This document shows positions 1-64,000 of a DNA stretch of 64,000 nt, piece after piece. This stretch comes from Staphylospora marina (GTDB taxonomy: Bacteria; Bacillota; Bacilli; Thermoactinomycetales; Thermoactinomycetaceae), in NCBI RefSeq assembly GCF_003856495.1, contig NZ_CP034118.1, positions 662,001-726,000 of the forward strand, given 5' to 3'. A program made the position numbers and the translations under genes. The notes under the pieces were generated by a model. It ran no database searches, was not told the DNA's origin, and was given only the letters and a program-made list of their open reading frames with translations. Numbering within the stretch: the first letter of the stretch is position 1; every line of letters begins with the position of its first letter.

Positions 1-110
1 TCGAATGTCGTTTTGTACATGACCCAGACGGTTGCCAAAAACATGAAGAATACCAAGATGATGACCGACAGGAGAACGAGAATCGTTTTGCGCACGGACT
101 GCACATCCAT
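1..110 (-). CDS. Membrane protein, N-terminal fragment (cut by window edge)
   Basis: Reading leftward from an ATG at 110, 36 codons are open to the window edge. The start sits about six bases after a GGAGGGG ribosome binding site. The visible N-terminus is a short basic head (MDVQSVRK) followed by one long hydrophobic segment rich in I, L, V and F, so it begins with a membrane anchor. Nothing else can be seen. It diverges from the amidase-like gene at 258. The family is not recognised. Confidence 0.6.
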   Translation of the reverse strand, partial: MDVQSVRKTILVLLSVIILVFFMFLATVWVMYKTTF

Positions 111-257
111 GGCGGCCCCTCCCTCACCCGGAAAAAATGGGGAAAATGAATTTGTTGTATTCTTCTGAAAAAAACGTCGAAGTTCCTGCCGCGTATTCAC
201 TGTTTTTCCGATTATTTCATAAAGTTGGGGAAAGTGACGAAACGGGGGGAATCGACA

Positions 258-731
258 ATGGCCTATGACCCGGAAAAAGCCGTCCGGTATGCCGATCGCT
301 GGTGGAACAAGCGAAACCCGGCCTATCCGGCTTTCACGGACGATTGCACCAATTTCATCTCCCAGTGTCTCCATGAAGGCGGTCTTCCCATGACGAGAGG
401 TTGGTGGTGCCGGAGGAGAGGCAAGCGATTCACGTGGAGCTTCAGTTGGGCGGTGGCACACAGTTTTTATCTCCTGCTGAACGGAGGCGGACCGACGGGA
501 AACGTGCGAAAAGCGGCCTCTGCCTTTGATTTGCGGCCCGGTGACGTGATTTGCTATGACTTTGAAGGGGACGGCAGGTGGAACCACAATGTCATCGTCA
601 CCGCCATCGATGCGGACGGCGCGCCGCTGGTGAATGCCCATACCAACGACAGTTTTCGCAGACGCTGGGAATACCGGGATTCGGCGGCATGGACACCGAA
701 CACCCGCTATGCGTTTTTCCGGATCGCATGA
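258..731 (+). CDS. Amidase-domain protein (putative amidase, Amidase_6 type)
   Basis: A 157-residue protein made of a single domain of the putative cysteine amidase family found in many sporeformers. Family landmarks seen are an N-terminal YADRWWNKRNPAYPAF stretch, the DCTNFISQCLHEGG block carrying the likely catalytic Cys, and a C-terminal GDVICYD...NHNVIV block carrying the likely His. The ATG at 258 follows GGGGGGAATC; an upstream TTG at 225 would add 11 residues that do not fit the family. There is no signal peptide, unlike many relatives, so a cytosolic or spore-associated role is possible. The substrate is unknown. Confidence 0.82.
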   Translation: MAYDPEKAVRYADRWWNKRNPAYPAFTDDCTNFISQCLHEGGLPMTRGWWCRRRGKRFTWSFSWAVAHSFYLLLNGGGPTGNVRKAASAFDLRPGDVICYDFEGDGRWNHNVIVTAIDADGAPLVNAHTNDSFRRRWEYRDSAAWTPNTRYAFFRIA

Positions 732-809
732 AGACCGTTGAGTGTGATTGGTTCATCAAGTAAAATAATACAGGTACAGAAGATTTTTCGGAAACGGAAG
801 GGATGAACC

Positions 810-1274
810 GTGCCATTTCACATCGTGCTGGTTGAACCGGAGATTCCGCCGAACACAGGCAACGTGGCACGCACCTGTTCCGTGACCGGGTGCACGCTTC
901 ATCTGGTTCATCCGCTCGGTTTCAAAATCGATGACACCAAACTGAAGCGGGCCGGGCTGGATTATTGGCATGAGCTGAACATCGAACACCATCAATCGTT
1001 TGAAGAATTGATGGCCAAATATCCGGACGGCCGCTTTTTTTGTTCCACCACCAAGGCGAGCAGACATTACACGGAGTTTGAGTATCGCGAAGGGGATTTT
1101 TTCGTGTTCGGAAAGGAGACGTCCGGCTTGCCGGACCGCATCCTGGAGGCTCACAAAAACACCTTGATCCGCATTCCGATGCGCCCGAACACCCGCTCCC
1201 TCAATCTGTCCAACTCGGTGGCCGTTGTCGTCTTTGAAGCGTTCCGGCAGAACGGCTTCTTCGGACTGGTCTGA
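810..1274 (+). CDS. trmL: tRNA (cytidine/uridine-34-2'-O)-methyltransferase TrmL
   Basis: A 154-residue SPOUT-superfamily RNA methyltransferase, the usual size for TrmL (also called CspR/YibK). The N-terminus has the family signature EPEIPPNTGNVARTC. The knotted SAM site is visible as FGKETSGLP (about residue 106) and the C-terminal RSLNLSNSVAVV block. Known family members methylate the wobble ribose of tRNA-Leu isoacceptors. The GTG start at 810 follows GGAAGGGA; an overlapping ATG at 803 is in another frame. The HAD hydrolase gene follows 31 bp downstream, probably co-transcribed. Confidence 0.93.
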   Translation: MPFHIVLVEPEIPPNTGNVARTCSVTGCTLHLVHPLGFKIDDTKLKRAGLDYWHELNIEHHQSFEELMAKYPDGRFFCSTTKASRHYTEFEYREGDFFVFGKETSGLPDRILEAHKNTLIRIPMRPNTRSLNLSNSVAVVVFEAFRQNGFFGLV

Positions 1275-1305
1275 CAGAACTTCCACAAGGAAAGGTCGCT
1301 GAGCC

Positions 1306-2034
1306 ATGATCAAAGCCTGTTTGTTTGACCTGGACGGTACGTTGCTTCCGGTCGACACCGAAGGGTTTGTCCATGTCTATCTGAACGCGCTGGCTCCTTA
1401 CGTCTCCCGGGTCATTCCGCCGGACAAGCTGGTCCCGGCGGTTTGGCAGGCCACGATGACCATGATCCGGGACACCCGGGCCGATCTCAGAAACGAAGAG
1501 GTGTTTGAACGGGAATTCCTGCGCATCACCGGACTTGAAAAAGATCGGATCTGGCCGCTGTTTGACCGGTTTTACGCCGAAGAATTTCCGAAGCTCCGCG
1601 AACATTGCGGACAGGATCCGTTCGCGCGCCGGGTGGTGGAGGCCGCGCTGGAGAAGGGGCTCAAAGTGGCCGTTGCCACCAATCCCGTTTTTCCCGAATC
1701 GGCCATCCGGGAGCGTCTCCGCTGGGCGGGGGTGGGCGATTTGCCCGTTGATTTCGTCACCACGTTTGAAAATTCCCGGTTCTGCAAACCGCTTCCGGAG
1801 TATTATCTGGATGTGGCGGAGAAGCTCGGGGTCCGTCCGGAAGAATGTGTGATGGTGGGCAACGACATGCAGGAAGACATGGTGGCGTCCACGTTGGGGA
1901 TGCGCACGTTTTATGTGGACCGATACCGGATCGACCGGGGGGCTCCGACGTATGAGGTGAACCAGGAGGGAAGCCTTGCGGACCTCCTGCGCTCGATTCG
2001 TGAAGGCAGCGGCGTATTTGATTTGATTTCCTGA
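1306..2034 (+). CDS. HAD-superfamily phosphatase
   Basis: A 242-residue haloacid-dehalogenase-fold hydrolase. All four HAD motifs can be seen: DLDGTLLP at residues 8-15 with the nucleophile Asp, VATNP near residue 123, a Lys in the FCKPLPEYY segment, and GNDMQEDM near 185 for Mg binding. A helical cap lies between motifs I and II. The substrate cannot be inferred; small phosphometabolites are typical. It follows trmL closely and is followed by a clear terminator. Confidence 0.85.
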   Translation: MIKACLFDLDGTLLPVDTEGFVHVYLNALAPYVSRVIPPDKLVPAVWQATMTMIRDTRADLRNEEVFEREFLRITGLEKDRIWPLFDRFYAEEFPKLREHCGQDPFARRVVEAALEKGLKVAVATNPVFPESAIRERLRWAGVGDLPVDFVTTFENSRFCKPLPEYYLDVAEKLGVRPEECVMVGNDMQEDMVASTLGMRTFYVDRYRIDRGAPTYEVNQEGSLADLLRSIREGSGVFDLIS

Positions 2035-2035
2035 A

Positions 2036-2068
2036 AAAACCTTGGGAATTCCCCAAGGTTTTTCTATC
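2036..2068 (+). terminator. Rho-independent terminator after the HAD gene
   Basis: A hairpin of AAACCTTGGG pairing with CCCAAGGTTT, followed by T-rich sequence, begins just after the HAD stop codon. Confidence 0.85.
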
Positions 2069-2273
2069 TTTTTCCTTTATTTTCTGATAAAATAGAAGTA
2101 ACACCCTCTTGAATGCCGCATAGAATGTATTCACTCCAGGGATTCAAGCATCCCGAGGACCCCGCAAACGTCATGAAACATCCGATTCCAAACAGAAAAA
2201 ATCAGAAAAGTCAAACGAATGTTGTGTTTTATCCCCGGCATTCCCATTCCTACAGAGGGAGAGGAGGCTTTCC

Positions 2274-4172
2274 ATGGACATCCTCAAGCGGATCGCCGAG
2301 CATCGTCAGCGCGAAAAGGAACTCATGTGGGAAGGAACCTTCGCCGAATATCTCGAGATTGTGAAAAAGAATCCGCAAGTGGCACAAACCGCTCACTCCC
2401 GCGTTTACAATATGATCGCCAAAGCGGGCATCGAAACGGATGCGAACGGACGCAAAAAATACCTGTTCTTCAGCCGGGAGCTGTTCGGCCTGGACCGGGC
2501 GATCGAGCGACTGGTGGAAGAATACTTCCAGGCTGCCGCACGGCGTCTGGACGTGCGCAAACGGGTCCTGCTCCTGATGGGACCGGTCAGCGGAGGAAAA
2601 TCCACGATCGTCACCCTGCTCAAACGGGGACTGGAGGAGTATTCCCGCACTCCCGAGGGCGCTCTTTACGCCATCAAGGACTGCCCGATGCAAGAGGAGC
2701 CGCTCAACCTGATTCCCCGGGAGCTCAGGGAGGACTTCGAAAAGGAATTCGGGGTCAAAGTGGAAGGAAACCTGTGTCCCGCGTGTCGCTTCCGCCTCAA
2801 AGAAGAATATGACGGGCGGATCGAAGATGTGATTGTGAAAAGGGTGTTCCTGTCGGAAGACGATCGGGTCGGGATCGGAACGTTCAGCCCGTCGGATCCC
2901 AAGTCCCAGGACATCGCCGATTTGACGGGGAGCATCGACTTCGCCACGATCACCGAGTACGGATCCGAATCCGATCCCCGCGCCTATCGCTTCGACGGAG
3001 AACTCAACAAGGCCAACCGCGGGCTCATGGAGTTCCAGGAAATGCTCAAGTGCGACGAAAAATTCCTGTGGAACCTCTTGTCGCTGACCCAGGAAGGGAA
3101 CTTCAAGGCCGGTCGCTTTGCACTCATTTCCGCGGACGAAGTGATCGTGGCCCACACGAACGAAGCGGAATACAAATCGTTCATCGCCAACAAGAAAAAC
3201 GAAGCGCTCCAGTCGCGGATCATCGTCATGCCCATCCCCTACAACCTCAGCGTCACCGAAGAGGAAAAGATTTATCGCAAACTGATCAAGCAAAGCGATC
3301 TCGCCCACGTTCACATCGCCCCCCATTCCCTGCGAACGGCCGCCATTTTCAGCATTCTGACCCGTCTCAAAGAATCGAAGAAACAGGGCGTCGATCTTCT
3401 GAAGAAAATGCGCCTGTACGACGGAGAAACCGTGGAAGGCATGAAGGACATCGACATCGAGGAACTGCGGAACGAGCATCTGGATGAGGGCATGAGCGGC
3501 ATCGATCCCCGTTATGTCATCAATCGCATTTCCAGTGCCTTGATCCGCAGGGAAAAAGAGTTCATCAACGCGCTGGACATTCTCCGCTCGTTGAAAGACG
3601 GATTGGATCAACATCCGTCCATCACGCCGGAGGAACGGGCCAAATATCTCCATTTCATCTCGCTGGCCCGGAAGGAGTACGACGAAATCGCCAAAAAAGA
3701 GGTGCAGAAGGCGTTTGTCTACTCCTATGAGGAATCGGCGAAAACCCTGATGGAAAATTATCTGGACAACGTCGAAGCATACTGCAACTGGCAGAAAATC
3801 CGCGACCCGATCACCGGCGAGGAACTGGAGCCGGACGAAAGGCTGATGCGTTCCATCGAAGAACAGATCGGCATTTCCGAAAACGCCAAAAAAGCGTTCC
3901 GTGAGGAAATCCTGATCCGCATCTCCGCTTACGCACGCAAAGGCAAAAAATTCGACTACAACTCCCATGAGCGTTTGCGGGAGGCCATCCAGAAAAAACT
4001 GTTTGCCGACCTGAAAGACGTCGTCAAGATCACCACGACCACCAAAACGCCGGACGAGAACCAACTCAAGAAGATCAACGAAGTGATCGCCCGTCTGGTG
4101 GAAGAGTACGGTTACACCCCGGCCAGTGCGAACGAGCTCCTGCGCTATGTGGGGAGCTTGCTGAACCGGTGA
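2274..4172 (+). CDS. prkA: Serine protein kinase PrkA (AAA+ domain)
   Basis: A 632-residue protein matching PrkA in length and order. It has an N-terminal AAA+ ATPase domain with Walker A GPVSGGKST at residues 103-111, a CPAC pair near residue 170, and a C-terminal kinase-like region. In Bacillus PrkA is expressed in the mother cell and affects sporulation; AAA-type protease activity has also been proposed for homologues. The ATG at 2274 is preceded by GAGAGGAGG. It is followed at 45 bp by yhbH, the conserved partner. The third usual gene of this cluster, spoVR, is not next to it. Confidence 0.95.
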   Translation: MDILKRIAEHRQREKELMWEGTFAEYLEIVKKNPQVAQTAHSRVYNMIAKAGIETDANGRKKYLFFSRELFGLDRAIERLVEEYFQAAARRLDVRKRVLLLMGPVSGGKSTIVTLLKRGLEEYSRTPEGALYAIKDCPMQEEPLNLIPRELREDFEKEFGVKVEGNLCPACRFRLKEEYDGRIEDVIVKRVFLSEDDRVGIGTFSPSDPKSQDIADLTGSIDFATITEYGSESDPRAYRFDGELNKANRGLMEFQEMLKCDEKFLWNLLSLTQEGNFKAGRFALISADEVIVAHTNEAEYKSFIANKKNEALQSRIIVMPIPYNLSVTEEEKIYRKLIKQSDLAHVHIAPHSLRTAAIFSILTRLKESKKQGVDLLKKMRLYDGETVEGMKDIDIEELRNEHLDEGMSGIDPRYVINRISSALIRREKEFINALDILRSLKDGLDQHPSITPEERAKYLHFISLARKEYDEIAKKEVQKAFVYSYEESAKTLMENYLDNVEAYCNWQKIRDPITGEELEPDERLMRSIEEQIGISENAKKAFREEILIRISAYARKGKKFDYNSHERLREAIQKKLFADLKDVVKITTTTKTPDENQLKKINEVIARLVEEYGYTPASANELLRYVGSLLNR

Positions 4173-4217
4173 GGTGCCAAGAGAATTTCCGGGCCGTCCA
4201 AAGGGAGGTGACCCGTC

Positions 4218-5366
<1,149 letters not shown>

Positions 5367-5457
5367 ATCAAAGCCATGTCTCCTCAAGCAAAGGCTTGGG
5401 GGGACAATTTTTCTGATATCTCCCGGTTTATGTACTTCAACCGGAAGGAGCATTTCG

Positions 5458-5889
5458 ATGAGGTGTCCGGTGTGCAAATCAGAGCAGATTCAAAAAAGAA
5501 GAGAAAAAATAAATTGGTTGATTCAAGTCATCCTCCCATGTATTGGGCTTTTATTGTTGGGATTCTTTTTCTTGTTTGCAGGCATCCTTATGCCGCCTTT
5601 TCTCCTGATGGGGATCGTATGTTTTGTTGCTGCATTGTTGGGGCCATTTATTGAATGGTCCAAAAGCAACCTTTACTTATGTTCTGCATGCGGATCTGAA
5701 TGGAGGAGAGGGGGGATTTCCCGGCAGATGAGTGAGAAGGACATTCCATTGATTCCATCTTCGAAGGTCAAACATACACCCGATCAATCAAAGAAAAGGG
5801 AAGATAAGGGGAAAAGCATCGTCAATAAGGCTCAAACACCAATAAGCAATACATCACAGACAAATTACTTTGATGATGACGATGACTAA
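5458..5889 (+). CDS. Small membrane protein with split zinc ribbon
   Basis: A 143-residue protein starting MRCPVCKSEQ, with two adjacent hydrophobic segments (residues about 20-65), then a second CSAC pair after the membrane part. The two Cys pairs could form one zinc ribbon on the cytosolic side. The tail is hydrophilic and ends in a run of Asp. The ATG at 5458 is preceded by AAGGAG. Base composition is clearly more AT-rich than prkA/yhbH, and the gene lies between intact yhbH and a duplicated yhbH tail, which suggests recent insertion. Function unknown. Confidence 0.7.
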   Translation: MRCPVCKSEQIQKRREKINWLIQVILPCIGLLLLGFFFLFAGILMPPFLLMGIVCFVAALLGPFIEWSKSNLYLCSACGSEWRRGGISRQMSEKDIPLIPSSKVKHTPDQSKKREDKGKSIVNKAQTPISNTSQTNYFDDDDD

Positions 5890-5906
5890 GTTGATGACGG
5901 AGATCA

Positions 5907-6011
5907 ATGAGGGAAAATATCGGAAACATCAAGGATCACATGTCTTTTGTGATCAGGGAAAAGCGCCAGGTATATGACGCAAAGCACTTTTTTGGGAAGA
6001 AGTCAAGTTGA
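5907..6011 (+). pseudogene. Relic of the yhbH 3' end (duplicated C-terminus)
   Basis: A 34-codon open stretch whose last 20 codons read VIREKRQVYDAKHFFGKKSS, nearly identical to the [21 protein letters not shown] end of YhbH (stop at 5366). The upstream IKDHMSF also resembles LKDPKFLHY of YhbH. One Leu codon is lost and there is no ribosome binding site. It is followed by a strong terminator, which was probably the original yhbH terminator. The gene at 5458-5889 is therefore framed by two copies of the yhbH tail. Confidence 0.85.
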
Positions 6012-6026
6012 TCGGGAACGTATGAA

Positions 6027-6065
6027 AAAACCGCCTTCTTGGGACTTAAGGAGGCGGTGTTTCAT
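6027..6065 (+). terminator. Rho-independent terminator
   Basis: The stem ACCGCCT...AGGCGGT is followed by GTTTCATTT and preceded by a run of A. It lies just after the yhbH tail relic. Confidence 0.8.
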
Positions 6066-6167
6066 TTGAGGTTTTTCCCGTCCCGCCGGTTGTTTGTGAT
6101 ATGTTGAACATGTGGCCGTGTATTCTGTCAATCTCACGGAAACCGTGCATCATGAAGGGGCCATGCC

Positions 6168-6683
6168 ATGAAACGGTTTGGGATCATCTGCTTGATCGTG
6201 TTTGCGGCATATGTTGGTTATGCAAAATATGAAGGATCCAAACATCTGGTCTATGTGATTCCAAATGGATACACAGGAGAAGTGGAGCTCTACTGGAATG
6301 TACCTTCTGCGAAGCCGCTTGTTGTTCGTGACGGGGACTATATTGCAAAAGGGGGAGTCAAAATTTACACATCCATCAAAAAAGGGGAAACGCCCGCTCA
6401 TTTGAAGTTTTTCATGGAAGATTCCAAGGGAAACTGGGTTTCGATTGGCGTTTTTGATGACTACAATAAACACAAATTGGATCAAACAAAGTACTATGTT
6501 TGTGATTATCGTTCTGCCGGTTGGGAACTCTAATATGGCCAGAAAATATCGTATGAGGAATTTTATGTGGGGACATATGAAGAGTGTTTGAATGGGACTT
6601 ATCCAATCAACGACGATGATTGGAAGGTGCCGGATGTCCCCTCCGGCTTCTTTTTGGAAGAAAAACACCTTCTCGAGCTGTGA
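6168..6683 (+). pseudogene. Secreted/anchored DUF6843-like protein interrupted by an in-frame TAA
   Basis: From ATG 6168 the frame encodes 121 residues to a TAA at 6531-6533. It has a signal-anchor (MKRFGIICLIVFAAYVGYA) and a VYVIPNGYTGEVEL block like DUF6843 proteins. The same frame then stays open for 49 more codons to TGA at 6681, reading YEEFYVGTYEECLNG, which looks like the C-terminal FxVGT part of that family. The gene thus appears to be one reading frame split by a single nonsense codon. A truncated product could still be made. The family assignment is from memory and moderate; the continuous frame is seen directly. Confidence 0.65.
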
Positions 6684-6707
6684 GTCAGAAAACCCAGCGC
6701 CACCGAG

Positions 6708-6742
6708 AAAAACCCTCCCCTGATTTCCGGGGAGGGTTTTTC
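6708..6742. terminator. Bidirectional terminator
   Basis: A perfect hairpin of AAAAACCCTCCCC pairing with GGGGAGGGTTTTT lies between two convergent genes, with A and T runs on either side serving both strands. Confidence 0.9.
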
Positions 6743-6746
6743 CGTA

Positions 6747-6908
6747 TCAGCGGAGCAAGGGGACTCCTGGAATGGGGCGAAGGAATCTGCCCGCAACCGC
6801 TCTCATGAGCACCTGCCGGATCCATTGCCAGATCCCCAGCCTGATCAGGAACAACATCCCCCAGATGATGATGGTGCGCCATTTGAATTTGAATCCGATG
6901 CCTTTCAT
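6747..6908 (-). CDS. Small membrane protein (53 aa)
   Basis: Reading leftward from ATG at 6908, 53 residues start MKGIGFKFKWR, contain one hydrophobic helix (TIIIWGMLFLIRLGIWQWI) and end in a basic tail. The start follows an ideal GGAGGTGAAACC ribosome binding site. It converges on a shared terminator. No family is recognised. Confidence 0.65.
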   Translation of the reverse strand: MKGIGFKFKWRTIIIWGMLFLIRLGIWQWIRQVLMRAVAGRFLRPIPGVPLLR

Positions 6909-7241
6909 GGTTTCACCTCCCCATTGCCGTAAAGCCTCTAATTCCCGGGAGCGTGGCCGCAATCAAGGGAACGAAGCCGGATCCTGATGTCGGATTCCGT
7001 GACGGATTGGACCCGGTTTGAATGAATGGACTTTCATATACTCTATGCATGGTCATTTCGGGGGGGTCTGTCCCCGCAACCCAATTTGCAAGAAGAACCG
7101 ATTCCGGCTTCAGAAATCGCGGGTGACAGCGCCGAAAAAAGGGGGTCGGTCATAGAACCATTTTTTTAGAATGCCCTCACCGATTCTCGGATGAATTTGT
7201 ATATTGTAGTAAGTTTTATGAACGAGAAAGGAGCCGAATCG
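6909..7241. other. Intergenic region upstream of the 7242 gene
   Basis: About 330 bases with no supported gene. It must hold the divergent control regions of the 53-residue membrane protein and the 7242 unit. A TATATTG stretch near 7199 could be a -10 element for the rightward unit, but no convincing -35 was found. Confidence 0.4.
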
Positions 7242-7877
7242 ATGCAACCGAAAATTGATCAAAACATGGTGAATCAACTATCCAGACAGCTTGAGAATCA
7301 ACTGAAAAAACAAATCTACGATGCACTCAGTCAGTTTTTGGACACTCACGATGCCACATCCGTTGAGGCTCAACCCACAGTTAAGATTGAAATTCCGGAA
7401 TCTTTGAGAAATACAGCGGTCTTTGGACAGATGATTGAAGGAATCGCCGGTGTGATCGGCAATGCGGTTCAATTCAGCATGCAGACGTACAATCAGCAAA
7501 AGAAACAGTTGCTGCGTCAGGCTCAACAACAGTTGGGACAGCAATTGATTCTTGAAGGACAAACGATCACACCCAACGGAGCCTCCGGAAACACCCCGGC
7601 CGCCGCTTCCGAACAAAAACCTGCCGCCTCCGAACAAAAAAACGCCGCCTCCGCATCCGATGATGCATCCCCCGTATCCGGCGCCACAGTCAACATTCCG
7701 GATCTCATCACCGATCTCGCGTCCACCTCTCCCAATCTCACGTTCACCGCTCCGAATGTCACATCCGATGCCGACGGGGAAGCGGAACCCGCTCCCGGAC
7801 GACGGGCGAAACAGAAGAAGCGAGCGGGGCGCAAAAGAGCCCTTCGAGCCAGGAGAAGACGTCCATACCGGTTGTGA
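7242..7877 (+). CDS. Unknown protein, Gln-rich helical N-terminus and basic tail
   Basis: A 211-residue protein. ATG 7242 follows GAGAAAGGAGCC at good spacing; an ATG at 7218 in the same frame lies ahead of that site and is less likely. Residues 1-105 are predicted helical with many Gln (LSRQLENQLKKQ, LLRQAQQQLGQQL). Residues 110-185 are low-complexity Ala/Ser/Pro/Thr with a repeated AASEQK, and the last 25 residues are very basic (RRAKQKKRAGRKR). There is no signal peptide. It leads a three-gene unit with the small proteins at 7945 and 8164 that ends in a terminator. Not recognised; a nucleic-acid-binding or surface-assembly protein are both possible. Confidence 0.65.
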   Translation: MQPKIDQNMVNQLSRQLENQLKKQIYDALSQFLDTHDATSVEAQPTVKIEIPESLRNTAVFGQMIEGIAGVIGNAVQFSMQTYNQQKKQLLRQAQQQLGQQLILEGQTITPNGASGNTPAAASEQKPAASEQKNAASASDDASPVSGATVNIPDLITDLASTSPNLTFTAPNVTSDADGEAEPAPGRRAKQKKRAGRKRALRARRRRPYRL

Positions 7878-7944
7878 CGCTTCTTGCCGGCTGTCTTCGG
7901 GAAACGGCGGTTCTTTTCACCCCCTTGAAAGGAGGTGATATCGA

Positions 7945-8106
7945 GTGTTGGGCACGTTGATTCAGAACTTGTTGACCAACGTGGGGGGCGTATTGACCTG
8001 CATCGGAACCCTGGTCGGACAACTCATCAATGATCTGAATTGTCCGCCGCCAACGCCGCCTCTCACCATGGCGTCGAACAACGAACAATCGTATGACAGA
8101 GAATGA
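7945..8106 (+). CDS. Small hydrophobic protein (53 aa) with CPPPTPP motif
   Basis: GTG 7945 is preceded by AAAGGAGGTGATATC, one of the best ribosome binding sites in the window. The product has an amphipathic/hydrophobic core (LIQNLLTNVGGVLTCIGTLVGQLI), a CPPPTPP segment and a polar tail. It has two Cys and no obvious export signal. It lies 67 bp after the 7242 gene and 57 bp before the 8164 gene. The function is unknown; the strong translation signal argues that it is real and made in quantity. Confidence 0.65.
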   Translation: MLGTLIQNLLTNVGGVLTCIGTLVGQLINDLNCPPPTPPLTMASNNEQSYDRE

Positions 8107-8163
8107 TTCGGTTGATCGATTCAGCTTCAAATTCAAAACCAAATGAAAAGGAGTGCTTCATGT

Positions 8164-8391
8164 ATGGGAAAAAGAAGAAGGAGACTTCTGAGGGCTGAGG
8201 CCATTGCCCGGGCCATTGCTGCACGAGTGCAAAAAGAAAGGCTGAGAGCGCTTTCCAACACCATCAACAGAGCTTCGGTCCGCAACACCGCAGGGCTGAT
8301 CAACGTCATCGTCCAAGTGCCGATCCAAATCGGTTCTGACAGCAACAACCTGGTCAACAGCGATGACAACGCTGTAAGCCAAGGCGTCTGA
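8164..8391 (+). CDS. Small protein (75 aa), basic N-terminus and Asn/Ser-rich tail
   Basis: ATG 8164 lies ten bases after AAAAGGAG; a start at 8143 in frame overlaps that site. The first 40 residues are strongly basic and helical (MGKRRRRLLRAEAIARAIAA). The tail NVIVQVPIQIGSDSNNLVNS is a beta-type, polar repeat-like sequence that loosely recalls surface amyloid proteins such as chaplins, but without a signal peptide. Last gene of the 7242-8391 unit, followed by two hairpins. Function unknown. Confidence 0.6.
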   Translation: MGKRRRRLLRAEAIARAIAARVQKERLRALSNTINRASVRNTAGLINVIVQVPIQIGSDSNNLVNSDDNAVSQGV

Positions 8392-8406
8392 TGACGGAAT
8401 CTCTTT

Positions 8407-8462
8407 CGGGAGTTCTTCCGGGAACTCCCGAACCCCCGGTTCTGCCGGGGGTTTGTTTTTTT
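8407..8462 (+). terminator. Double-hairpin terminator
   Basis: A GGGAGTTC/GAACTCCC hairpin is directly followed by AACCCCCGG/CCGGGGGTT and a GTTTTTTT run. Confidence 0.9.
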
Positions 8463-8556
8463 CCGGTTGCATTGTTCACCGGAGGGAGCAAACAATAGAG
8501 GTGATTCATGTTCAGTCGCATGTGATGAAAACATCATCGAATGAAAAGGAGACGCC

Positions 8557-10020
8557 ATGATCCGATATCCTTCTTCCGATGCAGGTTGGAATTTTGACAA
8601 CAGCTACGTCCGCTTGCCGGAATTTTTTTATTCCCGCGTGAAGCCCACACCCGTCGCCGCGCCGCGACTGGTCGTTTTGAATGCGCGGTTGGCGGAAGAA
8701 CTCGGTTTGAACGCGGAGGTGTTGAAGAGCGAAGAGGGGGTTCAAGTGCTGGCGGGAAACCGGTTCCCTGACGGCGCTGCCTTGATCGCCCAGGCATATG
8801 CCGGACATCAGTTCGGACACTTTACGCGTTTGGGGGACGGCCGGGCCATCCTGCTGGGGGAGCAACTGACGCCGGAAGGGGAACGGTTCGACATCCAGTA
8901 CAAGGGGTCGGGCAGAACCCCTTACTCCCGGGGAGGAGACGGCCGGGCGGCACTGGGCCCGATGTTGCGGGAGTATATCATCAGTGAAGCCATGCACGCG
9001 CTGGGCATTCCCACCACCCGCAGCTTGGCGGTGGTGACAACGGGAGAGGAGATCATCCGTGAAACGCTTCTTCCCGGAGCGATATTGATCCGGGTGGCGA
9101 CCAGTCATCTGCGCGTGGGAACCTTTCAATATGCGGCGGCATTCGGATCGGTGGACGAGCTCCGCGCTCTGGCCGATTATGCGCTTGACCGGCATTTCCC
9201 CGGGCTTGAAGCGGATCACCGGTATCTCGGTTTGCTGCGCGAAGTGATCCTCCGGCAGGCTTCTCTGGTGGCCAAATGGCAACTGGTCGGCTTTGTTCAC
9301 GGCGTGATGAACACGGACAACATGACCATCAGCGGAGAAACGATCGATTATGGTCCGTGTGCCTTCATGGATGCCTATGACCCGGCGACGGTGTTCAGTT
9401 CCATCGACATCCACGGCCGTTACGCGTACGGCAACCAACCCCGGATCGCCGCCTGGAATCTGGCGAGATTTGCCGAAGCGCTGTTGCCGCTGATTCACGA
9501 AAATGAGGAACGTGCCGTCGAGTTGGCACAGGAAGAGGTGTCGCGGTTCCCGGATCTGTTCCGCCGGGAGTGGCTTGCGGGCATGAGGTCCAAGCTCGGG
9601 CTGGCAGGAGAGGAAGCGGAAGACGAAACCCTGATTGATGACCTTCTCTCCATCATGTACAAGCACAAGGCGGATTGGACGAACACGTTCCTGGCGCTCA
9701 CATTCAACAGGGAGGAGACGCTCCCCATGCACGGAACTCCGGAATTCTTGGAATGGTTGGGCCGCTGGAAAGAACGGCTCGGCAGACAACGGGAAAGCGA
9801 GGAACAAGTGCGTAAGAGGATGAGGAATCACAATCCGGCCGTCATCCCGCGCAATCACCGGGTGGAAGAAGCTTTGGAAGCGGCGGAGAAAGGGGATCCC
9901 GACGTCTTGCACCGTCTTCTTGACGTGTTGTCAAAGCCCTTTGCGCACACTCCCGATCAGGAGGAGTATGCGGAACCTTCCCCGTACTCCTGCGAATATC
10001 GCACGTTTTGCGGAACGTGA
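8557..10020 (+). CDS. selO: Protein adenylyltransferase SelO/YdiU
   Basis: A 487-residue pseudokinase-fold AMPylase, the usual bacterial length. Motifs seen are the [15 protein letters not shown] block near residue 88, [11 protein letters not shown] near 130, HGVMNTDNM near 248 and the metal-binding DYGPCAF near 266, all typical of SelO. Family members transfer AMP to Ser/Thr/Tyr of redox-related proteins. Unlike many homologues there is no C-terminal Sec/Cys extension. ATG 8557 follows GAAAAGGAGAC. Single-gene unit with its own terminator. Confidence 0.95.
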
Positions 10021-10035
10021 GCATCGATGTCATCG

Positions 10036-10072
10036 ACCGTTTTTCCCCTGCGCGGGGAAAACGGTTTTTTCG
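10036..10072 (+). terminator. Terminator after selO
   Basis: ACCGTTTTTCCCC pairs with GGGGAAAACGGT around a short loop, followed by TTTTTTCG. Confidence 0.88.
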
Positions 10073-10136
10073 TTTCGCATACACGCGGAGAAAAGGGGGA
10101 TGCTAAGAAAAAATTTTTCGAAGGGATGAATGCCGG

Positions 10137-10430
10137 ATGAAAAAATGGATCGTCATGTTGTTGACTGCCATCATGATCACATCATTGGCCGTCGATCTTC
10201 CGGACGTATCCGCTGCGACCGTAACGGTCCAACCCGATGACAACAGCCAAAGCAACGGTCGTGTGACGAACCACCATATGAACCAATTGGATTATGACAT
10301 GAACAGAATGACGAACAACCTTCGTCGAACGGCCGTGAATGCCGATCTTGACAGAGATCCGGATTTCGGCTGGCTTGGCTTGTTCGGACTGCTCGGTCTG
10401 TTGGGATTGCGTCGTCGCGTTCAAACGTAA
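10137..10430 (+). CDS. Secreted small protein with WGxxGxxG-CTERM-like tail
   Basis: A 97-residue protein with a signal peptide (MKKWIVMLLTAIMITSLAV, likely cut after VSA), a polar Asn/Asp-rich middle, and a C-terminal FGWLGLFGLLGLLGLRRR. This tail matches the WGxxGxxG-CTERM form: aromatic/Gly pattern, hydrophobic helix, then an Arg cluster, thought to be a sorting or membrane-retention signal in some Bacillota. ATG 10137 follows GAAGGGATGAATGCC. A GGCTGTTGACC hairpin follows. The role of such proteins is unknown. Confidence 0.75.
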   Translation: MKKWIVMLLTAIMITSLAVDLPDVSAATVTVQPDDNSQSNGRVTNHHMNQLDYDMNRMTNNLRRTAVNADLDRDPDFGWLGLFGLLGLLGLRRRVQT

Positions 10431-10459
10431 GAGGGTGGCCATCGCCTTCACAACGGGAA

Positions 10460-10495
10460 GGCTGTTGACCGGAAGAGGTCAACAGCCATTTCTCT
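10460..10495 (+). terminator. Probable terminator
   Basis: A perfect GGCTGTTGACC/GGTCAACAGCC hairpin with a six-base loop is followed by a modest T-rich ATTTCTCTT. Confidence 0.7.
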
Positions 10496-10622
10496 TGGGA
10501 AGAGGACGGGAAACGGCAATCGGACTTCGAATGCATGGAGTAACGGGGTTTTTCTCGGGCGTGATGCTCAATATGTTTGAAGGCTGAATGGGCCTGCATG
10601 TTCGCCCCTGAAATGAACACTT

Positions 10623-10651
10623 TTGACTGAAAATACAAAATTCAATAAAAT
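10623..10651 (+). promoter_or_regulatory. SigA-type promoter of the 10687 mini-gene
   Basis: TTGACT at 10623-10628 and TAAAAT at 10646-10651 are separated by 17 bp, in an AT-rich setting. This gives a predicted start of transcription near 10658, just ahead of the GAAAGGGTG ribosome binding site of the small reading frame at 10687. Confidence 0.65.
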
Positions 10652-10686
10652 ATAAAACTGAGAATGCATAGAAAGGGTGTTTCGAG

Positions 10687-10851
10687 CTGGACAAGCTTAT
10701 TAAATCCGGCTGGCTTGATGCAAAGAAAGGAGAAAATCTCTTCAAAAACGGATGGCAAAATCACGAGAATGAAAAACCGTTGGAAACATTGTTCAAAATG
10801 AAAAAGATCACGCCCTCCAACTTTTTTGCGAAAGCTCCGAAAAAGTGGTGA
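10687..10851 (+). CDS. Possible 54-aa protein with CTG start
   Basis: The frame is open from just after a stop at 10669-10671 to TGA at 10849-10851. It has no ATG, GTG or TTG near its 5' end, but a CTG at 10687 lies nine bases after AAGGG and gives a sensible N-terminus, DKLIKSGWLDAKKGENLFK, after Met. The protein is basic and Lys/Trp/Phe-rich, with no membrane segment. A good promoter lies upstream and a GGCAGCC hairpin downstream. Either it uses a rare CTG start or the start codon has mutated and the gene is a relic. No family recognised. Confidence 0.4.
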   Translation: MDKLIKSGWLDAKKGENLFKNGWQNHENEKPLETLFKMKKITPSNFFAKAPKKW

Positions 10852-10860
10852 ATTTCAAAA

Positions 10861-10889
10861 CACAAGGCAGCCGCAACGGCTGCCTTGTG
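10861..10889 (+). terminator. Hairpin after the 54-aa frame
   Basis: A perfect CACAAGGCAGCC/GGCTGCCTTGTG hairpin lies ten bases after the stop. The T run is missing, so termination would be weak. Confidence 0.5.
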
Positions 10890-11121
10890 CGCGGTTTCAA
10901 GAAATTGATGACTGATTCCGTTGAATCCAAAAAATGCGGATTTGATGGCAGCATGATATGAACATGGAGTTTTTTCAGTGAACCCGTTCTTGGGACGGGA
11001 GGACAAAAACGGCAAGCGGAATTCGAATGTTAGGAAACGGTGGTTTGACGGGAAATGTACTCATGAATCTTATCGAGAAATTTCGACAAGCGAGGCCGGG
11101 AACATGTTCAAATAAAACAGA

Positions 11122-11346
11122 ATGCTTGTCTTTGTGTTGTACGATTTGCTGGCATTCTTGCTCAGAAGTGGATTCTTGACTTATGGTTACTTACACGATT
11201 TGGATTCGATGCAAAGGATCGGAGCTTGTGTTTTTTATTCAACGTTGATTGTTGCAGGAATCGAGGAGTTGATCTAGACGCGGAAAGTCATTGGTTTGGT
11301 CGCCATTCTGTTCGGAGGCTTGCTCATTTTTCTGACCTTGAATTAA
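11122..11346 (+). pseudogene. Small two-helix membrane protein with in-frame TAG
   Basis: From ATG 11122 the frame encodes 51 residues with a hydrophobic start (MLVFVLYDLLAFLLRSGF) and a second apolar region, then meets TAG at 11275-11277. The same frame then continues for 22 codons to TAA at 11344, encoding RKVIGLVAILFGGLLIFL, a further clear membrane helix. The simplest reading is one membrane protein of about 74 residues broken by a nonsense mutation. No clear ribosome binding site is present. Family unknown. Confidence 0.5.
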
Positions 11347-11472
11347 GCGTTAATAAGATTTCGCCCATGGGGCTTAAAGTCTCCTGGGTCGAAAAAATTG
11401 AGAGCATTTCTCGCGCATGTGTGGTTTGGAGGAGACTCTGTTTGAACATAGAGCTGCTGGCAAAGCGTGGAG

Positions 11473-11568
11473 ATGAACGGTCTGGAAGACATCGTGCACA
11501 TCAATTGTGAGACATCCGATGAAAAAATGATCAAGCTCCTCCACGATCAACGTTTGAGGTCTTCTTGA
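11473..11568 (+). pseudogene. 31-codon gene fragment
   Basis: ATG 11473 opens 31 codons reading MNGLEDIVHINCETSDEKMI and on to a TGA at 11566. The sequence is protein-like and hydrophilic but has no ribosome binding site, and the frame is closed upstream. It may be the last piece of a decayed gene. Weak support. Confidence 0.25.
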
Positions 11569-11599
11569 AGAAATGAACGGTGCAGCCTGCAGTGGTGCA

Positions 11600-11645
11600 A
11601 CCCCAGCCGAATGTCACATGCATCGGCCGGGGTGTTTCTTTTTGT
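11600..11645 (+). terminator. Terminator hairpin downstream of bceB-like gene
   Basis: ACCCCaGCCGA pairs with TCGGCcGGGGT (one mismatch), followed by GTTTCTTTTT on the plus strand. It lies between the degraded region and the convergent ABC permease gene. Confidence 0.65.
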
Positions 11646-11663
11646 ACGCACGCCCGGTTACAG

Positions 11664-13568
11664 CTATTGATTCAACACGGTCTGCGTATATCCCCTGTTC
11701 GTCCAACCGTAATACAACAGGAGCACCCCCAAATAGATCCCGGCTACCGCTCCAAATGTTCCCCACACCGGGGTTTGAAAGAAAAAGCTGAACATCTTCA
11801 AGGCGACGGCGGAGTGACAGATCCCCACCACAAACGGGATAAAAAACAACAAGCGAATTTGCCATCCAAGAATGCTGCCCGCCTCTTTTTTCCGAATTCC
11901 CAATTTGTCCAAAACCCTCATCTGTCGACGATCCACCGGCAGCTCGGTAAACAGTTTGAAATACAGGATGCTGCCCGAAGCAAGAAAAAACAGAAGCCCG
12001 ATAAACAGACTGACAAACATCAGCGGAGCAAAAATTTTTTTCAACAAATCATACACCGGATAGGTTCCGTTCACAGCGTACTCATTTCCGATCTGTTGTT
12101 GCAATTCTTTGATCAGCGGTTCAACTTGTTTCCAATCCGTAAACCGGTATCCGTGAACGATGACTTGATCCGTGGAAGGTGCCGTATTTGCCAACCGTTG
12201 AAAGGTATCATCATCCACCACCAGCATGAATCGGGTGATATCGGATTCATTGAACAGAACTCCTTCGATCTGCTTCGTCAGTTTGGCGGGATACGTTTGT
12301 GTTCCCACTTGGTAGGTGATGGTTGATTCGGGAGAGAGCTGTTTGATGCTTTCTTTCCAGGCTCCGCCGCTTTTCACGAAGGCGACTTGTCCCGGTTGCA
12401 GTTGAATGGGCGGCAGCCCTGTGGAACTTTGCAGAAGTTGATTCAAGTTGGCGTTGGAAATGACATGATACGTGGTCGGCGAAAAATCGTGCACCCTTGA
12501 TTCTGCCCGGATCACGGGAAATTCAACTTCTGCCGTGACCGTCAGATTCTCATTGTGAATCCATTTTTCCACCATCCCGTCCAAACGGGAATTCGGTGAC
12601 TCATGCCAACTGACATGATAGGGGGCCTGATCTTCCGCCGCACGTTCCGCCTGCAAATAATATGTGAAACAGACGGAGACGGAGGTCAGCACCATACTGC
12701 TCAAGATGGAAACGATAAACAAAATACGGGCATTGTCTCTCAACCGATACCGCAATTGGGAAATGAGCAAGAGGTTTTTTCCCCGATAATAAAATGAGGT
12801 GGCTTTCTCGCAGAGATGGATGGCCGCGACACTTACCTGTGTAAACCCCAGATAAGTACCGATCAGAACGAGAGTCAGAATCGGAACCAGACCTTGAAGG
12901 AGTTTCCCTGCGGTGATGGTCAATGCCAACCGGTATGCACCGCCGATGCAGACGAGGGAAAGGATCACCAACCAAACGGAAAAGGTCGGCTTTTTTTTCT
13001 CCTGAACCGCTTCCCGGAACAGGTCGGCAATCGAAAGCTTGCTGATCATGATGCGGTTCCGCCAAGACAAAAAGACGAACAAGATCCCAAAACCAATGCC
13101 CGTAAGCAAAACGGCTCGCACCGACAGGACATGGGGGATCGGAGTGTCAAACCCCAACACGGCGGATACGCCCAGCAAGAACAGCTTGAAAAAGACGATT
13201 CCCAATCCGATTCCGAATACAGTAGCCGCACTGCCGACCCAAAGATTTTCCCAAGCGATCATTCGGGTCACTTGATTGACGGACATCCCCAATACCTGCA
13301 TCAATCCGATGTCCCGTTTACGGTTGCGCAAAAACGCTGACAGGGAGTAACCGATGAACAAAACCGAGAAAACGGCCACGATCGCTTCCACCAGATACAG
13401 AAGAGCCACGAATTGAGAGGGGATTGTTTTTTCCTTGAGAACAGGATGGAACAACAGCGAAGTGTAGAGAAAAAACATCCAAACTGAAAAGGAACAACTG
13501 AGAAAATAAGCCAGATAACTTTGAGCATGAAACCGAACATTTTTAAGGGCGAGAGAACGCAAATTCAT
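11664..13568 (-). CDS. BceB-type ABC permease (FtsX-like), peptide antibiotic resistance
   Basis: A 634-residue permease with the BceB layout: one N-terminal membrane helix, a block of helices in the first half, then a large extracytoplasmic domain of roughly 200 residues (about 310-515), then the last helices. Such permeases work with a BceA ATPase to free or shield cell-wall targets of peptides such as bacitracin, and also sense flux for the partner kinase. Its first 26 bases overlap the end of the ATPase gene. The exact drug cannot be read from sequence. Confidence 0.88.
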   Translation of the reverse strand: MNLRSLALKNVRFHAQSYLAYFLSCSFSVWMFFLYTSLLFHPVLKEKTIPSQFVALLYLVEAIVAVFSVLFIGYSLSAFLRNRKRDIGLMQVLGMSVNQVTRMIAWENLWVGSAATVFGIGLGIVFFKLFLLGVSAVLGFDTPIPHVLSVRAVLLTGIGFGILFVFLSWRNRIMISKLSIADLFREAVQEKKKPTFSVWLVILSLVCIGGAYRLALTITAGKLLQGLVPILTLVLIGTYLGFTQVSVAAIHLCEKATSFYYRGKNLLLISQLRYRLRDNARILFIVSILSSMVLTSVSVCFTYYLQAERAAEDQAPYHVSWHESPNSRLDGMVEKWIHNENLTVTAEVEFPVIRAESRVHDFSPTTYHVISNANLNQLLQSSTGLPPIQLQPGQVAFVKSGGAWKESIKQLSPESTITYQVGTQTYPAKLTKQIEGVLFNESDITRFMLVVDDDTFQRLANTAPSTDQVIVHGYRFTDWKQVEPLIKELQQQIGNEYAVNGTYPVYDLLKKIFAPLMFVSLFIGLLFFLASGSILYFKLFTELPVDRRQMRVLDKLGIRKKEAGSILGWQIRLLFFIPFVVGICHSAVALKMFSFFFQTPVWGTFGAVAGIYLGVLLLYYGWTNRGYTQTVLNQ

Positions 13569-14322
13569 AGGAATCCCCTCCCAAGGCAGACATCACATGA
13601 ATGATCTGTTGAAAAAAAGTTCGCCTGTCTTCTCCCCGACGAATCTCATTCAACCGTTTTCCGTCTTTGATGAAAATCACCCGATGACAATAGCTGGCGG
13701 TGACCGGGTCGTGTGTGACCATCACGATGGTCGCCCGTTCTTTTTGGTTGAGACCGACCAATGCCTCCATCAGTGATTTGGCCGACTTGGAATCAAGGTT
13801 TCCGGTTGGTTCGTCCGCCAGAATCAAAGCAGGGGAATGAATGATGGCTCTCGCCGCAGCCGCACGCTGTTTCTGTCCGCCTGATACTTCATACGGGCGA
13901 TGAGACAAGATGGACCGAATGCCCAAATGATCGACCAGCCGGTTCAGGCGTTGTTCCATTTCGGAAAGGGGTTTTCGTTCCAATACGAGTGGCAAGATGA
14001 TATTTTCCTTGATCGTCAATGCATCCAACAGGTGAAAGTCCTGAAAGATAAAGCCCAACTGTCTGCGTCGAAAATGGGCAATTTCTTTTTGGTTCATTTC
14101 GAGTACATTGTGGCCATTGATCCAAATCTCTCCAGAAGTCGGGCGATCGATGGTTCCCAGCAACTGCAACAAGGTGGTTTTCCCGCTGCCGGAAGGTCCC
14201 ATGATGCCGACAAATTCACCTTGAGTCACCACCAAATCCAACTGATCCAATGCTTTATGAACTGCACCTTTCGAATGTTGACCGTAGATTTTCGTCAGCT
14301 TTCTTGCCTCAAGGACATTCAT
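13543..14322 (-). CDS. BceA-type ABC transporter ATPase
   Basis: A 259-residue ATPase with Walker A GPSGSGKTT, the ABC signature VSGGQKQRAA, Walker B LILADEPTGNLDS and the H-loop THD. It is closest in style to BceA/YxdL/PsdA. The ATG at 14322 (reading leftward) is preceded by GGAGGAG and starts MNVLEARKLTKIYG; a longer open frame to 14454 has no ribosome binding site. It overlaps the permease gene. Upstream lies a BceR-like operator. Probably induced by the neighbouring kinase/regulator pair. Confidence 0.92.
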   Translation of the reverse strand: MNVLEARKLTKIYGQHSKGAVHKALDQLDLVVTQGEFVGIMGPSGSGKTTLLQLLGTIDRPTSGEIWINGHNVLEMNQKEIAHFRRRQLGFIFQDFHLLDALTIKENIILPLVLERKPLSEMEQRLNRLVDHLGIRSILSHRPYEVSGGQKQRAAAARAIIHSPALILADEPTGNLDSKSAKSLMEALVGLNQKERATIVMVTHDPVTASYCHRVIFIKDGKRLNEIRRGEDRRTFFQQIIHVMSALGGDSYEFAFSRP

Positions 14323-14518
14323 GCTTTCTCCTCCTGATCCTTGACTTTTGATTTGCGAGACCGGTTTCAAGTACGAAACAAGACATGCCGGGGAGCGGCA
14401 ACCCATGTTTCGTTTTCCTTGCTTTGGACGCCGGCATTCGGCAATTGGTGACATCCTCAGTGTACGTGCATTTCCGGCGCGCTCCCATCGATTTTCCTTT
14501 CATTTCGCCGTCGCAGCC

Positions 14519-14532
14519 TTACATTTTTGCAA
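14519..14532. promoter_or_regulatory. Candidate BceR-type operator upstream of bceA
   Basis: TTACATTTTTGCAA at 14519-14532 fits the known BceR-family binding pattern TnACA-N4-TGTAA with one mismatch in the right half. It is about 200 bases before the ATPase start, in the 320-base gap between the ATPase and the kinase gene. No clear -35/-10 pair for the ATPase was identified. Confidence 0.45.
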
Positions 14533-14580
14533 GGTTTCGTGAACCCGTGTAATTCAAGGAAAGTTGAGAGAACGATGTTG

Positions 14581-14622
14581 AAAAAAGACAATGCCTTACC
14601 AAATGATTGGCAAGACATTGTC
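14581..14622 (-). terminator. Terminator after the histidine kinase gene
   Basis: Read on the minus strand, GACAATGtCTTgCC pairs with GGtAAGgCATTGTC and is followed by TTTTTTC, about 20 bases after the kinase stop. This separates the regulator operon from the transporter operon. Confidence 0.85.
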
Positions 14623-14641
14623 CGTGAATCACCGTTTCAAA

Positions 14642-15691
14642 CTATTGCTTTGTGTATGTGATGGAAACGGCGGTTCCTTTCCCGACTTTGGATTCGATAT
14701 GGATCGAGTGGTTCAATTTTTCCAACACCTTTTTCACCAAATACAACCCCATCCCGGTGGCTTGGGCAAATTGTCTGCCGTTTTCTCCCGTGAAAAACGG
14801 CTCAAACACACGCGGGAGATCCTGAGGGGGGATCCCCGGACCCTCATCACGAATGGTCAATACGGTCTCTTGATCCTGTTTTTCCAATGTTATGTGGAGA
14901 AAGCTGCTTTGCTTGGACTGAGAAGCATATTTCAAGGCATTTTGGATGATTTGTTCGATCACGAAACGGTTCCACTTTTTGTCTGTGTAGATGATCCAAT
15001 CCCCTTGTTCAGCTGTCAACTTGGGAAAGATTCTGTATCGGATAAACAATTTCTTTTTGGAATGAATCACATCCCGAACCATTTCGAGCAGAGAGACCGG
15101 ACGGATTTGGTAGTCCGTCGCAAAATCGGTCAATCTGGCCATGGACAAGACCATGTCCAAGCCGGTGCTTATTTTTTCTGCCTCTTCCTCCATGCTCTTT
15201 AACAACTCCCGCTGTTCCGGAGAAATGTCGTTCGTTTGATGACTCAACAGCAGCAGTGTGGATACGGGTGTTTTCATTTGATGAACCCACAGATTCATGA
15301 ATTCCACATGTTGTTGCCGGGTGGTTTGAAATTGATGACGCTCTTCCACTGCCAATTGATAAAAATGCTGAATCACGTTGCTGACGAGATCGCGTTCCGG
15401 ACTTCCGGTTTTTTCCCATTCGGCAAACCAATCGACCGAGGAAGCACGCGCGGATGCCTCCAGTTGCCGGTAATACGGATACCAACGCAGGAATTGGAGA
15501 ACGAGAAACAATAAGAGCCAAACGGAAGACAACAACAAGGCATAACCGAGATGGCGATTGAGAGGCGTCAGCTTGGCTTTCTCAAACGAAAGGATCAACG
15601 CGAACAACAAATACACGATTCCCAGACCTGAATAATACACAATGATCCAACCGGCCCGTTCACGGAGAAAAATGTAGAGGGCTCGCTTCAT
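14642..15691 (-). CDS. Intramembrane-sensing histidine kinase (BceS type)
   Basis: A 349-residue kinase with two N-terminal membrane helices and almost no extracytoplasmic loop, the mark of BceS-like kinases that rely on the BceB permease for sensing. The H-box is NLWVHQMKTPVS with the phospho-His in VHQMKTP, followed by a catalytic domain with RDEGPGIP and GMGLYLVKKV. The ATG at 15691 overlaps the regulator stop by four bases (ATGA), so the two are translationally coupled. The extra upstream codons to 15772 lie inside the regulator gene and are not used. Confidence 0.92.
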   Translation of the reverse strand: MKRALYIFLRERAGWIIVYYSGLGIVYLLFALILSFEKAKLTPLNRHLGYALLLSSVWLLLFLVLQFLRWYPYYRQLEASARASSVDWFAEWEKTGSPERDLVSNVIQHFYQLAVEERHQFQTTRQQHVEFMNLWVHQMKTPVSTLLLLSHQTNDISPEQRELLKSMEEEAEKISTGLDMVLSMARLTDFATDYQIRPVSLLEMVRDVIHSKKKLFIRYRIFPKLTAEQGDWIIYTDKKWNRFVIEQIIQNALKYASQSKQSSFLHITLEKQDQETVLTIRDEGPGIPPQDLPRVFEPFFTGENGRQFAQATGMGLYLVKKVLEKLNHSIHIESKVGKGTAVSITYTKQ

Positions 15692-16404
15692 GTTTGATCC
15701 CTTTCCATTCGTTTCGGGTTCAGCTTGTACCCGACTCCGCGCTTCGTTTCGATCAGGGAATCCAAACCCCAAGGGCTCAATTTTTTTCGAAGACGGGTGA
15801 CGTTCACGGTAAGCGTGTTATCGTCGACAAAGGTGCAGTCATCCCACAGCACTTCCAAACACTCTTCCCTTGTCACCACTTCACCGGCTCTTTGCATCAG
15901 CAGGTGCAACAATTTCCATTCGTTTTTGGTCAAGGGTTGAGTTTGACCCTGATAAACGACCTCCATCTTGTTGACAAGCAATTTCAACTCACCGATCTGG
16001 ATCACTGACTCGTTTGTGTTCTCCTCATTGGCAAGCTCTCCGTAAACCCGTCTGAGAATGGCTTTTATTTTGGCGAGCAATACTTCCGGATGAAACGGCT
16101 TTGTCATATAATCATCGCCGCCGCTCTCCAGGCCCAACACTTGCTCGATCTCACTGTCCCGGGCTGTCAAATAAAGGATGGGAACCGAGGAATGCCGGCG
16201 AATGCGGCGGCACAGATGGTAGCCATCCTGATAAGGCAGATTCACATCCAAAATCACCAGATGTGGGTTCAGTTCTTCGCATTCTTCCACCACGCGGGCA
16301 AAGTCTTGAACCAGTTCCACCCTGTATCCGTATGGCACCAAAAAGGAACGGATCCACTCGGCAATTTTCCGTTCGTCTTCAACGATGTAAATGGTATATT
16401 CCAT
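15688..16404 (-). CDS. OmpR-family response regulator (BceR type)
   Basis: A 238-residue regulator with an N-terminal receiver domain (DE pair near residue 9-10, phospho-Asp in VILDVNLP near 52, Lys in MTKPFHPE near 101) and a C-terminal winged helix. It is first in a two-gene operon with the kinase. The context and the candidate operator at 14519 suggest that it activates the adjacent ABC transporter genes on peptide-antibiotic stress. Start ATG 16404. Confidence 0.93.
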   Translation of the reverse strand: MEYTIYIVEDERKIAEWIRSFLVPYGYRVELVQDFARVVEECEELNPHLVILDVNLPYQDGYHLCRRIRRHSSVPILYLTARDSEIEQVLGLESGGDDYMTKPFHPEVLLAKIKAILRRVYGELANEENTNESVIQIGELKLLVNKMEVVYQGQTQPLTKNEWKLLHLLMQRAGEVVTREECLEVLWDDCTFVDDNTLTVNVTRLRKKLSPWGLDSLIETKRGVGYKLNPKRMERDQT

Positions 16405-16579
16405 GGATCTTCCCCGTTTCGTGGTATTCTTTGACTTACCGGTTTATCCTGTATGATCCAACCGGTACCGAATCCTTCAATCGTCATTATATCGCCCACT
16501 CGTTTTTCCGCTTCGGGTCATCCCTGAATATCCACTTCCTGCGTTTCATGAAGCGTAAACCGTTTGAACTTCAGTCGAC

Positions 16580-16645
16580 AAAAAAACCTGTTGACGTTTT
16601 CTTTGTCAACAGGCAATGCCGACGATTTTCCGTCGGTTTTTTTAT
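16580..16645. terminator. Pair of back-to-back terminators
   Basis: The CCTGTTGAC/GTCAACAGG hairpin (16587-16613) is followed on the minus strand by a T run and ends the manganese catalase gene. The adjacent CCGACG/CGTCGG hairpin (16619-16645) has its T run on the plus strand. Confidence 0.8.
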
Positions 16646-17478
16646 TTGGTGCAAGGGCGGGGCGTGTCGTGGACCGCCGGAGGTGCCGGAGGGAGCTTCG
16701 GAATGCCGCCGTATGCGGGCGGTCTGCCGACATAATTGAACATTCCCCGGCCGTCGGGGGCGGGGCCGTGAGCCCAAGGGCCTTTGGCGCTGTCTTCGCC
16801 TGCGGAGAAATTGTACAGGGTGTAAGCCACTTCCTGGATCTGACACTTGCGCGGGAAGGTGGTGGGAACCACGTTGTCACCCTCGCACTCCTCCAACTCA
16901 CGAATGGCGGCCATCCACTGGTTTTGATGCATGTTGTCCCGGGCGATCAGCCAGGAAAGCATGTCTTTGACGCCGCGGTCGTCGGTCATTTCCCAAAGCC
17001 TTACCGCCTGAAGGCGCCCCTGTGATTCGGCGGTCAGGTTGGCGCGGAGATCGGCCAGCAAGTTGCCGCTGGCAATGGTGTATCGGGCATTCCAAGGATA
17101 CCCGACGCTGTCCGTGGGAGTGGCTCCAAGCCCCGACACGATCACGTGCTGGGGATTCATGCCGCCCATGACAGCTTCAATGATCGGATTTTTGGCGGCT
17201 TCCTCCTGATCCTTGACCGGAGCTTTGTCCAGCAGTCTGGCGATCATGGTGGCGAGCATCTCCACATGGGCCAGTTCTTCCGTGCCGGTGTCCAGCAACA
17301 GGTCCCGATACTTGGAATGGGCTTTGCTCCTCAGATTCCAACCTTGGAACAAATACTGCATCGCCACGGTGATTTCCCCGAACTGCCCGCCCAGGATTTC
17401 CTGCAACTTCTTGGCAAAAATCGGATCCGGTCTTTCCGGCTTGGCTTCGAATTGCAGCTCCTTGACATGAAAAAACAC
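16642..17478 (-). CDS. Manganese catalase
   Basis: A 278-residue di-manganese catalase that breaks down hydrogen peroxide without haem. The ferritin-like four-helix bundle contains the expected ligand Glu/His residues: GEITVAMQYLFQGW, TEELAHVEML, ANLTAESQGR and ARDNMHQNQW. The C-terminal tail is Pro/Gly-rich, as in full-length Mn catalases rather than the shorter CotJC. GTG 17478 is chosen because it gives MFFHVKELQF as in the family and follows GGGAGGG by six bases. Single gene, ended by a terminator at 16613-16580. Confidence 0.93.
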   Translation of the reverse strand: MFFHVKELQFEAKPERPDPIFAKKLQEILGGQFGEITVAMQYLFQGWNLRSKAHSKYRDLLLDTGTEELAHVEMLATMIARLLDKAPVKDQEEAAKNPIIEAVMGGMNPQHVIVSGLGATPTDSVGYPWNARYTIASGNLLADLRANLTAESQGRLQAVRLWEMTDDRGVKDMLSWLIARDNMHQNQWMAAIRELEECEGDNVVPTTFPRKCQIQEVAYTLYNFSAGEDSAKGPWAHGPAPDGRGMFNYVGRPPAYGGIPKLPPAPPAVHDTPRPCTK

Positions 17479-17626
17479 GGCATTCCCTCCCGGAAGGTCA
17501 TGTTGACCATATGGTATCGGGCGGGTGCCCGGATGGTGCTTGTTCGTAGAAAAGGTTGGACGGGCATTCACGGGGAGAGCCGTGTTGCTGTGACCAAAAA
17601 AGTTTGATCAAGTCGCGGGATCGATA

Positions 17627-17684
17627 AAAATCTATCATCAATAAACATAATAATATTTCTAATGTTAAAATAATAATAGATTTT
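17627..17684 (+). promoter_or_regulatory. AT-rich inverted repeat before the M23 peptidase
   Basis: AAAATCTAT (17627-17635) and ATAGATTTT (17676-17684) form a 9-bp inverted repeat around a very AT-rich 40-base loop, ending just ahead of the GAAAGGAG ribosome binding site. It could be an operator or a leader hairpin; a TAAAAT near 17665 may be a -10 box. Confidence 0.35.
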
Positions 17685-17706
17685 ATGCAGGAAAGGAGAT
17701 GTGAAT

Positions 17707-18486
17707 TTGAGGAATTTCAGATATTGGCTTCCTGTTGTGTTGTCCATGATTCTTTCCTTCACCGTTTTTCCCCTCCCGCGTTCGGCGGACGCCGCACCCA
17801 ATTTTTCCATGCCGTTTCCGTGCAACCAGACGTGGGTCGGGGAGACGCGGACCAATCACAATCCGACGTATGCGGTGGATTTGAACCGGGCCAATGACCT
17901 CGGAGATCCCGTGGTGGCATCGGCTGCCGGGAAGGTGATCACGGTTCGGGATCTGGGCAACACCAGCTACGGCAAGTACGTGGTGATTGATCACGGCGGA
18001 GGCTGGACCACTTGGTATGCCCATCTCCAATCGTTCAGTGTTTCCGTCGGTCAAAGCGTGAAAAAGGGACAAAAAATCGGAGCGGTGGGAAGCAGCGGAG
18101 GATCGACCGGGCCGCACCTGCACTATGAACAACGGCTCAACGGAACCGTTCAGAAAATCAAGTGGGAAGGAACTCAAATCCTGTATTACGGTCAAAAGAA
18201 TTATACCAGCAAGAACAGTTGCGGCAGCAGCACCGTAACCGGTACGGTCAAAACAACCAGCGGTGCTCCGCTCAACATCCGCTCGGGCCCGGGCACCAGC
18301 TACAGCGTGGTGGGGCAGGTGGCCAACGGTGCCACGGTCACCATCCAGTGTCAGGTTCGGGGTGAAACCGTGACCGGCACGTTCGGGACCAGCAATCTGT
18401 GGAACCGGATCGGCAGCGGAAAATATGTTGCCGATGCATATGTCTACACCGGGTCGGACGGGCAAGTGGCCCCCACCTGTAAATGA
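17707..18486 (+). CDS. Secreted M23 metallopeptidase with SH3-like C-terminal domain
   Basis: A 259-residue exported protein. The signal peptide runs through [21 protein letters not shown] compact LytM/M23 domain follows, with zinc ligands in HNPTYAVD (His and Asp) and GPHLHYEQ (HxH), which cleaves peptidoglycan peptides or glycyl bonds in relatives. Residues about 175-255 form an SH3-like module ([20 protein letters not shown]) with three Cys. The start is either TTG 17707, eight bases from GGAG, or GTG 17701, which is too close; TTG is preferred. Followed by a strong terminator. Likely wall remodelling or lysis of other bacteria. Confidence 0.88.
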
Positions 18487-18506
18487 CGGAATCATCCGAA
18501 CGGAAA

Positions 18507-18545
18507 CCTCCGGGAAAACTCTGTTTTTTCCCGGAGGTTTTTCTT
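18507..18545 (+). terminator. Terminator after the M23 gene
   Basis: AACCTCCGGGAAAA pairs with TTTTCCCGGAGGTT, followed by a T run. Confidence 0.9.
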
Positions 18546-18628
18546 GTTTCAAGCCTCCTCCTCGAAGAAGGAATTCTCTGTGCAAAACCGAATGACAATG
18601 CACACAACAAATCGGGGGAGGGGCAGGC

Positions 18629-19525
18629 ATGGACCAAGTGGTGGATGGGCCGGCACGTCACAAAGATCATTCGGATCACCCGGCCGGGGCGGAGATGGTA
18701 CGATTGCTGCAATTACTTCGCGTTGAGAAAGGGAACCGGGTGTTGGAGATCGGTGGAACGGAGTGGACGTCCATGCTCTTGTCTGCCATGGTTGAACCGG
18801 AAGGACGGGTGGATCCCCTTCAGGCGGATCCGCCATTGGAGGAGATGGCTGACATCCGGTTTGAACCCGCGGAAGACTCCCCGGGATTTCCGGAAGAAGC
18901 CTCCTATGACCGGATCATTTCATGGTCGGGGCTGGACCGTTTGCCGGACGCATGGACAGAGCATTTGGCAGAGGGCGGGGTGTTGGTGGCTCCGTTTTCG
19001 GTGTTGCCCCTCCCGGACTCTCAGGTGGTTTGCCGGTTTGTGAAGGAAAACCGGAAGCTGACGGACGGAGACGTGTGGGAAGGCTCACGGTCGGCGGAGT
19101 CTGCTTCGGCGCGGAACGGCGTCATGTGGAAGACGGGCGAAAGGGAAGGGCAGGCCTGGGCCGGCGCGGACTGGATGAAGGGGCGCAAGCCGGAACGTTG
19201 GGGACAGCGTTTCCGCACGGCGCAGGGGGTGCCGTCACCGGTCAGGGAAACGGCGGCGTCGATTCGCCCGTTCCTGTTGGCCACGGCACCGGAAGGGCTC
19301 ACCACGGCCCATCACCCGGTGATCGGTCGGTGCATCGGTTACAGCAGTGCGGACGGATTTGCACTGGCCGCCTTGCATGAACGGGTTTGGCTGGTCTCCG
19401 ATGATCGGCACGGGCGAGTCCTTCGTCAGTGGTGGGACGAGTGGGGGCGGCGCGGGAAGCCGGATTACAAGGATCTGCGGGCAAGCGTGTCCGGCGGACG
19501 GGTGAGGGTTGTGCTCAGAAGGTGA
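18629..19525 (+). CDS. SAM-dependent methyltransferase-like protein (PCMT-like)
   Basis: A 298-residue protein whose first half resembles protein-L-isoaspartate methyltransferases in order: MVRLLQLLRVEKGNRVLEIGG (SAM motif I region), a DPLQADPP strand, then YDRIISWSGLDRLPDAWTEHLAEGGVLVAPF (post I to motif III). Motif I is altered, with EIGGTEWTS in place of the usual EIGTGxGY, so activity is uncertain. The C-terminal 130 residues are not recognised. ATG 18629 follows GGGGAGGGG. No partner gene gives away its substrate. Confidence 0.6.
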   Translation: MDQVVDGPARHKDHSDHPAGAEMVRLLQLLRVEKGNRVLEIGGTEWTSMLLSAMVEPEGRVDPLQADPPLEEMADIRFEPAEDSPGFPEEASYDRIISWSGLDRLPDAWTEHLAEGGVLVAPFSVLPLPDSQVVCRFVKENRKLTDGDVWEGSRSAESASARNGVMWKTGEREGQAWAGADWMKGRKPERWGQRFRTAQGVPSPVRETAASIRPFLLATAPEGLTTAHHPVIGRCIGYSSADGFALAALHERVWLVSDDRHGRVLRQWWDEWGRRGKPDYKDLRASVSGGRVRVVLRR

Positions 19526-19674
19526 AAGCGACCGTCCCTTCCATCGAACTCCGCGGCCGAAGCGTTCCAAGCGCCGGGAGAGGATCACGCGGAGGATGCG
19601 GAAGATCGCCCGAAAAGGTACTCTGGAAATGTGGTTGATCGATGAAAGGCAACACGGAACGGGAGGGTTTCCGC

Positions 19675-20619
19675 ATGAAGCGTGTGTTTTGCGTGGGAGA
19701 GTTGCTCATCGATTGGGTATGCACCGAACACGGGGTGTCGTTGGCGGAAGGAAGCCGCTTCGAGAAAAAAGCGGGCGGCGCGCCGGCCAATGTGGCAGCC
19801 GCCGTGGCCAGGTTGGGAGGGGAAGCGGTGTTCATGGGACGGGTGGGGGAAGATCCCTTCGGAGATTTTCTGGTGAACACCTTGCGAAAAGAACGGGTGG
19901 ACGTGTCGATGATCGACCGGGGAGGATCCACCACATTTGCCTTTGTTTCCCTCAAAGCGGACGGAGAACGGGATTTCGTGTTCTGCCGCGGGGCGGACGG
20001 TGAGTATTCCCTTGACCGGATCGACCTTTCCCGGTTGCGGTCGGGAGACATATTGCACTTCGGCTCCGCCACGGCCTGGTTGCCCGGAGAGCTTCGCGTC
20101 ACGGTGTTTCAATTGCTTTCGATCGCCCGGGATCGGGGAATGTTCATCTCGTTTGATCCCAATCACCGCGATGCCCTGATTCATGATTTGGAATCATTCA
20201 GGCGGGATTGTCTTCATTTCCTGGAACATGCCCGGTTTGTGAAGATGAGCGAAGAGGAGGCCATGCTTGTCTCCGGCGTGAAGGATCCGATGGTCGCGGT
20301 AAACGTGCTGATGCGGCACGGTCCGGACGTGTTGTGTGTCACCATGGGAGCATCCGGAACGCTTTTGGCGACCCGGGAGCGGATGGAGTTGGTTCCGTCG
20401 GTACGGGTGAAGCAGGTGGATTCCACCGGCGCGGGAGACGCGTTTGTCGGTGCGATGCTGTACCGGTTTGCCGGGGAAGAGCGGTTGGAAGAAGCATTGG
20501 GCCATCATGGGAAATTGGCGGAATTTGTCCGGTTTGCCAACCGCGCCGGGGCGGCGGCGTGTACGGGCTACGGGGCCATCGCTTCCCTGCCGACGTTGGA
20601 GCAGGTTTTGTCATTGTGA
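19675..20619 (+). CDS. PfkB-family sugar kinase (fructokinase-like)
   Basis: A 314-residue ribokinase-fold enzyme. The N-terminal signature GGAPANVAAAVARLGG (about residues 39-54) and the C-terminal DSTGAGDAFVGAML with catalytic Asp and anion hole are complete. Close relatives phosphorylate fructose or similar sugars. ATG 19675 with GGGAGGG upstream gives MKRVFCVGELLIDW as in the family; an ATG at 19642 would add 11 unusual residues. It stands alone, facing fabH across a shared terminator. Confidence 0.85.
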   Translation: MKRVFCVGELLIDWVCTEHGVSLAEGSRFEKKAGGAPANVAAAVARLGGEAVFMGRVGEDPFGDFLVNTLRKERVDVSMIDRGGSTTFAFVSLKADGERDFVFCRGADGEYSLDRIDLSRLRSGDILHFGSATAWLPGELRVTVFQLLSIARDRGMFISFDPNHRDALIHDLESFRRDCLHFLEHARFVKMSEEEAMLVSGVKDPMVAVNVLMRHGPDVLCVTMGASGTLLATRERMELVPSVRVKQVDSTGAGDAFVGAMLYRFAGEERLEEALGHHGKLAEFVRFANRAGAAACTGYGAIASLPTLEQVLSL

Positions 20620-20664
20620 AGAGGGAGCATGCCGCACATTTCCGTGAAAAGAGAGATGACACGA

Positions 20665-20715
20665 AAAGGACCGCATCATCCCGGACGGCCCGGTTCGGGA
20701 CGGATGCGGTCTTTT
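20665..20715. terminator. Bidirectional terminator between sugar kinase and fabH
   Basis: AAAGGACCGCATC pairs with GATGCGGTCTTTT, with an inner CCCG/CGGG stem, between converging genes. Confidence 0.82.
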
Positions 20716-20735
20716 GCCTCTTTCGGGAGGGTTCG

Positions 20736-21734
20736 TCAGATCGTCCAGCGGATGAGCGTGCTGGTGTGGACGAAACCGCCGCCGAATCCTGACAGCAGGA
20801 CGAGGTCGCCGCGCTTCAGCTTGCCTGCGTCCATCCCGTCCTTCAGGGCAAGCGGAATGGAAGCCGATGAGGTGTTTCCGTACCGCGTTGCGCTGAACAA
20901 CACCTTTTCCATGGGGATCCCGATGCGGCTGCAGACCGCTTCGATGATGCGGATGTTGGCACTGTGCGGCACGAACAGGTCCAAATCTCCCGGGGTGAGG
21001 CCTTCCTCTGCCAAGAGGGGCGGAATCTCCCGCACCAGGGTATGGACGGCGATTTTGAACACTTCCCGCCCGTTTTGCACCAGTTTTCCGTTGCGGAGGA
21101 TCGGTTTGCCGCCGATGCGATCGGCGATTCCGGAGCAATAGAGGTGAATGCCGGCCGAACCGTCCGTGGTGGAGACGGAGCGGATGAAGGAAGGCTCCTT
21201 GGAGTCGTGTTCCACCAGGACCGCACCGGCGGCATCGCCGAACAGAATGCAGGTGGTGCGGTCCGTGTAATCGGTGATTTTGGACAGCGTTTCCGCGCCG
21301 ATGACCAATACTTTGCGGCATTGTTCCGACGTGATCAACGCATTGGCCATATTGAGTCCGTGGACAAATCCGGCACAGGCCGCCGAGATGTCGATCGCAC
21401 CGGCTGTCCGGGAAAGACCGAGGCGGTGGTGGACCTGACTGGCCACGCTGGGGAACGGCGCATCGGGAGTGGCGGTGGACACGATGACAAAATCGATGTC
21501 CGCCAAACGTACCTGGTGTCTCTCCACCAGGTTTTCCACGGCTTTGACACACAGATCCGACGTGAATTCGTCGTTGGCGGCGATTCGACGTTCATGGATG
21601 CCGGTTCGTTGCACGATCCATTCATCCGAGGTTTCCACCAACCGTTCCAGGTCTCGATTGGTCAGCACGCGTTCGGGAACATGGGTCCCGATGGCGGAAA
21701 TGCGGGCTTGGGAAACGGGAATCGCGGAAGTCAC
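20736..21734 (-). CDS. fabH: Beta-ketoacyl-ACP synthase III (FabH)
   Basis: A 332-residue condensing enzyme that starts fatty acid synthesis from acyl-CoA and malonyl-ACP. The catalytic triad is visible: Cys in DISAACAGF (about 120), His in FVPHSANIRI and Asn in RYGNTSSASI. The GTG at 21734 follows AAGGAGG by eight bases; the open frame extends upstream without another ribosome binding site. It is not adjacent to fabF or plsX here, as expected for a second or stand-alone fabH. In such organisms FabH usually accepts branched primers, but this is not visible in the sequence. Confidence 0.93.
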   Translation of the reverse strand: MTSAIPVSQARISAIGTHVPERVLTNRDLERLVETSDEWIVQRTGIHERRIAANDEFTSDLCVKAVENLVERHQVRLADIDFVIVSTATPDAPFPSVASQVHHRLGLSRTAGAIDISAACAGFVHGLNMANALITSEQCRKVLVIGAETLSKITDYTDRTTCILFGDAAGAVLVEHDSKEPSFIRSVSTTDGSAGIHLYCSGIADRIGGKPILRNGKLVQNGREVFKIAVHTLVREIPPLLAEEGLTPGDLDLFVPHSANIRIIEAVCSRIGIPMEKVLFSATRYGNTSSASIPLALKDGMDAGKLKRGDLVLLSGFGGGFVHTSTLIRWTI

Positions 21735-21896
21735 GGGGCATTCCTCCTTGCATGAATGGGGATCAAGGAAAAATGTGGAAGAGTTTGTGATCAACATTTA
21801 GAACCAGGTCATAATAATGGGTTTCAATCATTCTATTCCGGTTTTCGCCGGGTGTCAATCGATGATTTCGAAATGTTTCGAGACAAGAAAAAATAT

Positions 21897-21924
21897 TTGA
21901 CAAAAAGTTGAAACGTGTTAATAT
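21897..21924 (+). promoter_or_regulatory. SigA promoter of the thiamine operon
   Basis: A consensus TTGACA at 21897-21902 and TAATAT at 21919-21924 with a 16-bp spacer lie directly ahead of the TPP riboswitch. Transcription should start near 21931. Confidence 0.88.
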
Positions 21925-21965
21925 GGACACGAAAGTATTAATCAATCACAAGTTCATATGGAAAG

Positions 21966-22062
21966 TCCACTGGGGGGGCCTTTAGTGAAAGGCTGAGATT
22001 AAAGTGTTACTTTAAGACCCTTGGAACCTGATCTGGATCATACCAGCGTAGGGAAGTGGCGG
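21966..22062 (+). promoter_or_regulatory. TPP riboswitch (THI box)
   Basis: The conserved parts of the thiamine pyrophosphate aptamer are all present: a GGGGGGGCC/GGC start arm, CTGAGA at 21993-21998, the GACCCTTGGAACCTGATCTGG segment beginning near 22015, and TACCAGCGTAGGGAAGTGG. The closing stem pairs the CCACTGGGG side with the GGGAAGTGG side. It is followed after about 45 bases by a transcription terminator, so thiamine pyrophosphate binding should stop transcription of the operon from tenA to thiE. Confidence 0.97.
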
Positions 22063-22106
22063 AAGGCACGTTTTTCGGGTGCCGGATTGTGCATATCGAC
22101 CGCTCA

Positions 22107-22141
22107 CCGCTTTCTTCCCCGTGAAGAAAGCGGTTTTTGTT
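22107..22141 (+). terminator. Riboswitch-controlled terminator
   Basis: A perfect ACCGCTTTCTTC/GAAGAAAGCGGT hairpin followed by TTTTTG lies between the THI box and tenA, the expected expression platform. Confidence 0.9.
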
Positions 22142-22194
22142 TGTCTGGGTGATCCCGGAAGGTCGGTGGGCCGAGAAGAGAAAAGGGGGATCTG

Positions 22195-22884
22195 TTGTTG
22201 ACATTCAGCGAACGGCTCAGACGGGAAGCGGATCCGGTGTGGCAAGCCAGTTTCGAGCATCCTTTCGTGAAGGGAATCGCGGACGGCAGCTTGCCGATGG
22301 CTTGTTTCCGTCACTATGTGCTCCAGGATTCCTACTATCTTTCCCACTTCGCCCGTGTGCAGGCCATCGGGGCGACCAAAGCGGATTCGCTCCCGGAAAC
22401 GGCGAGAATGGCCCTTCACGCTCAGCGCACCTGTGACGCCGAGCTGTCCCTCCATCGGCGCTTCATGAATCGTTTGAACATCACGGAGCAGGAAAAAGAA
22501 ACGTTCGAACCTGCCCCCACGGCATACGCATACACGTCCCATCTGTATCGTGCCGCATGGACGGGGGAGTACGGAGACGTCATTGCCGCCATTCTTCCGT
22601 GTTATTGGCTGTACATGGAGATCGGGGAAAGGCTGAAAGGGAAAGAGCCGGATGAGCCGATCTACCGGGAGTGGATCTCCGCCTACGGCAGCGACTGGTT
22701 CCGTCAGCTGGTGGAGGAGCAGATCCGCTGTCTGAACCGGATTGCCGATCGGGCTTCGGAAGCGACCCGAAACCGGATGAGAGATCACTTCCTGATCAGC
22801 AGCCGGTATGAATGGATGTTCTGGGAAATGGCGTGGCGCCTGGAATCGTGGCCGGCGGATGCCGCGCGCGGAAAAATCGGGTGA
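22195..22884 (+). CDS. tenA: Aminopyrimidine aminohydrolase TenA (thiaminase II family)
   Basis: A 229-residue TenA that salvages thiamine by hydrolysing aminomethyl-pyrimidine breakdown products to HMP. The catalytic Cys is in ILPCYWLYMEIGE (about residue 138), and the YVLQDSYYL block near residue 41 and the final YEWMFWEMAW Glu are present. The start is one of two adjacent TTG codons (22195, 22198) after AAAAGGGGGA. First gene of an eleven-gene operon under the TPP riboswitch, with the transporter genes next, which fits salvage. Confidence 0.95.
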   Translation: MLTFSERLRREADPVWQASFEHPFVKGIADGSLPMACFRHYVLQDSYYLSHFARVQAIGATKADSLPETARMALHAQRTCDAELSLHRRFMNRLNITEQEKETFEPAPTAYAYTSHLYRAAWTGEYGDVIAAILPCYWLYMEIGERLKGKEPDEPIYREWISAYGSDWFRQLVEEQIRCLNRIADRASEATRNRMRDHFLISSRYEWMFWEMAWRLESWPADAARGKIG

Positions 22885-22919
22885 GTTCTGTTCGGAATGT
22901 TGGGAGGAGGGCGAAGACT

Positions 22920-23504
22920 TTGAACAAAGGACTGAAGCTGACGGACATTCTCGTGACGGTTGTCATTTCCGTCGTGTTCGGCGTGGTGTACAAGCTGTGG
23001 GGACCGCTGTATTACGCGGTCAAGCCGTTCGGGCTCCATCTGGACCAGTTTCTCTACGGCATGTGGTTCATCGCCGCGGCGGTGGCGTTTCTGATCATCC
23101 GCAAACCGGGAGTGGCCGTCTTGGCGGAGATGGCCGCTGCTTCCGGGGAATTGATCATGGGATCGGAGTGGGGGCTGGAAACGATGATCTACGGACTGGT
23201 GCAAGGTCTGTTCGCCGAATTGATCTTTGCCCTGTTCCGGTACAAGCGGTACGACTTGCCGGTGTTGTTTTTGGCCGCGGCCGCTTCCACCGTCGGGTCC
23301 CTGATCATGGATTTCTGGAAAGGGTACATCGATGAACTGGCGGCTTGGAACCTGACGCTGTATATCGGAATGCGGCTGATCGGAGCGCTGGTGATCGCCG
23401 GCTGGTTCGCCCGCGTTCTGGTGAACGCGCTGGATGCGACCGGAGTGACCCGGCTGGTTCGCCCCGCTTCCCGGGAAGATTGGGACTCCCTGGACCGGGA
23501 GTGA
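22920..23504 (+). CDS. ykoE: YkoE, substrate-specific membrane component of a thiamine-precursor ECF transporter
   Basis: A 194-residue membrane protein with about six hydrophobic segments, of the YkoE family. In Bacillus, YkoEDC is TPP-regulated and predicted or shown to import hydroxymethylpyrimidine/thiamine. A TTG at 22920 follows GGGAGGAGG by nine bases and gives MNKGLKLTDILVTVV; the open frame upstream overlaps tenA. The Trp-rich substrate-pocket features of S components cannot be checked here. Next genes are the ATPase and the T component. Confidence 0.9.
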   Translation: MNKGLKLTDILVTVVISVVFGVVYKLWGPLYYAVKPFGLHLDQFLYGMWFIAAAVAFLIIRKPGVAVLAEMAAASGELIMGSEWGLETMIYGLVQGLFAELIFALFRYKRYDLPVLFLAAAASTVGSLIMDFWKGYIDELAAWNLTLYIGMRLIGALVIAGWFARVLVNALDATGVTRLVRPASREDWDSLDRE

Positions 23505-23510
23505 CGGAAG

Positions 23511-24998
23511 ATGAAACCGGCACTTTCCGTCAAGGGGCTCAGGCTCAAGTTTCCGGGCAAAGAAGGACTTCTGTTCAAGGATCTGTCCGTGACGGTCCGA
23601 CGGGGAGAGAAGGTTCTCTTTCTCGGGCCGTCCGGATGCGGGAAATCGACGCTGCTTCGGGTGATGTGCGGATTGATTCCCCGCGTCATCGATGTTCCGG
23701 CCAAGGCGGAAGAGCAACGGATTCCCGATTCGTGGGGCATGGTTTTTCAAGATCCGGACACCCAATTTTGCATGCCGTATGTGGATGAGGAAATCGCCTT
23801 TGTGCTGGAAAATCTGGGAGTTCCGCGGGAAGAGATGCCGGGGAGGATTCGCGATTTGCTTGAGCGGGTCGGTCTTCATCTCCCGGATCCCCATGTCCGG
23901 ATCGGCACGCTCTCCGGGGGAATGAAGCAGCGGTTGGCCATCGCTTCCGTGCTGGCTCTGGAGCCCGACGTGCTGTTTCTGGACGAACCGACGTCCATGC
24001 TGGATCCTGAAGGGACGCGGGAAGTCTGGGAAGTGGTTCGCGAAGTGGCCCGTGACCGGACCGTGGTGATCGTGGAACACAAGATTGACCGGGTGCTGGA
24101 TTTTGTCGACCGGATCCTGCTTTTCGATTCGCACGGACGCATCCTTGCGGACGGCCGGCCCGATGTCGTGTTGAAGCGCCACCGGGAAGAGATCCGCCAT
24201 TTCGGCATCTGGCACCCCGGAGTCTGGGACGAATGGATGAGAGAAAATCCGGGGCGATTCGGCCGGAACGCGGAAAACCGGGAAGTGATTGTGCTCCGGG
24301 ATTTCAGCGGATTCCGCCGGAAAGAGCCCCACATCCGGGTGGAAGCGGCGCAGGTGAGGGAAGGAGATTGGATCGCCGTCACCGGGGCAAACGGAGCGGG
24401 CAAAACCACTCTGCTCCTCGCCCTGATGCGCCTGATCCGCACCCGGGGGGAATGCCGCCTGCCCGGAATGTCCGGCGAGCGGGTCGCCGACTTGACCGGG
24501 CAAGTGAATCTGGTGTTTCAGAATCCCGAGCATCAGTTTGTCGAGCGGACCGTGTTTGATGAAATCGCGTTCGCGCTCCGGCGAAGCGGCGCTCCCGAAG
24601 AAGAAGTGAACCGCCGGGTGAATGAGCTGCTGGAGCTGTTCGGGCTTCACGGCAAGGAGATGCAACATCCGCACTTGTTGTCCACCGGAGAGAAGCGGCG
24701 ACTCAGCGTCGCCACCGCCGTGGCGGTGAAACCAAGGGTGTTGCTGCTGGATGAACCGACGTTCGGCCTGGATGCGGCAAACACCTTCCGGCTGCTGGAG
24801 CTGTTGGAATCGATGCGAAGACAGGGAACCACCATTCTGATGGTGACACATGATGAGCGGATCATGGCGGACGCGGCCACGAGGATCTGGGTGATCCGAA
24901 GCGGCAGATTGGCGGAGGACAAAGTGCCGGGGGGATCGGCGGCATGGACGGACGGCCGGGGAAAGGAGGAAGCCGCATGCCTTTCGACGCGAATTTGA
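23511..24998 (+). CDS. ykoD: YkoD, double ATPase of the thiamine-precursor ECF transporter
   Basis: A 495-residue protein with two ABC ATPase domains fused in tandem. Domain 1 has GPSGCGKST (about residue 45), LSGGMKQRLAIA and LFLDEPTSMLD. Domain 2 has GANGAGKTT (about 295), a variant signature LSTGEKRRLSVA and LLLDEPTFGLD. This fusion is characteristic of YkoD/CbiO-like ECF energising modules. It begins six bases after ykoE and overlaps the start of ykoC by 22 bases. Confidence 0.94.
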   Translation: MKPALSVKGLRLKFPGKEGLLFKDLSVTVRRGEKVLFLGPSGCGKSTLLRVMCGLIPRVIDVPAKAEEQRIPDSWGMVFQDPDTQFCMPYVDEEIAFVLENLGVPREEMPGRIRDLLERVGLHLPDPHVRIGTLSGGMKQRLAIASVLALEPDVLFLDEPTSMLDPEGTREVWEVVREVARDRTVVIVEHKIDRVLDFVDRILLFDSHGRILADGRPDVVLKRHREEIRHFGIWHPGVWDEWMRENPGRFGRNAENREVIVLRDFSGFRRKEPHIRVEAAQVREGDWIAVTGANGAGKTTLLLALMRLIRTRGECRLPGMSGERVADLTGQVNLVFQNPEHQFVERTVFDEIAFALRRSGAPEEEVNRRVNELLELFGLHGKEMQHPHLLSTGEKRRLSVATAVAVKPRVLLLDEPTFGLDAANTFRLLELLESMRRQGTTILMVTHDERIMADAATRIWVIRSGRLAEDKVPGGSAAWTDGRGKEEAACLSTRI

Positions 24999-25777
24999 GG
25001 GAGACGTGGCTTCACCGGGCCAATCCCGCCGTGAAACTGATCCTGCTCACGATGATGATGTTGGGCACCTTGCTCATCCACAATCCCAATGTCCAGCTCT
25101 GGCTCTCGATGGGGACCCTGTTGTTGTTCGTCGGGTGGAGCGGCGCTCCGCTCCGGTGGATGGCGCTGATCCTGCTCTCACTGCTGTTTGTGGTCGTATC
25201 TTCTTCGCTGACGATGATCATGTTCGGCAAAGGGGAGACCGTCTGGTGGGAATGGGGCTGGATCCGCGTGTCCGAGGAAAGTTTTTACCGCGGGATTCAC
25301 GTGGGATTCCGCTCCATGGCGTTCGCCTGTCTCGGCCTGGTGTTTTCGTTCACCACCCGGCCGGTGCTCCTCTTCTATTCGCTCATGCAGCAGCTGAAAC
25401 TTCCGCCGAGGCTGGCTTACAGCATGATGGCGGCCATCCGGCTGATTCCGATGTTGGCCGAAGAGCTGCAGACGCTGCGCATGGCGTTCCGTGTGCGGGG
25501 AGTCGTGACGAAAGGCGGGCCGCTTTCCCTGCTGCGGGTGACCGTGAAGTATGCGGTGCCCCTGTTGTCCCAGGGGATCCGGCGCGCCGCCCGGATCGCC
25601 GTGGCGATGGAAGCGAAGCGGTTTTGCGAGGGGGGCCGGACGTATTATTACCGGACCGGCATCTCGGGACATGATCTGCTGTTGGCCGTGGTCTGCTTGG
25701 GAATGTTCGCGGCGGCGATGGCGGTCGGGAAGGAGTTCCCGGTGTGGCCGGTTCCGGATGTTCGGTCCGTGGACTGA
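24977..25777 (+). CDS. ykoC: YkoC, transmembrane T component of the ECF transporter
   Basis: A 266-residue EcfT-type protein (CbiQ family) with hydrophobic segments at about 22-60, 70-110 and near the C-terminus. A coupling region between them contains MAAIRLIPMLAEELQTLRMAFRVRG, the Ala-Arg-Gly-type coupling motif, and a second RIAVAMEAKRF. ATG 24977 follows AAAGGAGG and overlaps ykoD. With YkoE and YkoD it forms a complete importer. Confidence 0.92.
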   Translation: MPFDANLRETWLHRANPAVKLILLTMMMLGTLLIHNPNVQLWLSMGTLLLFVGWSGAPLRWMALILLSLLFVVVSSSLTMIMFGKGETVWWEWGWIRVSEESFYRGIHVGFRSMAFACLGLVFSFTTRPVLLFYSLMQQLKLPPRLAYSMMAAIRLIPMLAEELQTLRMAFRVRGVVTKGGPLSLLRVTVKYAVPLLSQGIRRAARIAVAMEAKRFCEGGRTYYYRTGISGHDLLLAVVCLGMFAAAMAVGKEFPVWPVPDVRSVD

Positions 25778-25801
25778 AGCGGTGACGGAGGAGGAATGCG
25801 G

Positions 25802-26434
25802 GTGAAACGACCGGAGCTTCATGTGGTCACCACGGGGAGGCAGCCCGCCGAACGGGTCGTTCCTGTATTGGCGGAGATCTCGCCGCTGGTGGATCGGATT
25901 CATCTGCGGGAAAAAGCGCTCTCCGCCGGAGAGGTGTACCGAATGGCCGCTTCGTTGGCGGAGCGGGGCGTACCGCCGGAAAAAATCATCATCAATGACC
26001 GGGTGGACGTGGCGGTGGCCATCGGGGCGGGAGGCGTCCAGCTGGCGTGGCACAGCCTGCGGATGTCCGTCGTTCGCCGCGCGTTCCCCGGACTGCGGGC
26101 GGGCCGCTCCGTCCATTCGGAAAAAGAGGCGGACGAGGCCGTTCGTGACGGAGCCGATTGGCTCATCTACGGGCACGTGTTTCCCACCCGAAGCAAACCG
26201 GGCCTGTCGCCGCGGGGATTGGAAGAGCTGGGATCCATCATTCGCCGCCAACCGGTTCCGGTCATTGCCATCGGGGGGATCTTGCCGGAAAATGCCGGGC
26301 TCCCTCTTGAGGCGGGGGCGGCGGGCATCGCTGTCATGTCGGGCATTCTGGAGAGGCCCGATCCGGCGAAGGCGGCGTGGGAGTATGCCGCGATCCTGAA
26401 CAGGTGGGTGAAAAAACATGGCACAAACCTTTGA
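25802..26434 (+). CDS. tenI: Thiazole tautomerase TenI
   Basis: A 210-residue ThiE-like TIM barrel. It is TenI rather than ThiE because it lacks the pyrimidine-binding residues of ThiE, sits second to tenA/thiO as in Bacillus, and a true ThiE lies at the operon end. TenI aromatises the ThiG product to the thiazole carboxylate. Landmarks seen are IHLREKALSAGEVY, IINDRVDVA, GVQLAWHSLRM, IYGHVFPTRSKPGL and IAIGGI. GTG 25802 is eight bases from GGAGGAGG; ATG 25796 is only one base away and less likely. It overlaps thiO. Confidence 0.9.
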   Translation: MKRPELHVVTTGRQPAERVVPVLAEISPLVDRIHLREKALSAGEVYRMAASLAERGVPPEKIIINDRVDVAVAIGAGGVQLAWHSLRMSVVRRAFPGLRAGRSVHSEKEADEAVRDGADWLIYGHVFPTRSKPGLSPRGLEELGSIIRRQPVPVIAIGGILPENAGLPLEAGAAGIAVMSGILERPDPAKAAWEYAAILNRWVKKHGTNL

Positions 26435-27548
26435 TGTCGCCGTCATCGGCGGAGGGGTGATGGGTTGCGGCATTGCCTGGAAATTGGCCGAACGCGGGCA
26501 CAAGGTGGTTGTGCTCGAACGGGACCGCGTCGGCGCCAAGGCTTCTTCCGCGGCTGCCGGCATGTTGGGGGCCCAGGCGGAACTCACGGAAGACGGACCG
26601 CTGCTTCGGCTGGCCGTCAAGAGCCGCTCCATGTTTCCTGGACTGGCGGCGGAGCTGAAAGAGCTCTCGGGAATCGACATCCGCTTTGTCGACCGGGGGA
26701 TGGTGAAAATCGCTTTGACGGCCGAGGAGGCGGAGGCGCTGCGGGATCAGGCCCTTCGCCACTGCGAAATGGGGCTGGAAGTGGCCTGGTTGGACGGGGA
26801 GCGCCTCCGGCAACGGGTCCCCGGTTTGTCTCCGCTGGTGCAAGGAGGAGTGTTTTTGCCGCGGGACGGTCAGGTGTCGGCACCGGACTTCACACGGGCA
26901 CTCGCCCGAAGCGCCGTCAAGCGGGGAGCGATCATCCGCGAGCATGTGGAAGTGACGGGACTGGTGCTGGATGGAAACGCCGTCCGCGGAGTGAAAACCT
27001 TGACGGACGTGATTCATGCGGACCGGGTGGTGGTGGCTGCGGGAGCGTGGACCGGCGGAATGCTCGCCAAAGCGGGGGTTCACATCCCGACGGTTCCCGT
27101 CAAGGGAGAATGCTTTTCCGTGATGGCGGACACCACCTTCCTCGGGCACACGGTGTTTGCCGAAGGTTGTTACCTCGTTCCCAAAGAGGGAGGACGACTG
27201 GTGGTGGGGGCCACCATGGAACCCGGCACCTTTGACGAACGGATCTCTCTCGGGGGCCTGGCCGAATTGATGCAAAAAGCGATGCGCATTTTTCCCTCGA
27301 TCCATTTGGCTTCCTGGGAGCGTGCGTGGAGCGGAATCCGCCCGCAGACTCCGGACGGCCTTCCGATTCTCGGCCGGCATCCGGAAATCGGGGGGCTCAT
27401 CGTCGCCACCGGTCATTTCCGGAACGGAATCTTGCTGGCGCCCGTCACGGCGGAGATCGCGGCCGATTTGGCGGAGGACAAGCCGGTCCCGCCGTCATTG
27501 GAAGCGTTTCGCGTCGATCGGTGGAACAACGTGGAGGTGATGTCATGA
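26418..27548 (+). CDS. thiO: Glycine oxidase ThiO
   Basis: A 376-residue FAD-dependent oxidase that turns glycine into the imine used by ThiG. The N-terminus has the dinucleotide-binding VIGGGVMGCGIAWKLAERG (residues 8-26) and Glu at the end of VVVLER. The C-terminal GIRPQTPDGLPILGRHP and ATGHFRNGILLAP blocks are characteristic of ThiO. The start overlaps tenI by 17 bases and the stop overlaps thiS by four. Confidence 0.95.
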   Translation: MAQTFDVAVIGGGVMGCGIAWKLAERGHKVVVLERDRVGAKASSAAAGMLGAQAELTEDGPLLRLAVKSRSMFPGLAAELKELSGIDIRFVDRGMVKIALTAEEAEALRDQALRHCEMGLEVAWLDGERLRQRVPGLSPLVQGGVFLPRDGQVSAPDFTRALARSAVKRGAIIREHVEVTGLVLDGNAVRGVKTLTDVIHADRVVVAAGAWTGGMLAKAGVHIPTVPVKGECFSVMADTTFLGHTVFAEGCYLVPKEGGRLVVGATMEPGTFDERISLGGLAELMQKAMRIFPSIHLASWERAWSGIRPQTPDGLPILGRHPEIGGLIVATGHFRNGILLAPVTAEIAADLAEDKPVPPSLEAFRVDRWNNVEVMS

Positions 27549-27748
27549 ATCTGCGCATCAACGGGGAGACGGTTCACATTCCGGAAGAAGTGACCACCGT
27601 GGAAGATCTGCTCGGTCACTTTTCCCTCGCGGGCAAAGTGGTGATCGTGGAGCGGAACGGCGAAGTGCTGGAGAAGGCGGACCATCCCCGGACGCGTCTT
27701 TCGGACGGAGACCGGATTGAAATCGTTCACTTTGTGGGAGGCGGTTGA
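27545..27748 (+). CDS. thiS: Sulfur carrier protein ThiS
   Basis: A 67-residue ubiquitin-fold sulfur carrier ending in the required Gly-Gly (HFVGGG), which is adenylated by ThiF and loaded as a thiocarboxylate. ATG 27545 overlaps the thiO stop (ATGA) and follows GGAGGTGATGTC. The N-terminal [15 protein letters not shown] fits ThiS. thiG starts two bases after its stop codon. Confidence 0.95.
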
Positions 27749-27749
27749 C

Positions 27750-28520
27750 ATGTTGAAAATCGGACCATATACCTTCCGGTCCCGGCTGCTTCTGGGAACC
27801 GGCAAATACCCCGATCCGGATGTGCAAAAGCAGGCGGTGGAAGTCTCCGAAGCGGAGATTCTCACGTTTGCGGTCCGCCGCATGAATATCTGGCAACCGG
27901 ATCAACCCAACTTGCTGGAACGGCTGGATCTGACCCGATACAAGCTGCTTCCCAACACCGCCGGGGCCAAGACGGCGGCCGAAGCGGTGAGAATCGCCAA
28001 GCTCGCCCGCGCGTCCGGGCTGTGCGACATGGTGAAAGTGGAAGTGATCGGCTGTGACAAAACGTTGTTGCCGGATCCGGTGGAGACGCTCCGTGCGACG
28101 GAAGAGCTGCTCAAAGAGGGCTTCATCGTGCTTCCTTACACTTCGGATGACGTGGTGCTGGCCCGGAGATTGCAGGAGTCGGGAGCGCACGCCGTGATGC
28201 CGGGCGCATCCCCGATCGGGTCCGGTCAGGGGATCGTCAATCCGCTCAATCTCAGCCTGATCATCGAACAGTCCACCGTGCCGGTCATCGTGGATGCGGG
28301 CATCGGTTCCCCCGCGGACGCCGCCTTGGCGATGGAATTGGGAGCGGACGGGGTGCTTTTGAACACCGCCGTTTCCTCGGCCAAAGATCCGGTCAAGATG
28401 GCGAGGGCGATGAAATTGGCCATCGAAGCGGGGCGACTCGGATATGAAGCCGGACGGATTCCCAAAAAGCGGTATGCCACGGCGAGCAGCCCCTCGGAAG
28501 GATGGAGCCCCGTTGGATGA
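27750..28520 (+). CDS. thiG: Thiazole synthase ThiG
   Basis: A 256-residue TIM-barrel enzyme making the thiazole moiety from deoxyxylulose phosphate, the glycine imine and ThiS sulfur. The active-site Lys is in DMVKVEVIG (about residue 96), and the phosphate-binding GSGQGIVN and [11 protein letters not shown] loops are present. ATG 27750 follows GGGAGGCGG. The 3' end overlaps thiF by eight bases. Confidence 0.97.
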
Positions 28521-29532
28521 TCGGTACTCCAGACAAATCTTGTTTGCGCCCGTCGGGAAAAAAGGGCAGTCGCGGATCCGCCGGGCGCACGTGTTGGTCA
28601 TCGGGGCGGGGGCGTTGGGCACCGCGATTTCGGACATGTTGGTGCGGGCCGGCGTCGGTCGGTTGACCCTGATGGACAGGGATTTCGTCGAGTGGAGCAA
28701 TTTGCAACGACAATCCCTGTACACGGAAGAAGACGCCCGGAGCAGGCTGCCCAAGGTCGTGGCGGCCGAAAGGAGGCTCCGGCAGATCAACGCGGATGTC
28801 CGGATCGAAGCAAGGATTGCAGACGTGACGGCGGCGGAGCTGGATGAATGGGTGGCGGAAGCGGATGTGCTCATGGATGCGACGGACAATTTCGAGACGC
28901 GCCTCATCATGAACGATGCGGCTTGCAAGCATCGCAAACCTTGGATCTACGGGGCTTGTGTCGGCGGTTACGGGATGACGTTCACCATTCTCCCCGGCGA
29001 AACGCCGTGCCTCTCCTGTTTGATGGAAACGGTGCCCATGGGCGGGGCCACCTGCGATACCGCCGGCATCATCAGTCCGGCGGTTCAGATCGTGGCTTCC
29101 CATCAGGTGACCGAGGCACTGAAACTCCTGGTGGGGGACCGTGATTCGCTGCGCGGGACCCTGCTGGCCTTTGACTTGTGGGAAAACAGGCATCATGCCA
29201 TGGATGTGTCACGACTGAAGAAAGAACAATGTCCGTCCTGCGGAGCCCGGGCCGTCCACCCCTATCTGGATCGGAGCCGGCAGAACCGGACCACGGTCCT
29301 TTGCGGACGGGACAGTGTGCAGATCCGGCCGATGGAAGCGGGCCGGCGGGACTTGGAATCCCTTACGGAGTCGCTCATCCGTCAGGGCAAGGAAGTGATC
29401 AGCAATCCGTTCCTGGTTTCGTTCGTGGACGGATCGTTCCGGCTGACCGTGTTTCGCGACGGACGGGTCTTGGTTCACGGAACCCGGGATCCGGCCGTGG
29501 CGCGGAGCATTTGTCACCGTTATCTGGGATGA
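28513..29532 (+). CDS. thiF: ThiS adenylyltransferase ThiF (MoeB/E1-like)
   Basis: A 339-residue E1-like enzyme. It has the nucleotide-binding [17 protein letters not shown], Arg finger region [10 protein letters not shown], and two Cys pairs (TPCLSCL and CPSCG) for zinc. There is no rhodanese domain, as in Bacillus ThiF. TTG 28513 yields [11 protein letters not shown], the canonical start, after GGAAGGATGGAG inside the end of thiG; the ATG at 28444 would put about 20 alien residues in front. The same protein may also serve molybdopterin synthesis. Confidence 0.93.
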
Positions 29533-29547
29533 ACGGAGGCGACAAAC

Positions 29548-30354
29548 ATGGCAGTTTTCAAGGCACTCACGATCGCCGGCTCGGACAGCGGAGGCGGCGC
29601 GGGAATTCAGGCCGACCTGAAAACGTTTCAGGAGCTGGAGGCTTTCGGCATGTCGGCCATCACGGCGATCACGGCTCAAAACACCCTCGGCGTGCAGGGA
29701 GTGTGGCCCCTCCCGGTGGAAGCGGTTGTCCGGCAAATCGACTCGGTGGCGGAAGACCTGAGCCCGGATGCGGTCAAGACAGGCATGTTGTTCTCGGCGG
29801 AAATCATTGACGCGGTGGCCGAACGGATTCGCGGATACGGCTGGAAGCAGTTGGTCGTCGATCCGGTGATGGTGGCGAAGGGAGGGGCTCCGCTCCTGCA
29901 CCCCGATGCGGTCCAGGCCGTGATTCGCTCCCTGATTCCGCTGGCCGCCGTGGTGACTCCCAACATTCCCGAGGCCGAAGTTCTGACCGGGATGACCATC
30001 CGATCTCTCGATGACCGGAAGGAAGCGGCCAAACGGATCGTCTCGTTCGGGGCAAAGGCGGTGGTGGTGAAAGGAGGACACGGAGAAGAAGAAACGGTGA
30101 TCGATCTTCTGTATGACGGATCCGTGTTTGTGGAATTCCATCATCCGCGGGTCAACACCAGACACACCCACGGAACGGGCTGCACGTTCGCCGCGGCCGT
30201 CACCGCCGGGCTGGCCAGGGGAAGCAACCTGACGGATGCCGTGGATCTGGCCGAGTCCTACATCCGCTCGGCCATTGAGGATGAATTGGGCATCGGCGGA
30301 GGTCATGGTCCGACCAATCACTGGGCATACCGGCGCAGGAAAGGAGCTTCCTGA
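29548..30354 (+). CDS. thiD: Hydroxymethylpyrimidine/phosphomethylpyrimidine kinase ThiD
   Basis: A 268-residue ribokinase-fold kinase that phosphorylates HMP twice. It starts with the diagnostic AGSDSGGGAGIQADLKTFQ (residues 11-29), contains LVVDPVMVAKGG, and ends with HTHGTGCTFAAAV, which carries the catalytic Asp-equivalent Cys typical of ThiD. ATG 29548 follows GGAGGCGAC. It overlaps thiE by one base (TGATG). Confidence 0.96.
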   Translation: MAVFKALTIAGSDSGGGAGIQADLKTFQELEAFGMSAITAITAQNTLGVQGVWPLPVEAVVRQIDSVAEDLSPDAVKTGMLFSAEIIDAVAERIRGYGWKQLVVDPVMVAKGGAPLLHPDAVQAVIRSLIPLAAVVTPNIPEAEVLTGMTIRSLDDRKEAAKRIVSFGAKAVVVKGGHGEEETVIDLLYDGSVFVEFHHPRVNTRHTHGTGCTFAAAVTAGLARGSNLTDAVDLAESYIRSAIEDELGIGGGHGPTNHWAYRRRKGAS

Positions 30355-31004
30355 TGAAAGATGCGCTTCGGGACCGGCTGAGACTCTACTTCGTCGCGGG
30401 CAGCGTGAACGTGCGCAAAGATCCCGGCCGCGTGTTGGAAGCCGCCATCCGGGGAGGCATCACGATGTTCCAGTTTCGCGAAAAAGGCGAAAATGCGCTG
30501 GTTGACGGAGACAAACGGCGTCTGGCACTGGAATTGAAAGAGATTTGCCGTCGCTGCAAAATTCCGTTCATCGTCAACGACGACGTGGAACTGGCCCTGG
30601 AGGTGGACGCGGACGGTGTTCACGTGGGACAGGAAGATCTCCCGGCGGAAGAGGTGAGGAAACGGATCGGGGACAAGATTCTCGGTGTTTCCGCCCATGA
30701 CGCGGAGGAAGCTCTGCAGGCCGTTCGGGCCGGAGCCGATTATCTCGGCGTGGGTCCGATGCATGGGACGCTGACCAAACGGGACATCCGGCCGGTTCGG
30801 GGGCCGGTGGTGATTGAGGAGATTCGGCGGGCAGGTGTTCGTCTGCCGATGGTCGGGATCGGCGGAATCGGCCCGGGAAGGGTCGAGGACGTGATGAAGC
30901 GAGGAGCGGACGGGATTGCCGTCATTTCCGCGGTGGCCGGCGCCGAAGATCCGAAGATGGCCGCGCGATGGCTTCGGGCGGAAGTGGACCGTTTTGTCCG
31001 ATGA
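30354..31004 (+). CDS. thiE: Thiamine phosphate synthase ThiE
   Basis: A 216-residue TIM barrel that joins HMP-PP and thiazole phosphate. Full ThiE motifs are present: GGITMFQFREKGE (pyrophosphate/pyrimidine site), CKIPFIVNDDVELA, DGVHVGQEDLP and the YLGVGPMHGTLTKRD loop, followed by PMVGIGGIGPG. This separates it from the shorter TenI earlier in the operon. Last gene of the riboswitch operon, followed by a double hairpin. Confidence 0.96.
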   Translation: MKDALRDRLRLYFVAGSVNVRKDPGRVLEAAIRGGITMFQFREKGENALVDGDKRRLALELKEICRRCKIPFIVNDDVELALEVDADGVHVGQEDLPAEEVRKRIGDKILGVSAHDAEEALQAVRAGADYLGVGPMHGTLTKRDIRPVRGPVVIEEIRRAGVRLPMVGIGGIGPGRVEDVMKRGADGIAVISAVAGAEDPKMAARWLRAEVDRFVR

Positions 31005-31080
31005 CGGATTGCGACCTGGATCCAAAAAACGGCTTCGGAAGCCGGATGCGTGCTTTTGATCGGAGCCGTACAGATGAAAT

Positions 31081-31139
31081 AACGCCGGCCGTGGCCGGCG
31101 TTCGTCACCATGCAAGTCCCCTCTTCGGAGGGGTTTTTG
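31081..31139 (+). terminator. Terminator of the thiamine operon
   Basis: A perfect AACGCCGGCC/GGCCGGCGTT hairpin is followed by CCCCTC/GAGGGG and TTTTTGC. The second hairpin with its T run is the terminator proper. Confidence 0.88.
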
Positions 31140-31468
31140 CTTGTTCGGATGTCTGTTCAAGAGAGGCGCAACCGCTTTGCACGGTGTCAAACGCGGATTC
31201 GCCGCCCCATCAAACCGTCCCGTCTCCGGATCGGGATCGCCAATGGTTGTTTCTCTGTACGTCCCCTTTGGTGAGATGCCCTCGGATGGTTTCTGTCTTC
31301 ACTACCAAGTTTACATTATTTTCTGTCCCTTGTGTAGTCTGAACTGAATATTTTTTTGTGATTATTCCGCATGGGATTCGCTTCTTGCGGAACATCTCCC
31401 GTTGGATCACAAAACTGGACTTTTGTCATCCGTTATGTGGTGGTTTGGAAGAGTTTGGAACGGTTCGT
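31140..31468. other. Gene-free stretch between thiE and the DMT exporter
   Basis: About 330 bases between two convergent genes. The left part is GC-rich and the right part AT-rich (31290-31370). No ribosome binding site, promoter or conserved motif was recognised. Short open frames on both strands lack coding character. Confidence 0.4.
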
Positions 31469-32422
31469 TCAAAATTCGGGCGCGTCTTTTCCCGCCTGAT
31501 GAGGGGCTGCCCGGTCGGGGGATGGAGGACCGGCCGATTCCGGAGCCGCGTGATCCTCTTGCTTGTCCGACACGGACAAGACGGCGGCGGACAAGACGAG
31601 GATGGAGCCCAGCCAGGCGAGAGGACGCATCGTTTCATCCATGAAAGCCACGGCCACCCCGATGGTGACCAAGGGTTCAAACGTGCTGAGAATGGATGCC
31701 TGTGTGGATCCGATTTTGCTCATGCCCAGGAAAAAGGTGAGCATGGCGATCACCGTGGAGAACAGGGAAACTCCCAGGATATACGGCCAAGCCTGCGCTT
31801 CAAAGTCAAACTTGAGCTCTCCGAAAAGCAGTCCGGACAAGAAAATCGAGCCTGAAGCAAACAGGGACACATATGCACTGGTGACCAGGGACGGGGCTTC
31901 CGACACGACGCGGTTGCCCACCGTGATGTACAGTGAATAGACGACGGCGGCGCCCAATGCGGCCAGGATGCCTTCCGGGCGGATGGTTCCTTGGGGAGCC
32001 CCCAACACGAGACCGATGCCGGCAAACGACAGGATCACCGCCAATGCCGTGTTCAGGCGAAGCGGGCGCTTTTCCGTCTTGATCGCCAGCAGACAGACAA
32101 AAGCAGGATAGGTGTAAAGCAAGAGTGCCGCCAGAGATGAGGGAATCCATTTCACCGACGTGAAATACAGCGTGGATTGCAGCATGTACATCACGCCGCC
32201 GAGCAGAAAGAAGCTCTTGAGGTGCTTTTTGGTCGGTTTCCATGTTTCCCGGCGGACCCGGATCAGACCGAAGAAGAACAATGTCGCGAAAATGAAACGA
32301 AGCAGGAGCAGTGTTTGGACGGTAACGCCGTGTTCATACGCTCCGACCGCAAAAAAAGGCATGAGACCGAATCCGGCGGCGGAAAGAAGAACGAGCAAAA
32401 TCCCCTGAAGTCTCTTGTTCAT
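31469..32422 (-). CDS. EamA/DMT-family transporter
   Basis: A 317-residue member of the drug/metabolite transporter superfamily with ten hydrophobic helices arranged as two EamA repeats (about 5-140 and 150-285), then a 30-residue hydrophilic Ala/Pro-rich tail. The ATG at 32422 gives MNKRLQGILLVLLSAAGFG after a GAGGGATG site. Such proteins export amino acids or other small metabolites; the substrate is not evident. The next gene upstream is convergent thiE's operon on one side and polC on the other. Confidence 0.85.
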   Translation of the reverse strand: MNKRLQGILLVLLSAAGFGLMPFFAVGAYEHGVTVQTLLLLRFIFATLFFFGLIRVRRETWKPTKKHLKSFFLLGGVMYMLQSTLYFTSVKWIPSSLAALLLYTYPAFVCLLAIKTEKRPLRLNTALAVILSFAGIGLVLGAPQGTIRPEGILAALGAAVVYSLYITVGNRVVSEAPSLVTSAYVSLFASGSIFLSGLLFGELKFDFEAQAWPYILGVSLFSTVIAMLTFFLGMSKIGSTQASILSTFEPLVTIGVAVAFMDETMRPLAWLGSILVLSAAVLSVSDKQEDHAAPESAGPPSPDRAAPHQAGKDAPEF

Positions 32423-32523
32423 GTCGCATCCCTCGATGAGAAAGAAATGGTAGCCTCTCCATCCCATGTTAGCACAGTGGGAGGCATGAGGAGTCCGTGG
32501 AAAATGATGGAGAAAACGGTTCG

Positions 32524-32559
32524 AAAAAAGGGATTCAGGCATAAAGAAGCCTGAATCCC
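32524..32559 (-). terminator. Terminator after polC
   Basis: On the minus strand GGGATTCAGGC pairs with GCCTGAATCCC, followed by TTTTTTCG, about 65 bases after the polC stop. Confidence 0.9.
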
Positions 32560-32625
32560 GGATGGATGGCCGCCAAGTTCCGCTTTTTTCGCCGGGTGTG
32601 TCGGCCGAACGGGTCCGTTCGAACT

Positions 32626-35600
32626 TCAGAACAGGACCAGTTGGTTGTTTTCGGGAAGCCCCTCGAGGCATCCCATCTCTTTCAGAATCTCCACGACGGT
32701 GCTGGAGACGCGGGTACGGCTCTGGAAGTCTTCCACGGACAGGAATTCGCCGTCTTTGCGCGCTTCCATGATGTTCTTGGCCGCGTTTTCCCCGACGCCG
32801 GCGATGGCGGCGAACGGCGGAATGAGTGCGTCGCCGTCGATGACAAATTGCGTGGCGTGAGAACGGTACAGATCCACGTTCTTGAATTTGAGTCCTCTGG
32901 CATAGAATTCGAGCACGGATTCCAGTGTGGTGAAGAGGGCTTTTTCTTTGGGGGGCGCGGTGTTCCCCTTATCCTGGATCTCTTTCATCTTGCGTTTGAC
33001 CGCATCCGGGCCTTTCAGCACCACGTTCAGGTCGAAATCATCCACCAGACGGTAGAAATACGTGGCGTAATACTGAATGGGCCAGTACACCTTGAACCAG
33101 GCGATCCTCACCGCCATCATCACGTAGGCGGCGGCGTGAGCCCGCGGGAACATGTATTTGATCTTGCGGCAGGATTCGATGTACCATTCGGGCACGCCGT
33201 GTTGGCGCATCAGTTCGGCCTCTTCTTCGGACACGCCTTTGCCCTTCCGCACCTTCTCCATGATTTTGAAGGATTCTTTCGGCGGGCAACCCTTGTAAAT
33301 CAGGTAGAGCATGATATCGTCGCGGCAACAGATCGTGTCGGACAGGGTACAGGTTCCGCTGCGAATCAGCTCCTGGGCGTTGCCCAGCCAAACGTCCGTC
33401 CCGTGAGACAATCCCGAGATCCTTACCAGTTCGGAAAACTTGGTCGGACGGGTGTCCTCCAGCATCTGACGGACAAACGAGGTGCCGAACTCCGGAATGC
33501 CGAGGGTTCCGGTTTTTACCCCGTTCATGTCTTCCGGCTTGATGCCGAGCGGTTCGGTGCTGCTGAAAATGCCCAGCACTTTCGGATCATCCAGCGGAAT
33601 TTCCCGCGGATTGACTCCCGTCAGATCCTGCAGCATGCGGATCGATGTCGGGTCCTGATGACCCAGGATGTCCAGCTTCAAAATGGTTCCGCTGATGGAG
33701 TGGTAGTCGAAATGGGTGGTCCGGATGCCGGACTTGATGTCGTCGGCCGGATGTTGCACCGGAGTGATGTCGTGCACGTCCATGTATTGCGGAACGACCA
33801 TCAGGCCGCCCGGATGCTGACCGGTGGTCCGTTTCACCCCGGTGCAGCCTTCCACCAGCCGGTCGATTTCCGCTTGCCGGAGATGCAGATTGTGTTGTTC
33901 CTGGTATTTCTTCACGAAACCGTAGGCGGTTTTTTCCTGCACCTTCGAGATGGTGCCCGCACGGTAGATGTATTCTTTGCCGAACAGTTCCTCCGTGTAG
34001 GCGTGTGCCCGTGCCTGATAATCGGAACCGAAGTTGAGATCGATGTCGGGAGTTTTGTCCGCTTCGAAACCGAGGAACGTTTCGAACGGAATGTCGTGAC
34101 CGTCTTTGAGCATTTTTGTGCCGCATTTCGGACAATCCTTGTCCGGCAGGTCGAAGCCGGACTCCACGGAACCGTCGAGGATGAACTCGCTGTGCTTGCA
34201 AGTTTTGCAGCGCCAGTGGGGCGGAAGCGGATTCACCTCGGTGATGTCGCTCATGGTCGCCACGAACGAAGAACCCACCGAACCGCGCGATCCGACCAGA
34301 TACCCGTCGGACAGCGATTTTGTCACCAGGCGTTGGGAGATCAGGTAGATGACGGCGAATCCGTGCTTGATGATGCTGGTCAGCTCGCGATCCAGCCGCT
34401 TCTGCACGGTTTCGGGCAGCGGGTCGCCGTACCATTCACGCGCTTTTTTGTAGCACATCTCCGAAAGCTCCTGGTCGGCCCCTTCGATGACGGGTGTGTT
34501 GGTTCCGTCGGGCAGCAGCTTGATTTCTTCGATGGCATCGGCGATTCGGCGCGGGTTGTCCACGACCACTTCCCGGGCTTTCTCTTCCCCGAGGTAAGAG
34601 AACTCCTCCAACATCTCGTTCGTGGTCCGAAAATGGGCTTTCGGCAGCGGGTCGGTGTTCCGGTAGTTGTTTTGTTGCTGGTGCAAGATGTCCCGGAAGA
34701 TGGCGTCGTGCTCGTCCAAATAGTGAACGTTGGCCGTGGCCACGACCGGTTTGCCCAACTTTTCGCCGATTTCCACCAGCAGGCGGTTGGCTTCGCGCAG
34801 CCGGTTGGGGCTTTCCACCAAGCCTTTTTCCACCAGGTGCATGTTCAGATCGACCGGCTGAATCTCCAGGTAATCGTAGAATTGCGCGATCTCTTCCACT
34901 TCCGTCGGCGATTTGTTGAGCGCCGCCTCATACAGTTCTCCCCGTTCGCAACCGGACCCCACCAGGAGACCTTCCCGGTGCTTCACCAGTTCGCTGCGCG
35001 GGATCCGGGGAACGCGGTGGAAATATTTCATGTGTGACAGGCTGATCAATTTGTACAGGTTTTTCAGACCGACCTGGTTTTTCACCAGCAAAACGGCGTG
35101 GAACGGACGAAGTCTCGACAGGTCCCGCTCCCCGATGCTGTCGTTCAGCTTGTGCAAATGGGTGATGCCTTTTTCGGTGGTATCGAGGAGCATTTTCCAC
35201 AGGATCTGTCCCGTGGTTTCCGCGTCGTAAATGGCCCTGTGGTGCTGCTCCAGGTGGATGCCCAGCTTGTCGGCCAGCGTGTTCAGCCGGTAATTTTTCA
35301 TGCCGGGGTAGAGGAAGCGGGCCAGCTCCAGCGTGTCGACCACCGGATTTTTCACGGGCTCCCGGCCGATCCGCTTCACCGCCTCCTGGAGGAAGCCCAT
35401 GTCGAACCGGGCGTTGTGCGCGGACAACACGCAACCGTCGATGAATCCGAGAAACCGTTCGATCACGTCATCGATTTCCGGAGCGTCTTTGAGCATGTCA
35501 TCGGTGATGTGTGTCAGTTCAATGATGTGCTGGCTGAGCGGCCGGTGAGGATTGGCGAATTCGGAGAACCGGTCGATGATTTCCCCGCCTCTGATCTTGA

Positions 35601-36927
35601 CCGCGGCCAGCTCGATGATGACGTCATGAACGGCGGACAGCCCGGTGGTCTCCACGTCGAACACCACATAGGTGGTGTCATCGAGCAAGGGGCGCTCATC
35701 GGCGTTCATCACGATGGGGACGCCGTCATCGACGATGTTGGCTTCCATGCCGAAAATCACTTTGATGCCGTGCTTTTTGCCGGCGGACCAAGCATCGGGG
35801 AAAGCCTGGGCCACTCCGTGATCGGTGATGGCGATCGCCGGATGTCCCCATTTTGCCGCACGCTTGATCAGTTCTCCGGCATCGTGGATGCCGTCCATGG
35901 CGGACATGGACGTGTGAAGGTGAAGTTCCACCCGTTTTTCCGGTGCCGTGTCCTGACGCTCCACGGGTTGGGCTTCCATGAGGTCGTTGACCATCAGAAC
36001 CAGATCGCGGGTGAACGTGTCAAACTGGACGGAGCCCCGGACCTTGAGCCAATCGCCGTTTTTGATTTCTTTCAGGACCGCCGCTTGCTCCTTGTCGCGG
36101 GCAAACAGCTTGCAGGAGATGGAGTTGGTGAAATCCGTGAGATTGAACGTCAAAAGCAATCGTCCGCTCTTCAGCTCCTTCAGCTCGCTTTTGAACACCT
36201 TGCCCTTGACGATCACGCTCCGCTCCTCATCCTGAATGTCACGGATGGGAACGGGTTCGCCTTGGATGTTGTATCCGATCCGCTTCTCGACCGGCTTGTC
36301 GTTTTCCGGCGCTTCGGCGGATTTTTCCGAGGCGCGTGCCTGCTCCGCCAGCGCCTGCTGCACCAGTTCCTGTTCTTCGCGCTTTTTCACTTCCTGGAAG
36401 CGGTCCAGGAGCGCCTTGTCATCTCCGTTTTCCGCAAGCAGCCGAACAGGCAGCTCCCTGCCGGTGATCCTGGTGTAGAACCGGGCCACGTGCCGGTCCA
36501 GTTCCCGTTGACGGGCCATGCCCAGAACCGCGGGGTTGTTGAACAGGATCTCGATCCGATCTTGGTTCACCCGCCACCGGGCATGTCCGAACCAGGTGGC
36601 GGCAGCGGGAGTGACATGTTCCTGAATCAGTTTTTGAATGAAGTGCTTGTATTTCTGAAGGACGATTTCATGCTGGATCCGCTCGTAATTGAATTGGAAA
36701 GAGACCTGAATGTCGGGCTGAAAATGTCCGCGAACCCGCTGGATGAACTCTTCCCACACTTCCGGATCGATCGGCTCGGGCATCCATAGCCGGATCTGCC
36801 AGGATTTTTTTCCCGGATTCACCCGGACTTCACGGATTTCCGCATCCCGAAAGTGAGTGTCCAGCCATTCCGGCGGGAGGTGGGTTTCCCTCCACAGCCG
36901 TTCCAGTCCGTTGCGGTATTCCGACAC
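32626..36927 (-). CDS. polC: DNA polymerase III PolC-type alpha subunit
   Basis: A 1433-residue replicative polymerase, the length of Bacillus PolC (about 1437). Domain order seen: N-terminal domain, OB fold (about 235-310), PHP domain starting HLHTSMSAMDG (about 335) that is interrupted by the 3'-5' exonuclease (FDVETTG about 425, HNARFDMGF, and the Asp of YDAETTG), PHP remainder, zinc-finger Cys pairs CKTCK and CPKCG (about 905-930), palm with PDIDLNFGSDY, then helix-hairpin-helix parts and a C-terminus ending NNQLVLF. GTG 36927 follows GGAGGTGA. Essential for leading-strand synthesis. Confidence 0.98.
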   Translation of the reverse strand: MSEYRNGLERLWRETHLPPEWLDTHFRDAEIREVRVNPGKKSWQIRLWMPEPIDPEVWEEFIQRVRGHFQPDIQVSFQFNYERIQHEIVLQKYKHFIQKLIQEHVTPAAATWFGHARWRVNQDRIEILFNNPAVLGMARQRELDRHVARFYTRITGRELPVRLLAENGDDKALLDRFQEVKKREEQELVQQALAEQARASEKSAEAPENDKPVEKRIGYNIQGEPVPIRDIQDEERSVIVKGKVFKSELKELKSGRLLLTFNLTDFTNSISCKLFARDKEQAAVLKEIKNGDWLKVRGSVQFDTFTRDLVLMVNDLMEAQPVERQDTAPEKRVELHLHTSMSAMDGIHDAGELIKRAAKWGHPAIAITDHGVAQAFPDAWSAGKKHGIKVIFGMEANIVDDGVPIVMNADERPLLDDTTYVVFDVETTGLSAVHDVIIELAAVKIRGGEIIDRFSEFANPHRPLSQHIIELTHITDDMLKDAPEIDDVIERFLGFIDGCVLSAHNARFDMGFLQEAVKRIGREPVKNPVVDTLELARFLYPGMKNYRLNTLADKLGIHLEQHHRAIYDAETTGQILWKMLLDTTEKGITHLHKLNDSIGERDLSRLRPFHAVLLVKNQVGLKNLYKLISLSHMKYFHRVPRIPRSELVKHREGLLVGSGCERGELYEAALNKSPTEVEEIAQFYDYLEIQPVDLNMHLVEKGLVESPNRLREANRLLVEIGEKLGKPVVATANVHYLDEHDAIFRDILHQQQNNYRNTDPLPKAHFRTTNEMLEEFSYLGEEKAREVVVDNPRRIADAIEEIKLLPDGTNTPVIEGADQELSEMCYKKAREWYGDPLPETVQKRLDRELTSIIKHGFAVIYLISQRLVTKSLSDGYLVGSRGSVGSSFVATMSDITEVNPLPPHWRCKTCKHSEFILDGSVESGFDLPDKDCPKCGTKMLKDGHDIPFETFLGFEADKTPDIDLNFGSDYQARAHAYTEELFGKEYIYRAGTISKVQEKTAYGFVKKYQEQHNLHLRQAEIDRLVEGCTGVKRTTGQHPGGLMVVPQYMDVHDITPVQHPADDIKSGIRTTHFDYHSISGTILKLDILGHQDPTSIRMLQDLTGVNPREIPLDDPKVLGIFSSTEPLGIKPEDMNGVKTGTLGIPEFGTSFVRQMLEDTRPTKFSELVRISGLSHGTDVWLGNAQELIRSGTCTLSDTICCRDDIMLYLIYKGCPPKESFKIMEKVRKGKGVSEEEAELMRQHGVPEWYIESCRKIKYMFPRAHAAAYVMMAVRIAWFKVYWPIQYYATYFYRLVDDFDLNVVLKGPDAVKRKMKEIQDKGNTAPPKEKALFTTLESVLEFYARGLKFKNVDLYRSHATQFVIDGDALIPPFAAIAGVGENAAKNIMEARKDGEFLSVEDFQSRTRVSSTVVEILKEMGCLEGLPENNQLVLF

Positions 36928-37109
36928 GACGAACTCACCTCCGGCCTGATGGATTCGTTCCGGCCTGTCCGATACAAGAAAGAGGCGTGGCAGGAAAGGG
37001 CACAGGCCTGTATGCGTCTATCATCCTATCATATCGGGAAGGGGCGGACAATGAGAGCGGAAGCGGAGAATCCACCGGAATCCGACGGTTTTTTTCGCCC
37101 GTATCAAGC

Positions 37110-37150
37110 AAAAGCGCAGCTTGCTCCGTTTTTGGGCAAACTGCGCTTTT
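37110..37150 (-). terminator. Terminator after the TPR regulator/peptide genes
   Basis: AAAAGCGCAG pairs with CTGCGCTTTT, with a second inner TTGC/GCAA pairing. On the minus strand it lies 22 bases after the stop codon of the 17-codon peptide gene, so peptide and regulator end in one transcript. Confidence 0.75.
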
Positions 37151-37172
37151 CGGCATGTACGAAATATTCTGT

Positions 37173-37226
37173 CTATTCACCGCGCAATTCCGGCGGCTTG
37201 TCAGTGTAGAGCACGATGAGCTTCAT
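37173..37226 (-). CDS. 17-residue peptide overlapping the TPR regulator (candidate signal peptide)
   Basis: On the minus strand an ATG at 37226 lies five bases after a full GAAGGAGGTGA Shine-Dalgarno sequence. It opens 17 codons, MKLIVLYTDKPPELRGE, then TAG. The first 26 bases overlap the end of the TPR regulator frame, in a different frame, and a terminator follows. A perfect ribosome binding site inside the end of a coding region has no reason to exist unless a second product is made. Position and size fit a cognate peptide of an RRNPP-type regulator; there is a short hydrophobic head (LIVLY) but no classical secretion signal. Function is inference. Confidence 0.55.
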   Translation of the reverse strand: MKLIVLYTDKPPELRGE

Positions 37227-38541
37227 CTTCTTCACCTCCTTCAATCAGTTGGACATGGAGCCGGAAGAATCGTTCCTTGTACTTTTCCGACGTCTTGGGA
37301 TCATCCTTTTCGCAACAACGGGCCAGTTTGACAAGGATTTTTTGCTCCTGCTCCTTGAGGCGATGTTTTTCGGCGATCGAGAGCGCTTGCCGGTAGCATT
37401 GCATCGCCTTGTCCGTCTGGTCTTGTCTGACGTGACAATCTCCCAGAAAAATCAGAGCTTCGCAATGCCGGAAGTCATTTCGGGTTTTTTTCCCCAGTTG
37501 GACCGCTTTGGCCAGGATTTTTTCCGCGTCGCCGGTCTGACCGGTCTTCAGGTACAGCAGACCCAGCTTGGTGTGGGTGGAGACGAGCAGATGTTTCCGG
37601 GTGATCTTTTTCTCCAATTTGAGTGCCATGAGGAAACAACGCTCCGCTTTGGCAAGATCCCCGATCCCCAGGCAAGCTTCTCCCAACGTGGTCCACAGTT
37701 CGAACGACCGGTCCACGTTTCCGTACAGGCGGGACCATTCCAGGGCCTCCATGCAGATCCTCGCGGCATTTTCATACAATCCGTGCTTGATCATCAGGCA
37801 AGCCCGAACTTCATACATGGTCAGGTGGATGTCGGGAACCCGGATGCTTTCGAATTCCTGCCACAGTTCGTCCAGATAATTGAGAGCCTCCTCGTTGCGA
37901 TCCATCTTCTCCAGATAGATGATTTGACCGATTTTCAGGTAGTGAACGATGTGGGGCATGTCCCCGTCCGGAAGAAAACAGTCCAGTCCCTTTTCCACAT
38001 AGAGGAGTGCCTGTTCCAAATTGTTGAGATAGTAGCTGCATCTGGACAGTTCGTAACAGGCCGCCGCCTTCAGATTGGAAGATTCCGCTTCCGGGATCTG
38101 GGGGCTCAGGCTGATCACCTTGTGCAGGTGATTTTGTGCCTTCAGCCATTGCCTTTTCCGGGAATAGCACAGCCCTTTGAGGAAATAGGTGTATGCCTGC
38201 ACCCAAGGTTGGTCGGTCTTGGAGGTCAGGGAACGGAGACTCTCGAGCGCCTGATCGGGTCCGACCAGGTCGATGTCGTGCTCGATGGCGAGCAGCGTCA
38301 ATTTCGTGTCCGCTTTCCGGCACTTTTCCTCCTGGGCCTGGCAGGAGAGTTCGGTCAGATCCAGCCGGAGCTTCCGGCATATCTCTTTCAATACGATCTC
38401 ACTGACCATTTCTCCTTTTTCTGCCTTGCGAATTGTGTGAAGTTTGATCACGTCGTCCACCAGGTCGCTTTGTCTCAGCCCCAGTTCTTTCCGCTTGCTT
38501 TTGATGACTTTCCCCGCATGTTCGTAATCGAGCTGGAGCAA
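37201..38541 (-). CDS. HTH-TPR transcriptional regulator (RRNPP-like)
   Basis: A 446-residue protein. Residues about 8-70 are an XRE-type helix-turn-helix (HAGKVIKSKRKELGLRQSDL...TIRKAEKGEMVSEIVLKEI). The rest is a solenoid of TPR-like helical repeats, clearest at 285-420 (for example YLKTGQTGDAEKILAKAVQLG, YRQALSIAEKHRLKEQEQKI). This is the layout of peptide-binding regulators such as NprR and PlcR. TTG 38541 is chosen because it sits five bases after GGGAGGTGG and trims 54 unlikely residues. A tiny ORF with a perfect ribosome binding site overlaps its 3' end, and a palindrome-rich region separates it from the divergent gene at 38813. Confidence 0.82.
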   Translation of the reverse strand: MLQLDYEHAGKVIKSKRKELGLRQSDLVDDVIKLHTIRKAEKGEMVSEIVLKEICRKLRLDLTELSCQAQEEKCRKADTKLTLLAIEHDIDLVGPDQALESLRSLTSKTDQPWVQAYTYFLKGLCYSRKRQWLKAQNHLHKVISLSPQIPEAESSNLKAAACYELSRCSYYLNNLEQALLYVEKGLDCFLPDGDMPHIVHYLKIGQIIYLEKMDRNEEALNYLDELWQEFESIRVPDIHLTMYEVRACLMIKHGLYENAARICMEALEWSRLYGNVDRSFELWTTLGEACLGIGDLAKAERCFLMALKLEKKITRKHLLVSTHTKLGLLYLKTGQTGDAEKILAKAVQLGKKTRNDFRHCEALIFLGDCHVRQDQTDKAMQCYRQALSIAEKHRLKEQEQKILVKLARCCEKDDPKTSEKYKERFFRLHVQLIEGGEEDEAHRALH

Positions 38542-38597
38542 ATCTTCCACCTCCCGAAAAAAAAGATTTGTGGTTTGATTTTTTCGTTTTTGGTTCA

Positions 38598-38742
38598 AAT
38601 TCGGTGCATGTATGCGAGCATCGGATGCATTTGTGCGCGAGAAAAACGGGTTCTCCTGACTTTTTTGCCAACTTTTGCGGGGATTCCTTCCGTCCGTATG
38701 CATTTTTGCGAATTTGCATGCAAATGTCCGTGGGACTAAACT
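38598..38742. promoter_or_regulatory. Divergent control region with palindrome and repeated 13-mers
   Basis: The region between the TPR regulator and the 38813 gene holds a perfect 14-bp palindrome ATTTGCATGCAAAT (38712-38725). It also holds two copies of ATGCATTTkTGCG (38625-38637, 38698-38710) and a related ATGTATGCGAG (38608-38618). The palindrome overlaps the -35 of a rightward promoter TTGCAT-17 bp-TAAACT (38714-38742). These are plausible binding sites of the divergent HTH regulator. Confidence 0.5.
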
Positions 38743-38812
38743 ATGACTATGGGAAGAAATTGGAAGAGTGGAGGTATCATAGCCAACCGAGCGTTTCAGG
38801 AGGGAATGAAGG

Positions 38813-39112
38813 GTGCTGAAAGTTCAGGTGGAAGGCGAGATGAGGAAAGTGGAACCGTTTGTCAGGGAGTTGGCCCGTCGTCCTCACGTGGAAGTGGCAT
38901 CCGAAGAGGTCCGGGTGATCCGGGAAATGGAGCCGGACATGGTACGGGTCCGGTTCCGGTTGCAGCATCAGCCGCAACGCCGTGTGAAAGTGGTGAGCCT
39001 CTTTGACGGAAACGGCCGGGAAATCCGGATTCCCCTCATGGATGTGATCAGCGTCCGGATGGATGACGGCCGCCACATCGTGACAGGTCGTTCGTTTGAC
39101 ATCTTTGCTTGA
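38813..39112 (+). CDS. Unknown 99-aa protein, DUF3970-like N-terminus
   Basis: A GTG at 38813 follows CAGGAGGGAATGAAG and opens 99 codons. The N-terminal MLKVQVEGEMRKVEPFVREL recalls the small DUF3970 (KVRISG-type) fold. The C-terminal half is beta-rich (RRVKVVSLFDGNGREIRIPL) and not assigned. There is no membrane segment. It is transcribed divergently from the TPR regulator, across a shared palindrome, so it may be a regulated target. Function unknown. Confidence 0.6.
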   Translation: MLKVQVEGEMRKVEPFVRELARRPHVEVASEEVRVIREMEPDMVRVRFRLQHQPQRRVKVVSLFDGNGREIRIPLMDVISVRMDDGRHIVTGRSFDIFA

Positions 39113-39195
39113 AAGGAAACCGCGGGAACAACTTTATCATGATGGTCAAGGGAGGCGAGCGGATGCTCGTCGTTTTCCTTTTTCGGAAGAGAATC

Positions 39196-39279
39196 GTGCG
39201 CCCCCGCCACAAAAGCGGAGGGCGCACCGCCTGTTGCCGGAATGTTTGACAACGAATTTGTCCGCCGGACATCCGGCGG
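39196..39279. other. Two hairpins between convergent genes
   Basis: GTGCGCCC.CCGC/GCGG.GGGCGCAC (39196-39227) and CCGCCGGA/TCCGGCGG (39262-39279) lie between the 38813 gene and convergent dnaI. Neither has a proper T run, so they may be weak terminators. Confidence 0.4.
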
Positions 39280-39299
39280 CTGCCCGAAATACGGTCGGG

Positions 39300-40232
39300 T
39301 CACTGATCATACCTTCTGTTTCTGCCTTCCACGAGGATGGGCCTTACAAACGGGCGGATGCGCTCCATCAGGCGTTTGGCCTTCAGCGGTTCAAAACCGC
39401 CCTTGCCCGTATGGGCGAAATGTTCTTCCAGTTCGTCCAAACTGAGATTGGATGTGTAGATGGTGGGCAAATGTTCGGTCATCCGGTACTGGAAAATGAC
39501 GGACAAAATGTCGTCGCGGATCCACGGGGTCAGTGTTTCGGCACCGATGTCGTCCAGAATCAGCACGGTCGTGGTTTTGAGCGCATCCACCTTGTCACTG
39601 ACGCTGTTTTCATTGATGGCCCCCTTCATCTCTTCCACCAGGGCCGGAAGATGAACCATGACGGAAGCGATGCCGATGCTCGCCAGTTGATTGGTCACGG
39701 CGCCGGCGATGTAGCTTTTGCCCACTCCGAACGGTCCGTACAGATAGAGTCCCTTGTCCGGCAGCCCGTTTTCGAATTCCATGCAAAAATCAATGGCCGC
39801 ACTGACGGCTTCTTCCCGTTTGGCACTGAGTTCCACCGATTCGAAGGTGGCGTTTCGGATCTCCACGGGAATGTGGTGGGAACGGATCAGGGAACGCCGG
39901 CGTTCGGATTCTTTGTGACTGCGCAGTTTGGAGCATTCGGTCAGTTTCAGGCTGATCGCCAAGCCGTATTGCTCCAGCACCGGGTAGTGCCCCGGAGCGG
40001 AATTGGGGCACTTCTCCAGGCCGGGGCATTGGCGACAGCTCGTTCTTTCCGTGACAAACTGGGACAGCAGAATCAGCGAACGCCGGTAACAATCAAGCGG
40101 AAGTTCCGGGTGCCGCTCCGCAAACCGCCTCACGTCCGGGTGGCGGAGAAGGGTGCGGAGCATCGCTTCGGGGTCGGGCAAAGGGCGATTTTCTCTATGA
40201 AAAGGAACCACAACGTCTCCGAGCTTTTTCAT
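39300..40232 (-). CDS. dnaI: Primosomal protein DnaI (helicase loader)
   Basis: A 310-residue AAA+ loader of the replicative helicase, the same length as Bacillus DnaI. The N-terminal zinc-binding part has CRQCPGLEKCP (about 96-106). The AAA+ part has Walker A YGPFGVGKSY (about 172), Walker B VLILDDIGAE and sensor region TSNLSLDEL. The ATG at 40232 follows GGAGGAG by eight bases. Its usual partner dnaB is not adjacent; the gene upstream is a divergent helicase, so the operon has been split here or lies elsewhere. Confidence 0.95.
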   Translation of the reverse strand: MKKLGDVVVPFHRENRPLPDPEAMLRTLLRHPDVRRFAERHPELPLDCYRRSLILLSQFVTERTSCRQCPGLEKCPNSAPGHYPVLEQYGLAISLKLTECSKLRSHKESERRRSLIRSHHIPVEIRNATFESVELSAKREEAVSAAIDFCMEFENGLPDKGLYLYGPFGVGKSYIAGAVTNQLASIGIASVMVHLPALVEEMKGAINENSVSDKVDALKTTTVLILDDIGAETLTPWIRDDILSVIFQYRMTEHLPTIYTSNLSLDELEEHFAHTGKGGFEPLKAKRLMERIRPFVRPILVEGRNRRYDQ

Positions 40233-40340
40233 GAATAACTCCTCCGGGAGGATTTTGTGCCGCCCTCGGGCGGAACCATCTTCTATTCTATCAGGAAGAG
40301 GGGCCGCCTTCATCCGGAAGCACAATTTTTTCCAATCGCG

Positions 40341-40370
40341 TTGACTTTGCACGACCGTTTTGAGTAAAAT
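40341..40370 (+). promoter_or_regulatory. SigA promoter of the HelD-like gene
   Basis: TTGACT at 40341-40346 and TAAAAT at 40365-40370 with an 18-bp spacer. The predicted transcript start near 40377 excludes upstream start codons and supports ATG 40411. Confidence 0.72.
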
Positions 40371-40410
40371 GAATGCTCTTGAAAAAACGCGTGCAAAGGG
40401 GAGACCAAGC

Positions 40411-42435
40411 ATGGAAGACGCGATACGAAGCGAGCGATCGCGCCTTCGGGAAGTCCTGGATTTCATCGATCAACGGATAGAGCAATTGTCAAACATCCCT
40501 GCCTACCGGGGCAAGGATCCGGTGGAGATCGCCCTGGACGAAAAACGCCGACGTGAATGGGGACAACTGCGTCGCACGTCTTCCCAGCCATATTTCGGAC
40601 GGCTGGATTTTCGGGAGGACGGGTCGGATCACGTGTCCCCTCTTTATATCGGAAAGTTCGGGATTCAGGGAGACCGGCCGGACGAGCTGCTGGTCATCGA
40701 TTGGCGGGCTCCCGTGGCGAGCCTGTTCTACTCGTTCGGCGGCCAGGGAGACCGGGCCGAATACCTGTCGCCCGACGGTCCGGTGGAGGGAACCGTGTAC
40801 TTGAAACGGAACCTGGTCATTCGTCAGCGGGAGCTGGAGCGGGTGGTGGACACTTGGGTTCGTGGCGGGGACAATCTGGGGGCGGCCGACGAGTTTCTGC
40901 TGTACCGCCTGGGGGAAAGCAAGGATCACCGCCTTCGCGACATCGTTTCCACCATTCAGTCCGAACAGGACCGGATCATTCGTGCGGAGCGGGACAAGGC
41001 CTTGGTGATTCAGGGAGTGCCGGGCAGCGGAAAGACCACCGTCGCTCTGCACAGACTGGCGTATCTGCTCTACCGGTACACCGGGCAAATGCGGCCGGAC
41101 CGGATGGTGATCTTCGCTCCCAACCGCATGTTTCTGGAATATATTTCGGACGTTCTGCCCGAGCTGGGGGCGGGAGACGTTCGGCAAACCACGTTTGAAG
41201 AATGGGCGCTCGAACGGTTGGAAGAAAAGGATCGGATTCCGTGGGCTCCCCATCTTTCGGCACCTTGGCGGGGAACGATCGGATTTCTTCGGGAATTGGA
41301 CGCGTTCCTCGACCGGACGGAGGAAATGTTCGTGCCCGACATCCCGTTCGTTCCGTGGAACGGCGCGAAACTTTCCCGGGAAGACATTCACCGCCTCCAT
41401 GATGAGGAATACCGCCATGAGCCGCTCATGAAACGCAAGGATCGGATTCATGCCCGCGTTCGCCGGTGGATGGAAGGGCTGTACAAAGAGATCTCCGACA
41501 CAGACCCGCGCGGAATCATCCGGAAGGAAGCGCGGAAACGGTTTTCCGCCTGGGCGCGGTCCTGGCCGTCCCACACGCCGTTGAAGCTGTATCGCCGCTT
41601 TCTCAAGGAAACGGAAAATGTCCGGCTTCGGGAGGCGGGACCGGATGATCTCGCACCGCTTTTGCGCATTCGACAAAGGCTTTACGGAGTCGCGTCGGAA
41701 GAGCGGTTTGAACACGTGGTGGTGGACGAAGCCCAGGATTTTTCACCGGCGCGGTTCGAGGTCCTCAAAGCGTACAGTCGGATGGCGTCATTCACCATTC
41801 TCGGGGACTTGCTGCAAAACATCCGGAGCGGCAGAGGCATCGCCGACTGGAACGAAGTGATCGATCTGTTCGACGAAGGGAAGGCGTCCTATCACGAACT
41901 CAATCGCAGCTACCGCTCGACCATGGAAATCATCCGGTTTGCCGCCGGAATCATCGAACCGTACCGACGGGGCATCCGGCCTCCGGTTCCGGTGTTTCGC
42001 TCCGGCGATCCCGTCAGGGTGGTGAAGGTGACACCGGAGAGGAGACGGGAGACGGTCCGGGAGGAAATCCGGCGTCTCACCGCAAGCGGCTCCAAAACGG
42101 TGCTGGTTGCCGTCCGGTCGGAAGAAGAAGCTCTTCGCCTTCATCAGACGCTTCGGGAGTACGGGATCCAGGCCGGCCTGCTGGACCAAACGCAGGAAGG
42201 GTACACGGGCGGAATTTCCGTCAGTACCGTCGACCGGGTGAAAGGGATGGAGTTTGATGCCGTGGTGTTGGCCGACGCGGATGCGGCCGACTGGCCGGAT
42301 GACGAATCTTCGGCCCGGCTTCTTTATGTGGGAGTGACCCGGGCGCTGCACCGGCTGGTGCTGGTCACCTCCGGAGATTTGTCTCCGCTGGTGGAACGGG
42401 TGGACCCGACGTTGTATGAGTCGGTGACAGATTGA
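40411..42435 (+). CDS. helD: HelD-like superfamily 1 helicase (RNA polymerase-associated)
   Basis: A 674-residue UvrD/Rep-type protein with HelD layout: an N-terminal helical arm (SRLREVLDFIDQRIEQL), a DWRAPVASLFYSF block typical of HelD, Walker A QGVPGSGKTT (about residue 197), motif II VVVDEAQDFSPA (about 440), and C-terminal motifs ISTVDRVKGMEFD and LLYVGVTRALHRL. Bacterial HelD removes stalled RNA polymerase using ATP. ATG 40411 with AAAGGGGAGA is downstream of the promoter; in-frame starts at 40360 and 40369 lie at the -10 box. It ends in a strong terminator. Confidence 0.88.
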   Translation: MEDAIRSERSRLREVLDFIDQRIEQLSNIPAYRGKDPVEIALDEKRRREWGQLRRTSSQPYFGRLDFREDGSDHVSPLYIGKFGIQGDRPDELLVIDWRAPVASLFYSFGGQGDRAEYLSPDGPVEGTVYLKRNLVIRQRELERVVDTWVRGGDNLGAADEFLLYRLGESKDHRLRDIVSTIQSEQDRIIRAERDKALVIQGVPGSGKTTVALHRLAYLLYRYTGQMRPDRMVIFAPNRMFLEYISDVLPELGAGDVRQTTFEEWALERLEEKDRIPWAPHLSAPWRGTIGFLRELDAFLDRTEEMFVPDIPFVPWNGAKLSREDIHRLHDEEYRHEPLMKRKDRIHARVRRWMEGLYKEISDTDPRGIIRKEARKRFSAWARSWPSHTPLKLYRRFLKETENVRLREAGPDDLAPLLRIRQRLYGVASEERFEHVVVDEAQDFSPARFEVLKAYSRMASFTILGDLLQNIRSGRGIADWNEVIDLFDEGKASYHELNRSYRSTMEIIRFAAGIIEPYRRGIRPPVPVFRSGDPVRVVKVTPERRRETVREEIRRLTASGSKTVLVAVRSEEEALRLHQTLREYGIQAGLLDQTQEGYTGGISVSTVDRVKGMEFDAVVLADADAADWPDDESSARLLYVGVTRALHRLVLVTSGDLSPLVERVDPTLYESVTD

Positions 42436-42459
42436 ACGAGACAAAGCTTCATCGCGGGA

Positions 42460-42509
42460 AACAGCCTGAATCCACGTGCCCGGAATGCACGGGGTTCAGG
42501 CTGTTTTTG
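42460..42509 (+). terminator. Terminator after helD
   Basis: ACAGCCTGAATCC pairs with GGGTTCAGGCTGT, followed by TTTTTG. Confidence 0.88.
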
Positions 42510-42569
42510 CGTCATGTCCGTTGCCGCCCGGCCATAACCTGTTAAAAAACGGTGATGAGGAGACGGGAT

Positions 42570-44474
42570 ATGCCCGAGGTGAGCCTTGATCAAGTGAACA
42601 AAGCGATCCACCGGCTGACCGGTGAGCTGGTTCGCCGTCAGCGGGAGGATGGCCGATGGAGCTTCGGTTTCGTGAACGGACCGATGACCGACAGTCAGTT
42701 TCTCCTCCTGACGAACGTACTTGGCATGGAGGAGAACGAGATCCGGCAAGGGATTGCGGAAAGACTGCTTTCCCTTCAGCAACCGGACGGAACCTGGAAA
42801 CGGTTCCCGGATGAACGGGAAGGCAACCCGTCGGCAACGCTGGAAGCCTGTTTGGCGTTGTTGTACGGAGGATACCGCGATCCGTCCGACCGGCGAATGA
42901 AAAAAGCGAGAGAGTTTCTGAAAACCCGGGCGGCGGGCATCGGCTCTCTCTCCCGAACGCTGTTGCCGCTGTTCGGTCACGGGGACTGGAAGAATTTCAC
43001 CCGTCTTCCGGTTGAATTTTTGCTGTTGCCCGCGCAAAGTCCTTTGAACTTTTTCGATTTCGTCGGGTATGCCCGCGTGCATCTGGCACCGGTCATGGTG
43101 CTCGCCGACCTGAAACATTCCTTCCGATTGAAAGCGTTCCGGGAAATTGATGACTGGCTTCCGCCGCTGGGACCGTCTCTCATGGATCCGGTGGAGCCGG
43201 AACATTTCATGACCCGCGACGAAATCGCCATCGCCGTGTCCGGGGCGGTGTCTGCCAGACGCCAACTCCGCCGGCTGGCACTGGAACGGGCGGAAGCGTT
43301 CATGCTGGAAAGAACGGAAGCGGACGGCACACTCCTCAGCTATGCCAGCTCCACCTTCCTCATGGTGTTTGCGTTGCTTGCGCTGGGATATTCCCGCGGG
43401 CACCCGGTGATTCGCCGGGCCGTCCGCGGGCTCGCCTCCTTTGCCCGTCGGACGGAGGGAGGCATACACATCCAGGAAGCCACATCCACCGTCTGGGATA
43501 CGGCCCTCACGCTGTATGCCCTTCAGGAAGCGGGATGTCCGCCGGACCATCCGTCCGTGAGACGGGGCATCCGGTATTTGCTGAGCCGTCAGCACGATCG
43601 GCCGGGGGACTGGATGCTGCGAAATCCGGGGGTGCTTCCGGGCGGATGGGGCTTTTCCGACATCAATACGATCAACCCGGATGTCGACGACACCGGTGCC
43701 GCTCTGCGGGCGCTGGCGCCGGCGGTGCGGACTGGCAAACACGGGGAAGCGTGGACACGCGGCATCGGGTGGTTGCTGTCCATGCAAAACCGGGACGGCG
43801 GCTGGCCGGCCTTTGAAAAAAACACGAACAAACTGTGGGTGAGGCTGTTGCCGGCCCGGGAGGCTCGCCAGGCGTTCACGGACCCGTCCACCGCCGACAT
43901 CACCGGTCGGGTGATGCACCTGCTGGGAAGCGTCACGGGTTGGACCATCGATCAACCTGAAATCCGGAGAGCCTGGAGCTGGTTGTATCACCATCAGAAA
44001 TCGGACGGTTCCTGGTACGGACGTTGGGGAGTGCAGTACATCTACGGAACCTGGGCCGCTCTCACCGGAATGGCCGCCGTTCGCGTACCGCGCAATCATT
44101 CCGCCGTCCGCAAGGGGATCCGTTGGTTGCTGTCCGTTCAAAATCCCGACGGGGGATGGGGAGAATCCTGTCACGCGGATGAAAAGAGGAAATACGTTCC
44201 GCTGGGCATGTCCACTCCGGTCCAGACCGCTTGGGCTCTGGACGCTCTCATCGCCTGGCATGACACCCCCACGCCGGAGATGGAAAAGGGCATCCGCTGC
44301 TTGCTCGGAATGTTGGAGAAGCGGGATGATTCCTGGGCATATCCGGTCGGGGCGGGACTGGCCGGACAGTTCAACGTGGTGTATGAGAGTTATCCGTATG
44401 TATGGCCGCTGGTCACGTTGGCTCATTATCGGAGGAAATACGGGAGGTTGTATGAGAAACCGTTGATTCCATGA
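42570..44474 (+). CDS. sqhC: Class II terpene cyclase (squalene-hopene / tetraprenyl-curcumene cyclase)
   Basis: A 634-residue alpha/alpha-barrel cyclase. The acid motif DVDDTGA (about residue 372) corresponds to DxDDT, and several QW repeats are present (QREDGRWSFG, QNRDGGWPAF, QKSDGSWYGRWG, QNPDGGWGES). The length and the GVQYIYGTW region fit SHC/SqhC. In Bacillus the enzyme makes sporulenes, spore-membrane lipids, from tetraprenyl-curcumene; in others it makes hopene. Which substrate applies cannot be read directly. ATG 42570 follows GAGGAGACGG. Confidence 0.88.
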   Translation: MPEVSLDQVNKAIHRLTGELVRRQREDGRWSFGFVNGPMTDSQFLLLTNVLGMEENEIRQGIAERLLSLQQPDGTWKRFPDEREGNPSATLEACLALLYGGYRDPSDRRMKKAREFLKTRAAGIGSLSRTLLPLFGHGDWKNFTRLPVEFLLLPAQSPLNFFDFVGYARVHLAPVMVLADLKHSFRLKAFREIDDWLPPLGPSLMDPVEPEHFMTRDEIAIAVSGAVSARRQLRRLALERAEAFMLERTEADGTLLSYASSTFLMVFALLALGYSRGHPVIRRAVRGLASFARRTEGGIHIQEATSTVWDTALTLYALQEAGCPPDHPSVRRGIRYLLSRQHDRPGDWMLRNPGVLPGGWGFSDINTINPDVDDTGAALRALAPAVRTGKHGEAWTRGIGWLLSMQNRDGGWPAFEKNTNKLWVRLLPAREARQAFTDPSTADITGRVMHLLGSVTGWTIDQPEIRRAWSWLYHHQKSDGSWYGRWGVQYIYGTWAALTGMAAVRVPRNHSAVRKGIRWLLSVQNPDGGWGESCHADEKRKYVPLGMSTPVQTAWALDALIAWHDTPTPEMEKGIRCLLGMLEKRDDSWAYPVGAGLAGQFNVVYESYPYVWPLVTLAHYRRKYGRLYEKPLIP

Positions 44475-44493
44475 AGAACATTGTTCTGTTGCC

Positions 44494-44780
44494 GCCGGCA
44501 CTTTTCCCGCTCCGTTCCGTTGCTGACGCAAAGTCACTTGCGGGAAAAGCGCCGGCTGTTGCATGGAAGTGAAGTGTCCTGTCTATGGTATACACGTTGA
44601 ACCGCTGGCCGTTTTTCCTGCTTCGTTCCGTTGCTGACGCAAAGTCACTCCGCAGGAAAAACGCCGGCTTCTGCGTGGAAGTGAAGTGTACTGTCTATGG
44701 TGTACACGTTGAACCGCCGGGTGCTGATCCCGCTTCGTTCCGCTGCTTACGCAAAGTCACTCGCGGGAAAGCCCGCGGCA
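44494..44780 (+). repeat. Tandem hairpin repeat, 111-112 bp unit, 2.5 copies
   Basis: Three consecutive copies of an element (TCC[C/T]GC core at 44505, 44616 and 44728; periods 111 and 112). Each has a strongly conserved centre CGTTCCGTTGCTGACGCAAAG flanked by inverted arms. Copy 1 arms are CTTTTCCCGC/GCGGGAAAAG and copy 2 arms are GTTTTTCCTGC/GCAGGAAAAAC. Copy 3 is shorter (TCCCGC/GCGGGA) and cut off by the CWB2 fragment. The C:G to T:A change on both arms keeps pairing. The trailing half carries GAAGTGAAGTGT and a GTATAC/GTGTAC ACGTTGAACCG end. Nature unknown. Confidence 0.85.
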
Positions 44781-44782
44781 GT

Positions 44783-45090
44783 GTGGTGGACCGGATCGGC
44801 GGATTCAACCGCTATGAAGTGGCGATCAACGTCGCCAAATATGCACCGTTCGCCAGGATCCGAGGGTGCATGTGTTTGCCAAAGGCACCGACTTCCCGGA
44901 TGTGCTGTCCGGCGGACCTCTGGCGGCAAGATATCATGCACCGATTCTGCTGACTCCGCCCGACCGGATGGATTCGGGGGTCCAATCTTACCTGAACCAT
45001 ACCCAAGAGAAGGACTTCTACTACATCTTGGGCGGTACGGGCTCCATCTCCACGGAAGTGGAAAAACAACTGGATGCGACGATTCAATAA
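44783..45090 (+). pseudogene. Cell-wall-binding repeat 2 (CWB2) protein fragment, frameshifted
   Basis: The first part, in one frame from GTG 44783, reads VVDRIGGFNRYEVAINVAKYAPF, the start of a CWB2 repeat (compare RIxGxDRYETAVxIA). After about 44852 the match continues in another frame as QDPRVHVFAKGTDFPDVLSGG and on through APILLTPPD and YYILGGTGSIS to TAA at 45088. Adding one C in the CGCCAGG stretch restores a single frame. The upstream part of the protein is missing: the tandem repeat abuts it. It is a decayed tail of a wall-anchored protein. Confidence 0.85.
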
Positions 45091-45160
45091 TATCGGCGGA
45101 TGCGATGATTCCCGTTCGCCGGGAACATCGCTCCATCATAAGTGTTTGTCATCAAGCGGA

Positions 45161-45186
45161 CAGAGCGGGAAAACCGCTCTGTTTTT
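45161..45186 (+). terminator. Terminator after the CWB2 relic
   Basis: A perfect CAGAGCGG/CCGCTCTG hairpin is followed by TTTTTCG. It probably belonged to the now broken gene. Confidence 0.85.
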
Positions 45187-45338
45187 CGTTTGCATCGGTC
45201 AATGGGGCAACATCGTTCGTGACCATCGGCCCATACACGCAAATCGTGTCAGGTAAAGAGGAGGGCGCAACGGTAGGCGCGGGACGCGAAGGGGGGGTTA
45301 CGTGTGAGGGGGTCAGACACGTGAACATTTGTCCTTCA

Positions 45339-45818
45339 TCAGAAAAGATGCTTTGAGAGACGGATCATATCTCGGCACTGAATTCCATTTTCATAAATCG
45401 CATCTTGGTAATGATTGATGAAATAGTCTTTATCTATACCTACAATACGGAAGCCACATTTCTGATAGAGGGCCAATTGAGAAATACTTGAATTTCCAGT
45501 CCCGACTTCTATCGTTTTATATCCCATCGATTGAGCTGTTTCAATAGCATGGAAAACTAACTTTTTTCCAATCCCCTTTCCTTGCTCCTGCGGTGAAACA
45601 GCAATGTTCACGAGCTCCACGGTTTGAGGTCGAGTGTCTATCAACACATATACTCCGATGATATGTCCGTTTCTTACTGCGACGAAACAATGCCCTCGAC
45701 CAATATAGCTGTTTACAACTTCCAAAGAAGGATCAGCAAGTAAGAGCAAATCAAAAGGAGGCTTTTCATCGTTGTGCAAAGGGCGAATTATCATTACCTT
45801 TCCCATCCCCGACTTCAT
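45339..45818 (-). CDS. GNAT-family N-acetyltransferase
   Basis: A 159-residue acetyltransferase with the acetyl-CoA loop SPQEQGKGIGKKLV (about residue 75-88), preceded by the VELVNIAV strand and followed by ALYQKCGFRIVG, a typical GNAT end. It is AT-richer than the core genes. In-frame Met codons at residues 5 and 9 (MGKVM, MIIRPL) are alternative starts; the first has only a distant GGGAG. Neighbours are degraded sequences, so the substrate cannot be guessed. Confidence 0.8.
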   Translation of the reverse strand: MKSGMGKVMIIRPLHNDEKPPFDLLLLADPSLEVVNSYIGRGHCFVAVRNGHIIGVYVLIDTRPQTVELVNIAVSPQEQGKGIGKKLVFHAIETAQSMGYKTIEVGTGNSSISQLALYQKCGFRIVGIDKDYFINHYQDAIYENGIQCRDMIRLSKHLF

Positions 45819-46224
45819 TTTTTGGGTACTCCCAGCCTATATAACTCTTACTGCTATATTGGCAAAACGCATCGGCCGTTCGTTTCGATGAATGAGCGGT
45901 CAGGAACCGCGGATTCATGCCGGCCCATGATTCTAAGCTCATCTGATCTCCTGCGTACGGGGTTCAGACTTTCTCTTTCCCATTATGTCGTATACCAAGT
46001 ATATCAGGCCGTGGAGAAAAAGGCATGCCGTGTTGTTCCTGGCGTTTGCCCAAGCTTTCGCCAAGAGCTGCATGGATCCAATGTCGAGAAGGGAGGGCAT
46101 TTGTGATGCAAGAGAAATTGCTCACCACTTGGATGTGATCAGAACAAAAAATACACTTGAAGATGCGAATGAATTTTGCTAATTTTTTAAATGAATACTT
46201 CCAGTATTTGAAAGGGAGGCCGGC
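45819..46224 (+). other. Gene-free stretch with a possible frameshifted relic
   Basis: No intact gene. From about 46062 one frame encodes CMDPMSRREGICDAREIAHH and on to LEDANEF before TAG-free drift into a stop at 46180-46182. Removing one T from the GAATTTTGC run at about 46174-46178 would continue it as ANFLNEYFQYLKGRP, up to the ribosome binding site of the next gene. This may be the tail of a decayed gene. The rest looks non-coding. Confidence 0.35.
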
Positions 46225-46668
46225 ATGGCGAAATTCACCGTGCAGCTCAGGCGGGATTGGGATTATCTCAAGTGGATCGTGATGTATGTGGTGCAGCTGG
46301 TGAAAACCAGGCGTCTTCCTGACTGGCAGCGGATCAAATGCAGCCGCAGTCCCATCCAAATTCGGCTTTACGATGCACTGAAACGTGAAGGCTACAAGGT
46401 GTTGGCCGAATACGAGACGTGCGGCTATCAGGTGGATCTCGTCATCAAGAAGTACCGGTTGGCCATCGAATGTGACGGCATGGCTTATCACTCCTCCGAG
46501 GAGCAGAAGAAAAGGGACCGGAAAAAGACGGCCGTTCTGACGAAGCACGGGTGGAAAGTGATGAGATTCAAGGGAGTGGAGATCAACAGACAGCTCGAGA
46601 AATGTGTGAAAAGAATCAATGAATACACGGGGATTCACGAAAAAAAGCGGTGGTTTTTCCGGAAATGA
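46225..46668 (+). CDS. DUF559/Vsr-like endonuclease-fold protein
   Basis: A 147-residue protein. The C-terminal 85 residues show the restriction-endonuclease-like fold of DUF559/Vsr proteins: YQVDLVIKKYRLAIECDG (Asp and Glu of the D...ExD/E core), then AYHSSEEQKKRDRKK and GWKVMRFKGVEIN. The N-terminal 50 residues are basic and not assigned. ATG 46225 follows AAAGGGAGG. Stand-alone relatives are thought to be repair or mobile-element nucleases. No partner methylase is nearby. Confidence 0.75.
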   Translation: MAKFTVQLRRDWDYLKWIVMYVVQLVKTRRLPDWQRIKCSRSPIQIRLYDALKREGYKVLAEYETCGYQVDLVIKKYRLAIECDGMAYHSSEEQKKRDRKKTAVLTKHGWKVMRFKGVEINRQLEKCVKRINEYTGIHEKKRWFFRK

Positions 46669-46692
46669 GGAATGGACGAAATCCCTATGCCG

Positions 46693-46730
46693 AACCGACC
46701 GGCCCGGATGAGCGGGTCGGTTTGTTTTTT
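46693..46730 (+). terminator. Terminator after the nuclease gene
   Basis: AACCGACC pairs with GGTCGGTT around a GC-rich loop, followed by TGTTTTTT. Confidence 0.82.
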
Positions 46731-46823
46731 GGAGCGGAATGCCGCCGTAACGGCAGAGAGCGGGGGCGCATCCGGCGGGGACATCGGCGAAATTTCGGCG
46801 TCAAAGATTTTTTCTTTCTTAAC

Positions 46824-46844
46824 GTAACAGTGTTATGTTACAAT
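46824..46844 (+). promoter_or_regulatory. Palindromic operator overlapping the -10 of yhbD
   Basis: GTAACA-GTGTTA-TGTTAC (46824-46841) is a 6-6-6 inverted repeat, and its right arm overlaps a TACAAT -10 box (46839-46844). YhbD has a MerR-like HTH, so an autoregulatory site is plausible. Confidence 0.55.
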
Positions 46845-46892
46845 GGGTGCAGAGGGATGTATTTGGTGCAAACCGAGGAGGAGGTGTCATCG

Positions 46893-47510
46893 GTGGAAAC
46901 CGACCTCATTTCCAAGAAGGAACTGTTGGAGCTGACCGGGATTTCCTACGGGCAGCTTTATCGGTGGAAACGCAAGAAACTGATTCCCGAGGAATGGTTT
47001 ATTCGCAAGTCGACGTTCACGGGGCAGGAAACCTTCTTTCCCAGGGATAAGGTGTTGGCCCGCATCGAAAAGATCAAGAACATGAAGGAAGATCTTTCGT
47101 TGGATGAGATCGCGGAACTGCTTTCCCCTCTGCCGATCCCCCGCAGCGTCAAACGATCCGAGGTGGCGGGATTGGTGTCGGAAACGACGCTCCGGTGGTT
47201 CACTGAGAAGTACGGGGATCCCGAAGAATGGGAATTCGGCCGGGTGCTCTCCCTGTATGTGTTGGACCGGTTGGTGAAAACCGGGGAGATCAGTCTGGCG
47301 GAAGGCGAAACGTTGTACGGACTCCTCGGGAAGACGGAAGGGATGGGCGGCGAGAAGGGATGCGAGCTGATCTTCTTCCGCAAGATGGGGGTTTCCGGAT
47401 TTGCTCTGATCGAGGCGGGGCAGGACATCCGCTTTGATGACCAGGTCAAGATTCCGGTTCGTCTTCAACTTTCCCAGCTCTCGGAAGAACTGAAAATCAA
47501 ACTGATTTGA
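46893..47510 (+). CDS. yhbD: YhbD-family (DUF4004) MerR-like HTH protein
   Basis: A 205-residue protein. Residues 1-75 form a MerR-type winged helix (ISKKELLELTGISYGQLYRWKRKKLIPEEWF...FPRDKVLARIEKI). The remainder matches the DUF4004/YhbD family, which in Bacillus precedes bactofilin genes. GTG 46893 lies nine bases after GAGGAGGAGG and gives METDLISKKE; earlier GTG/TTG codons in the frame precede that site. It probably controls itself and the bactofilin gene through the palindrome at 46824. The downstream gene starts 14 bases after its stop. Confidence 0.85.
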   Translation: METDLISKKELLELTGISYGQLYRWKRKKLIPEEWFIRKSTFTGQETFFPRDKVLARIEKIKNMKEDLSLDEIAELLSPLPIPRSVKRSEVAGLVSETTLRWFTEKYGDPEEWEFGRVLSLYVLDRLVKTGEISLAEGETLYGLLGKTEGMGGEKGCELIFFRKMGVSGFALIEAGQDIRFDDQVKIPVRLQLSQLSEELKIKLI

Positions 47511-47524
47511 CGGAGGGGGATTTC

Positions 47525-48253
47525 ATGGATCACAACGATCTGTTGATTTCCGGATCAATGAGCACCGCCGGAGGGACATTCGGACAAGTGAAAATCTCCG
47601 GACATGCAACGGTCAAAGGGGATTTGCAATGCAATGACTTCAAGGTGAACGGAAATGCCGATGTGAGCGGCGGGGTGCGTGCCACCGATGCCGTCATTCG
47701 GGGAAACTTCATGGCGGACGGTGATTTTCGGGCATCCAGTCTGCAGTTGCACGGTCATGCAGACATCAAGGGGGACTGTCATGCGGACCGGATTTTGCTC
47801 AGAGGCATGACCAAGATCGGCAAGAGTCTCACCGGGGAAGAAATGGAGATCAAAGGGACTGTCCACGTCAAGGAAAACTGCGAAGCGGAAGTGTTCAACA
47901 TTCAAGGGTCCTTTGAAATCGGGGGGCTCCTCAATGCCGGAAAGATCGACATCACCCTTTTCGGGGGAGCCAAGGTCAAGGAAATCGGCGGAGAAACCAT
48001 CACGGTGAATCGAGAGACGATCACGAGCAAAATCGCCCGTTTGATTAAATCTCTGTTTTCCTTTTCCATGAACCACACGCTCACCGCCGACGTGATCGAA
48101 GGGGATGACATTCGCCTCGAATACACCACGGCTTCCGTGGTGCGCGGCAATCATGTGAAGATCGGACCCGGGTGTGAGATCGGGCTCGTGGAGTACAAGA
48201 ACAGCCTGGATGTATCCCCGGAAGCCACGGTGAAGGAACGGAAGAAAATCTGA
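47525..48253 (+). CDS. Bactofilin-family polymer-forming protein (YhbE/YhbF-like)
   Basis: A 242-residue protein built of short beta-helix rungs with G-x-[IV]-x-G repeats (KISGHATVKGDLQCNDFKVNG, LQLHGHADIKGDCHADRILL), the mark of bactofilins, which form stable filaments. The C-terminal part has further rungs after a longer loop. ATG 47525 follows GGAGGGGGA. The pairing with yhbD is conserved in Bacillus. It ends with a terminator. Confidence 0.88.
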   Translation: MDHNDLLISGSMSTAGGTFGQVKISGHATVKGDLQCNDFKVNGNADVSGGVRATDAVIRGNFMADGDFRASSLQLHGHADIKGDCHADRILLRGMTKIGKSLTGEEMEIKGTVHVKENCEAEVFNIQGSFEIGGLLNAGKIDITLFGGAKVKEIGGETITVNRETITSKIARLIKSLFSFSMNHTLTADVIEGDDIRLEYTTASVVRGNHVKIGPGCEIGLVEYKNSLDVSPEATVKERKKI

Positions 48254-48274
48254 AGAGGTTCGGAAGGGATTTCC

Positions 48275-48306
48275 AAAGCCGGATATTCCGGCTTTTTTTC
48301 TTTTTT
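48275..48306 (+). terminator. Terminator after the bactofilin gene
   Basis: AAAGCCGGA pairs with TCCGGCTTT, followed by a long T run. Confidence 0.9.
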
Positions 48307-48384
48307 TCGGAAACTGTTCACGAGCGGGAAGTTTTCCGAAGAGTTATCATCTTTTCAGAAAAATCATCGCACCCGGAGGACCAG

Positions 48385-49059
48385 ATGAACGGAAGAAACA
48401 AGTTTTTTGCGCTGCTGTTGACGGTGACGCTGATCGTTCCGTTGACCGGCTGCAAATGGGGAAAAGCGGGCGGTTTTCTCGGGGATTTCGTGGAAAGGGC
48501 CGTCCGCCGCGAAGTCGGTGACGCAATATTAAGAAAGCCCACGGTGGAGGAGCGTGCGGCATTCAACTATGTCCGGAACTTGTATCAACCTTGGCTCTCT
48601 GAGCAAGAGAAAAAAGAAATCATGGACATGCTTTTGCCGGATGAACCATTGAAGAGGACGCTGAACGACCATGGACCCGATCCCATCCTGGAGCAGCTGG
48701 AACGCGAACATTGGAATGAACCGTCCCGGTCCATCGGTGAAGTCATGATCACTTCGCGAGCACGGGAAAATTTGAAGTCTCCGGAAAAATTGCGGGGAGT
48801 CATGATCTTCGCCAAAAGCGAGATTTACGTCTTTTTTCCGCCCGGTACGCTGAAACCGGGATCGGACGGACGTCAAACCGCTTTGCGCAAATTGACGTTG
48901 GTCAATCTGTTGGACAACTCGTGGCGCGTCGTGAAGGATGAAGTGGTGCTGAAACATCCCGAAAACCCCATGACGTTCCAACAGTTCCTCGACTCCGAGG
49001 ATTATGAAAACATCTTCCCCGTGATTCAAGACTGGAAACGGGGAGAAACGTTGTTGTAA
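48385..49059 (+). CDS. Unknown lipoprotein
   Basis: A 224-residue protein with a lipoprotein signal peptide (KFFALLLTVTLIVPLTGC); LTGC is the lipobox and the Cys is residue 23. The mature part is hydrophilic with mixed alpha/beta character (LYQPWLSEQEKKEIMDMLLP, GVMIFAKSEIYVFFPPGTL). ATG 48385 follows CCGGAGGACC. It stands between terminators, so it is a single-gene unit. The family is not recognised. Confidence 0.8.
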   Translation: MNGRNKFFALLLTVTLIVPLTGCKWGKAGGFLGDFVERAVRREVGDAILRKPTVEERAAFNYVRNLYQPWLSEQEKKEIMDMLLPDEPLKRTLNDHGPDPILEQLEREHWNEPSRSIGEVMITSRARENLKSPEKLRGVMIFAKSEIYVFFPPGTLKPGSDGRQTALRKLTLVNLLDNSWRVVKDEVVLKHPENPMTFQQFLDSEDYENIFPVIQDWKRGETLL

Positions 49060-49060
49060 G

Positions 49061-49096
49061 ATCCGCTTTCCCGTCACGGGAAAGCGGAATCCGTTT
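49061..49096 (+). terminator. Terminator after the lipoprotein gene
   Basis: ATCCGCTTTCCC pairs with GGGAAAGCGGAT-like sequence (one mismatch at the end) and is followed by CCGTTTCATTTT. Confidence 0.75.
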
Positions 49097-49290
49097 CATT
49101 TTCCGTTCCTCACCGCCCCCTTTTCTTGTCGATCAGCGAAATTTCCTGCTTACTTCACGAAGATCCCGGTACTTTGTCCTGAAAAATTTTCGATGTTGGT
49201 TGTGTTTTTTGGCAAACGGGAACATAAAAGTCGTGGTGGGAACGGATGAAATAGTGAGGGAACAGAAAGACAGAACAGGGAGGGAGCGGG

Positions 49291-49833
49291 ATGCAGGACG
49301 AAGCGGTGTTGGTGGAGAAAGTCCTCGCAGGGAATCGGGAAGCCTTTGAACCCCTGGTCCGGAAATATGCGCCACGGATCTATCGGGTGGTGTTGCGCAT
49401 GGTTCATCATTCGGAGGATGCCCGTGACCTGACACAAGAAATCTTTTTTCAGGTATACAGAAAGTTGTCCTCTTACCAACCGGATCGACGCTTCTCCACC
49501 TGGCTGTACCAGATCGCCGTCAACCGCTGCATCGATGAACTGAGAAAGAGAAAAGGGAAGCGGTTGGTGGCACTGAACGATGAATGGGTGAGCAATGAAC
49601 CGGGGCCGGAGAAGGTGGCCATTGATCGGATGAGAGTCGATGATATACTGAAGAGTTTGGACGGGATGCCGGAGAATTGGAAGCTCATTTTTCTTCTACG
49701 GTTCGTCGATGATCTGAGTTATTCGGAAATCGCCGAGGTGCTGGGGATCAGCTTGAATGATGTTCGGAACGGTCTGTATCGCACCAGGCAGAAGTTGAGA
49801 ATGCAATTTCAGGCAAAGGAGGGAGCCGGATGA
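49291..49833 (+). CDS. ECF-type RNA polymerase sigma factor
   Basis: A 180-residue extracytoplasmic-function sigma factor. Region 2 is seen in DARDLTQEIFFQVYRKLSSY and FSTWLYQIAVNRCIDELRKRK. Region 4 is seen in LRFVDDLSYSEIAEVLGISL followed by VRNGLYRTRQKLR. It resembles the SigW group. ATG 49291 follows CAGGGAGGGAGC. Its stop overlaps the anti-sigma start (ATGA). No self-recognised promoter could be assigned with confidence upstream. Confidence 0.93.
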   Translation: MQDEAVLVEKVLAGNREAFEPLVRKYAPRIYRVVLRMVHHSEDARDLTQEIFFQVYRKLSSYQPDRRFSTWLYQIAVNRCIDELRKRKGKRLVALNDEWVSNEPGPEKVAIDRMRVDDILKSLDGMPENWKLIFLLRFVDDLSYSEIAEVLGISLNDVRNGLYRTRQKLRMQFQAKEGAG

Positions 49834-50654
49834 GAAGCTGTGTGGACGACGAAGTCATCATGGCTTTCGCGGACGGGGAACTTTCACCGCAAGAACGGAA
49901 CATGGTTCAGGATCACTTGCGGAATTGCCCCGCATGCGAATATCGCCTGCATGCATTTCTGGAGGAAAATCAAAGGTACGCCGATTGGATGAAAGAACCG
50001 GACTTGCCGGACGGATGGGTGGAACAAATCAGGGGAAGCGTCAGCGGTGAAGACCGGAAAACGTTTTTCGGAGGCCGGATCCGCCCAAAGCCCGTCTTCC
50101 GTTGGATCAGTCTGGCTTCCGCGTGCGCACTGCTTCTTGTCGGCGGAATTCTTTGGCTGTCCCCTTCGTTCACGCTGTTTTCCGGAGGCGATGTGTCCAC
50201 GGCCGGGATTCACAGGAACATCAAGAGGGACCGAAACATGGATCAAGCGGACTGGAGTGTCACGGACAAGGGCGTGACGCTTCGTATCATCGATCTGGTG
50301 GTTCATCCGAGCGAAATCGTGGCCACATACGAGATCCTGAAGGAAGGAAAGAGGCTGGATCCCAGGCAATATCGGGACGAAGAAAAGCGGATCGATTTTG
50401 TCCGGGCGTTTCTGGTGCACGAAAGCGGAAAGATTTTGAAGGAAAATCCTTGGATCGGACAAAAGGGAGAGTACGGTTATGTTTCTTTTCGGGATCTGCC
50501 TGTCCCGCTGCCCGAACTGCTCTTTTTGGAATTCACATCCGACGGGTTCAACGGGGTCCCGGGCAATTGGAGTCTGAGAATCCCCGTTTACGTGAGCATG
50601 GCGGACCCGGGTGAAAACGGGAACGTCACGGATGGGACTCGGGAGGGACCATGA
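49830..50654 (+). CDS. Zinc-finger anti-sigma factor, membrane-bound
   Basis: A 274-residue protein with an N-terminal anti-sigma ZAS domain: FADGELSPQERNMVQDHLRNCPACEY contains the His-x3-Cys-x2-Cys zinc motif (about residues 29-36). One membrane helix follows at about 91-110 (WISLASACALLLVGGILWL) and then an extracellular domain of about 150 residues, likely the sensor. It overlaps the sigma gene by four bases, so the two are coupled. It should hold the sigma factor at the membrane until released by a wall or membrane stress. Confidence 0.9.
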   Translation: MRSCVDDEVIMAFADGELSPQERNMVQDHLRNCPACEYRLHAFLEENQRYADWMKEPDLPDGWVEQIRGSVSGEDRKTFFGGRIRPKPVFRWISLASACALLLVGGILWLSPSFTLFSGGDVSTAGIHRNIKRDRNMDQADWSVTDKGVTLRIIDLVVHPSEIVATYEILKEGKRLDPRQYRDEEKRIDFVRAFLVHESGKILKENPWIGQKGEYGYVSFRDLPVPLPELLFLEFTSDGFNGVPGNWSLRIPVYVSMADPGENGNVTDGTREGP

Positions 50655-50768
50655 ATGAAGGCGGGCTGCCTCAGGTGAAAACAGCATGGATGATGAGAAC
50701 ACATCTACATATATTCGTGTTTTGATATATAATGAGAATGGAAATCTTCATCCTGAGGAGACAGCCCC

Positions 50769-51377
50769 ATGGAAGTATTAACAGTCAATGCACAGCAAGC
50801 GGAAATCATCTCAAGTGGTTTGGAAGAATTGATAAATGCCGTGAAAGAAGCAGCGGAGCTTGAAACGTTCCTGGAAAAGTTTGATGATATGGATTTGAGT
50901 GATTTCAGTTTTCGTCGGATGGAACCCCCGGTAAATCCTCAGCCGGTGTTTGCACGGAGGAGCTTTGTATCTTCCGGTGGTGCCAGGATGGCGAAAATGA
51001 AAATCAGGCCGTCTCAACCATATTCTCCGCCGGAAATGCCCATGCAAGAAATGCCCATGCAAATGGATGTGTCCATGCAAGCCGCACATGCCGCGGAAGC
51101 GGCCATGCACTCAACGCAATTCCAAAAGAAGCATCCGTCTCAACCTCCGTCCGCGGACGAGCTTCGAAAAGAGCTCAAGCAACTTCGTGAACTTTCGGAA
51201 AAGGTCAACCGTCAGCTGAAGCGGGGGCAATTGGAAAAAACCACGCTGATCACCTTGAATGAGAAGTTGGGTTATTTGAAAATCAATTATGGAAACATCG
51301 CCGCCATTTCCGTGGCGGCGGCCGGGATCATCAGCGGGTTGAAGGACTTGATCGAATTGATTCAGATGTTCGATTGA
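50769..51377 (+). CDS. Unknown protein with Met/Pro-rich repeat and C-terminal apolar segment
   Basis: A 202-residue protein, ATG 50769 after CTGAGGAGACAG. N-terminal 50 residues are acidic and helical. Residues about 88-115 hold a degenerate Met/Pro/Gln repeat (PPEMPMQEMPMQMDVSMQ). Then comes a charged coiled-coil-like helix (SADELRKELKQLRELSEKV), and the end (NIAAISVAAAGIISGLKDLI) could insert in a membrane. A TATAAT at 50728 suggests its own promoter. It follows the sigma/anti-sigma pair and could be regulated by it, but that is a guess. No family recognised. Confidence 0.6.
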   Translation: MEVLTVNAQQAEIISSGLEELINAVKEAAELETFLEKFDDMDLSDFSFRRMEPPVNPQPVFARRSFVSSGGARMAKMKIRPSQPYSPPEMPMQEMPMQMDVSMQAAHAAEAAMHSTQFQKKHPSQPPSADELRKELKQLRELSEKVNRQLKRGQLEKTTLITLNEKLGYLKINYGNIAAISVAAAGIISGLKDLIELIQMFD

Positions 51378-51400
51378 GCTCCGTCAACCGCCGTGTGAAG

Positions 51401-51428
51401 CGGGACCTTGCAAGGTTCCGTTTTTTTG
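51401..51428 (+). terminator. Terminator
   Basis: CGGgACCTTGCAAGGTtCCG (one mismatched pair) is followed by TTTTTTTG. Confidence 0.82.
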
Positions 51429-51615
51429 TTTCATGCTTTCCCCATGGCCCCGGTGCACTCTGCTTCGCATGAGGAGGATGCGGATAATGGTCAATTGAAA
51501 AAACATAGAGGAAAAATTTATAATATGATCGGGATAATCAGCGAAGATCTGGAAAAGTGTTCGATGAAAAACGGTGACTGATTTAAAAATTCATCATCTG
51601 AGGAGGATGCTTTCC

Positions 51616-51909
51616 TTGTCTGACAATTCATCGAGAAGCATGGAAGATATCGTGAACGCCATGCCGGAGTGGGTGAAAATGGATGTCGCCATTGAAATCA
51701 TGGCGGAAGTGCTCTCGGATCAAAGACGGGCCATAGCGGAAGAAGAGAACAAAGAACTTCCGGATCCGGAAAAGCTGAAACGATTGAAAGACGAGAAAAG
51801 GGAGCTTCTCAAAGAACGGCAAGCCATGTACACGGGCGACAAGGAAGTGATTCACAAGATCCTCATCAAATACGGGGAAAAAGTCAGAGAGAAATATACG
51901 GGGGCATAG
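51616..51909 (+). CDS. Putative antitoxin of a zeta-type module
   Basis: A 97-residue acidic, all-helical protein (SMEDIVNAMPEWVKMDVAIEI, KLKRLKDEKRELLKERQAM). TTG 51616 is nine bases after AGGAGG; earlier in-frame codons overlap or precede that site. It ends two bases before the zeta toxin gene, the usual place for an epsilon-like antitoxin, and its size is similar (epsilon about 90 residues). The sequence is not obviously epsilon; the call rests on position and size. Confidence 0.6.
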   Translation: MSDNSSRSMEDIVNAMPEWVKMDVAIEIMAEVLSDQRRAIAEEENKELPDPEKLKRLKDEKRELLKERQAMYTGDKEVIHKILIKYGEKVREKYTGA

Positions 51910-51911
51910 GG

Positions 51912-52904
51912 ATGGATCCGCTCGCATACAAGTTGTCCGATGAAGAGCACCAAGAGGTCTTCGAACGCCTGAAAAATGAATTGTTTGCGTTTACCACTTC
52001 GGTGGAGAAACCGACGGCCGTCATTTTGGGAGGACAGCCCGGGGCGGGAAAAGGGGGCTTGATTGCTCTTTCGGCACGTGAGTTTCCGGATTCCAACTTC
52101 GTGGTGATCAACGGAGATGAATTTCGCAAAGAACATCCGAAGAGTGAAGAAATCTTCAAGAAGCATGAACAGGATTACGCGAAGCTGACGGATCCGGACG
52201 TCCGGGAGTGGACCAAAAAATTGTTCGACCTTGCGATTCAAACGAAAAGAAACCTGATTTTCGAAGGCACCATGCGAACGGACGGCCCGATCCGAAACAC
52301 GCTCCGGAACCTGAAACAGCAAGGCTACCACGTGGTGGTCCGGGTCATGGCCGTGAATGAAAAAATCAGCCTCTTGGGCACCCATGAAAGGTATGAAGAG
52401 CAAAAACAAATCTTCGGCCATGGAAGATCCGTGCCGAAAGAAGCCCATGATGCAGCTTATGACGGCATGCTTCGAACCATTGAACGCATCGAGAAAGAAA
52501 AGCTGTTTGATTTGCTTCAGGTCTACAACCGGGACAAAACCCTTCTTTACGAAAATCGGGTCCTCGGGAATGAATGGAAACATCCTCCCAAAGTCGTTGA
52601 GGCGATCCAAAAAGAACGGAACAAAGAATGGACCCCTGAACAAGTCGAACAATACATCAAAGCATGGAACCGAGTGATGGACAAAATGGTTCTCAGAAAC
52701 GCGGATCCGCAGGAAATCATTGCGGTCTGTCGGCTCTGCCATGAGATTCTTGCCAACGATCTTGTGCGTGCGCAAAGCAAGATTGCGAAGTTGACGAAAG
52801 TCATTCAGCTCAATCAACTGCTCCAAAAGGAATCGCCGAACAAGCATCAGGTTTCTTTGAATACGAACAAAATGCAAAACAGGGAAGATGATGTGGTGCG
52901 ATGA
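51912..52904 (+). CDS. Zeta-toxin-family kinase
   Basis: A 330-residue zeta toxin, the family that phosphorylates UDP-N-acetylglucosamine and poisons wall synthesis. Walker A is GGQPGAGKGG (about residues 40-49) where canonical zeta has GKTS/T, so the Thr/Ser after Lys is replaced by Gly. The catalytic NGDEFRKEHP (about 75) and NLIFEGTMR are intact. The C-terminal 130 residues extend beyond short zeta proteins. The gene lies two bases after the putative antitoxin. The whole pair is AT-richer than the core. Confidence 0.85.
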   Translation: MDPLAYKLSDEEHQEVFERLKNELFAFTTSVEKPTAVILGGQPGAGKGGLIALSAREFPDSNFVVINGDEFRKEHPKSEEIFKKHEQDYAKLTDPDVREWTKKLFDLAIQTKRNLIFEGTMRTDGPIRNTLRNLKQQGYHVVVRVMAVNEKISLLGTHERYEEQKQIFGHGRSVPKEAHDAAYDGMLRTIERIEKEKLFDLLQVYNRDKTLLYENRVLGNEWKHPPKVVEAIQKERNKEWTPEQVEQYIKAWNRVMDKMVLRNADPQEIIAVCRLCHEILANDLVRAQSKIAKLTKVIQLNQLLQKESPNKHQVSLNTNKMQNREDDVVR

Positions 52905-53315
52905 CCTGAGTCTGCCGCGCTGGACCCGACCAGGCGACGGCAAGGCGCGGCAACTAAATCCGGGTGTTTCCTAGGGGGGTAAAATCAAGAATCATAGTTG
53001 TGTTCACGGTGGTTTGAAAGAGAGGGCATGACATGAAGAATAGTGATGGTAAATCCGTTTGAGTTGCATCCATGGTGGAACATCTCGTGGCACAACAAGA
53101 GCCGGCAGGGAGCTTTTCCCATGCCGGCACTGTTCTTTTAGGCGGAGCTATTCCATTGATCAATGACACGATCCGTAATGAATAATAATAATTATATCAC
53201 ATGAAACCATGCAATAAAGCATCAATTGATTTGATAATATTGGGATGATTCCACATTTCAATCGGGGTCAGTATGAAAGAGAAAGTCTTATGAAGAAGTG
53301 GAGGACCAACTCGGA
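52905..53315. other. Gene-free stretch with terminator, before the helicase
   Basis: About 400 bases without a supported gene. It holds a hairpin terminator (GCCGGCAGGGA/TCCCATGCCGGC, 53101-53128, then GTTCTTTT) and a very AT-rich stretch (53180-53260) that marks the edge of the low-GC helicase segment and probably contains its promoter. No terminal inverted repeats or att-like duplications could be identified by eye. Confidence 0.4.
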
Positions 53316-56300
53316 ATGACCCAGCAAAAAGGCATCTTTGAGGAGATCAAACGAGAAAACAAAGCCTATCCTGATCAGCAAGTTGTGCTGCCGCTCAGCC
53401 CGAGTGATTATCTTGAATCGCTGATTCATCATACGGCTCGTCAATTAGAACACCGGTTTCGGAAACTGATTCGTGAAGCGAAACATGTGCAAATGCTGGA
53501 TCTCGTTCAAAAGATCGGTGAATTAGTAGAGAAAGATGCTCATGAAAAACTAAGCTTACCACTTTCGAAGATTATGTACCGATTTGATCAACAGGAATTT
53601 CCAGTGATCTATGATCAATCACTGACGAAACTGCAGTTGATCGCCAACGAGTCGCAGACAATGAACAATTTCTTTAAATCCTTGAAGTTTGAGATGCTCA
53701 CTTCAGATTCAGTGGATTTTATGGTTAGTTTTGTGCGAAAGTCTGGGGTTCAGCTTTTGATTCGTCCGCTTCAAGAATTAGAACGCCTTGGCAAGCGCGT
53801 TCGAGTTTTGACTTCGACGTACATGAATATTACGGAGCCCGAGGCTTTGAAGAAATTGCTCGGCTTTTCAAATGTTGAAGTGAGGGTTTATCAAACAGAG
53901 GGTGAATCGTTCCATACGAAAGCCTACCTCTTCCACCGAGATTCTGGACTGAACTCCGTAATCATTGGTTCATCCAACTTGTCGCATTCTGCGTTACGCA
54001 ATGGGTATGAGTGGAATGTGAAAATACCGAGTGCAGGTTATTTGCCCATCTATGATCAGGCCAAGCAAAAGTTTCAACAAACATGGGAAGACCGCAAGGC
54101 CATCGCCATCGACGAGGCGTGGTTGAATCAATATCAGATGGTCTTTCAGCAAGCGAAGATGAAGAAGAAAGAGAGTGAAGTCCTGTTACAGCCGAAACCC
54201 ATATATCTCACTGATCGGTCATCTCCACCCGTTCAACCGAATGGGATGCAAGAACAAGCGTTGAAAGCATTGAAGCAAAGCCGATGGAATGGCCACAAAA
54301 AAGGGATGATTATCGCAGCCACGGGTACGGGGAAGACCTATTTGTCAGCATTCGATGTGTTTGATGTGAAGCCGAAGCGCTTGTTGTTTATTGCTCATCG
54401 TGAAGAGTTGTTAGATCGAGCGATGGAAACATTTTCACATGTATTTGGACGGGACGATCTCTTTGGAAAACTAACGGGCAATGAAAAACAAGTCCATCGG
54501 CCATACCTGTTTAGCACCATTCAAACCTTAAGTAGAGATGATACGCTATATGCATTTGAAAAAGATGAATTTGACTATATCATTGTTGACGAATTTCACC
54601 GTGCAGGTGCTGATAGTTATCTAAAGGTCCTTGATTATTTTTCTCCCCATTTCTTGCTGGGAATGACCGCAACGCCAGAACGGGCTGATGGAAAAGATGT
54701 ATTTCGCTTGGTGGATTATCATGTGATCTACGAGATTCGGCTTCGAGATGCCCTTGAACATGATTTGCTTGTGCCATTTCATTATTTTGGGCTTTCCGAT
54801 GATACGGTGAACTATGAAAAAGTAAAGCGTGTACACGGCCTTTATGATGAAGAAGATCTCACGCGCGCCCTGAGTACGAACAAGCGCGTCGATTACATTT
54901 TGGATATGATCCGGACGTATGGATATGATGGAGATCGCATGATCGCGCTAGGATTTTGCGCCAGCGTGCGACACGCGGAATATATGGCCGAGCAGTTTAC
55001 TCAACGTGGAATTCTTGCAGTCAGCCTCACGGGGAAACATTCGCCGGAATATCGGAGAAAGATGGTTCAGCGATTGGAAGATGAGCATGACCCTCTTCAG
55101 ATAATCTTTACGGTGGATATCTTCAATGAAGGCATCGACATTCCGAAGTGTAATTTGATTCTTTTCCTTCGACCCACCGAATCACCCACTGTCTTTATGC
55201 AACAGCTAGGCCGTGGACTGCGAAAGACTGAAGGGAAAGAGTTTGTCACGATATTGGATTTTATCGGAAATTGCCACAAGTCCTTTGTCATCCCGCTGGC
55301 ACTTTCAGGCCAAACCAATCATCGGGCTTTTGACCGGGACTCCCTTCGAATCGCTGTTCAACATGAATTTGCAGATTTACCTGGTGGATCGTATGTCGAT
55401 TTAGAGCCGATTGCTCAGAAGGAGATTCTGAAAAGAATTGAGCAGATCAAAATGGATTCCAACGAGATGCTAAAAAATCTGTACGAGCAGTTTAAGAAGG
55501 ATTTGGGGCGCTCTCCGGAGCTGATCGACTTTTTATACACAGAAAACGCTCCAAGTGTCACATTTTTCATCCAAAAGTATGGGTCATGGGTAAAAACGAA
55601 AGAAAGAATGAAGGACCTTTCATCCTTCGATGAGAAACTGCTTCAACATCCATATGGTCTGGAAGTGGTTCAACGATTGGAGCAGATGCTTCCTCTGAAG
55701 TGGCCCTATGAGTTTATCTTGCTTGAATGGGCCATGGAGAAAGGCTCCATCACAGTCGAAGATGTGCTTTCACGACTAGAAAAGAAGTTTTGCTTACAGT
55801 TGGACAAGGAAAAACACATGAACCGTATTTTGCGTGCTATGGAACGTTGCTCACAGCCTTATAAAAAGCAGTCATGGAGTTTTGGAAGCGTGGAGCATGA
55901 AGTATTCAACGTGGATCCTTCATTTGTTTCATGGCTCCAGGACGAGCAAGTCTTGGAATATGTGCGAGAGCGTATCGATTATGGGCTCATTGAATACCGC
56001 AGAGGGTACCAACCTGAACGGTCCTTGGGAGATGGGCAACCGTTTATTCTGTATCAAAACTATACGCGAAACGATGTTCTTGTTTTGTCAGGTTCAAAAG
56101 ACAAAGAGGGCTCTTGGCGTGAGGGAGTCAGTTGCGTTGGAGATCATTATTTCCTCTTTGTCAATCTAAACAAGGGCGAGTCAGTGGCCGAGCACCTCAA
56201 ATATAAGGACTATTTCATCGATCCATCGCATTTCCATTGGCAGAGTCAAAACCAAACTTCACATGAATCCATGAGAGGAAAAGACTACGTGTTACATAAA

Positions 56301-56483
56301 GAGAGAGGGAAACACATCCATTTGTTCGTTCGCAAATTTGAAAAAATGCATGGCTTGACTCTCCCGTTTATGTATCTAGGGGAAGTCGATTATGTTTCCA
56401 GCCATGGCGACAAACCCATGAATATCACTTGGCGCCTTCATCATACCATTCCTGAACACATTTTCATCGACCTCATCCGTTGA
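53316..56483 (+). CDS. PLD nuclease - SF2 helicase - DUF3427 protein (predicted defence)
   Basis: A 1055-residue protein. N-terminal 270 residues include a phospholipase-D-type nuclease half-site, SFHTKAYLFHRD...GSSNLS (His-x-Lys, about 205-232). A superfamily 2 helicase follows: Walker A AATGTGKTYLS (about 338), motif II VDEFHRAG (DEFH variant, about 425), motif III MTATPER and motif VI QQLGRGLRKTEG (about 630). The rest (about 680-1055) matches the layout of DUF3427 proteins. Such single-gene fusions are considered defence-related. GC content is clearly lower than the surrounding core, which suggests transfer. ATG 53316 with GTGGAGG 11 bases upstream; GTG 53298 is possible. Confidence 0.85.
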   Translation: MTQQKGIFEEIKRENKAYPDQQVVLPLSPSDYLESLIHHTARQLEHRFRKLIREAKHVQMLDLVQKIGELVEKDAHEKLSLPLSKIMYRFDQQEFPVIYDQSLTKLQLIANESQTMNNFFKSLKFEMLTSDSVDFMVSFVRKSGVQLLIRPLQELERLGKRVRVLTSTYMNITEPEALKKLLGFSNVEVRVYQTEGESFHTKAYLFHRDSGLNSVIIGSSNLSHSALRNGYEWNVKIPSAGYLPIYDQAKQKFQQTWEDRKAIAIDEAWLNQYQMVFQQAKMKKKESEVLLQPKPIYLTDRSSPPVQPNGMQEQALKALKQSRWNGHKKGMIIAATGTGKTYLSAFDVFDVKPKRLLFIAHREELLDRAMETFSHVFGRDDLFGKLTGNEKQVHRPYLFSTIQTLSRDDTLYAFEKDEFDYIIVDEFHRAGADSYLKVLDYFSPHFLLGMTATPERADGKDVFRLVDYHVIYEIRLRDALEHDLLVPFHYFGLSDDTVNYEKVKRVHGLYDEEDLTRALSTNKRVDYILDMIRTYGYDGDRMIALGFCASVRHAEYMAEQFTQRGILAVSLTGKHSPEYRRKMVQRLEDEHDPLQIIFTVDIFNEGIDIPKCNLILFLRPTESPTVFMQQLGRGLRKTEGKEFVTILDFIGNCHKSFVIPLALSGQTNHRAFDRDSLRIAVQHEFADLPGGSYVDLEPIAQKEILKRIEQIKMDSNEMLKNLYEQFKKDLGRSPELIDFLYTENAPSVTFFIQKYGSWVKTKERMKDLSSFDEKLLQHPYGLEVVQRLEQMLPLKWPYEFILLEWAMEKGSITVEDVLSRLEKKFCLQLDKEKHMNRILRAMERCSQPYKKQSWSFGSVEHEVFNVDPSFVSWLQDEQVLEYVRERIDYGLIEYRRGYQPERSLGDGQPFILYQNYTRNDVLVLSGSKDKEGSWREGVSCVGDHYFLFVNLNKGESVAEHLKYKDYFIDPSHFHWQSQNQTSHESMRGKDYVLHKERGKHIHLFVRKFEKMHGLTLPFMYLGEVDYVSSHGDKPMNITWRLHHTIPEHIFIDLIR

Positions 56484-56509
56484 CAAGTCCATCAATTCCT
56501 TTCACTATG

Positions 56510-56560
56510 AAAACAGGCCGATCTTCACGAAATCGTGATTGATTCGGGCCTGTTTTCTTC
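56510..56560 (+). terminator. Terminator after the helicase
   Basis: AAAACAGGCC pairs with GGCCTGTTTT, with a further inner CACGA/TCGTG stem, then TTCTTCTG. Confidence 0.85.
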
Positions 56561-56584
56561 TGTGGAGAGAAAGGAGTGCATCCC

Positions 56585-57361
56585 ATGCACTTTCTGACAA
56601 GCCGATTGAAGCTGTTGGAGCGGAAAGAGGGGGAATCTTCATCGGAGGATCGCCGATGGAACGGTCGAAAGGAGCAGAAATTGAAAAAGCTGCGCAGCAT
56701 GCAGAGAAGGCGGCGGATTGAGTCGTCCCTGCAACGGGCGAAGCGGCAAGGGCCCCGCTGGGTGGGCAACGGGCTTCTGGTGCTTTTGGTGATCGCCCTT
56801 GTCTCCGTGCTCGCGTATTTCGGGGTGAGGTGGTGGAAAGCCGCCAATCTGAATGCGGAAGAAAATGCCGCGATCATCACGGCACTGGTCGGTGCGGCGA
56901 CGGTATTGGCGACGCTGGTGGCGAACTATCGGTCCAACTGGCAAAACCGCCGGAGTTTCGCGCATTCGAGGGTGTATGAACGCAAGTTGGAAGCGTACAC
57001 GAAGATGGCCGAAGTGTTTTTCCGGATGAATCATGCCTTCTTCCTTTACGATGATTCGGGGAACCGGGCGTACGGGGAGGAAGCCCGGGACCTGTATGTT
57101 CAGGTGGTGAAAGAGCTGGTCCCCAGGCATTTGCTCTTCATTTCCCATGAAGTGTTGGACCTCATCAATGACATGGCCAAGGTGATCCCTGTGCCCGGTG
57201 AGGAAGAGGACCGGGAAGTGGAGGAGAAGTATTTCCGCTTTTTGATGGAGTACTACGAACCTCTGATGGATGCGTTTCACAAGGAGCTGGGAACGGAGTC
57301 GATCACGGAAGAGCTCCGGGACATGGTGCAGTACCATCCCGAGATGTTCAACCGGTTTTGA
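56585..57361 (+). CDS. Unknown membrane protein with two helices and cytosolic domain
   Basis: A 258-residue protein. The first 55 residues are very basic. Two hydrophobic helices follow at about 60-82 (GNGLLVLLVIALVSVLAYFG) and 98-115 (IITALVGAATVLATLVA). Next is a soluble helical domain of about 140 residues rich in aromatic and acidic residues (RVYERKLEAYTKMAEVFFRMN). ATG 56585 is eight bases from AGAAAGGAG. The layout resembles small effector-type membrane proteins but no family is recognised. It faces the NUDIX gene across a shared terminator. Confidence 0.65.
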   Translation: MHFLTSRLKLLERKEGESSSEDRRWNGRKEQKLKKLRSMQRRRRIESSLQRAKRQGPRWVGNGLLVLLVIALVSVLAYFGVRWWKAANLNAEENAAIITALVGAATVLATLVANYRSNWQNRRSFAHSRVYERKLEAYTKMAEVFFRMNHAFFLYDDSGNRAYGEEARDLYVQVVKELVPRHLLFISHEVLDLINDMAKVIPVPGEEEDREVEEKYFRFLMEYYEPLMDAFHKELGTESITEELRDMVQYHPEMFNRF

Positions 57362-57371
57362 GTCTCCAAAC

Positions 57372-57430
57372 GAAATCGTCCGCGAACGGACTGCGTCATT
57401 TGACGGCCTGTTCGCGGACGATTTTTTTTA
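57372..57430. terminator. Bidirectional terminator
   Basis: AAATCGTCCGCGAAC pairs perfectly with GTTCGCGGACGATTT, flanked by A-rich and T-rich ends. It spans the stop region of the convergent NUDIX gene. Confidence 0.85.
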
Positions 57431-57797
57431 CGGCGGGGATGTCGGCAGGCGCCCAATTCAGGGTTTCCAGTTCGCTCACCGGCAACCACCGCAGCTCGGC
57501 ATGCTCCCGCGGAACGGGGGTTCCCCGAATGATGGTGGCTTCATACGTGATGAGCCGCACCCGGACGCCGGGATAGTCATGCAACGTGTCTTCCACCATG
57601 TTGCCCACTCGGATGTCGCACCCCAGTTCTTCGCGGATTTCGCGGACCAGCGTCTCTTCGGGTGTCTCCCCCGGATCGATCTTGCCGCCGGGAAATTCCC
57701 ACAGATTGGGCATGGACATGGTTTCGGAACGCAACGCACAGAGAACGTCTCCCGATTCATTGCGAATGACGGCGCCGACCACGTCGACCTGTTTCAT
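57396..57797 (-). CDS. NUDIX hydrolase (MutT-like)
   Basis: A 133-residue NUDIX protein with a complete Nudix box GGKIDPGETPEETLVREIREELG (Gly, the RE...EE glutamates). The N-terminal KQVDVVGAVIRNESGDVLCALR and FPGG fit MutT/8-oxo-dGTP diphosphatases that clean the nucleotide pool. ATG 57797 lies eight bases from AAGGAG; the extra ten codons upstream lack a ribosome binding site. Confidence 0.88.
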   Translation of the reverse strand: MKQVDVVGAVIRNESGDVLCALRSETMSMPNLWEFPGGKIDPGETPEETLVREIREELGCDIRVGNMVEDTLHDYPGVRVRLITYEATIIRGTPVPREHAELRWLPVSELETLNWAPADIPAVKKIVREQAVK

Positions 57798-57853
57798 GGC
57801 TTGACTCCTTTTGAGCATATTTTCCACATTGTAGCATGATGGACATGGAATGT

Positions 57854-58486
57854 TTACCCGGTCGGGGCATCCATGGCTTCCTGCATGCGCCGGAAAAAGC
57901 GTCCCACGTGTTCACCGTCCAGCAGGGCGTGGTGAGCCTGGATGTTCAGCGGGAGCAGGATCTTTTCGTCTTGGGTGAAATACTTGCCGATCGCGAACCG
58001 GGGAATGCAGTCGCCGCCTTTCAGGGAAACCGGATGGGTGACGGAAGTGAACGACACCCACGGCATGCTGGTGACGTAGATCAGGTCATCCCGGGGTTCG
58101 TCGTCGGGGTTCAAAGTTTCCCGGTTCTTCGCCTCTTCCATGACGGGCAGGCCGGCACGGACGAACGCTTCCAGGGACTCGTGCCAGGCGACATCCGCGA
58201 ACACGAAGATGCCGGAGGGGGTCATCAGGGTGAAGGACGGATGCACCACGTCATGCTCGATGACTTCGTCCCCCCGCATGCGAAGGCGGAATTCGGGAAT
58301 CGCGTTGGCCGTCTTTGTCAGCGCATGGAGCACGGACAGGAAAAACGGCAGGTTTCGCTCCTTGATGAACCGCCTGTACCGGGTGATGTCCAGGTTGGCG
58401 GTGAGGCTGAACCAGGGGAAGTCCATCCGCCGGAACAGCTCGTAGTGTTGACGCCTCTTCCAGGATGAAAGGTCGATCCGTTTCAT
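57854..58486 (-). CDS. Chloramphenicol-acetyltransferase-family protein
   Basis: A 210-residue protein with the CAT trimer fold. The catalytic His is in QAHHALLDGEHVGRFF near the C-terminus (CAT motif HHAxxDGxH). N-terminal FPWFSLTANLDITRY and the FTLMTPSG strand also match. The length is normal for CAT (about 215). Chromosomal homologues often do not confer chloramphenicol resistance, so drug specificity is open. ATG 58486 is preferred, 12 bases from AAAGG; ATG 58498 directly abuts it. Confidence 0.85.
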   Translation of the reverse strand: MKRIDLSSWKRRQHYELFRRMDFPWFSLTANLDITRYRRFIKERNLPFFLSVLHALTKTANAIPEFRLRMRGDEVIEHDVVHPSFTLMTPSGIFVFADVAWHESLEAFVRAGLPVMEEAKNRETLNPDDEPRDDLIYVTSMPWVSFTSVTHPVSLKGGDCIPRFAIGKYFTQDEKILLPLNIQAHHALLDGEHVGRFFRRMQEAMDAPTG

Positions 58487-58600
58487 GATGTGAGTCATCC
58501 TTTGATCCGGCCGCGGCCGCATTATACGGCGCTTTTTTGAACGCGGATAGGGTTTCGACTCACATTGTAACACGGGAGGCGAAGAATCGGACATCTTCCG

Positions 58601-58632
58601 AAAAAAATCCCCCGCTGATGGCGAGGGAGGTA
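58601..58632 (-). terminator. Terminator of the sugar ABC operon
   Basis: On the minus strand CTCCCTCGC pairs imperfectly with GCGGGGGA, followed by TTTTTTT, just after the last permease gene. Confidence 0.65.
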
Positions 58633-58642
58633 CGCTTGCTTT

Positions 58643-59461
58643 TTATCCTTTCAGTGCACCGGCCAAAAGACCGCGAATGAAATACCTTCCCAGGAAGATG
58701 TAGACGAGCAGGGTGGGCAGCGCGGCCATCAGCGCGCCGGCCATCTGGACGTTGAATTGGACGATTTGGCTGCCGGACAAGTTTTGCAGCGCCACCATGA
58801 TCGGCTGATTGGTTGTGTTGGTAATGGTGACGGCAAAGAGGAACTCGTTCCAGATCTGGGTGAATTGCCAGATGCCCGTGACGACGAAGCCGGGAACGGA
58901 GAGCGGCAGGATGATGCGCCGGTACGCGCTCCAGATGCCGCAGCCGTCGATTTGCGCCGATTCGATGATCTCCTTCGGCACGGCGGCGTAAAAGTTGCGG
59001 AAAATCAGGGTGGTGATCGGAAGACCGTACACCACGTGGACGAGGATCAAACCGGGAATGGTGTTGTACAGCTGAATGCTCTGCAAAAAACGGATCAGCG
59101 GGATCAGGATGCTCTGGTACGGGATGAACATCCCGAACAAGATGGCGGTGAACAGGACGTGGTCCCCTTTGAAGCGCCATTTGGCGAATACGTACCCGTT
59201 CAGGGAACCCAGCAGGGCGGACAGCACCGTGGCGGGGACGGCCAGCAGAATGGTGTTCCAAAAATGAGGGGAGAGTTTCTCCCAGGCGACGCCGTAGCTG
59301 CTCAGATCGAAGGCGGAGGGAAGGTTCCACATGTTTTCCAGGGTGGCTTCATGCACCGGTTTCAGGCTGGTGACGACCACCACGTAGACGGGAACGAGGA
59401 AACACAAGGCCAAGAGGATGAGGATGGCGTAGATGCCGAAGCGACTGAGGGATCGGGTCAT
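58643..59461 (-). CDS. Sugar ABC transporter permease, MalG type
   Basis: A 272-residue inner-membrane permease with six helices. The coupling EAA loop is seen as EIIESAQIDGCGIWSAYRRIILPL (about residues 162-185). A short N-terminal cytosolic piece, then the first helix ILILLALCFLVPVYVVVV. The start overlaps the upstream permease stop by four bases. Third gene of a binding protein-permease-permease operon. Likely glucose or mannose, from the partner binding protein. Confidence 0.92.
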   Translation of the reverse strand: MTRSLSRFGIYAILILLALCFLVPVYVVVVTSLKPVHEATLENMWNLPSAFDLSSYGVAWEKLSPHFWNTILLAVPATVLSALLGSLNGYVFAKWRFKGDHVLFTAILFGMFIPYQSILIPLIRFLQSIQLYNTIPGLILVHVVYGLPITTLIFRNFYAAVPKEIIESAQIDGCGIWSAYRRIILPLSVPGFVVTGIWQFTQIWNEFLFAVTITNTTNQPIMVALQNLSGSQIVQFNVQMAGALMAALPTLLVYIFLGRYFIRGLLAGALKG

Positions 59462-60426
59462 CGGCCGGATGCCTCCTTCCTTCCCCCGGAGAGAAGCTGA
59501 GGCAGGATCAACAGGGTGACCAACAGAAGCATGATGACGGAAATGGCGGCTCCGTGCGCGTAGTGGTTCCCTTTGAACGTGGTCTCCACCATGTAGACGC
59601 CGGGCATGTCGGTGACAAAGCCCGCGCCGGGACCGGTCATGGCATAGATGAGGTCAAAGATTTTGAGCGAGATGTGTCCGAGGATGATGATCGCACTGAT
59701 GGTGACCGGTTTCAGTTGAGGGAGCAGGACATGGCGAAACACTTGCCATTCCGAGGCGCCGTCCACCCGGGCGGCTTCCCGGATTTCTTCCGGAATGGAG
59801 CGCAGACCGGACAGATACAGCGCCATGGTGAAGCCGGACAGCTGCCAAACCGCCGCGACGATCACCGCCAGGAGGGCCAGCGGCACCCCGATTTGAATCG
59901 GTCCCCACTGCACGCCCGGAATCACTTCCGGATGGATGTACCAGAGGGGAGGTTCCTCCACTCCCAGTTTTTTCAGCAGCAAATTGATGCCCGTGGACGG
60001 GTTGAAGATCCACTGCCACACCACACCCGTCACGATGAACGACAAGGCCATGGGAAAGAGAAAGAGATTGCGCAGCCAGACTTCTCCCCGGATCCGGCTG
60101 TCCAGCAGCAGGGCCAGCGCGAGACCGAGCAGGAGGCAGCAGACGATGAACAGGACGGTGAACACCACCGTGTTCCGGAGATCGGACAGAAAGCGGAAAT
60201 CGGAAAAAAGGAAACGGTAATTGTCCAGACCGGCAAAGGTGAAATCGGGGACAAACGTGTTCCAACGGGTGAAAGAAATCCATCCGGTCCAGCCGATGAA
60301 CCCGTACACGAAGACGGCGATCAGCAGGACGGATGGAAGGATGAACAGAAAGGCCGCCAGGCGTTCCCGGTTTTTCCGTACAAGCGGCAAGGCGGCGGGG
60401 GCGGACGATTTCTCGTGGCGGTTCAT
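59458..60426 (-). CDS. Sugar ABC transporter permease, MalF type
   Basis: A 322-residue permease with six to seven helices. The EAA loop is EEIREAARVDGASEWQVFRHVLLPQL (about residue 215-240). The first helix is LAAFLFILPSVLLIAVFVYGF after a 22-residue cytosolic head. ATG 60426, with AAGGAGG about 14 bases upstream. A stable stem-loop separates it from the binding protein gene. Confidence 0.92.
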   Translation of the reverse strand: MNRHEKSSAPAALPLVRKNRERLAAFLFILPSVLLIAVFVYGFIGWTGWISFTRWNTFVPDFTFAGLDNYRFLFSDFRFLSDLRNTVVFTVLFIVCCLLLGLALALLLDSRIRGEVWLRNLFLFPMALSFIVTGVVWQWIFNPSTGINLLLKKLGVEEPPLWYIHPEVIPGVQWGPIQIGVPLALLAVIVAAVWQLSGFTMALYLSGLRSIPEEIREAARVDGASEWQVFRHVLLPQLKPVTISAIIILGHISLKIFDLIYAMTGPGAGFVTDMPGVYMVETTFKGNHYAHGAAISVIMLLLVTLLILPQLLSGGRKEASGR

Positions 60427-60456
60427 GAAACGGCTTCAGCCTCCTTGCAAAAGTGG

Positions 60457-60491
60457 CCCCGGGCGTCGGAAAAACCGGCTGCCGCCCGGGG
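60457..60491 (-). other. Intra-operon stem-loop after the binding-protein gene
   Basis: CCCCGGGCG pairs with CGCCCGGGG in the 71-base gap between binding protein and permease. Without a T run, it is more likely a transcript-stabilising or attenuating hairpin that keeps binding-protein levels above permease levels. Confidence 0.6.
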
Positions 60492-60497
60492 AATGGT

Positions 60498-61793
60498 TCA
60501 CTTCGCCAAACCGTTTTGTGCGGCGGCCTGTTTCAGACCCTGAATGGCTTGATCCACGTTTCCTTGCGTCACGAACGTGTTGATCAGCTGGTTGAACGCG
60601 GTGACGAATCCTTCCGGTGCCGCGGAGCCGTGGACCAGCGAGGGTACCAACTGATCCGTTTTGAACTGTTCCATCGTTTGCTTGCCGTATTCGTCATAGT
60701 TGGAAACGTCCGCATCCAACCGGGCCGGGATGGACCCCTTCAGCGGGTTGAATGCATCCTGCCCTTCCACCGATCCCAACACCGCCAGGAATTTCTTGAC
60801 GGCGTCCGGGTGTTTGGCGCCTTTCGGCAGACCGAACGTGTCCGTCACGACGAGGAACATTCCACCGGTTCCCGGTGACGGTTCCCAGCCGAAGTCGGTG
60901 CCTGCAGCCAGTTTCAAGTCCGTGGTGAAATATCCTTTCACCCAGTCGCCCATCACGTTCATGGCCGCGTCGCCCTTGGCCACCAGTTGGGCGGCATCCT
61001 GCCAGTTGCGTGCGGCATGGTCCGTGTTTGCGTAAGACAGCATCTTCTTGAAGTGTTCAAATGCCTGGCGGATGCGCGGATCATCCAGGGACAGCTGTCC
61101 TTTCCACAGCTTGCCGTAGTCTTCGGCACCCAGCGTGGCCAAAAGCACGGACTCAAACAGATGCGTCGCCGCCCAGGGCTCTTTGTCCCCCAGGGCCAGC
61201 GGGGTCACGCCTTTGGCTTTCAGCTGCTCGGCCACCGTGAAAAACTCGTCCAGCGTCGCAGGTGGTTTCAGACCGTGTTGGTCGAACACTTTTTTGTTGT
61301 ACCAGAGCACGTTGCTCCGGTGCACGTTCACCGGAACGGAGTAAATGTGTCCGTCTTTGCTCACCAAGTCGATCAGGGCGGCGGGGAACTTGTCCTTCCA
61401 CCCTTCCTGTTCATACAGGCTGTCCAGGGGCTCCATCTTGCCGGCCGCCACCCAGCTGTCATTCAGCTCCGATCCTCCGTGCACCTGGAACGTGTCCGGC
61501 GGATCTCCGGCCTGCATCCGCGTGGCCAGCACCGTCTTGGCATTGGTGCCCGCACCTCCGGCCACCGCCGCGTTGATCACTTCCATGTCGGGATGTTTCT
61601 GTTTGAACACGTCGATCAGGGCTTTCAATCCGGCTTCCTCACCCGCGCCCGTCCACCAGCTGAAAATTTCCACCTGGTTGGTCTTGGACGGATCCGAAGG
61701 CGAAGCGCCGGAACTGCAAGCCGTCAGGGACAACACGACCGACAGAGCGACAGACAACGCGCGAATCGGTTTTCCGGCAAATGCTCTGAACAA
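60498..61793 (-). CDS. Glucose/mannose-type ABC transporter binding lipoprotein
   Basis: A 431-residue lipoprotein (signal ending LSLTAC, Cys 26). The mature sequence strongly resembles glucose/galactose/mannose-binding proteins of Thermus and GtsA of Pseudomonas. Examples are EIFSWWTGAGEEAGLKALI, NAKTVLATRMQAGDPPDTFQ, SVPVNVHRSNVLWY, NVMGDWVKGY and the end-domain EGQDAFNPLKGSIPARLD. TTG 61793 follows GGGAGGGA. First gene of the operon. No ATPase gene is present here, so a shared MsiK/MalK-type ATPase must be used. Confidence 0.9.
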   Translation of the reverse strand: MFRAFAGKPIRALSVALSVVLSLTACSSGASPSDPSKTNQVEIFSWWTGAGEEAGLKALIDVFKQKHPDMEVINAAVAGGAGTNAKTVLATRMQAGDPPDTFQVHGGSELNDSWVAAGKMEPLDSLYEQEGWKDKFPAALIDLVSKDGHIYSVPVNVHRSNVLWYNKKVFDQHGLKPPATLDEFFTVAEQLKAKGVTPLALGDKEPWAATHLFESVLLATLGAEDYGKLWKGQLSLDDPRIRQAFEHFKKMLSYANTDHAARNWQDAAQLVAKGDAAMNVMGDWVKGYFTTDLKLAAGTDFGWEPSPGTGGMFLVVTDTFGLPKGAKHPDAVKKFLAVLGSVEGQDAFNPLKGSIPARLDADVSNYDEYGKQTMEQFKTDQLVPSLVHGSAAPEGFVTAFNQLINTFVTQGNVDQAIQGLKQAAAQNGLAK

Positions 61794-62126
61794 AAGGCGT
61801 CCCTCCCCGGATGATGGGTGGTGATGTGTGGAGCGGAAAATCGTGACAACACAAAGGCGTTCTAATGCGAATTATAAATGAATCTTGATTATTTGAAAAG
61901 TTCTTGAACATTCGAGGGTGGGAAATCCCATCAGTCGACAGAAAAACGACAGCAACCCTCGAGTTTCATATCATCAACGCAAAAAAATAAAGTGAGTACT
62001 CACTATAATTTTCTTGCAACACATGGTATGATGAGGGCAAGGGAGGAAGATCCCGGCGAGTGCGGCGAGTTCGGAAATCATATCCATGGTCTTATCGGAC
62101 GACAACGTCGGAAAGGAGTCCTCGGG
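61794..62126. other. Divergent control region between sugar ABC operon and Rph/PpsA-like gene
   Basis: About 330 bases with no gene. It contains the palindrome at 61991 and an AT-rich segment at 61860-61890 that may hold the leftward promoter. The GAAAGGAG site at 62111-62118 belongs to the gene starting at 62127. Confidence 0.45.
61991..62009. promoter_or_regulatory. Palindromic operator next to a TATAAT box
   Basis: AGTGAGTACTCACT (61991-62004) is a perfect 14-bp palindrome of the TGAGTACTCA kind bound by many TetR-family repressors. It runs directly into TATAAT (62004-62009). A repressor bound here would block rightward transcription of the gene at 62127. No TetR gene is in the window. 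Confidence 0.6.
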
Positions 62127-64000
62127 ATGACAGCCAGCGTCCTTTTTTTGCATGAAGTGGATCAGTCGGATCTGTTGCGTGTCGGCGGAAAAGGGGCCAA
62201 TCTCGGTGAGCTCATGAAGGCCGGTTTTCCCGTGCCGGGAGGATTTTGCGTGACGACCCGGGCCTATCAGGAGTTCATCGGAACTTGCCCCGAAATGGAA
62301 GGGTTCTTCGAGGAACTGGATTCCCTCGATCCCGCTGATCTGGAAACGCTTCGGGAGCTTGGGGAACGGATCCGTTCCACGCTGTTGTCGCTGGAAATCC
62401 CCGGACATCTGCGGGAGGAAATCATCCACGCTTGGGAACGGGTCGGCAAGGAACATGCCTATGCCGTCCGGTCCAGCGCCACGGCCGAGGATCTTCCCTC
62501 CGCTTCTTTCGCGGGGCAGCAGGACACGTATCTGAACATTCGCGGACGGGATGAACTGTTGAAGCATGTCCGGAAATGTTGGGCTTCCCTGTTCACCGAC
62601 CGGGCGATCGTGTATCGTGCCAAAAACGGCTTTGACCATCGCCAGGTTCATCTCTCCGTCGTGGTGCAGCGGATGGTGAACCCCGAAGTGTCCGGCATCA
62701 TGTTCTCGGCGGATCCCGTCAGCGGGAATCGCCATGTCGTCACCATCGACGCCGGCTTAGGACTGGGTGAAGCCCTCGTGTCCGGAATCGTGACGGCGGA
62801 TCTGTACAAAGTGAAAGACGGAGAGATCATCCACAAAACCGTGTCGGACAAGAAAGTGGCCATTTATTCCGTTCCGGAAGGGGGCACGGTGAAAAAAGAG
62901 CTGTCCCCGGAGCAGCAGAAAAAACAGGTGTTGTCCGACAGCCGGATCCTCCGGTTGGCCGAGTGGGGGAAAAAGATCGAAGCCCACTTCGGGTCGCCCC
63001 AGGACATCGAGTTCTGCATCGAAAACGGGGACATTTTCATTGTGCAAAGCCGCCCGATCACGTCGCTCTATCCGTTGCCCGACATTCCCCGGGAGCCGCT
63101 GCGCGTGCTGATATCGTTCGGGCATGCGCAGATGATGACGGAAGCGATGAAGCCGCTTGGCCTTTCGGTGCTTCGAACCGTGTTTCCGAAAGTCGTGTTT
63201 TTGGAAGCGGGAAACCGGCTGTATCTCGACCCCAGCGTGCTGCTTCGTACCCGGATCGGCCGGACGGTTTTCCCGCGGGTGCTCCGTCAAGTGTTTGATG
63301 AATCGCTCAGCCTGGCCGTCCGGGAAGTGATCGAAAGGCCCGAGTTCAAACGGCATGCGCCGCCGCGGGGATTTCTGCGCAAGGCGCGCCGCGCGGTGGC
63401 ACCGGTGGCCAAAGAGATTTGGCTCAACCTCTGGAAACGGGATCCGAACCGGTTCAAACGCATCGTCGAGAGCCGCATGGAAACGATACTTGGGGAAGTT
63501 CGCACGGCACTGGACGGGGTCAGCGGCGTCCGGCGACTGGAAACGGTCCACCGGGTGCTGGATTCGCTGGCGCTCCGGGTTGTGCCTCAATTTGCACCGT
63601 TTATCGCCTGTTACCCGATCTCCACGTTGTTGCTTCGCACGTGGCTGAAGGAAGATGCAGACCTTCATGCGCTGAACAAATCCTTTTCCGGAAACGTCAC
63701 CAGCGAAATGGGGCTCGAGATCGGTGACCTCGCGGATCTCGTCCGGGATTGGCCCGAGGTGGAAAGATACCTGCAGGAAGCAAAGGATGAAACATTCTGG
63801 AGCGGTCTGTCCGAAGTGCCGGGTGGCGAGCAGTTCGCAGAGGCGTTCCGGACATTCCTGGACCGGTACGGCATGAGATGCCCGGGTGAAATCGACATGA
63901 CCCGACCCCGCTGGCGGGAGGCACCGACGTTGCTGATCCCGTCCATCCTGGGGCACATGCAGAGCGTCAAGCCGGGAGAACACCGGAAGAAATTCGCCGA
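62127..64000 (+). CDS. Rifampin phosphotransferase / PEP-synthase-family protein, 3' end missing
   Basis: An open frame of 624 codons runs off the window from ATG 62127, which follows GAAAGGAG by eight bases. Residues about 10-315 form the ATP-grasp (PPDK N-terminal) domain: GGKGANLGELMKAGFPVPGGF, YAVRSSATAEDLPSASFAGQ, VSGIMFSADPVSG and IFIVQSRPIT. The next 300 residues (LRVLISFGHAQMMTEAMKPL ... YGMRCPGEIDMTRPRW) match the middle domain of Rph/Pps of Bacillus and Listeria, which in Rph binds rifamycin. The swivelling phospho-His domain would lie beyond the edge. Rifampin inactivation is likely; a PEP synthase role is the alternative. Confidence 0.88.
   Translation, partial: MTASVLFLHEVDQSDLLRVGGKGANLGELMKAGFPVPGGFCVTTRAYQEFIGTCPEMEGFFEELDSLDPADLETLRELGERIRSTLLSLEIPGHLREEIIHAWERVGKEHAYAVRSSATAEDLPSASFAGQQDTYLNIRGRDELLKHVRKCWASLFTDRAIVYRAKNGFDHRQVHLSVVVQRMVNPEVSGIMFSADPVSGNRHVVTIDAGLGLGEALVSGIVTADLYKVKDGEIIHKTVSDKKVAIYSVPEGGTVKKELSPEQQKKQVLSDSRILRLAEWGKKIEAHFGSPQDIEFCIENGDIFIVQSRPITSLYPLPDIPREPLRVLISFGHAQMMTEAMKPLGLSVLRTVFPKVVFLEAGNRLYLDPSVLLRTRIGRTVFPRVLRQVFDESLSLAVREVIERPEFKRHAPPRGFLRKARRAVAPVAKEIWLNLWKRDPNRFKRIVESRMETILGEVRTALDGVSGVRRLETVHRVLDSLALRVVPQFAPFIACYPISTLLLRTWLKEDADLHALNKSFSGNVTSEMGLEIGDLADLVRDWPEVERYLQEAKDETFWSGLSEVPGGEQFAEAFRTFLDRYGMRCPGEIDMTRPRWREAPTLLIPSILGHMQSVKPGEHRKKFA

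Follow-up and report, generated by a model that had tools for sequence, protein, structure and literature searches.

Can one bacterial gene supply both a transcriptional regulator and the peptide that this regulator recognizes? The question is raised by a locus in the window, that is, the entire 64-kb stretch of Staphylospora marina DNA analysed here, in which a sequence-only reading had noticed a regulator gene with tetratricopeptide repeats (TPR) overlapped by a 17-codon ORF and had proposed that the two form a receptor-peptide pair of the RRNPP type. The answer that we consider probable is that the locus is a three-part peptide-signalling module, in which a leaderless peptide would serve as the ligand of an NprR-like receptor. 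The features on which the argument turns are the following.

37110..37150, minus strand: hairpin with a U-rich 3' side, a probable terminator (from folding; absent from the pattern-scan list)
37173..37226, minus strand: leaderless peptide ORF MKLIVLYTDKPPELRGE, 17 aa, in a different frame from the receptor (similar ORFs in each of the five nearest orthologues)
37232..37241, minus strand: perfect Shine-Dalgarno (SD) sequence AAGGAGGTGA inside the receptor 3' end (sequence)
37201..38541, minus strand: probable HTH-TPR receptor/regulator, 446 aa, TTG start (Pfam TPR; predicted fold of a homologue like NprR/Rap)
38622..38637, plus strand: imperfect 16-nt repeat, copy 1, containing ATGCATTT (repeat search)
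38695..38710, plus strand: imperfect 16-nt repeat, copy 2, 88% alike to copy 1 (repeat search)
38712..38725, no strand: 14-bp perfect palindrome ATTTGCATGCAAAT, a candidate operator that aligns with TGCAAAT of the orthologues (alignment)
38813..39112, plus strand: divergent gene for a 99-aa protein ending GRSFDIFA, the third part of the module (profile, upstream of the receptor)

The sequences themselves show the second ribosome binding site, the conserved short ORF, a C-terminal motif that also occurs in Sec-type propeptides and the linkage to the divergent gene. We infer translation of the peptide, its binding as a ligand, control of the promoter together with the direction of that control, and either export or self-sensing, in the following form. 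Translation of the receptor mRNA would yield an HTH-TPR regulator resembling NprR and also, from another strong ribosome binding site within the last receptor codons, a short peptide without a leader. This peptide, either whole or as a processed end that contains (D/E)PP, would bind the receptor and alter its action at the shared promoter region; in this way the receptor would control the divergent gene of ~100 aa and, probably, the operon in which it is itself encoded.

The window locus and its nearest orthologues

The TTG at 38541, preceded by GGGAGGTG, is the fitting start of the regulator, the frame of which stops at 37201 on the minus strand, and this start position is common to the window regulator and all five nearest orthologues, where it is preceded by GGAGGTGA. 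Together with a strong TPR match (TPR_2, E=7.1e-23 in Pfam, the longer open frame being scanned), this bears out the 446-residue TPR protein that had been read from the letters, a size within the range of ~250-500 aa that goes with a TPR domain in RRNPP(A) receptors. In the same Pfam scan of the longer frame HTH_3 was matched at E=0.0041 (17.6 bits, the curated cut-off being 23), and the receptor-family profile matches the HTH chain C.BclI at 9.7e-11. A tblastn search of plasmid and phage records with the receptor gave no match at 1e-10.

Five bases past AAGGAGGTGA, an ATG at 37226 opens the peptide frame, the stop of which ends at 37173; the start lies 26 nt ahead of the end of the regulator stop codon and in a different frame, so that the ribosome binding site, the ATG and the 17 codons are all where they had been seen. 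Elsewhere in the window, AAGGAGGTGA stands 4-13 nt 5' of a start codon at one other site only (7945/7948). The locus thus has the adjacent small peptide gene with a ribosome binding site that belongs to RRNPP(A) systems. Folding supports the terminator placed after the peptide: on the minus strand, 37096-37180 forms a structure of -34.5 kcal/mol (z = -5.15) with its main stem at 37150-37110, though the pattern scan did not list one.

In all five nearest orthologues, which share 51-53% identity with the window regulator, an SD-led short ORF ending GEPPxx sits at or just past the regulator 3' end: MKHLVDGEPPAC; MKRLFGGEPPAV plus MTFLFDGEPPAV (its SD weakly placed); MTRLFGEPPAV plus MTRLFGGEPPAV; and MKLRGHGEPPQA in two Laceyella genomes. 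These ORFs start at -4, +38, +73 or +126 relative to the receptor stop, and because the positions differ, the GEPP motif is not explicable by the regulator frame; the ribosome binding site, the ATG and the peptide are conserved in 5/5 orthologues beyond what the overlapping frame demands. As for the YTDKPPE-like residues expected to be conserved, the PP with an acidic residue before it is, whereas YTDKPPE as such is not. The six members of the well-supported window clade (support 100) are all of the leaderless, out-of-frame type; the window genus is represented among the searched genomes by the own genome alone. In one locus, L011, the overlapping SD seems decayed, and two peptide copies lie downstream of it, the second separated from its SD by 15 nt.

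The window peptide is a less typical member of its family. It has DKPP and a C-terminal extension, with K at the position where 79 of the 81 leaderless peptides found at the listed receptor loci (see below) have D or E, and it belongs to the 12 of 76 distinct peptides without a Pro fourth from the C-terminus; because of DKPP and the extended C-terminus, we are slightly less confident of its putative ligand role than of the family's. Judged from 12-residue mean hydropathy, the best value of which is 0.33, the 17-aa peptide has no hydrophobic core and none of the Sec/PptAB-type export signals that mark RRNPP(A) peptides.

The divergent promoter region had been said to carry a 14-bp palindrome and repeated 13-mers that could be sites of the regulator. 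The palindrome is perfect, and the repeats are present but not identical (85% alike). A pattern scan found no sigma-70-like promoter and hence lends no support to the promoter proposed at 38714. TGCAAAT is common to all six aligned intergenic regions (the window and its orthologues), whereas the half-site counts in these regions were reached by 11, 59, 3, 67, 1 and 1 of 500 shuffles, so that the shuffles are clearly beaten in some regions only. There is, then, modest support for candidate operator sites of the regulator in the intergenic region.

Leaderless peptides across the receptor family

The window receptor was used to search 61 genomes, 45 of which contain matches, one of them at least 27. 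The 152 receptor loci counted below are the matches listed for the window receptor, seven from the own genome (L008 on a 45-kb contig included, a 62-aa hit excluded) and 145 from relatives; named records place relatives in Thermoactinomyces, Laceyella, Thermoflavimicrobium, Shimazuella, Paenactinomyces, Lihuaxuella and other genera. Outside the 152 stand L001 (the DNA copy of the query), L009 (the 62-aa hit, E 0.19), L155-L166 (repeats of loci already counted) and L187-L217 (named records, for the most part of the same genes).

Under a fixed rule (SD of at least 5 nt, ORF of 7-40 aa, [DENK]PP within the last 14 residues), 69 of the 152 receptor genes have a 3'-end ORF, compared with 1/152 on the reverse strand, 1/152 in the gene interior and 0-2/152 in ten dinucleotide shuffles. 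The contrast between 69 conserved SD-led ORFs and these controls supports the proposed receptor-peptide pair. A wider rule, which also allows DPT out of frame, finds 81 leaderless (D/E)PP-type peptides, 7-34 aa long, at 72 of the 152 receptors. All four proline codons are seen at both prolines (78 peptides). In 42 of the 81 peptides K or R stands five places ahead of the acidic residue, a possible processing site; separately, the ORFs of L042, L058, L066, L080, L093 and L097 hold two or three motif copies each (e.g. MKRFESDPPKPSKVLESDPPKPLESDPPKNI), which implies maturation by cutting. Behind eight of the 72 receptors (L012, L020, L023, L057, L060, L078, L083 and L136) there is more than one leaderless peptide ORF.

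Conservation was also compared in 40 receptor pairs that are 55-99.5% identical: the last nine peptide codons are more alike than the 45 nt past the stop in 35 pairs, less alike in three (in L005/L049, 0.15 vs 0.29) and equally so in two, which counts as no more than supporting evidence because the pairs overlap and both members were selected by the motif. Among pairs below 60% identity, peptide similarity follows receptor similarity weakly (r = 0.19), a value as high being reached in 0/999 permutations.

For 43 of the 152 listed receptors, an internal ribosome binding site precedes a peptide that is read in the same frame as the receptor itself. When 44 receptors were picked by protein alone ([DEN]PP in the last 10 residues) and the best in-frame start in the last 40 codons was taken, an internal SD of at least 5 nt was present in 43 tails and one of at least 6 nt in 38; 23 of those 43 have a 7-nt spacing. 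In the gene bodies of the same receptors, 0/293 in-frame ATGs have an SD of at least 6 nt; in codons 7-40 from the end, such an ATG occurs in 35/94 genes outside the Sec group described below vs 0/57 within it. The SD is kept though the residues that it encodes vary with codon phase (GGE, EEV, ERR), so that the nucleotides themselves appear to be under selection. The own genome has both forms, L003 in frame (MRYIADPPTD) and L005 out of frame (MNHRYLNDPPPGQVFR); at the receptor 3' ends of L004, L006 and L007 no peptide was found.

These numbers bear on the alternative of an ordinary regulator gene with an ORF at its end by chance. The imperfect fit of the window peptide to the family motif would be in keeping with chance; for the family, chance is contradicted by the fixed-rule controls, the bare gene bodies and Sec-group genes, and the comparable ORFs in every one of the five nearest orthologues, and we regard this explanation as very improbable. 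Could the active form instead be the in-frame C-terminal tail, so that each receptor carries its own tethered ligand and free peptide competes with it? That the ligand motif ends 43 receptors would suit this idea. However, the two forms interchange on the tree (the in-frame state requires 15 changes, at least 10 of them forced by well-supported branches), an indication that selection acts on the free peptide; moreover, the window receptor has no such tail, the internal SD and start, which are kept, would be superfluous for a tail alone, and in the model of the in-frame homologue L191 the tail is unstructured. We consider a tethered ligand unlikely.

Whether such a peptide would leave the cell and, as in RRNPP(A) systems, be re-imported by an oligopeptide permease is a separate matter. 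The 12-residue mean hydropathy is at most 0.94 in the 76 distinct leaderless peptides (median best -0.42), vs a minimum of 1.82 in 29 Sec-type peptides of related receptors, themselves selected for hydrophobicity; with 0/76 above 0.94, the earlier suggestion that the peptide possibly acts without a classical export signal fits. The peptide might accordingly be a strictly intracellular co-factor, a timer or a means of self-sensing that is never exported, the ligand step being the same as in the module proposed here. The lack of any hydrophobic leader-like stretch in the 76 peptides speaks for it, as does the production of ligand and receptor from one message, in 43 receptors even from one frame. 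Against it, the leaderless peptides of the RopB clan are described as intercellular signals (PMC10518010), and the many paralogues with differing peptides in one genome look like separate channels, both of which bear on export here indirectly. We consider the intracellular variant a serious possibility, albeit one that we would not bet on.

Two receptor groups and the divergent gene

In a tree of 151 receptors, one branch (support 100, 57 rows) forms the Sec group, with Sec-type propeptides in 29 cases, none found in 28 and leaderless peptides in 0; the remaining 94 receptors (93 tree rows plus L114, 329 aa and not in the tree) comprise 72 with leaderless peptides, 21 with none found and one with a Sec-type peptide. 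L008 is in neither group. Since the counted genes are related, such group contrasts represent far fewer independent events, and the hydropathy rule behind the four rows labelled OUT+SEC or IN+SEC is a loose one, the 'SEC' ORF of L037 and L065 looking spurious. Within the leaderless group, two well-supported clades have no peptide found, one (L004, L039, L041, L046, L047, L061) with the divergent gene in 4/6 and the other (L082, L092, L101, L143, L154) with it in 0/5.

No motif was used in selecting the Sec-type peptides, the criteria being length, SD and hydropathy. A Pro nevertheless stands fourth from the C-terminus in 27 of 29 (SEPGGL, GDPIHT, SNPGSG), as it does in 64 of the 76 distinct leaderless peptides, and D or E precedes this position in 16/29 and 59/76, respectively. 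The same placement in both classes suggests that the ligand probably corresponds to the peptide's C-terminal end, and the two classes seem to have a common ligand core. In RRNPP(A) systems the mature ligand is likewise this end and binds the TPR groove, a point for which the common motif is indirect evidence here.

This shared motif also bears on the hypothesis that the short ORF is a device of translation control, (D/E)PP-X stalling ribosomes in an EF-P-dependent manner and tuning receptor or mRNA levels, with the peptide having no target. D, G, E and N after PP form strong stalling contexts, and one of the four follows PP in 57 of the 81 leaderless peptides; diproline as such is a known stalling motif (PMC6544042, PMC4176338). 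Stalling does not, however, predict that Sec-type homologues, with a hydrophobic leader and usually a single Pro, would keep this Pro at the same C-terminal distance, and the extra peptide copies behind 8/72 receptors fit ligand genes better. We thus deem stalling quite improbable as the explanation.

The leaderless group is further set apart by the divergent gene, which profile searches place upstream of 70/94 leaderless-group vs 0/57 Sec-group receptors, always in divergent orientation; it was sought up to 1 kb upstream within a flank of mostly ~800 nt, and some of the 24 absences may be missed cases. The family occurs in 22/23 searched genomes of Thermoactinomycetaceae and 0/19 from the rest of the order. 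Both contrasts may reflect few evolutionary events, the rows being related; Sec-group receptors inside Thermoactinomycetaceae also go without the gene. In the own genome, all four divergent genes adjoin leaderless-group receptors. Looking in reverse from 20 divergent-family genes, we found a receptor adjoining 15 (one a contig-end fragment and one a short remnant) and none at five, with seven of the 20 places overlapping loci already counted; a (D/E)PP peptide is present at 8 of the 13 usable receptor 3' ends and absent from five.

What the divergent protein does is hardly indicated by its relatives. The window protein has no match at E<=1 in Pfam, NCBIfam or PHROGs; 7/22 family relatives (1/12 in another set) weakly resemble DUF3970 in Pfam (best E 0.0043), and matches in PHROGs are scattered and weak. 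The predicted structure is poor (pLDDT 66), Foldseek with this model gave nothing better than E 0.23, and the family profile gave nothing better than E 0.18 against the PDB. A bolder hypothesis would hold that Thermoactinomycetaceae harbour a Sec-free RRNPP branch in which a single gene gives rise, through internal initiation, to both receptor and ligand, and in which the divergent protein of ~100 aa, rather than being mere output, has taken over the export, maturation or stabilisation of the leaderless ligand; we find this doubtful, if attractive. The entire module, divergent gene, receptor and in-frame MFTLSSQANPTKIYVSDPPGT, also occurs on a contig of a viral collection (L217, IMGVR_UViG_2693429913_000004, 944-2970), at the contig end, so that a prophage origin is unsure.

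Receptor fold and relation to known systems

The model of L191 (pLDDT 88, its in-frame tail at 440-459 not placed, with pLDDT under 50) aligns to RRNPP structures over residues 73-440, with Z 27.6 for apo NprR, 26.7 for NprR with NprX and 27.2 for Rap with CSF (range 26.7-27.8). Unrelated TPR superhelices fit equally well, APPBP2 coming top (Z 28.1) and LGN and APC/C chains scoring 24-26, and Foldseek ranked LGN/Pins first. Because unrelated TPR proteins thus reach Z 24-28, the modelled fold supports kinship of the receptor with RRNPP regulators and does not prove it. No chain named Rgg/RopB is among the best 60 profile matches or the best 50 fold rows listed, nor is one named PlcR among those 50 fold rows.

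One of the closest known counterparts is NprR-NprX. NprR combines an HTH with a TPR domain, the fold of which is matched over nearly its whole length by the homologue model, whereas Rap, to our knowledge, lacks a DNA-binding HTH. The NprX gene lies at the 3' end of its receptor gene, and the ligand, SKPDIVG, contains a KP as well; yet NprX is an exported propeptide, whereas the family described here has no hydrophobic leader and often encodes the peptide in the receptor's own frame. The peptides of the RopB clan are also very short and leaderless, next to a TPR regulator and led by a strong SD (PMC10518010). They are, however, described as mostly 8-10 aa, highly hydrophobic and located beside Rgg/RopB relatives of six other families (PMC10518010), as opposed to the hydrophilic (D/E)PP peptides of 7-34 aa beside NprR-like receptors of Thermoactinomycetaceae, which, at the hydropathies given above, lack the richness in aliphatic and aromatic residues of that clan. 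The Alo systems of Paenibacillus also comprise many paralogous receptor-peptide pairs per genome, with AloP of 32-50 aa carrying a predicted N-terminal signal sequence (PMC7425212), and Rap-Phr and tandem pheromone propeptides (PMC11343458) offer peptide genes beside the receptor and duplicated peptides, but as secreted propeptides. With neither an export signal nor RopB-type hydrophobicity, the leaderless pairs rank as a probable variant of RRNPP-like signalling, distinct from the RopB-clan peptides, rather than as a standard RRNPP pair.

The RopB-clan survey is described as a scan of just 20 bp ahead of the receptor stop (PMC10518010), a limit outside of which most in-frame ligands of the present family would fall. 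Another survey is described as covering ORFs of 20-120 aa that carry an export signal and lie no further upstream than the final 50 bases of the receptor (PMC9765709); the signal-sequence requirement would miss leaderless ligands, the in-frame ones above all. Some out-of-frame ligands might have been picked up by RRNPP_detector in its 'loose' mode; in the accessible text on this tool Thermoactinomycetaceae are named once, for four biosynthetic clusters (PMC10075063). Titles and the starts of abstracts yielded no report of leaderless or in-frame ligands in this family, and the RRNPP_detector candidate lists may include some. The dozens of related regulators with leaderless peptides suggest a little-known style of bacterial signalling, in a field, the origin and export of leaderless signal peptides, for which the published class that we found is the RopB clan (PMC10518010, as far as its accessible text goes). 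Since Sec-type and leaderless groups occur in one receptor family with one C-terminal motif, the change between them is traceable on a tree, and a single protein family, that of the divergent ~100-aa gene, marks its leaderless side. The own genome also includes a distant paralogue, L008 (contig C2, 45 kb, 29682-30932), with a Sec-type propeptide, MRKTLAFLIASILIFSSS...MSDPKCC, that lies over the receptor stop.
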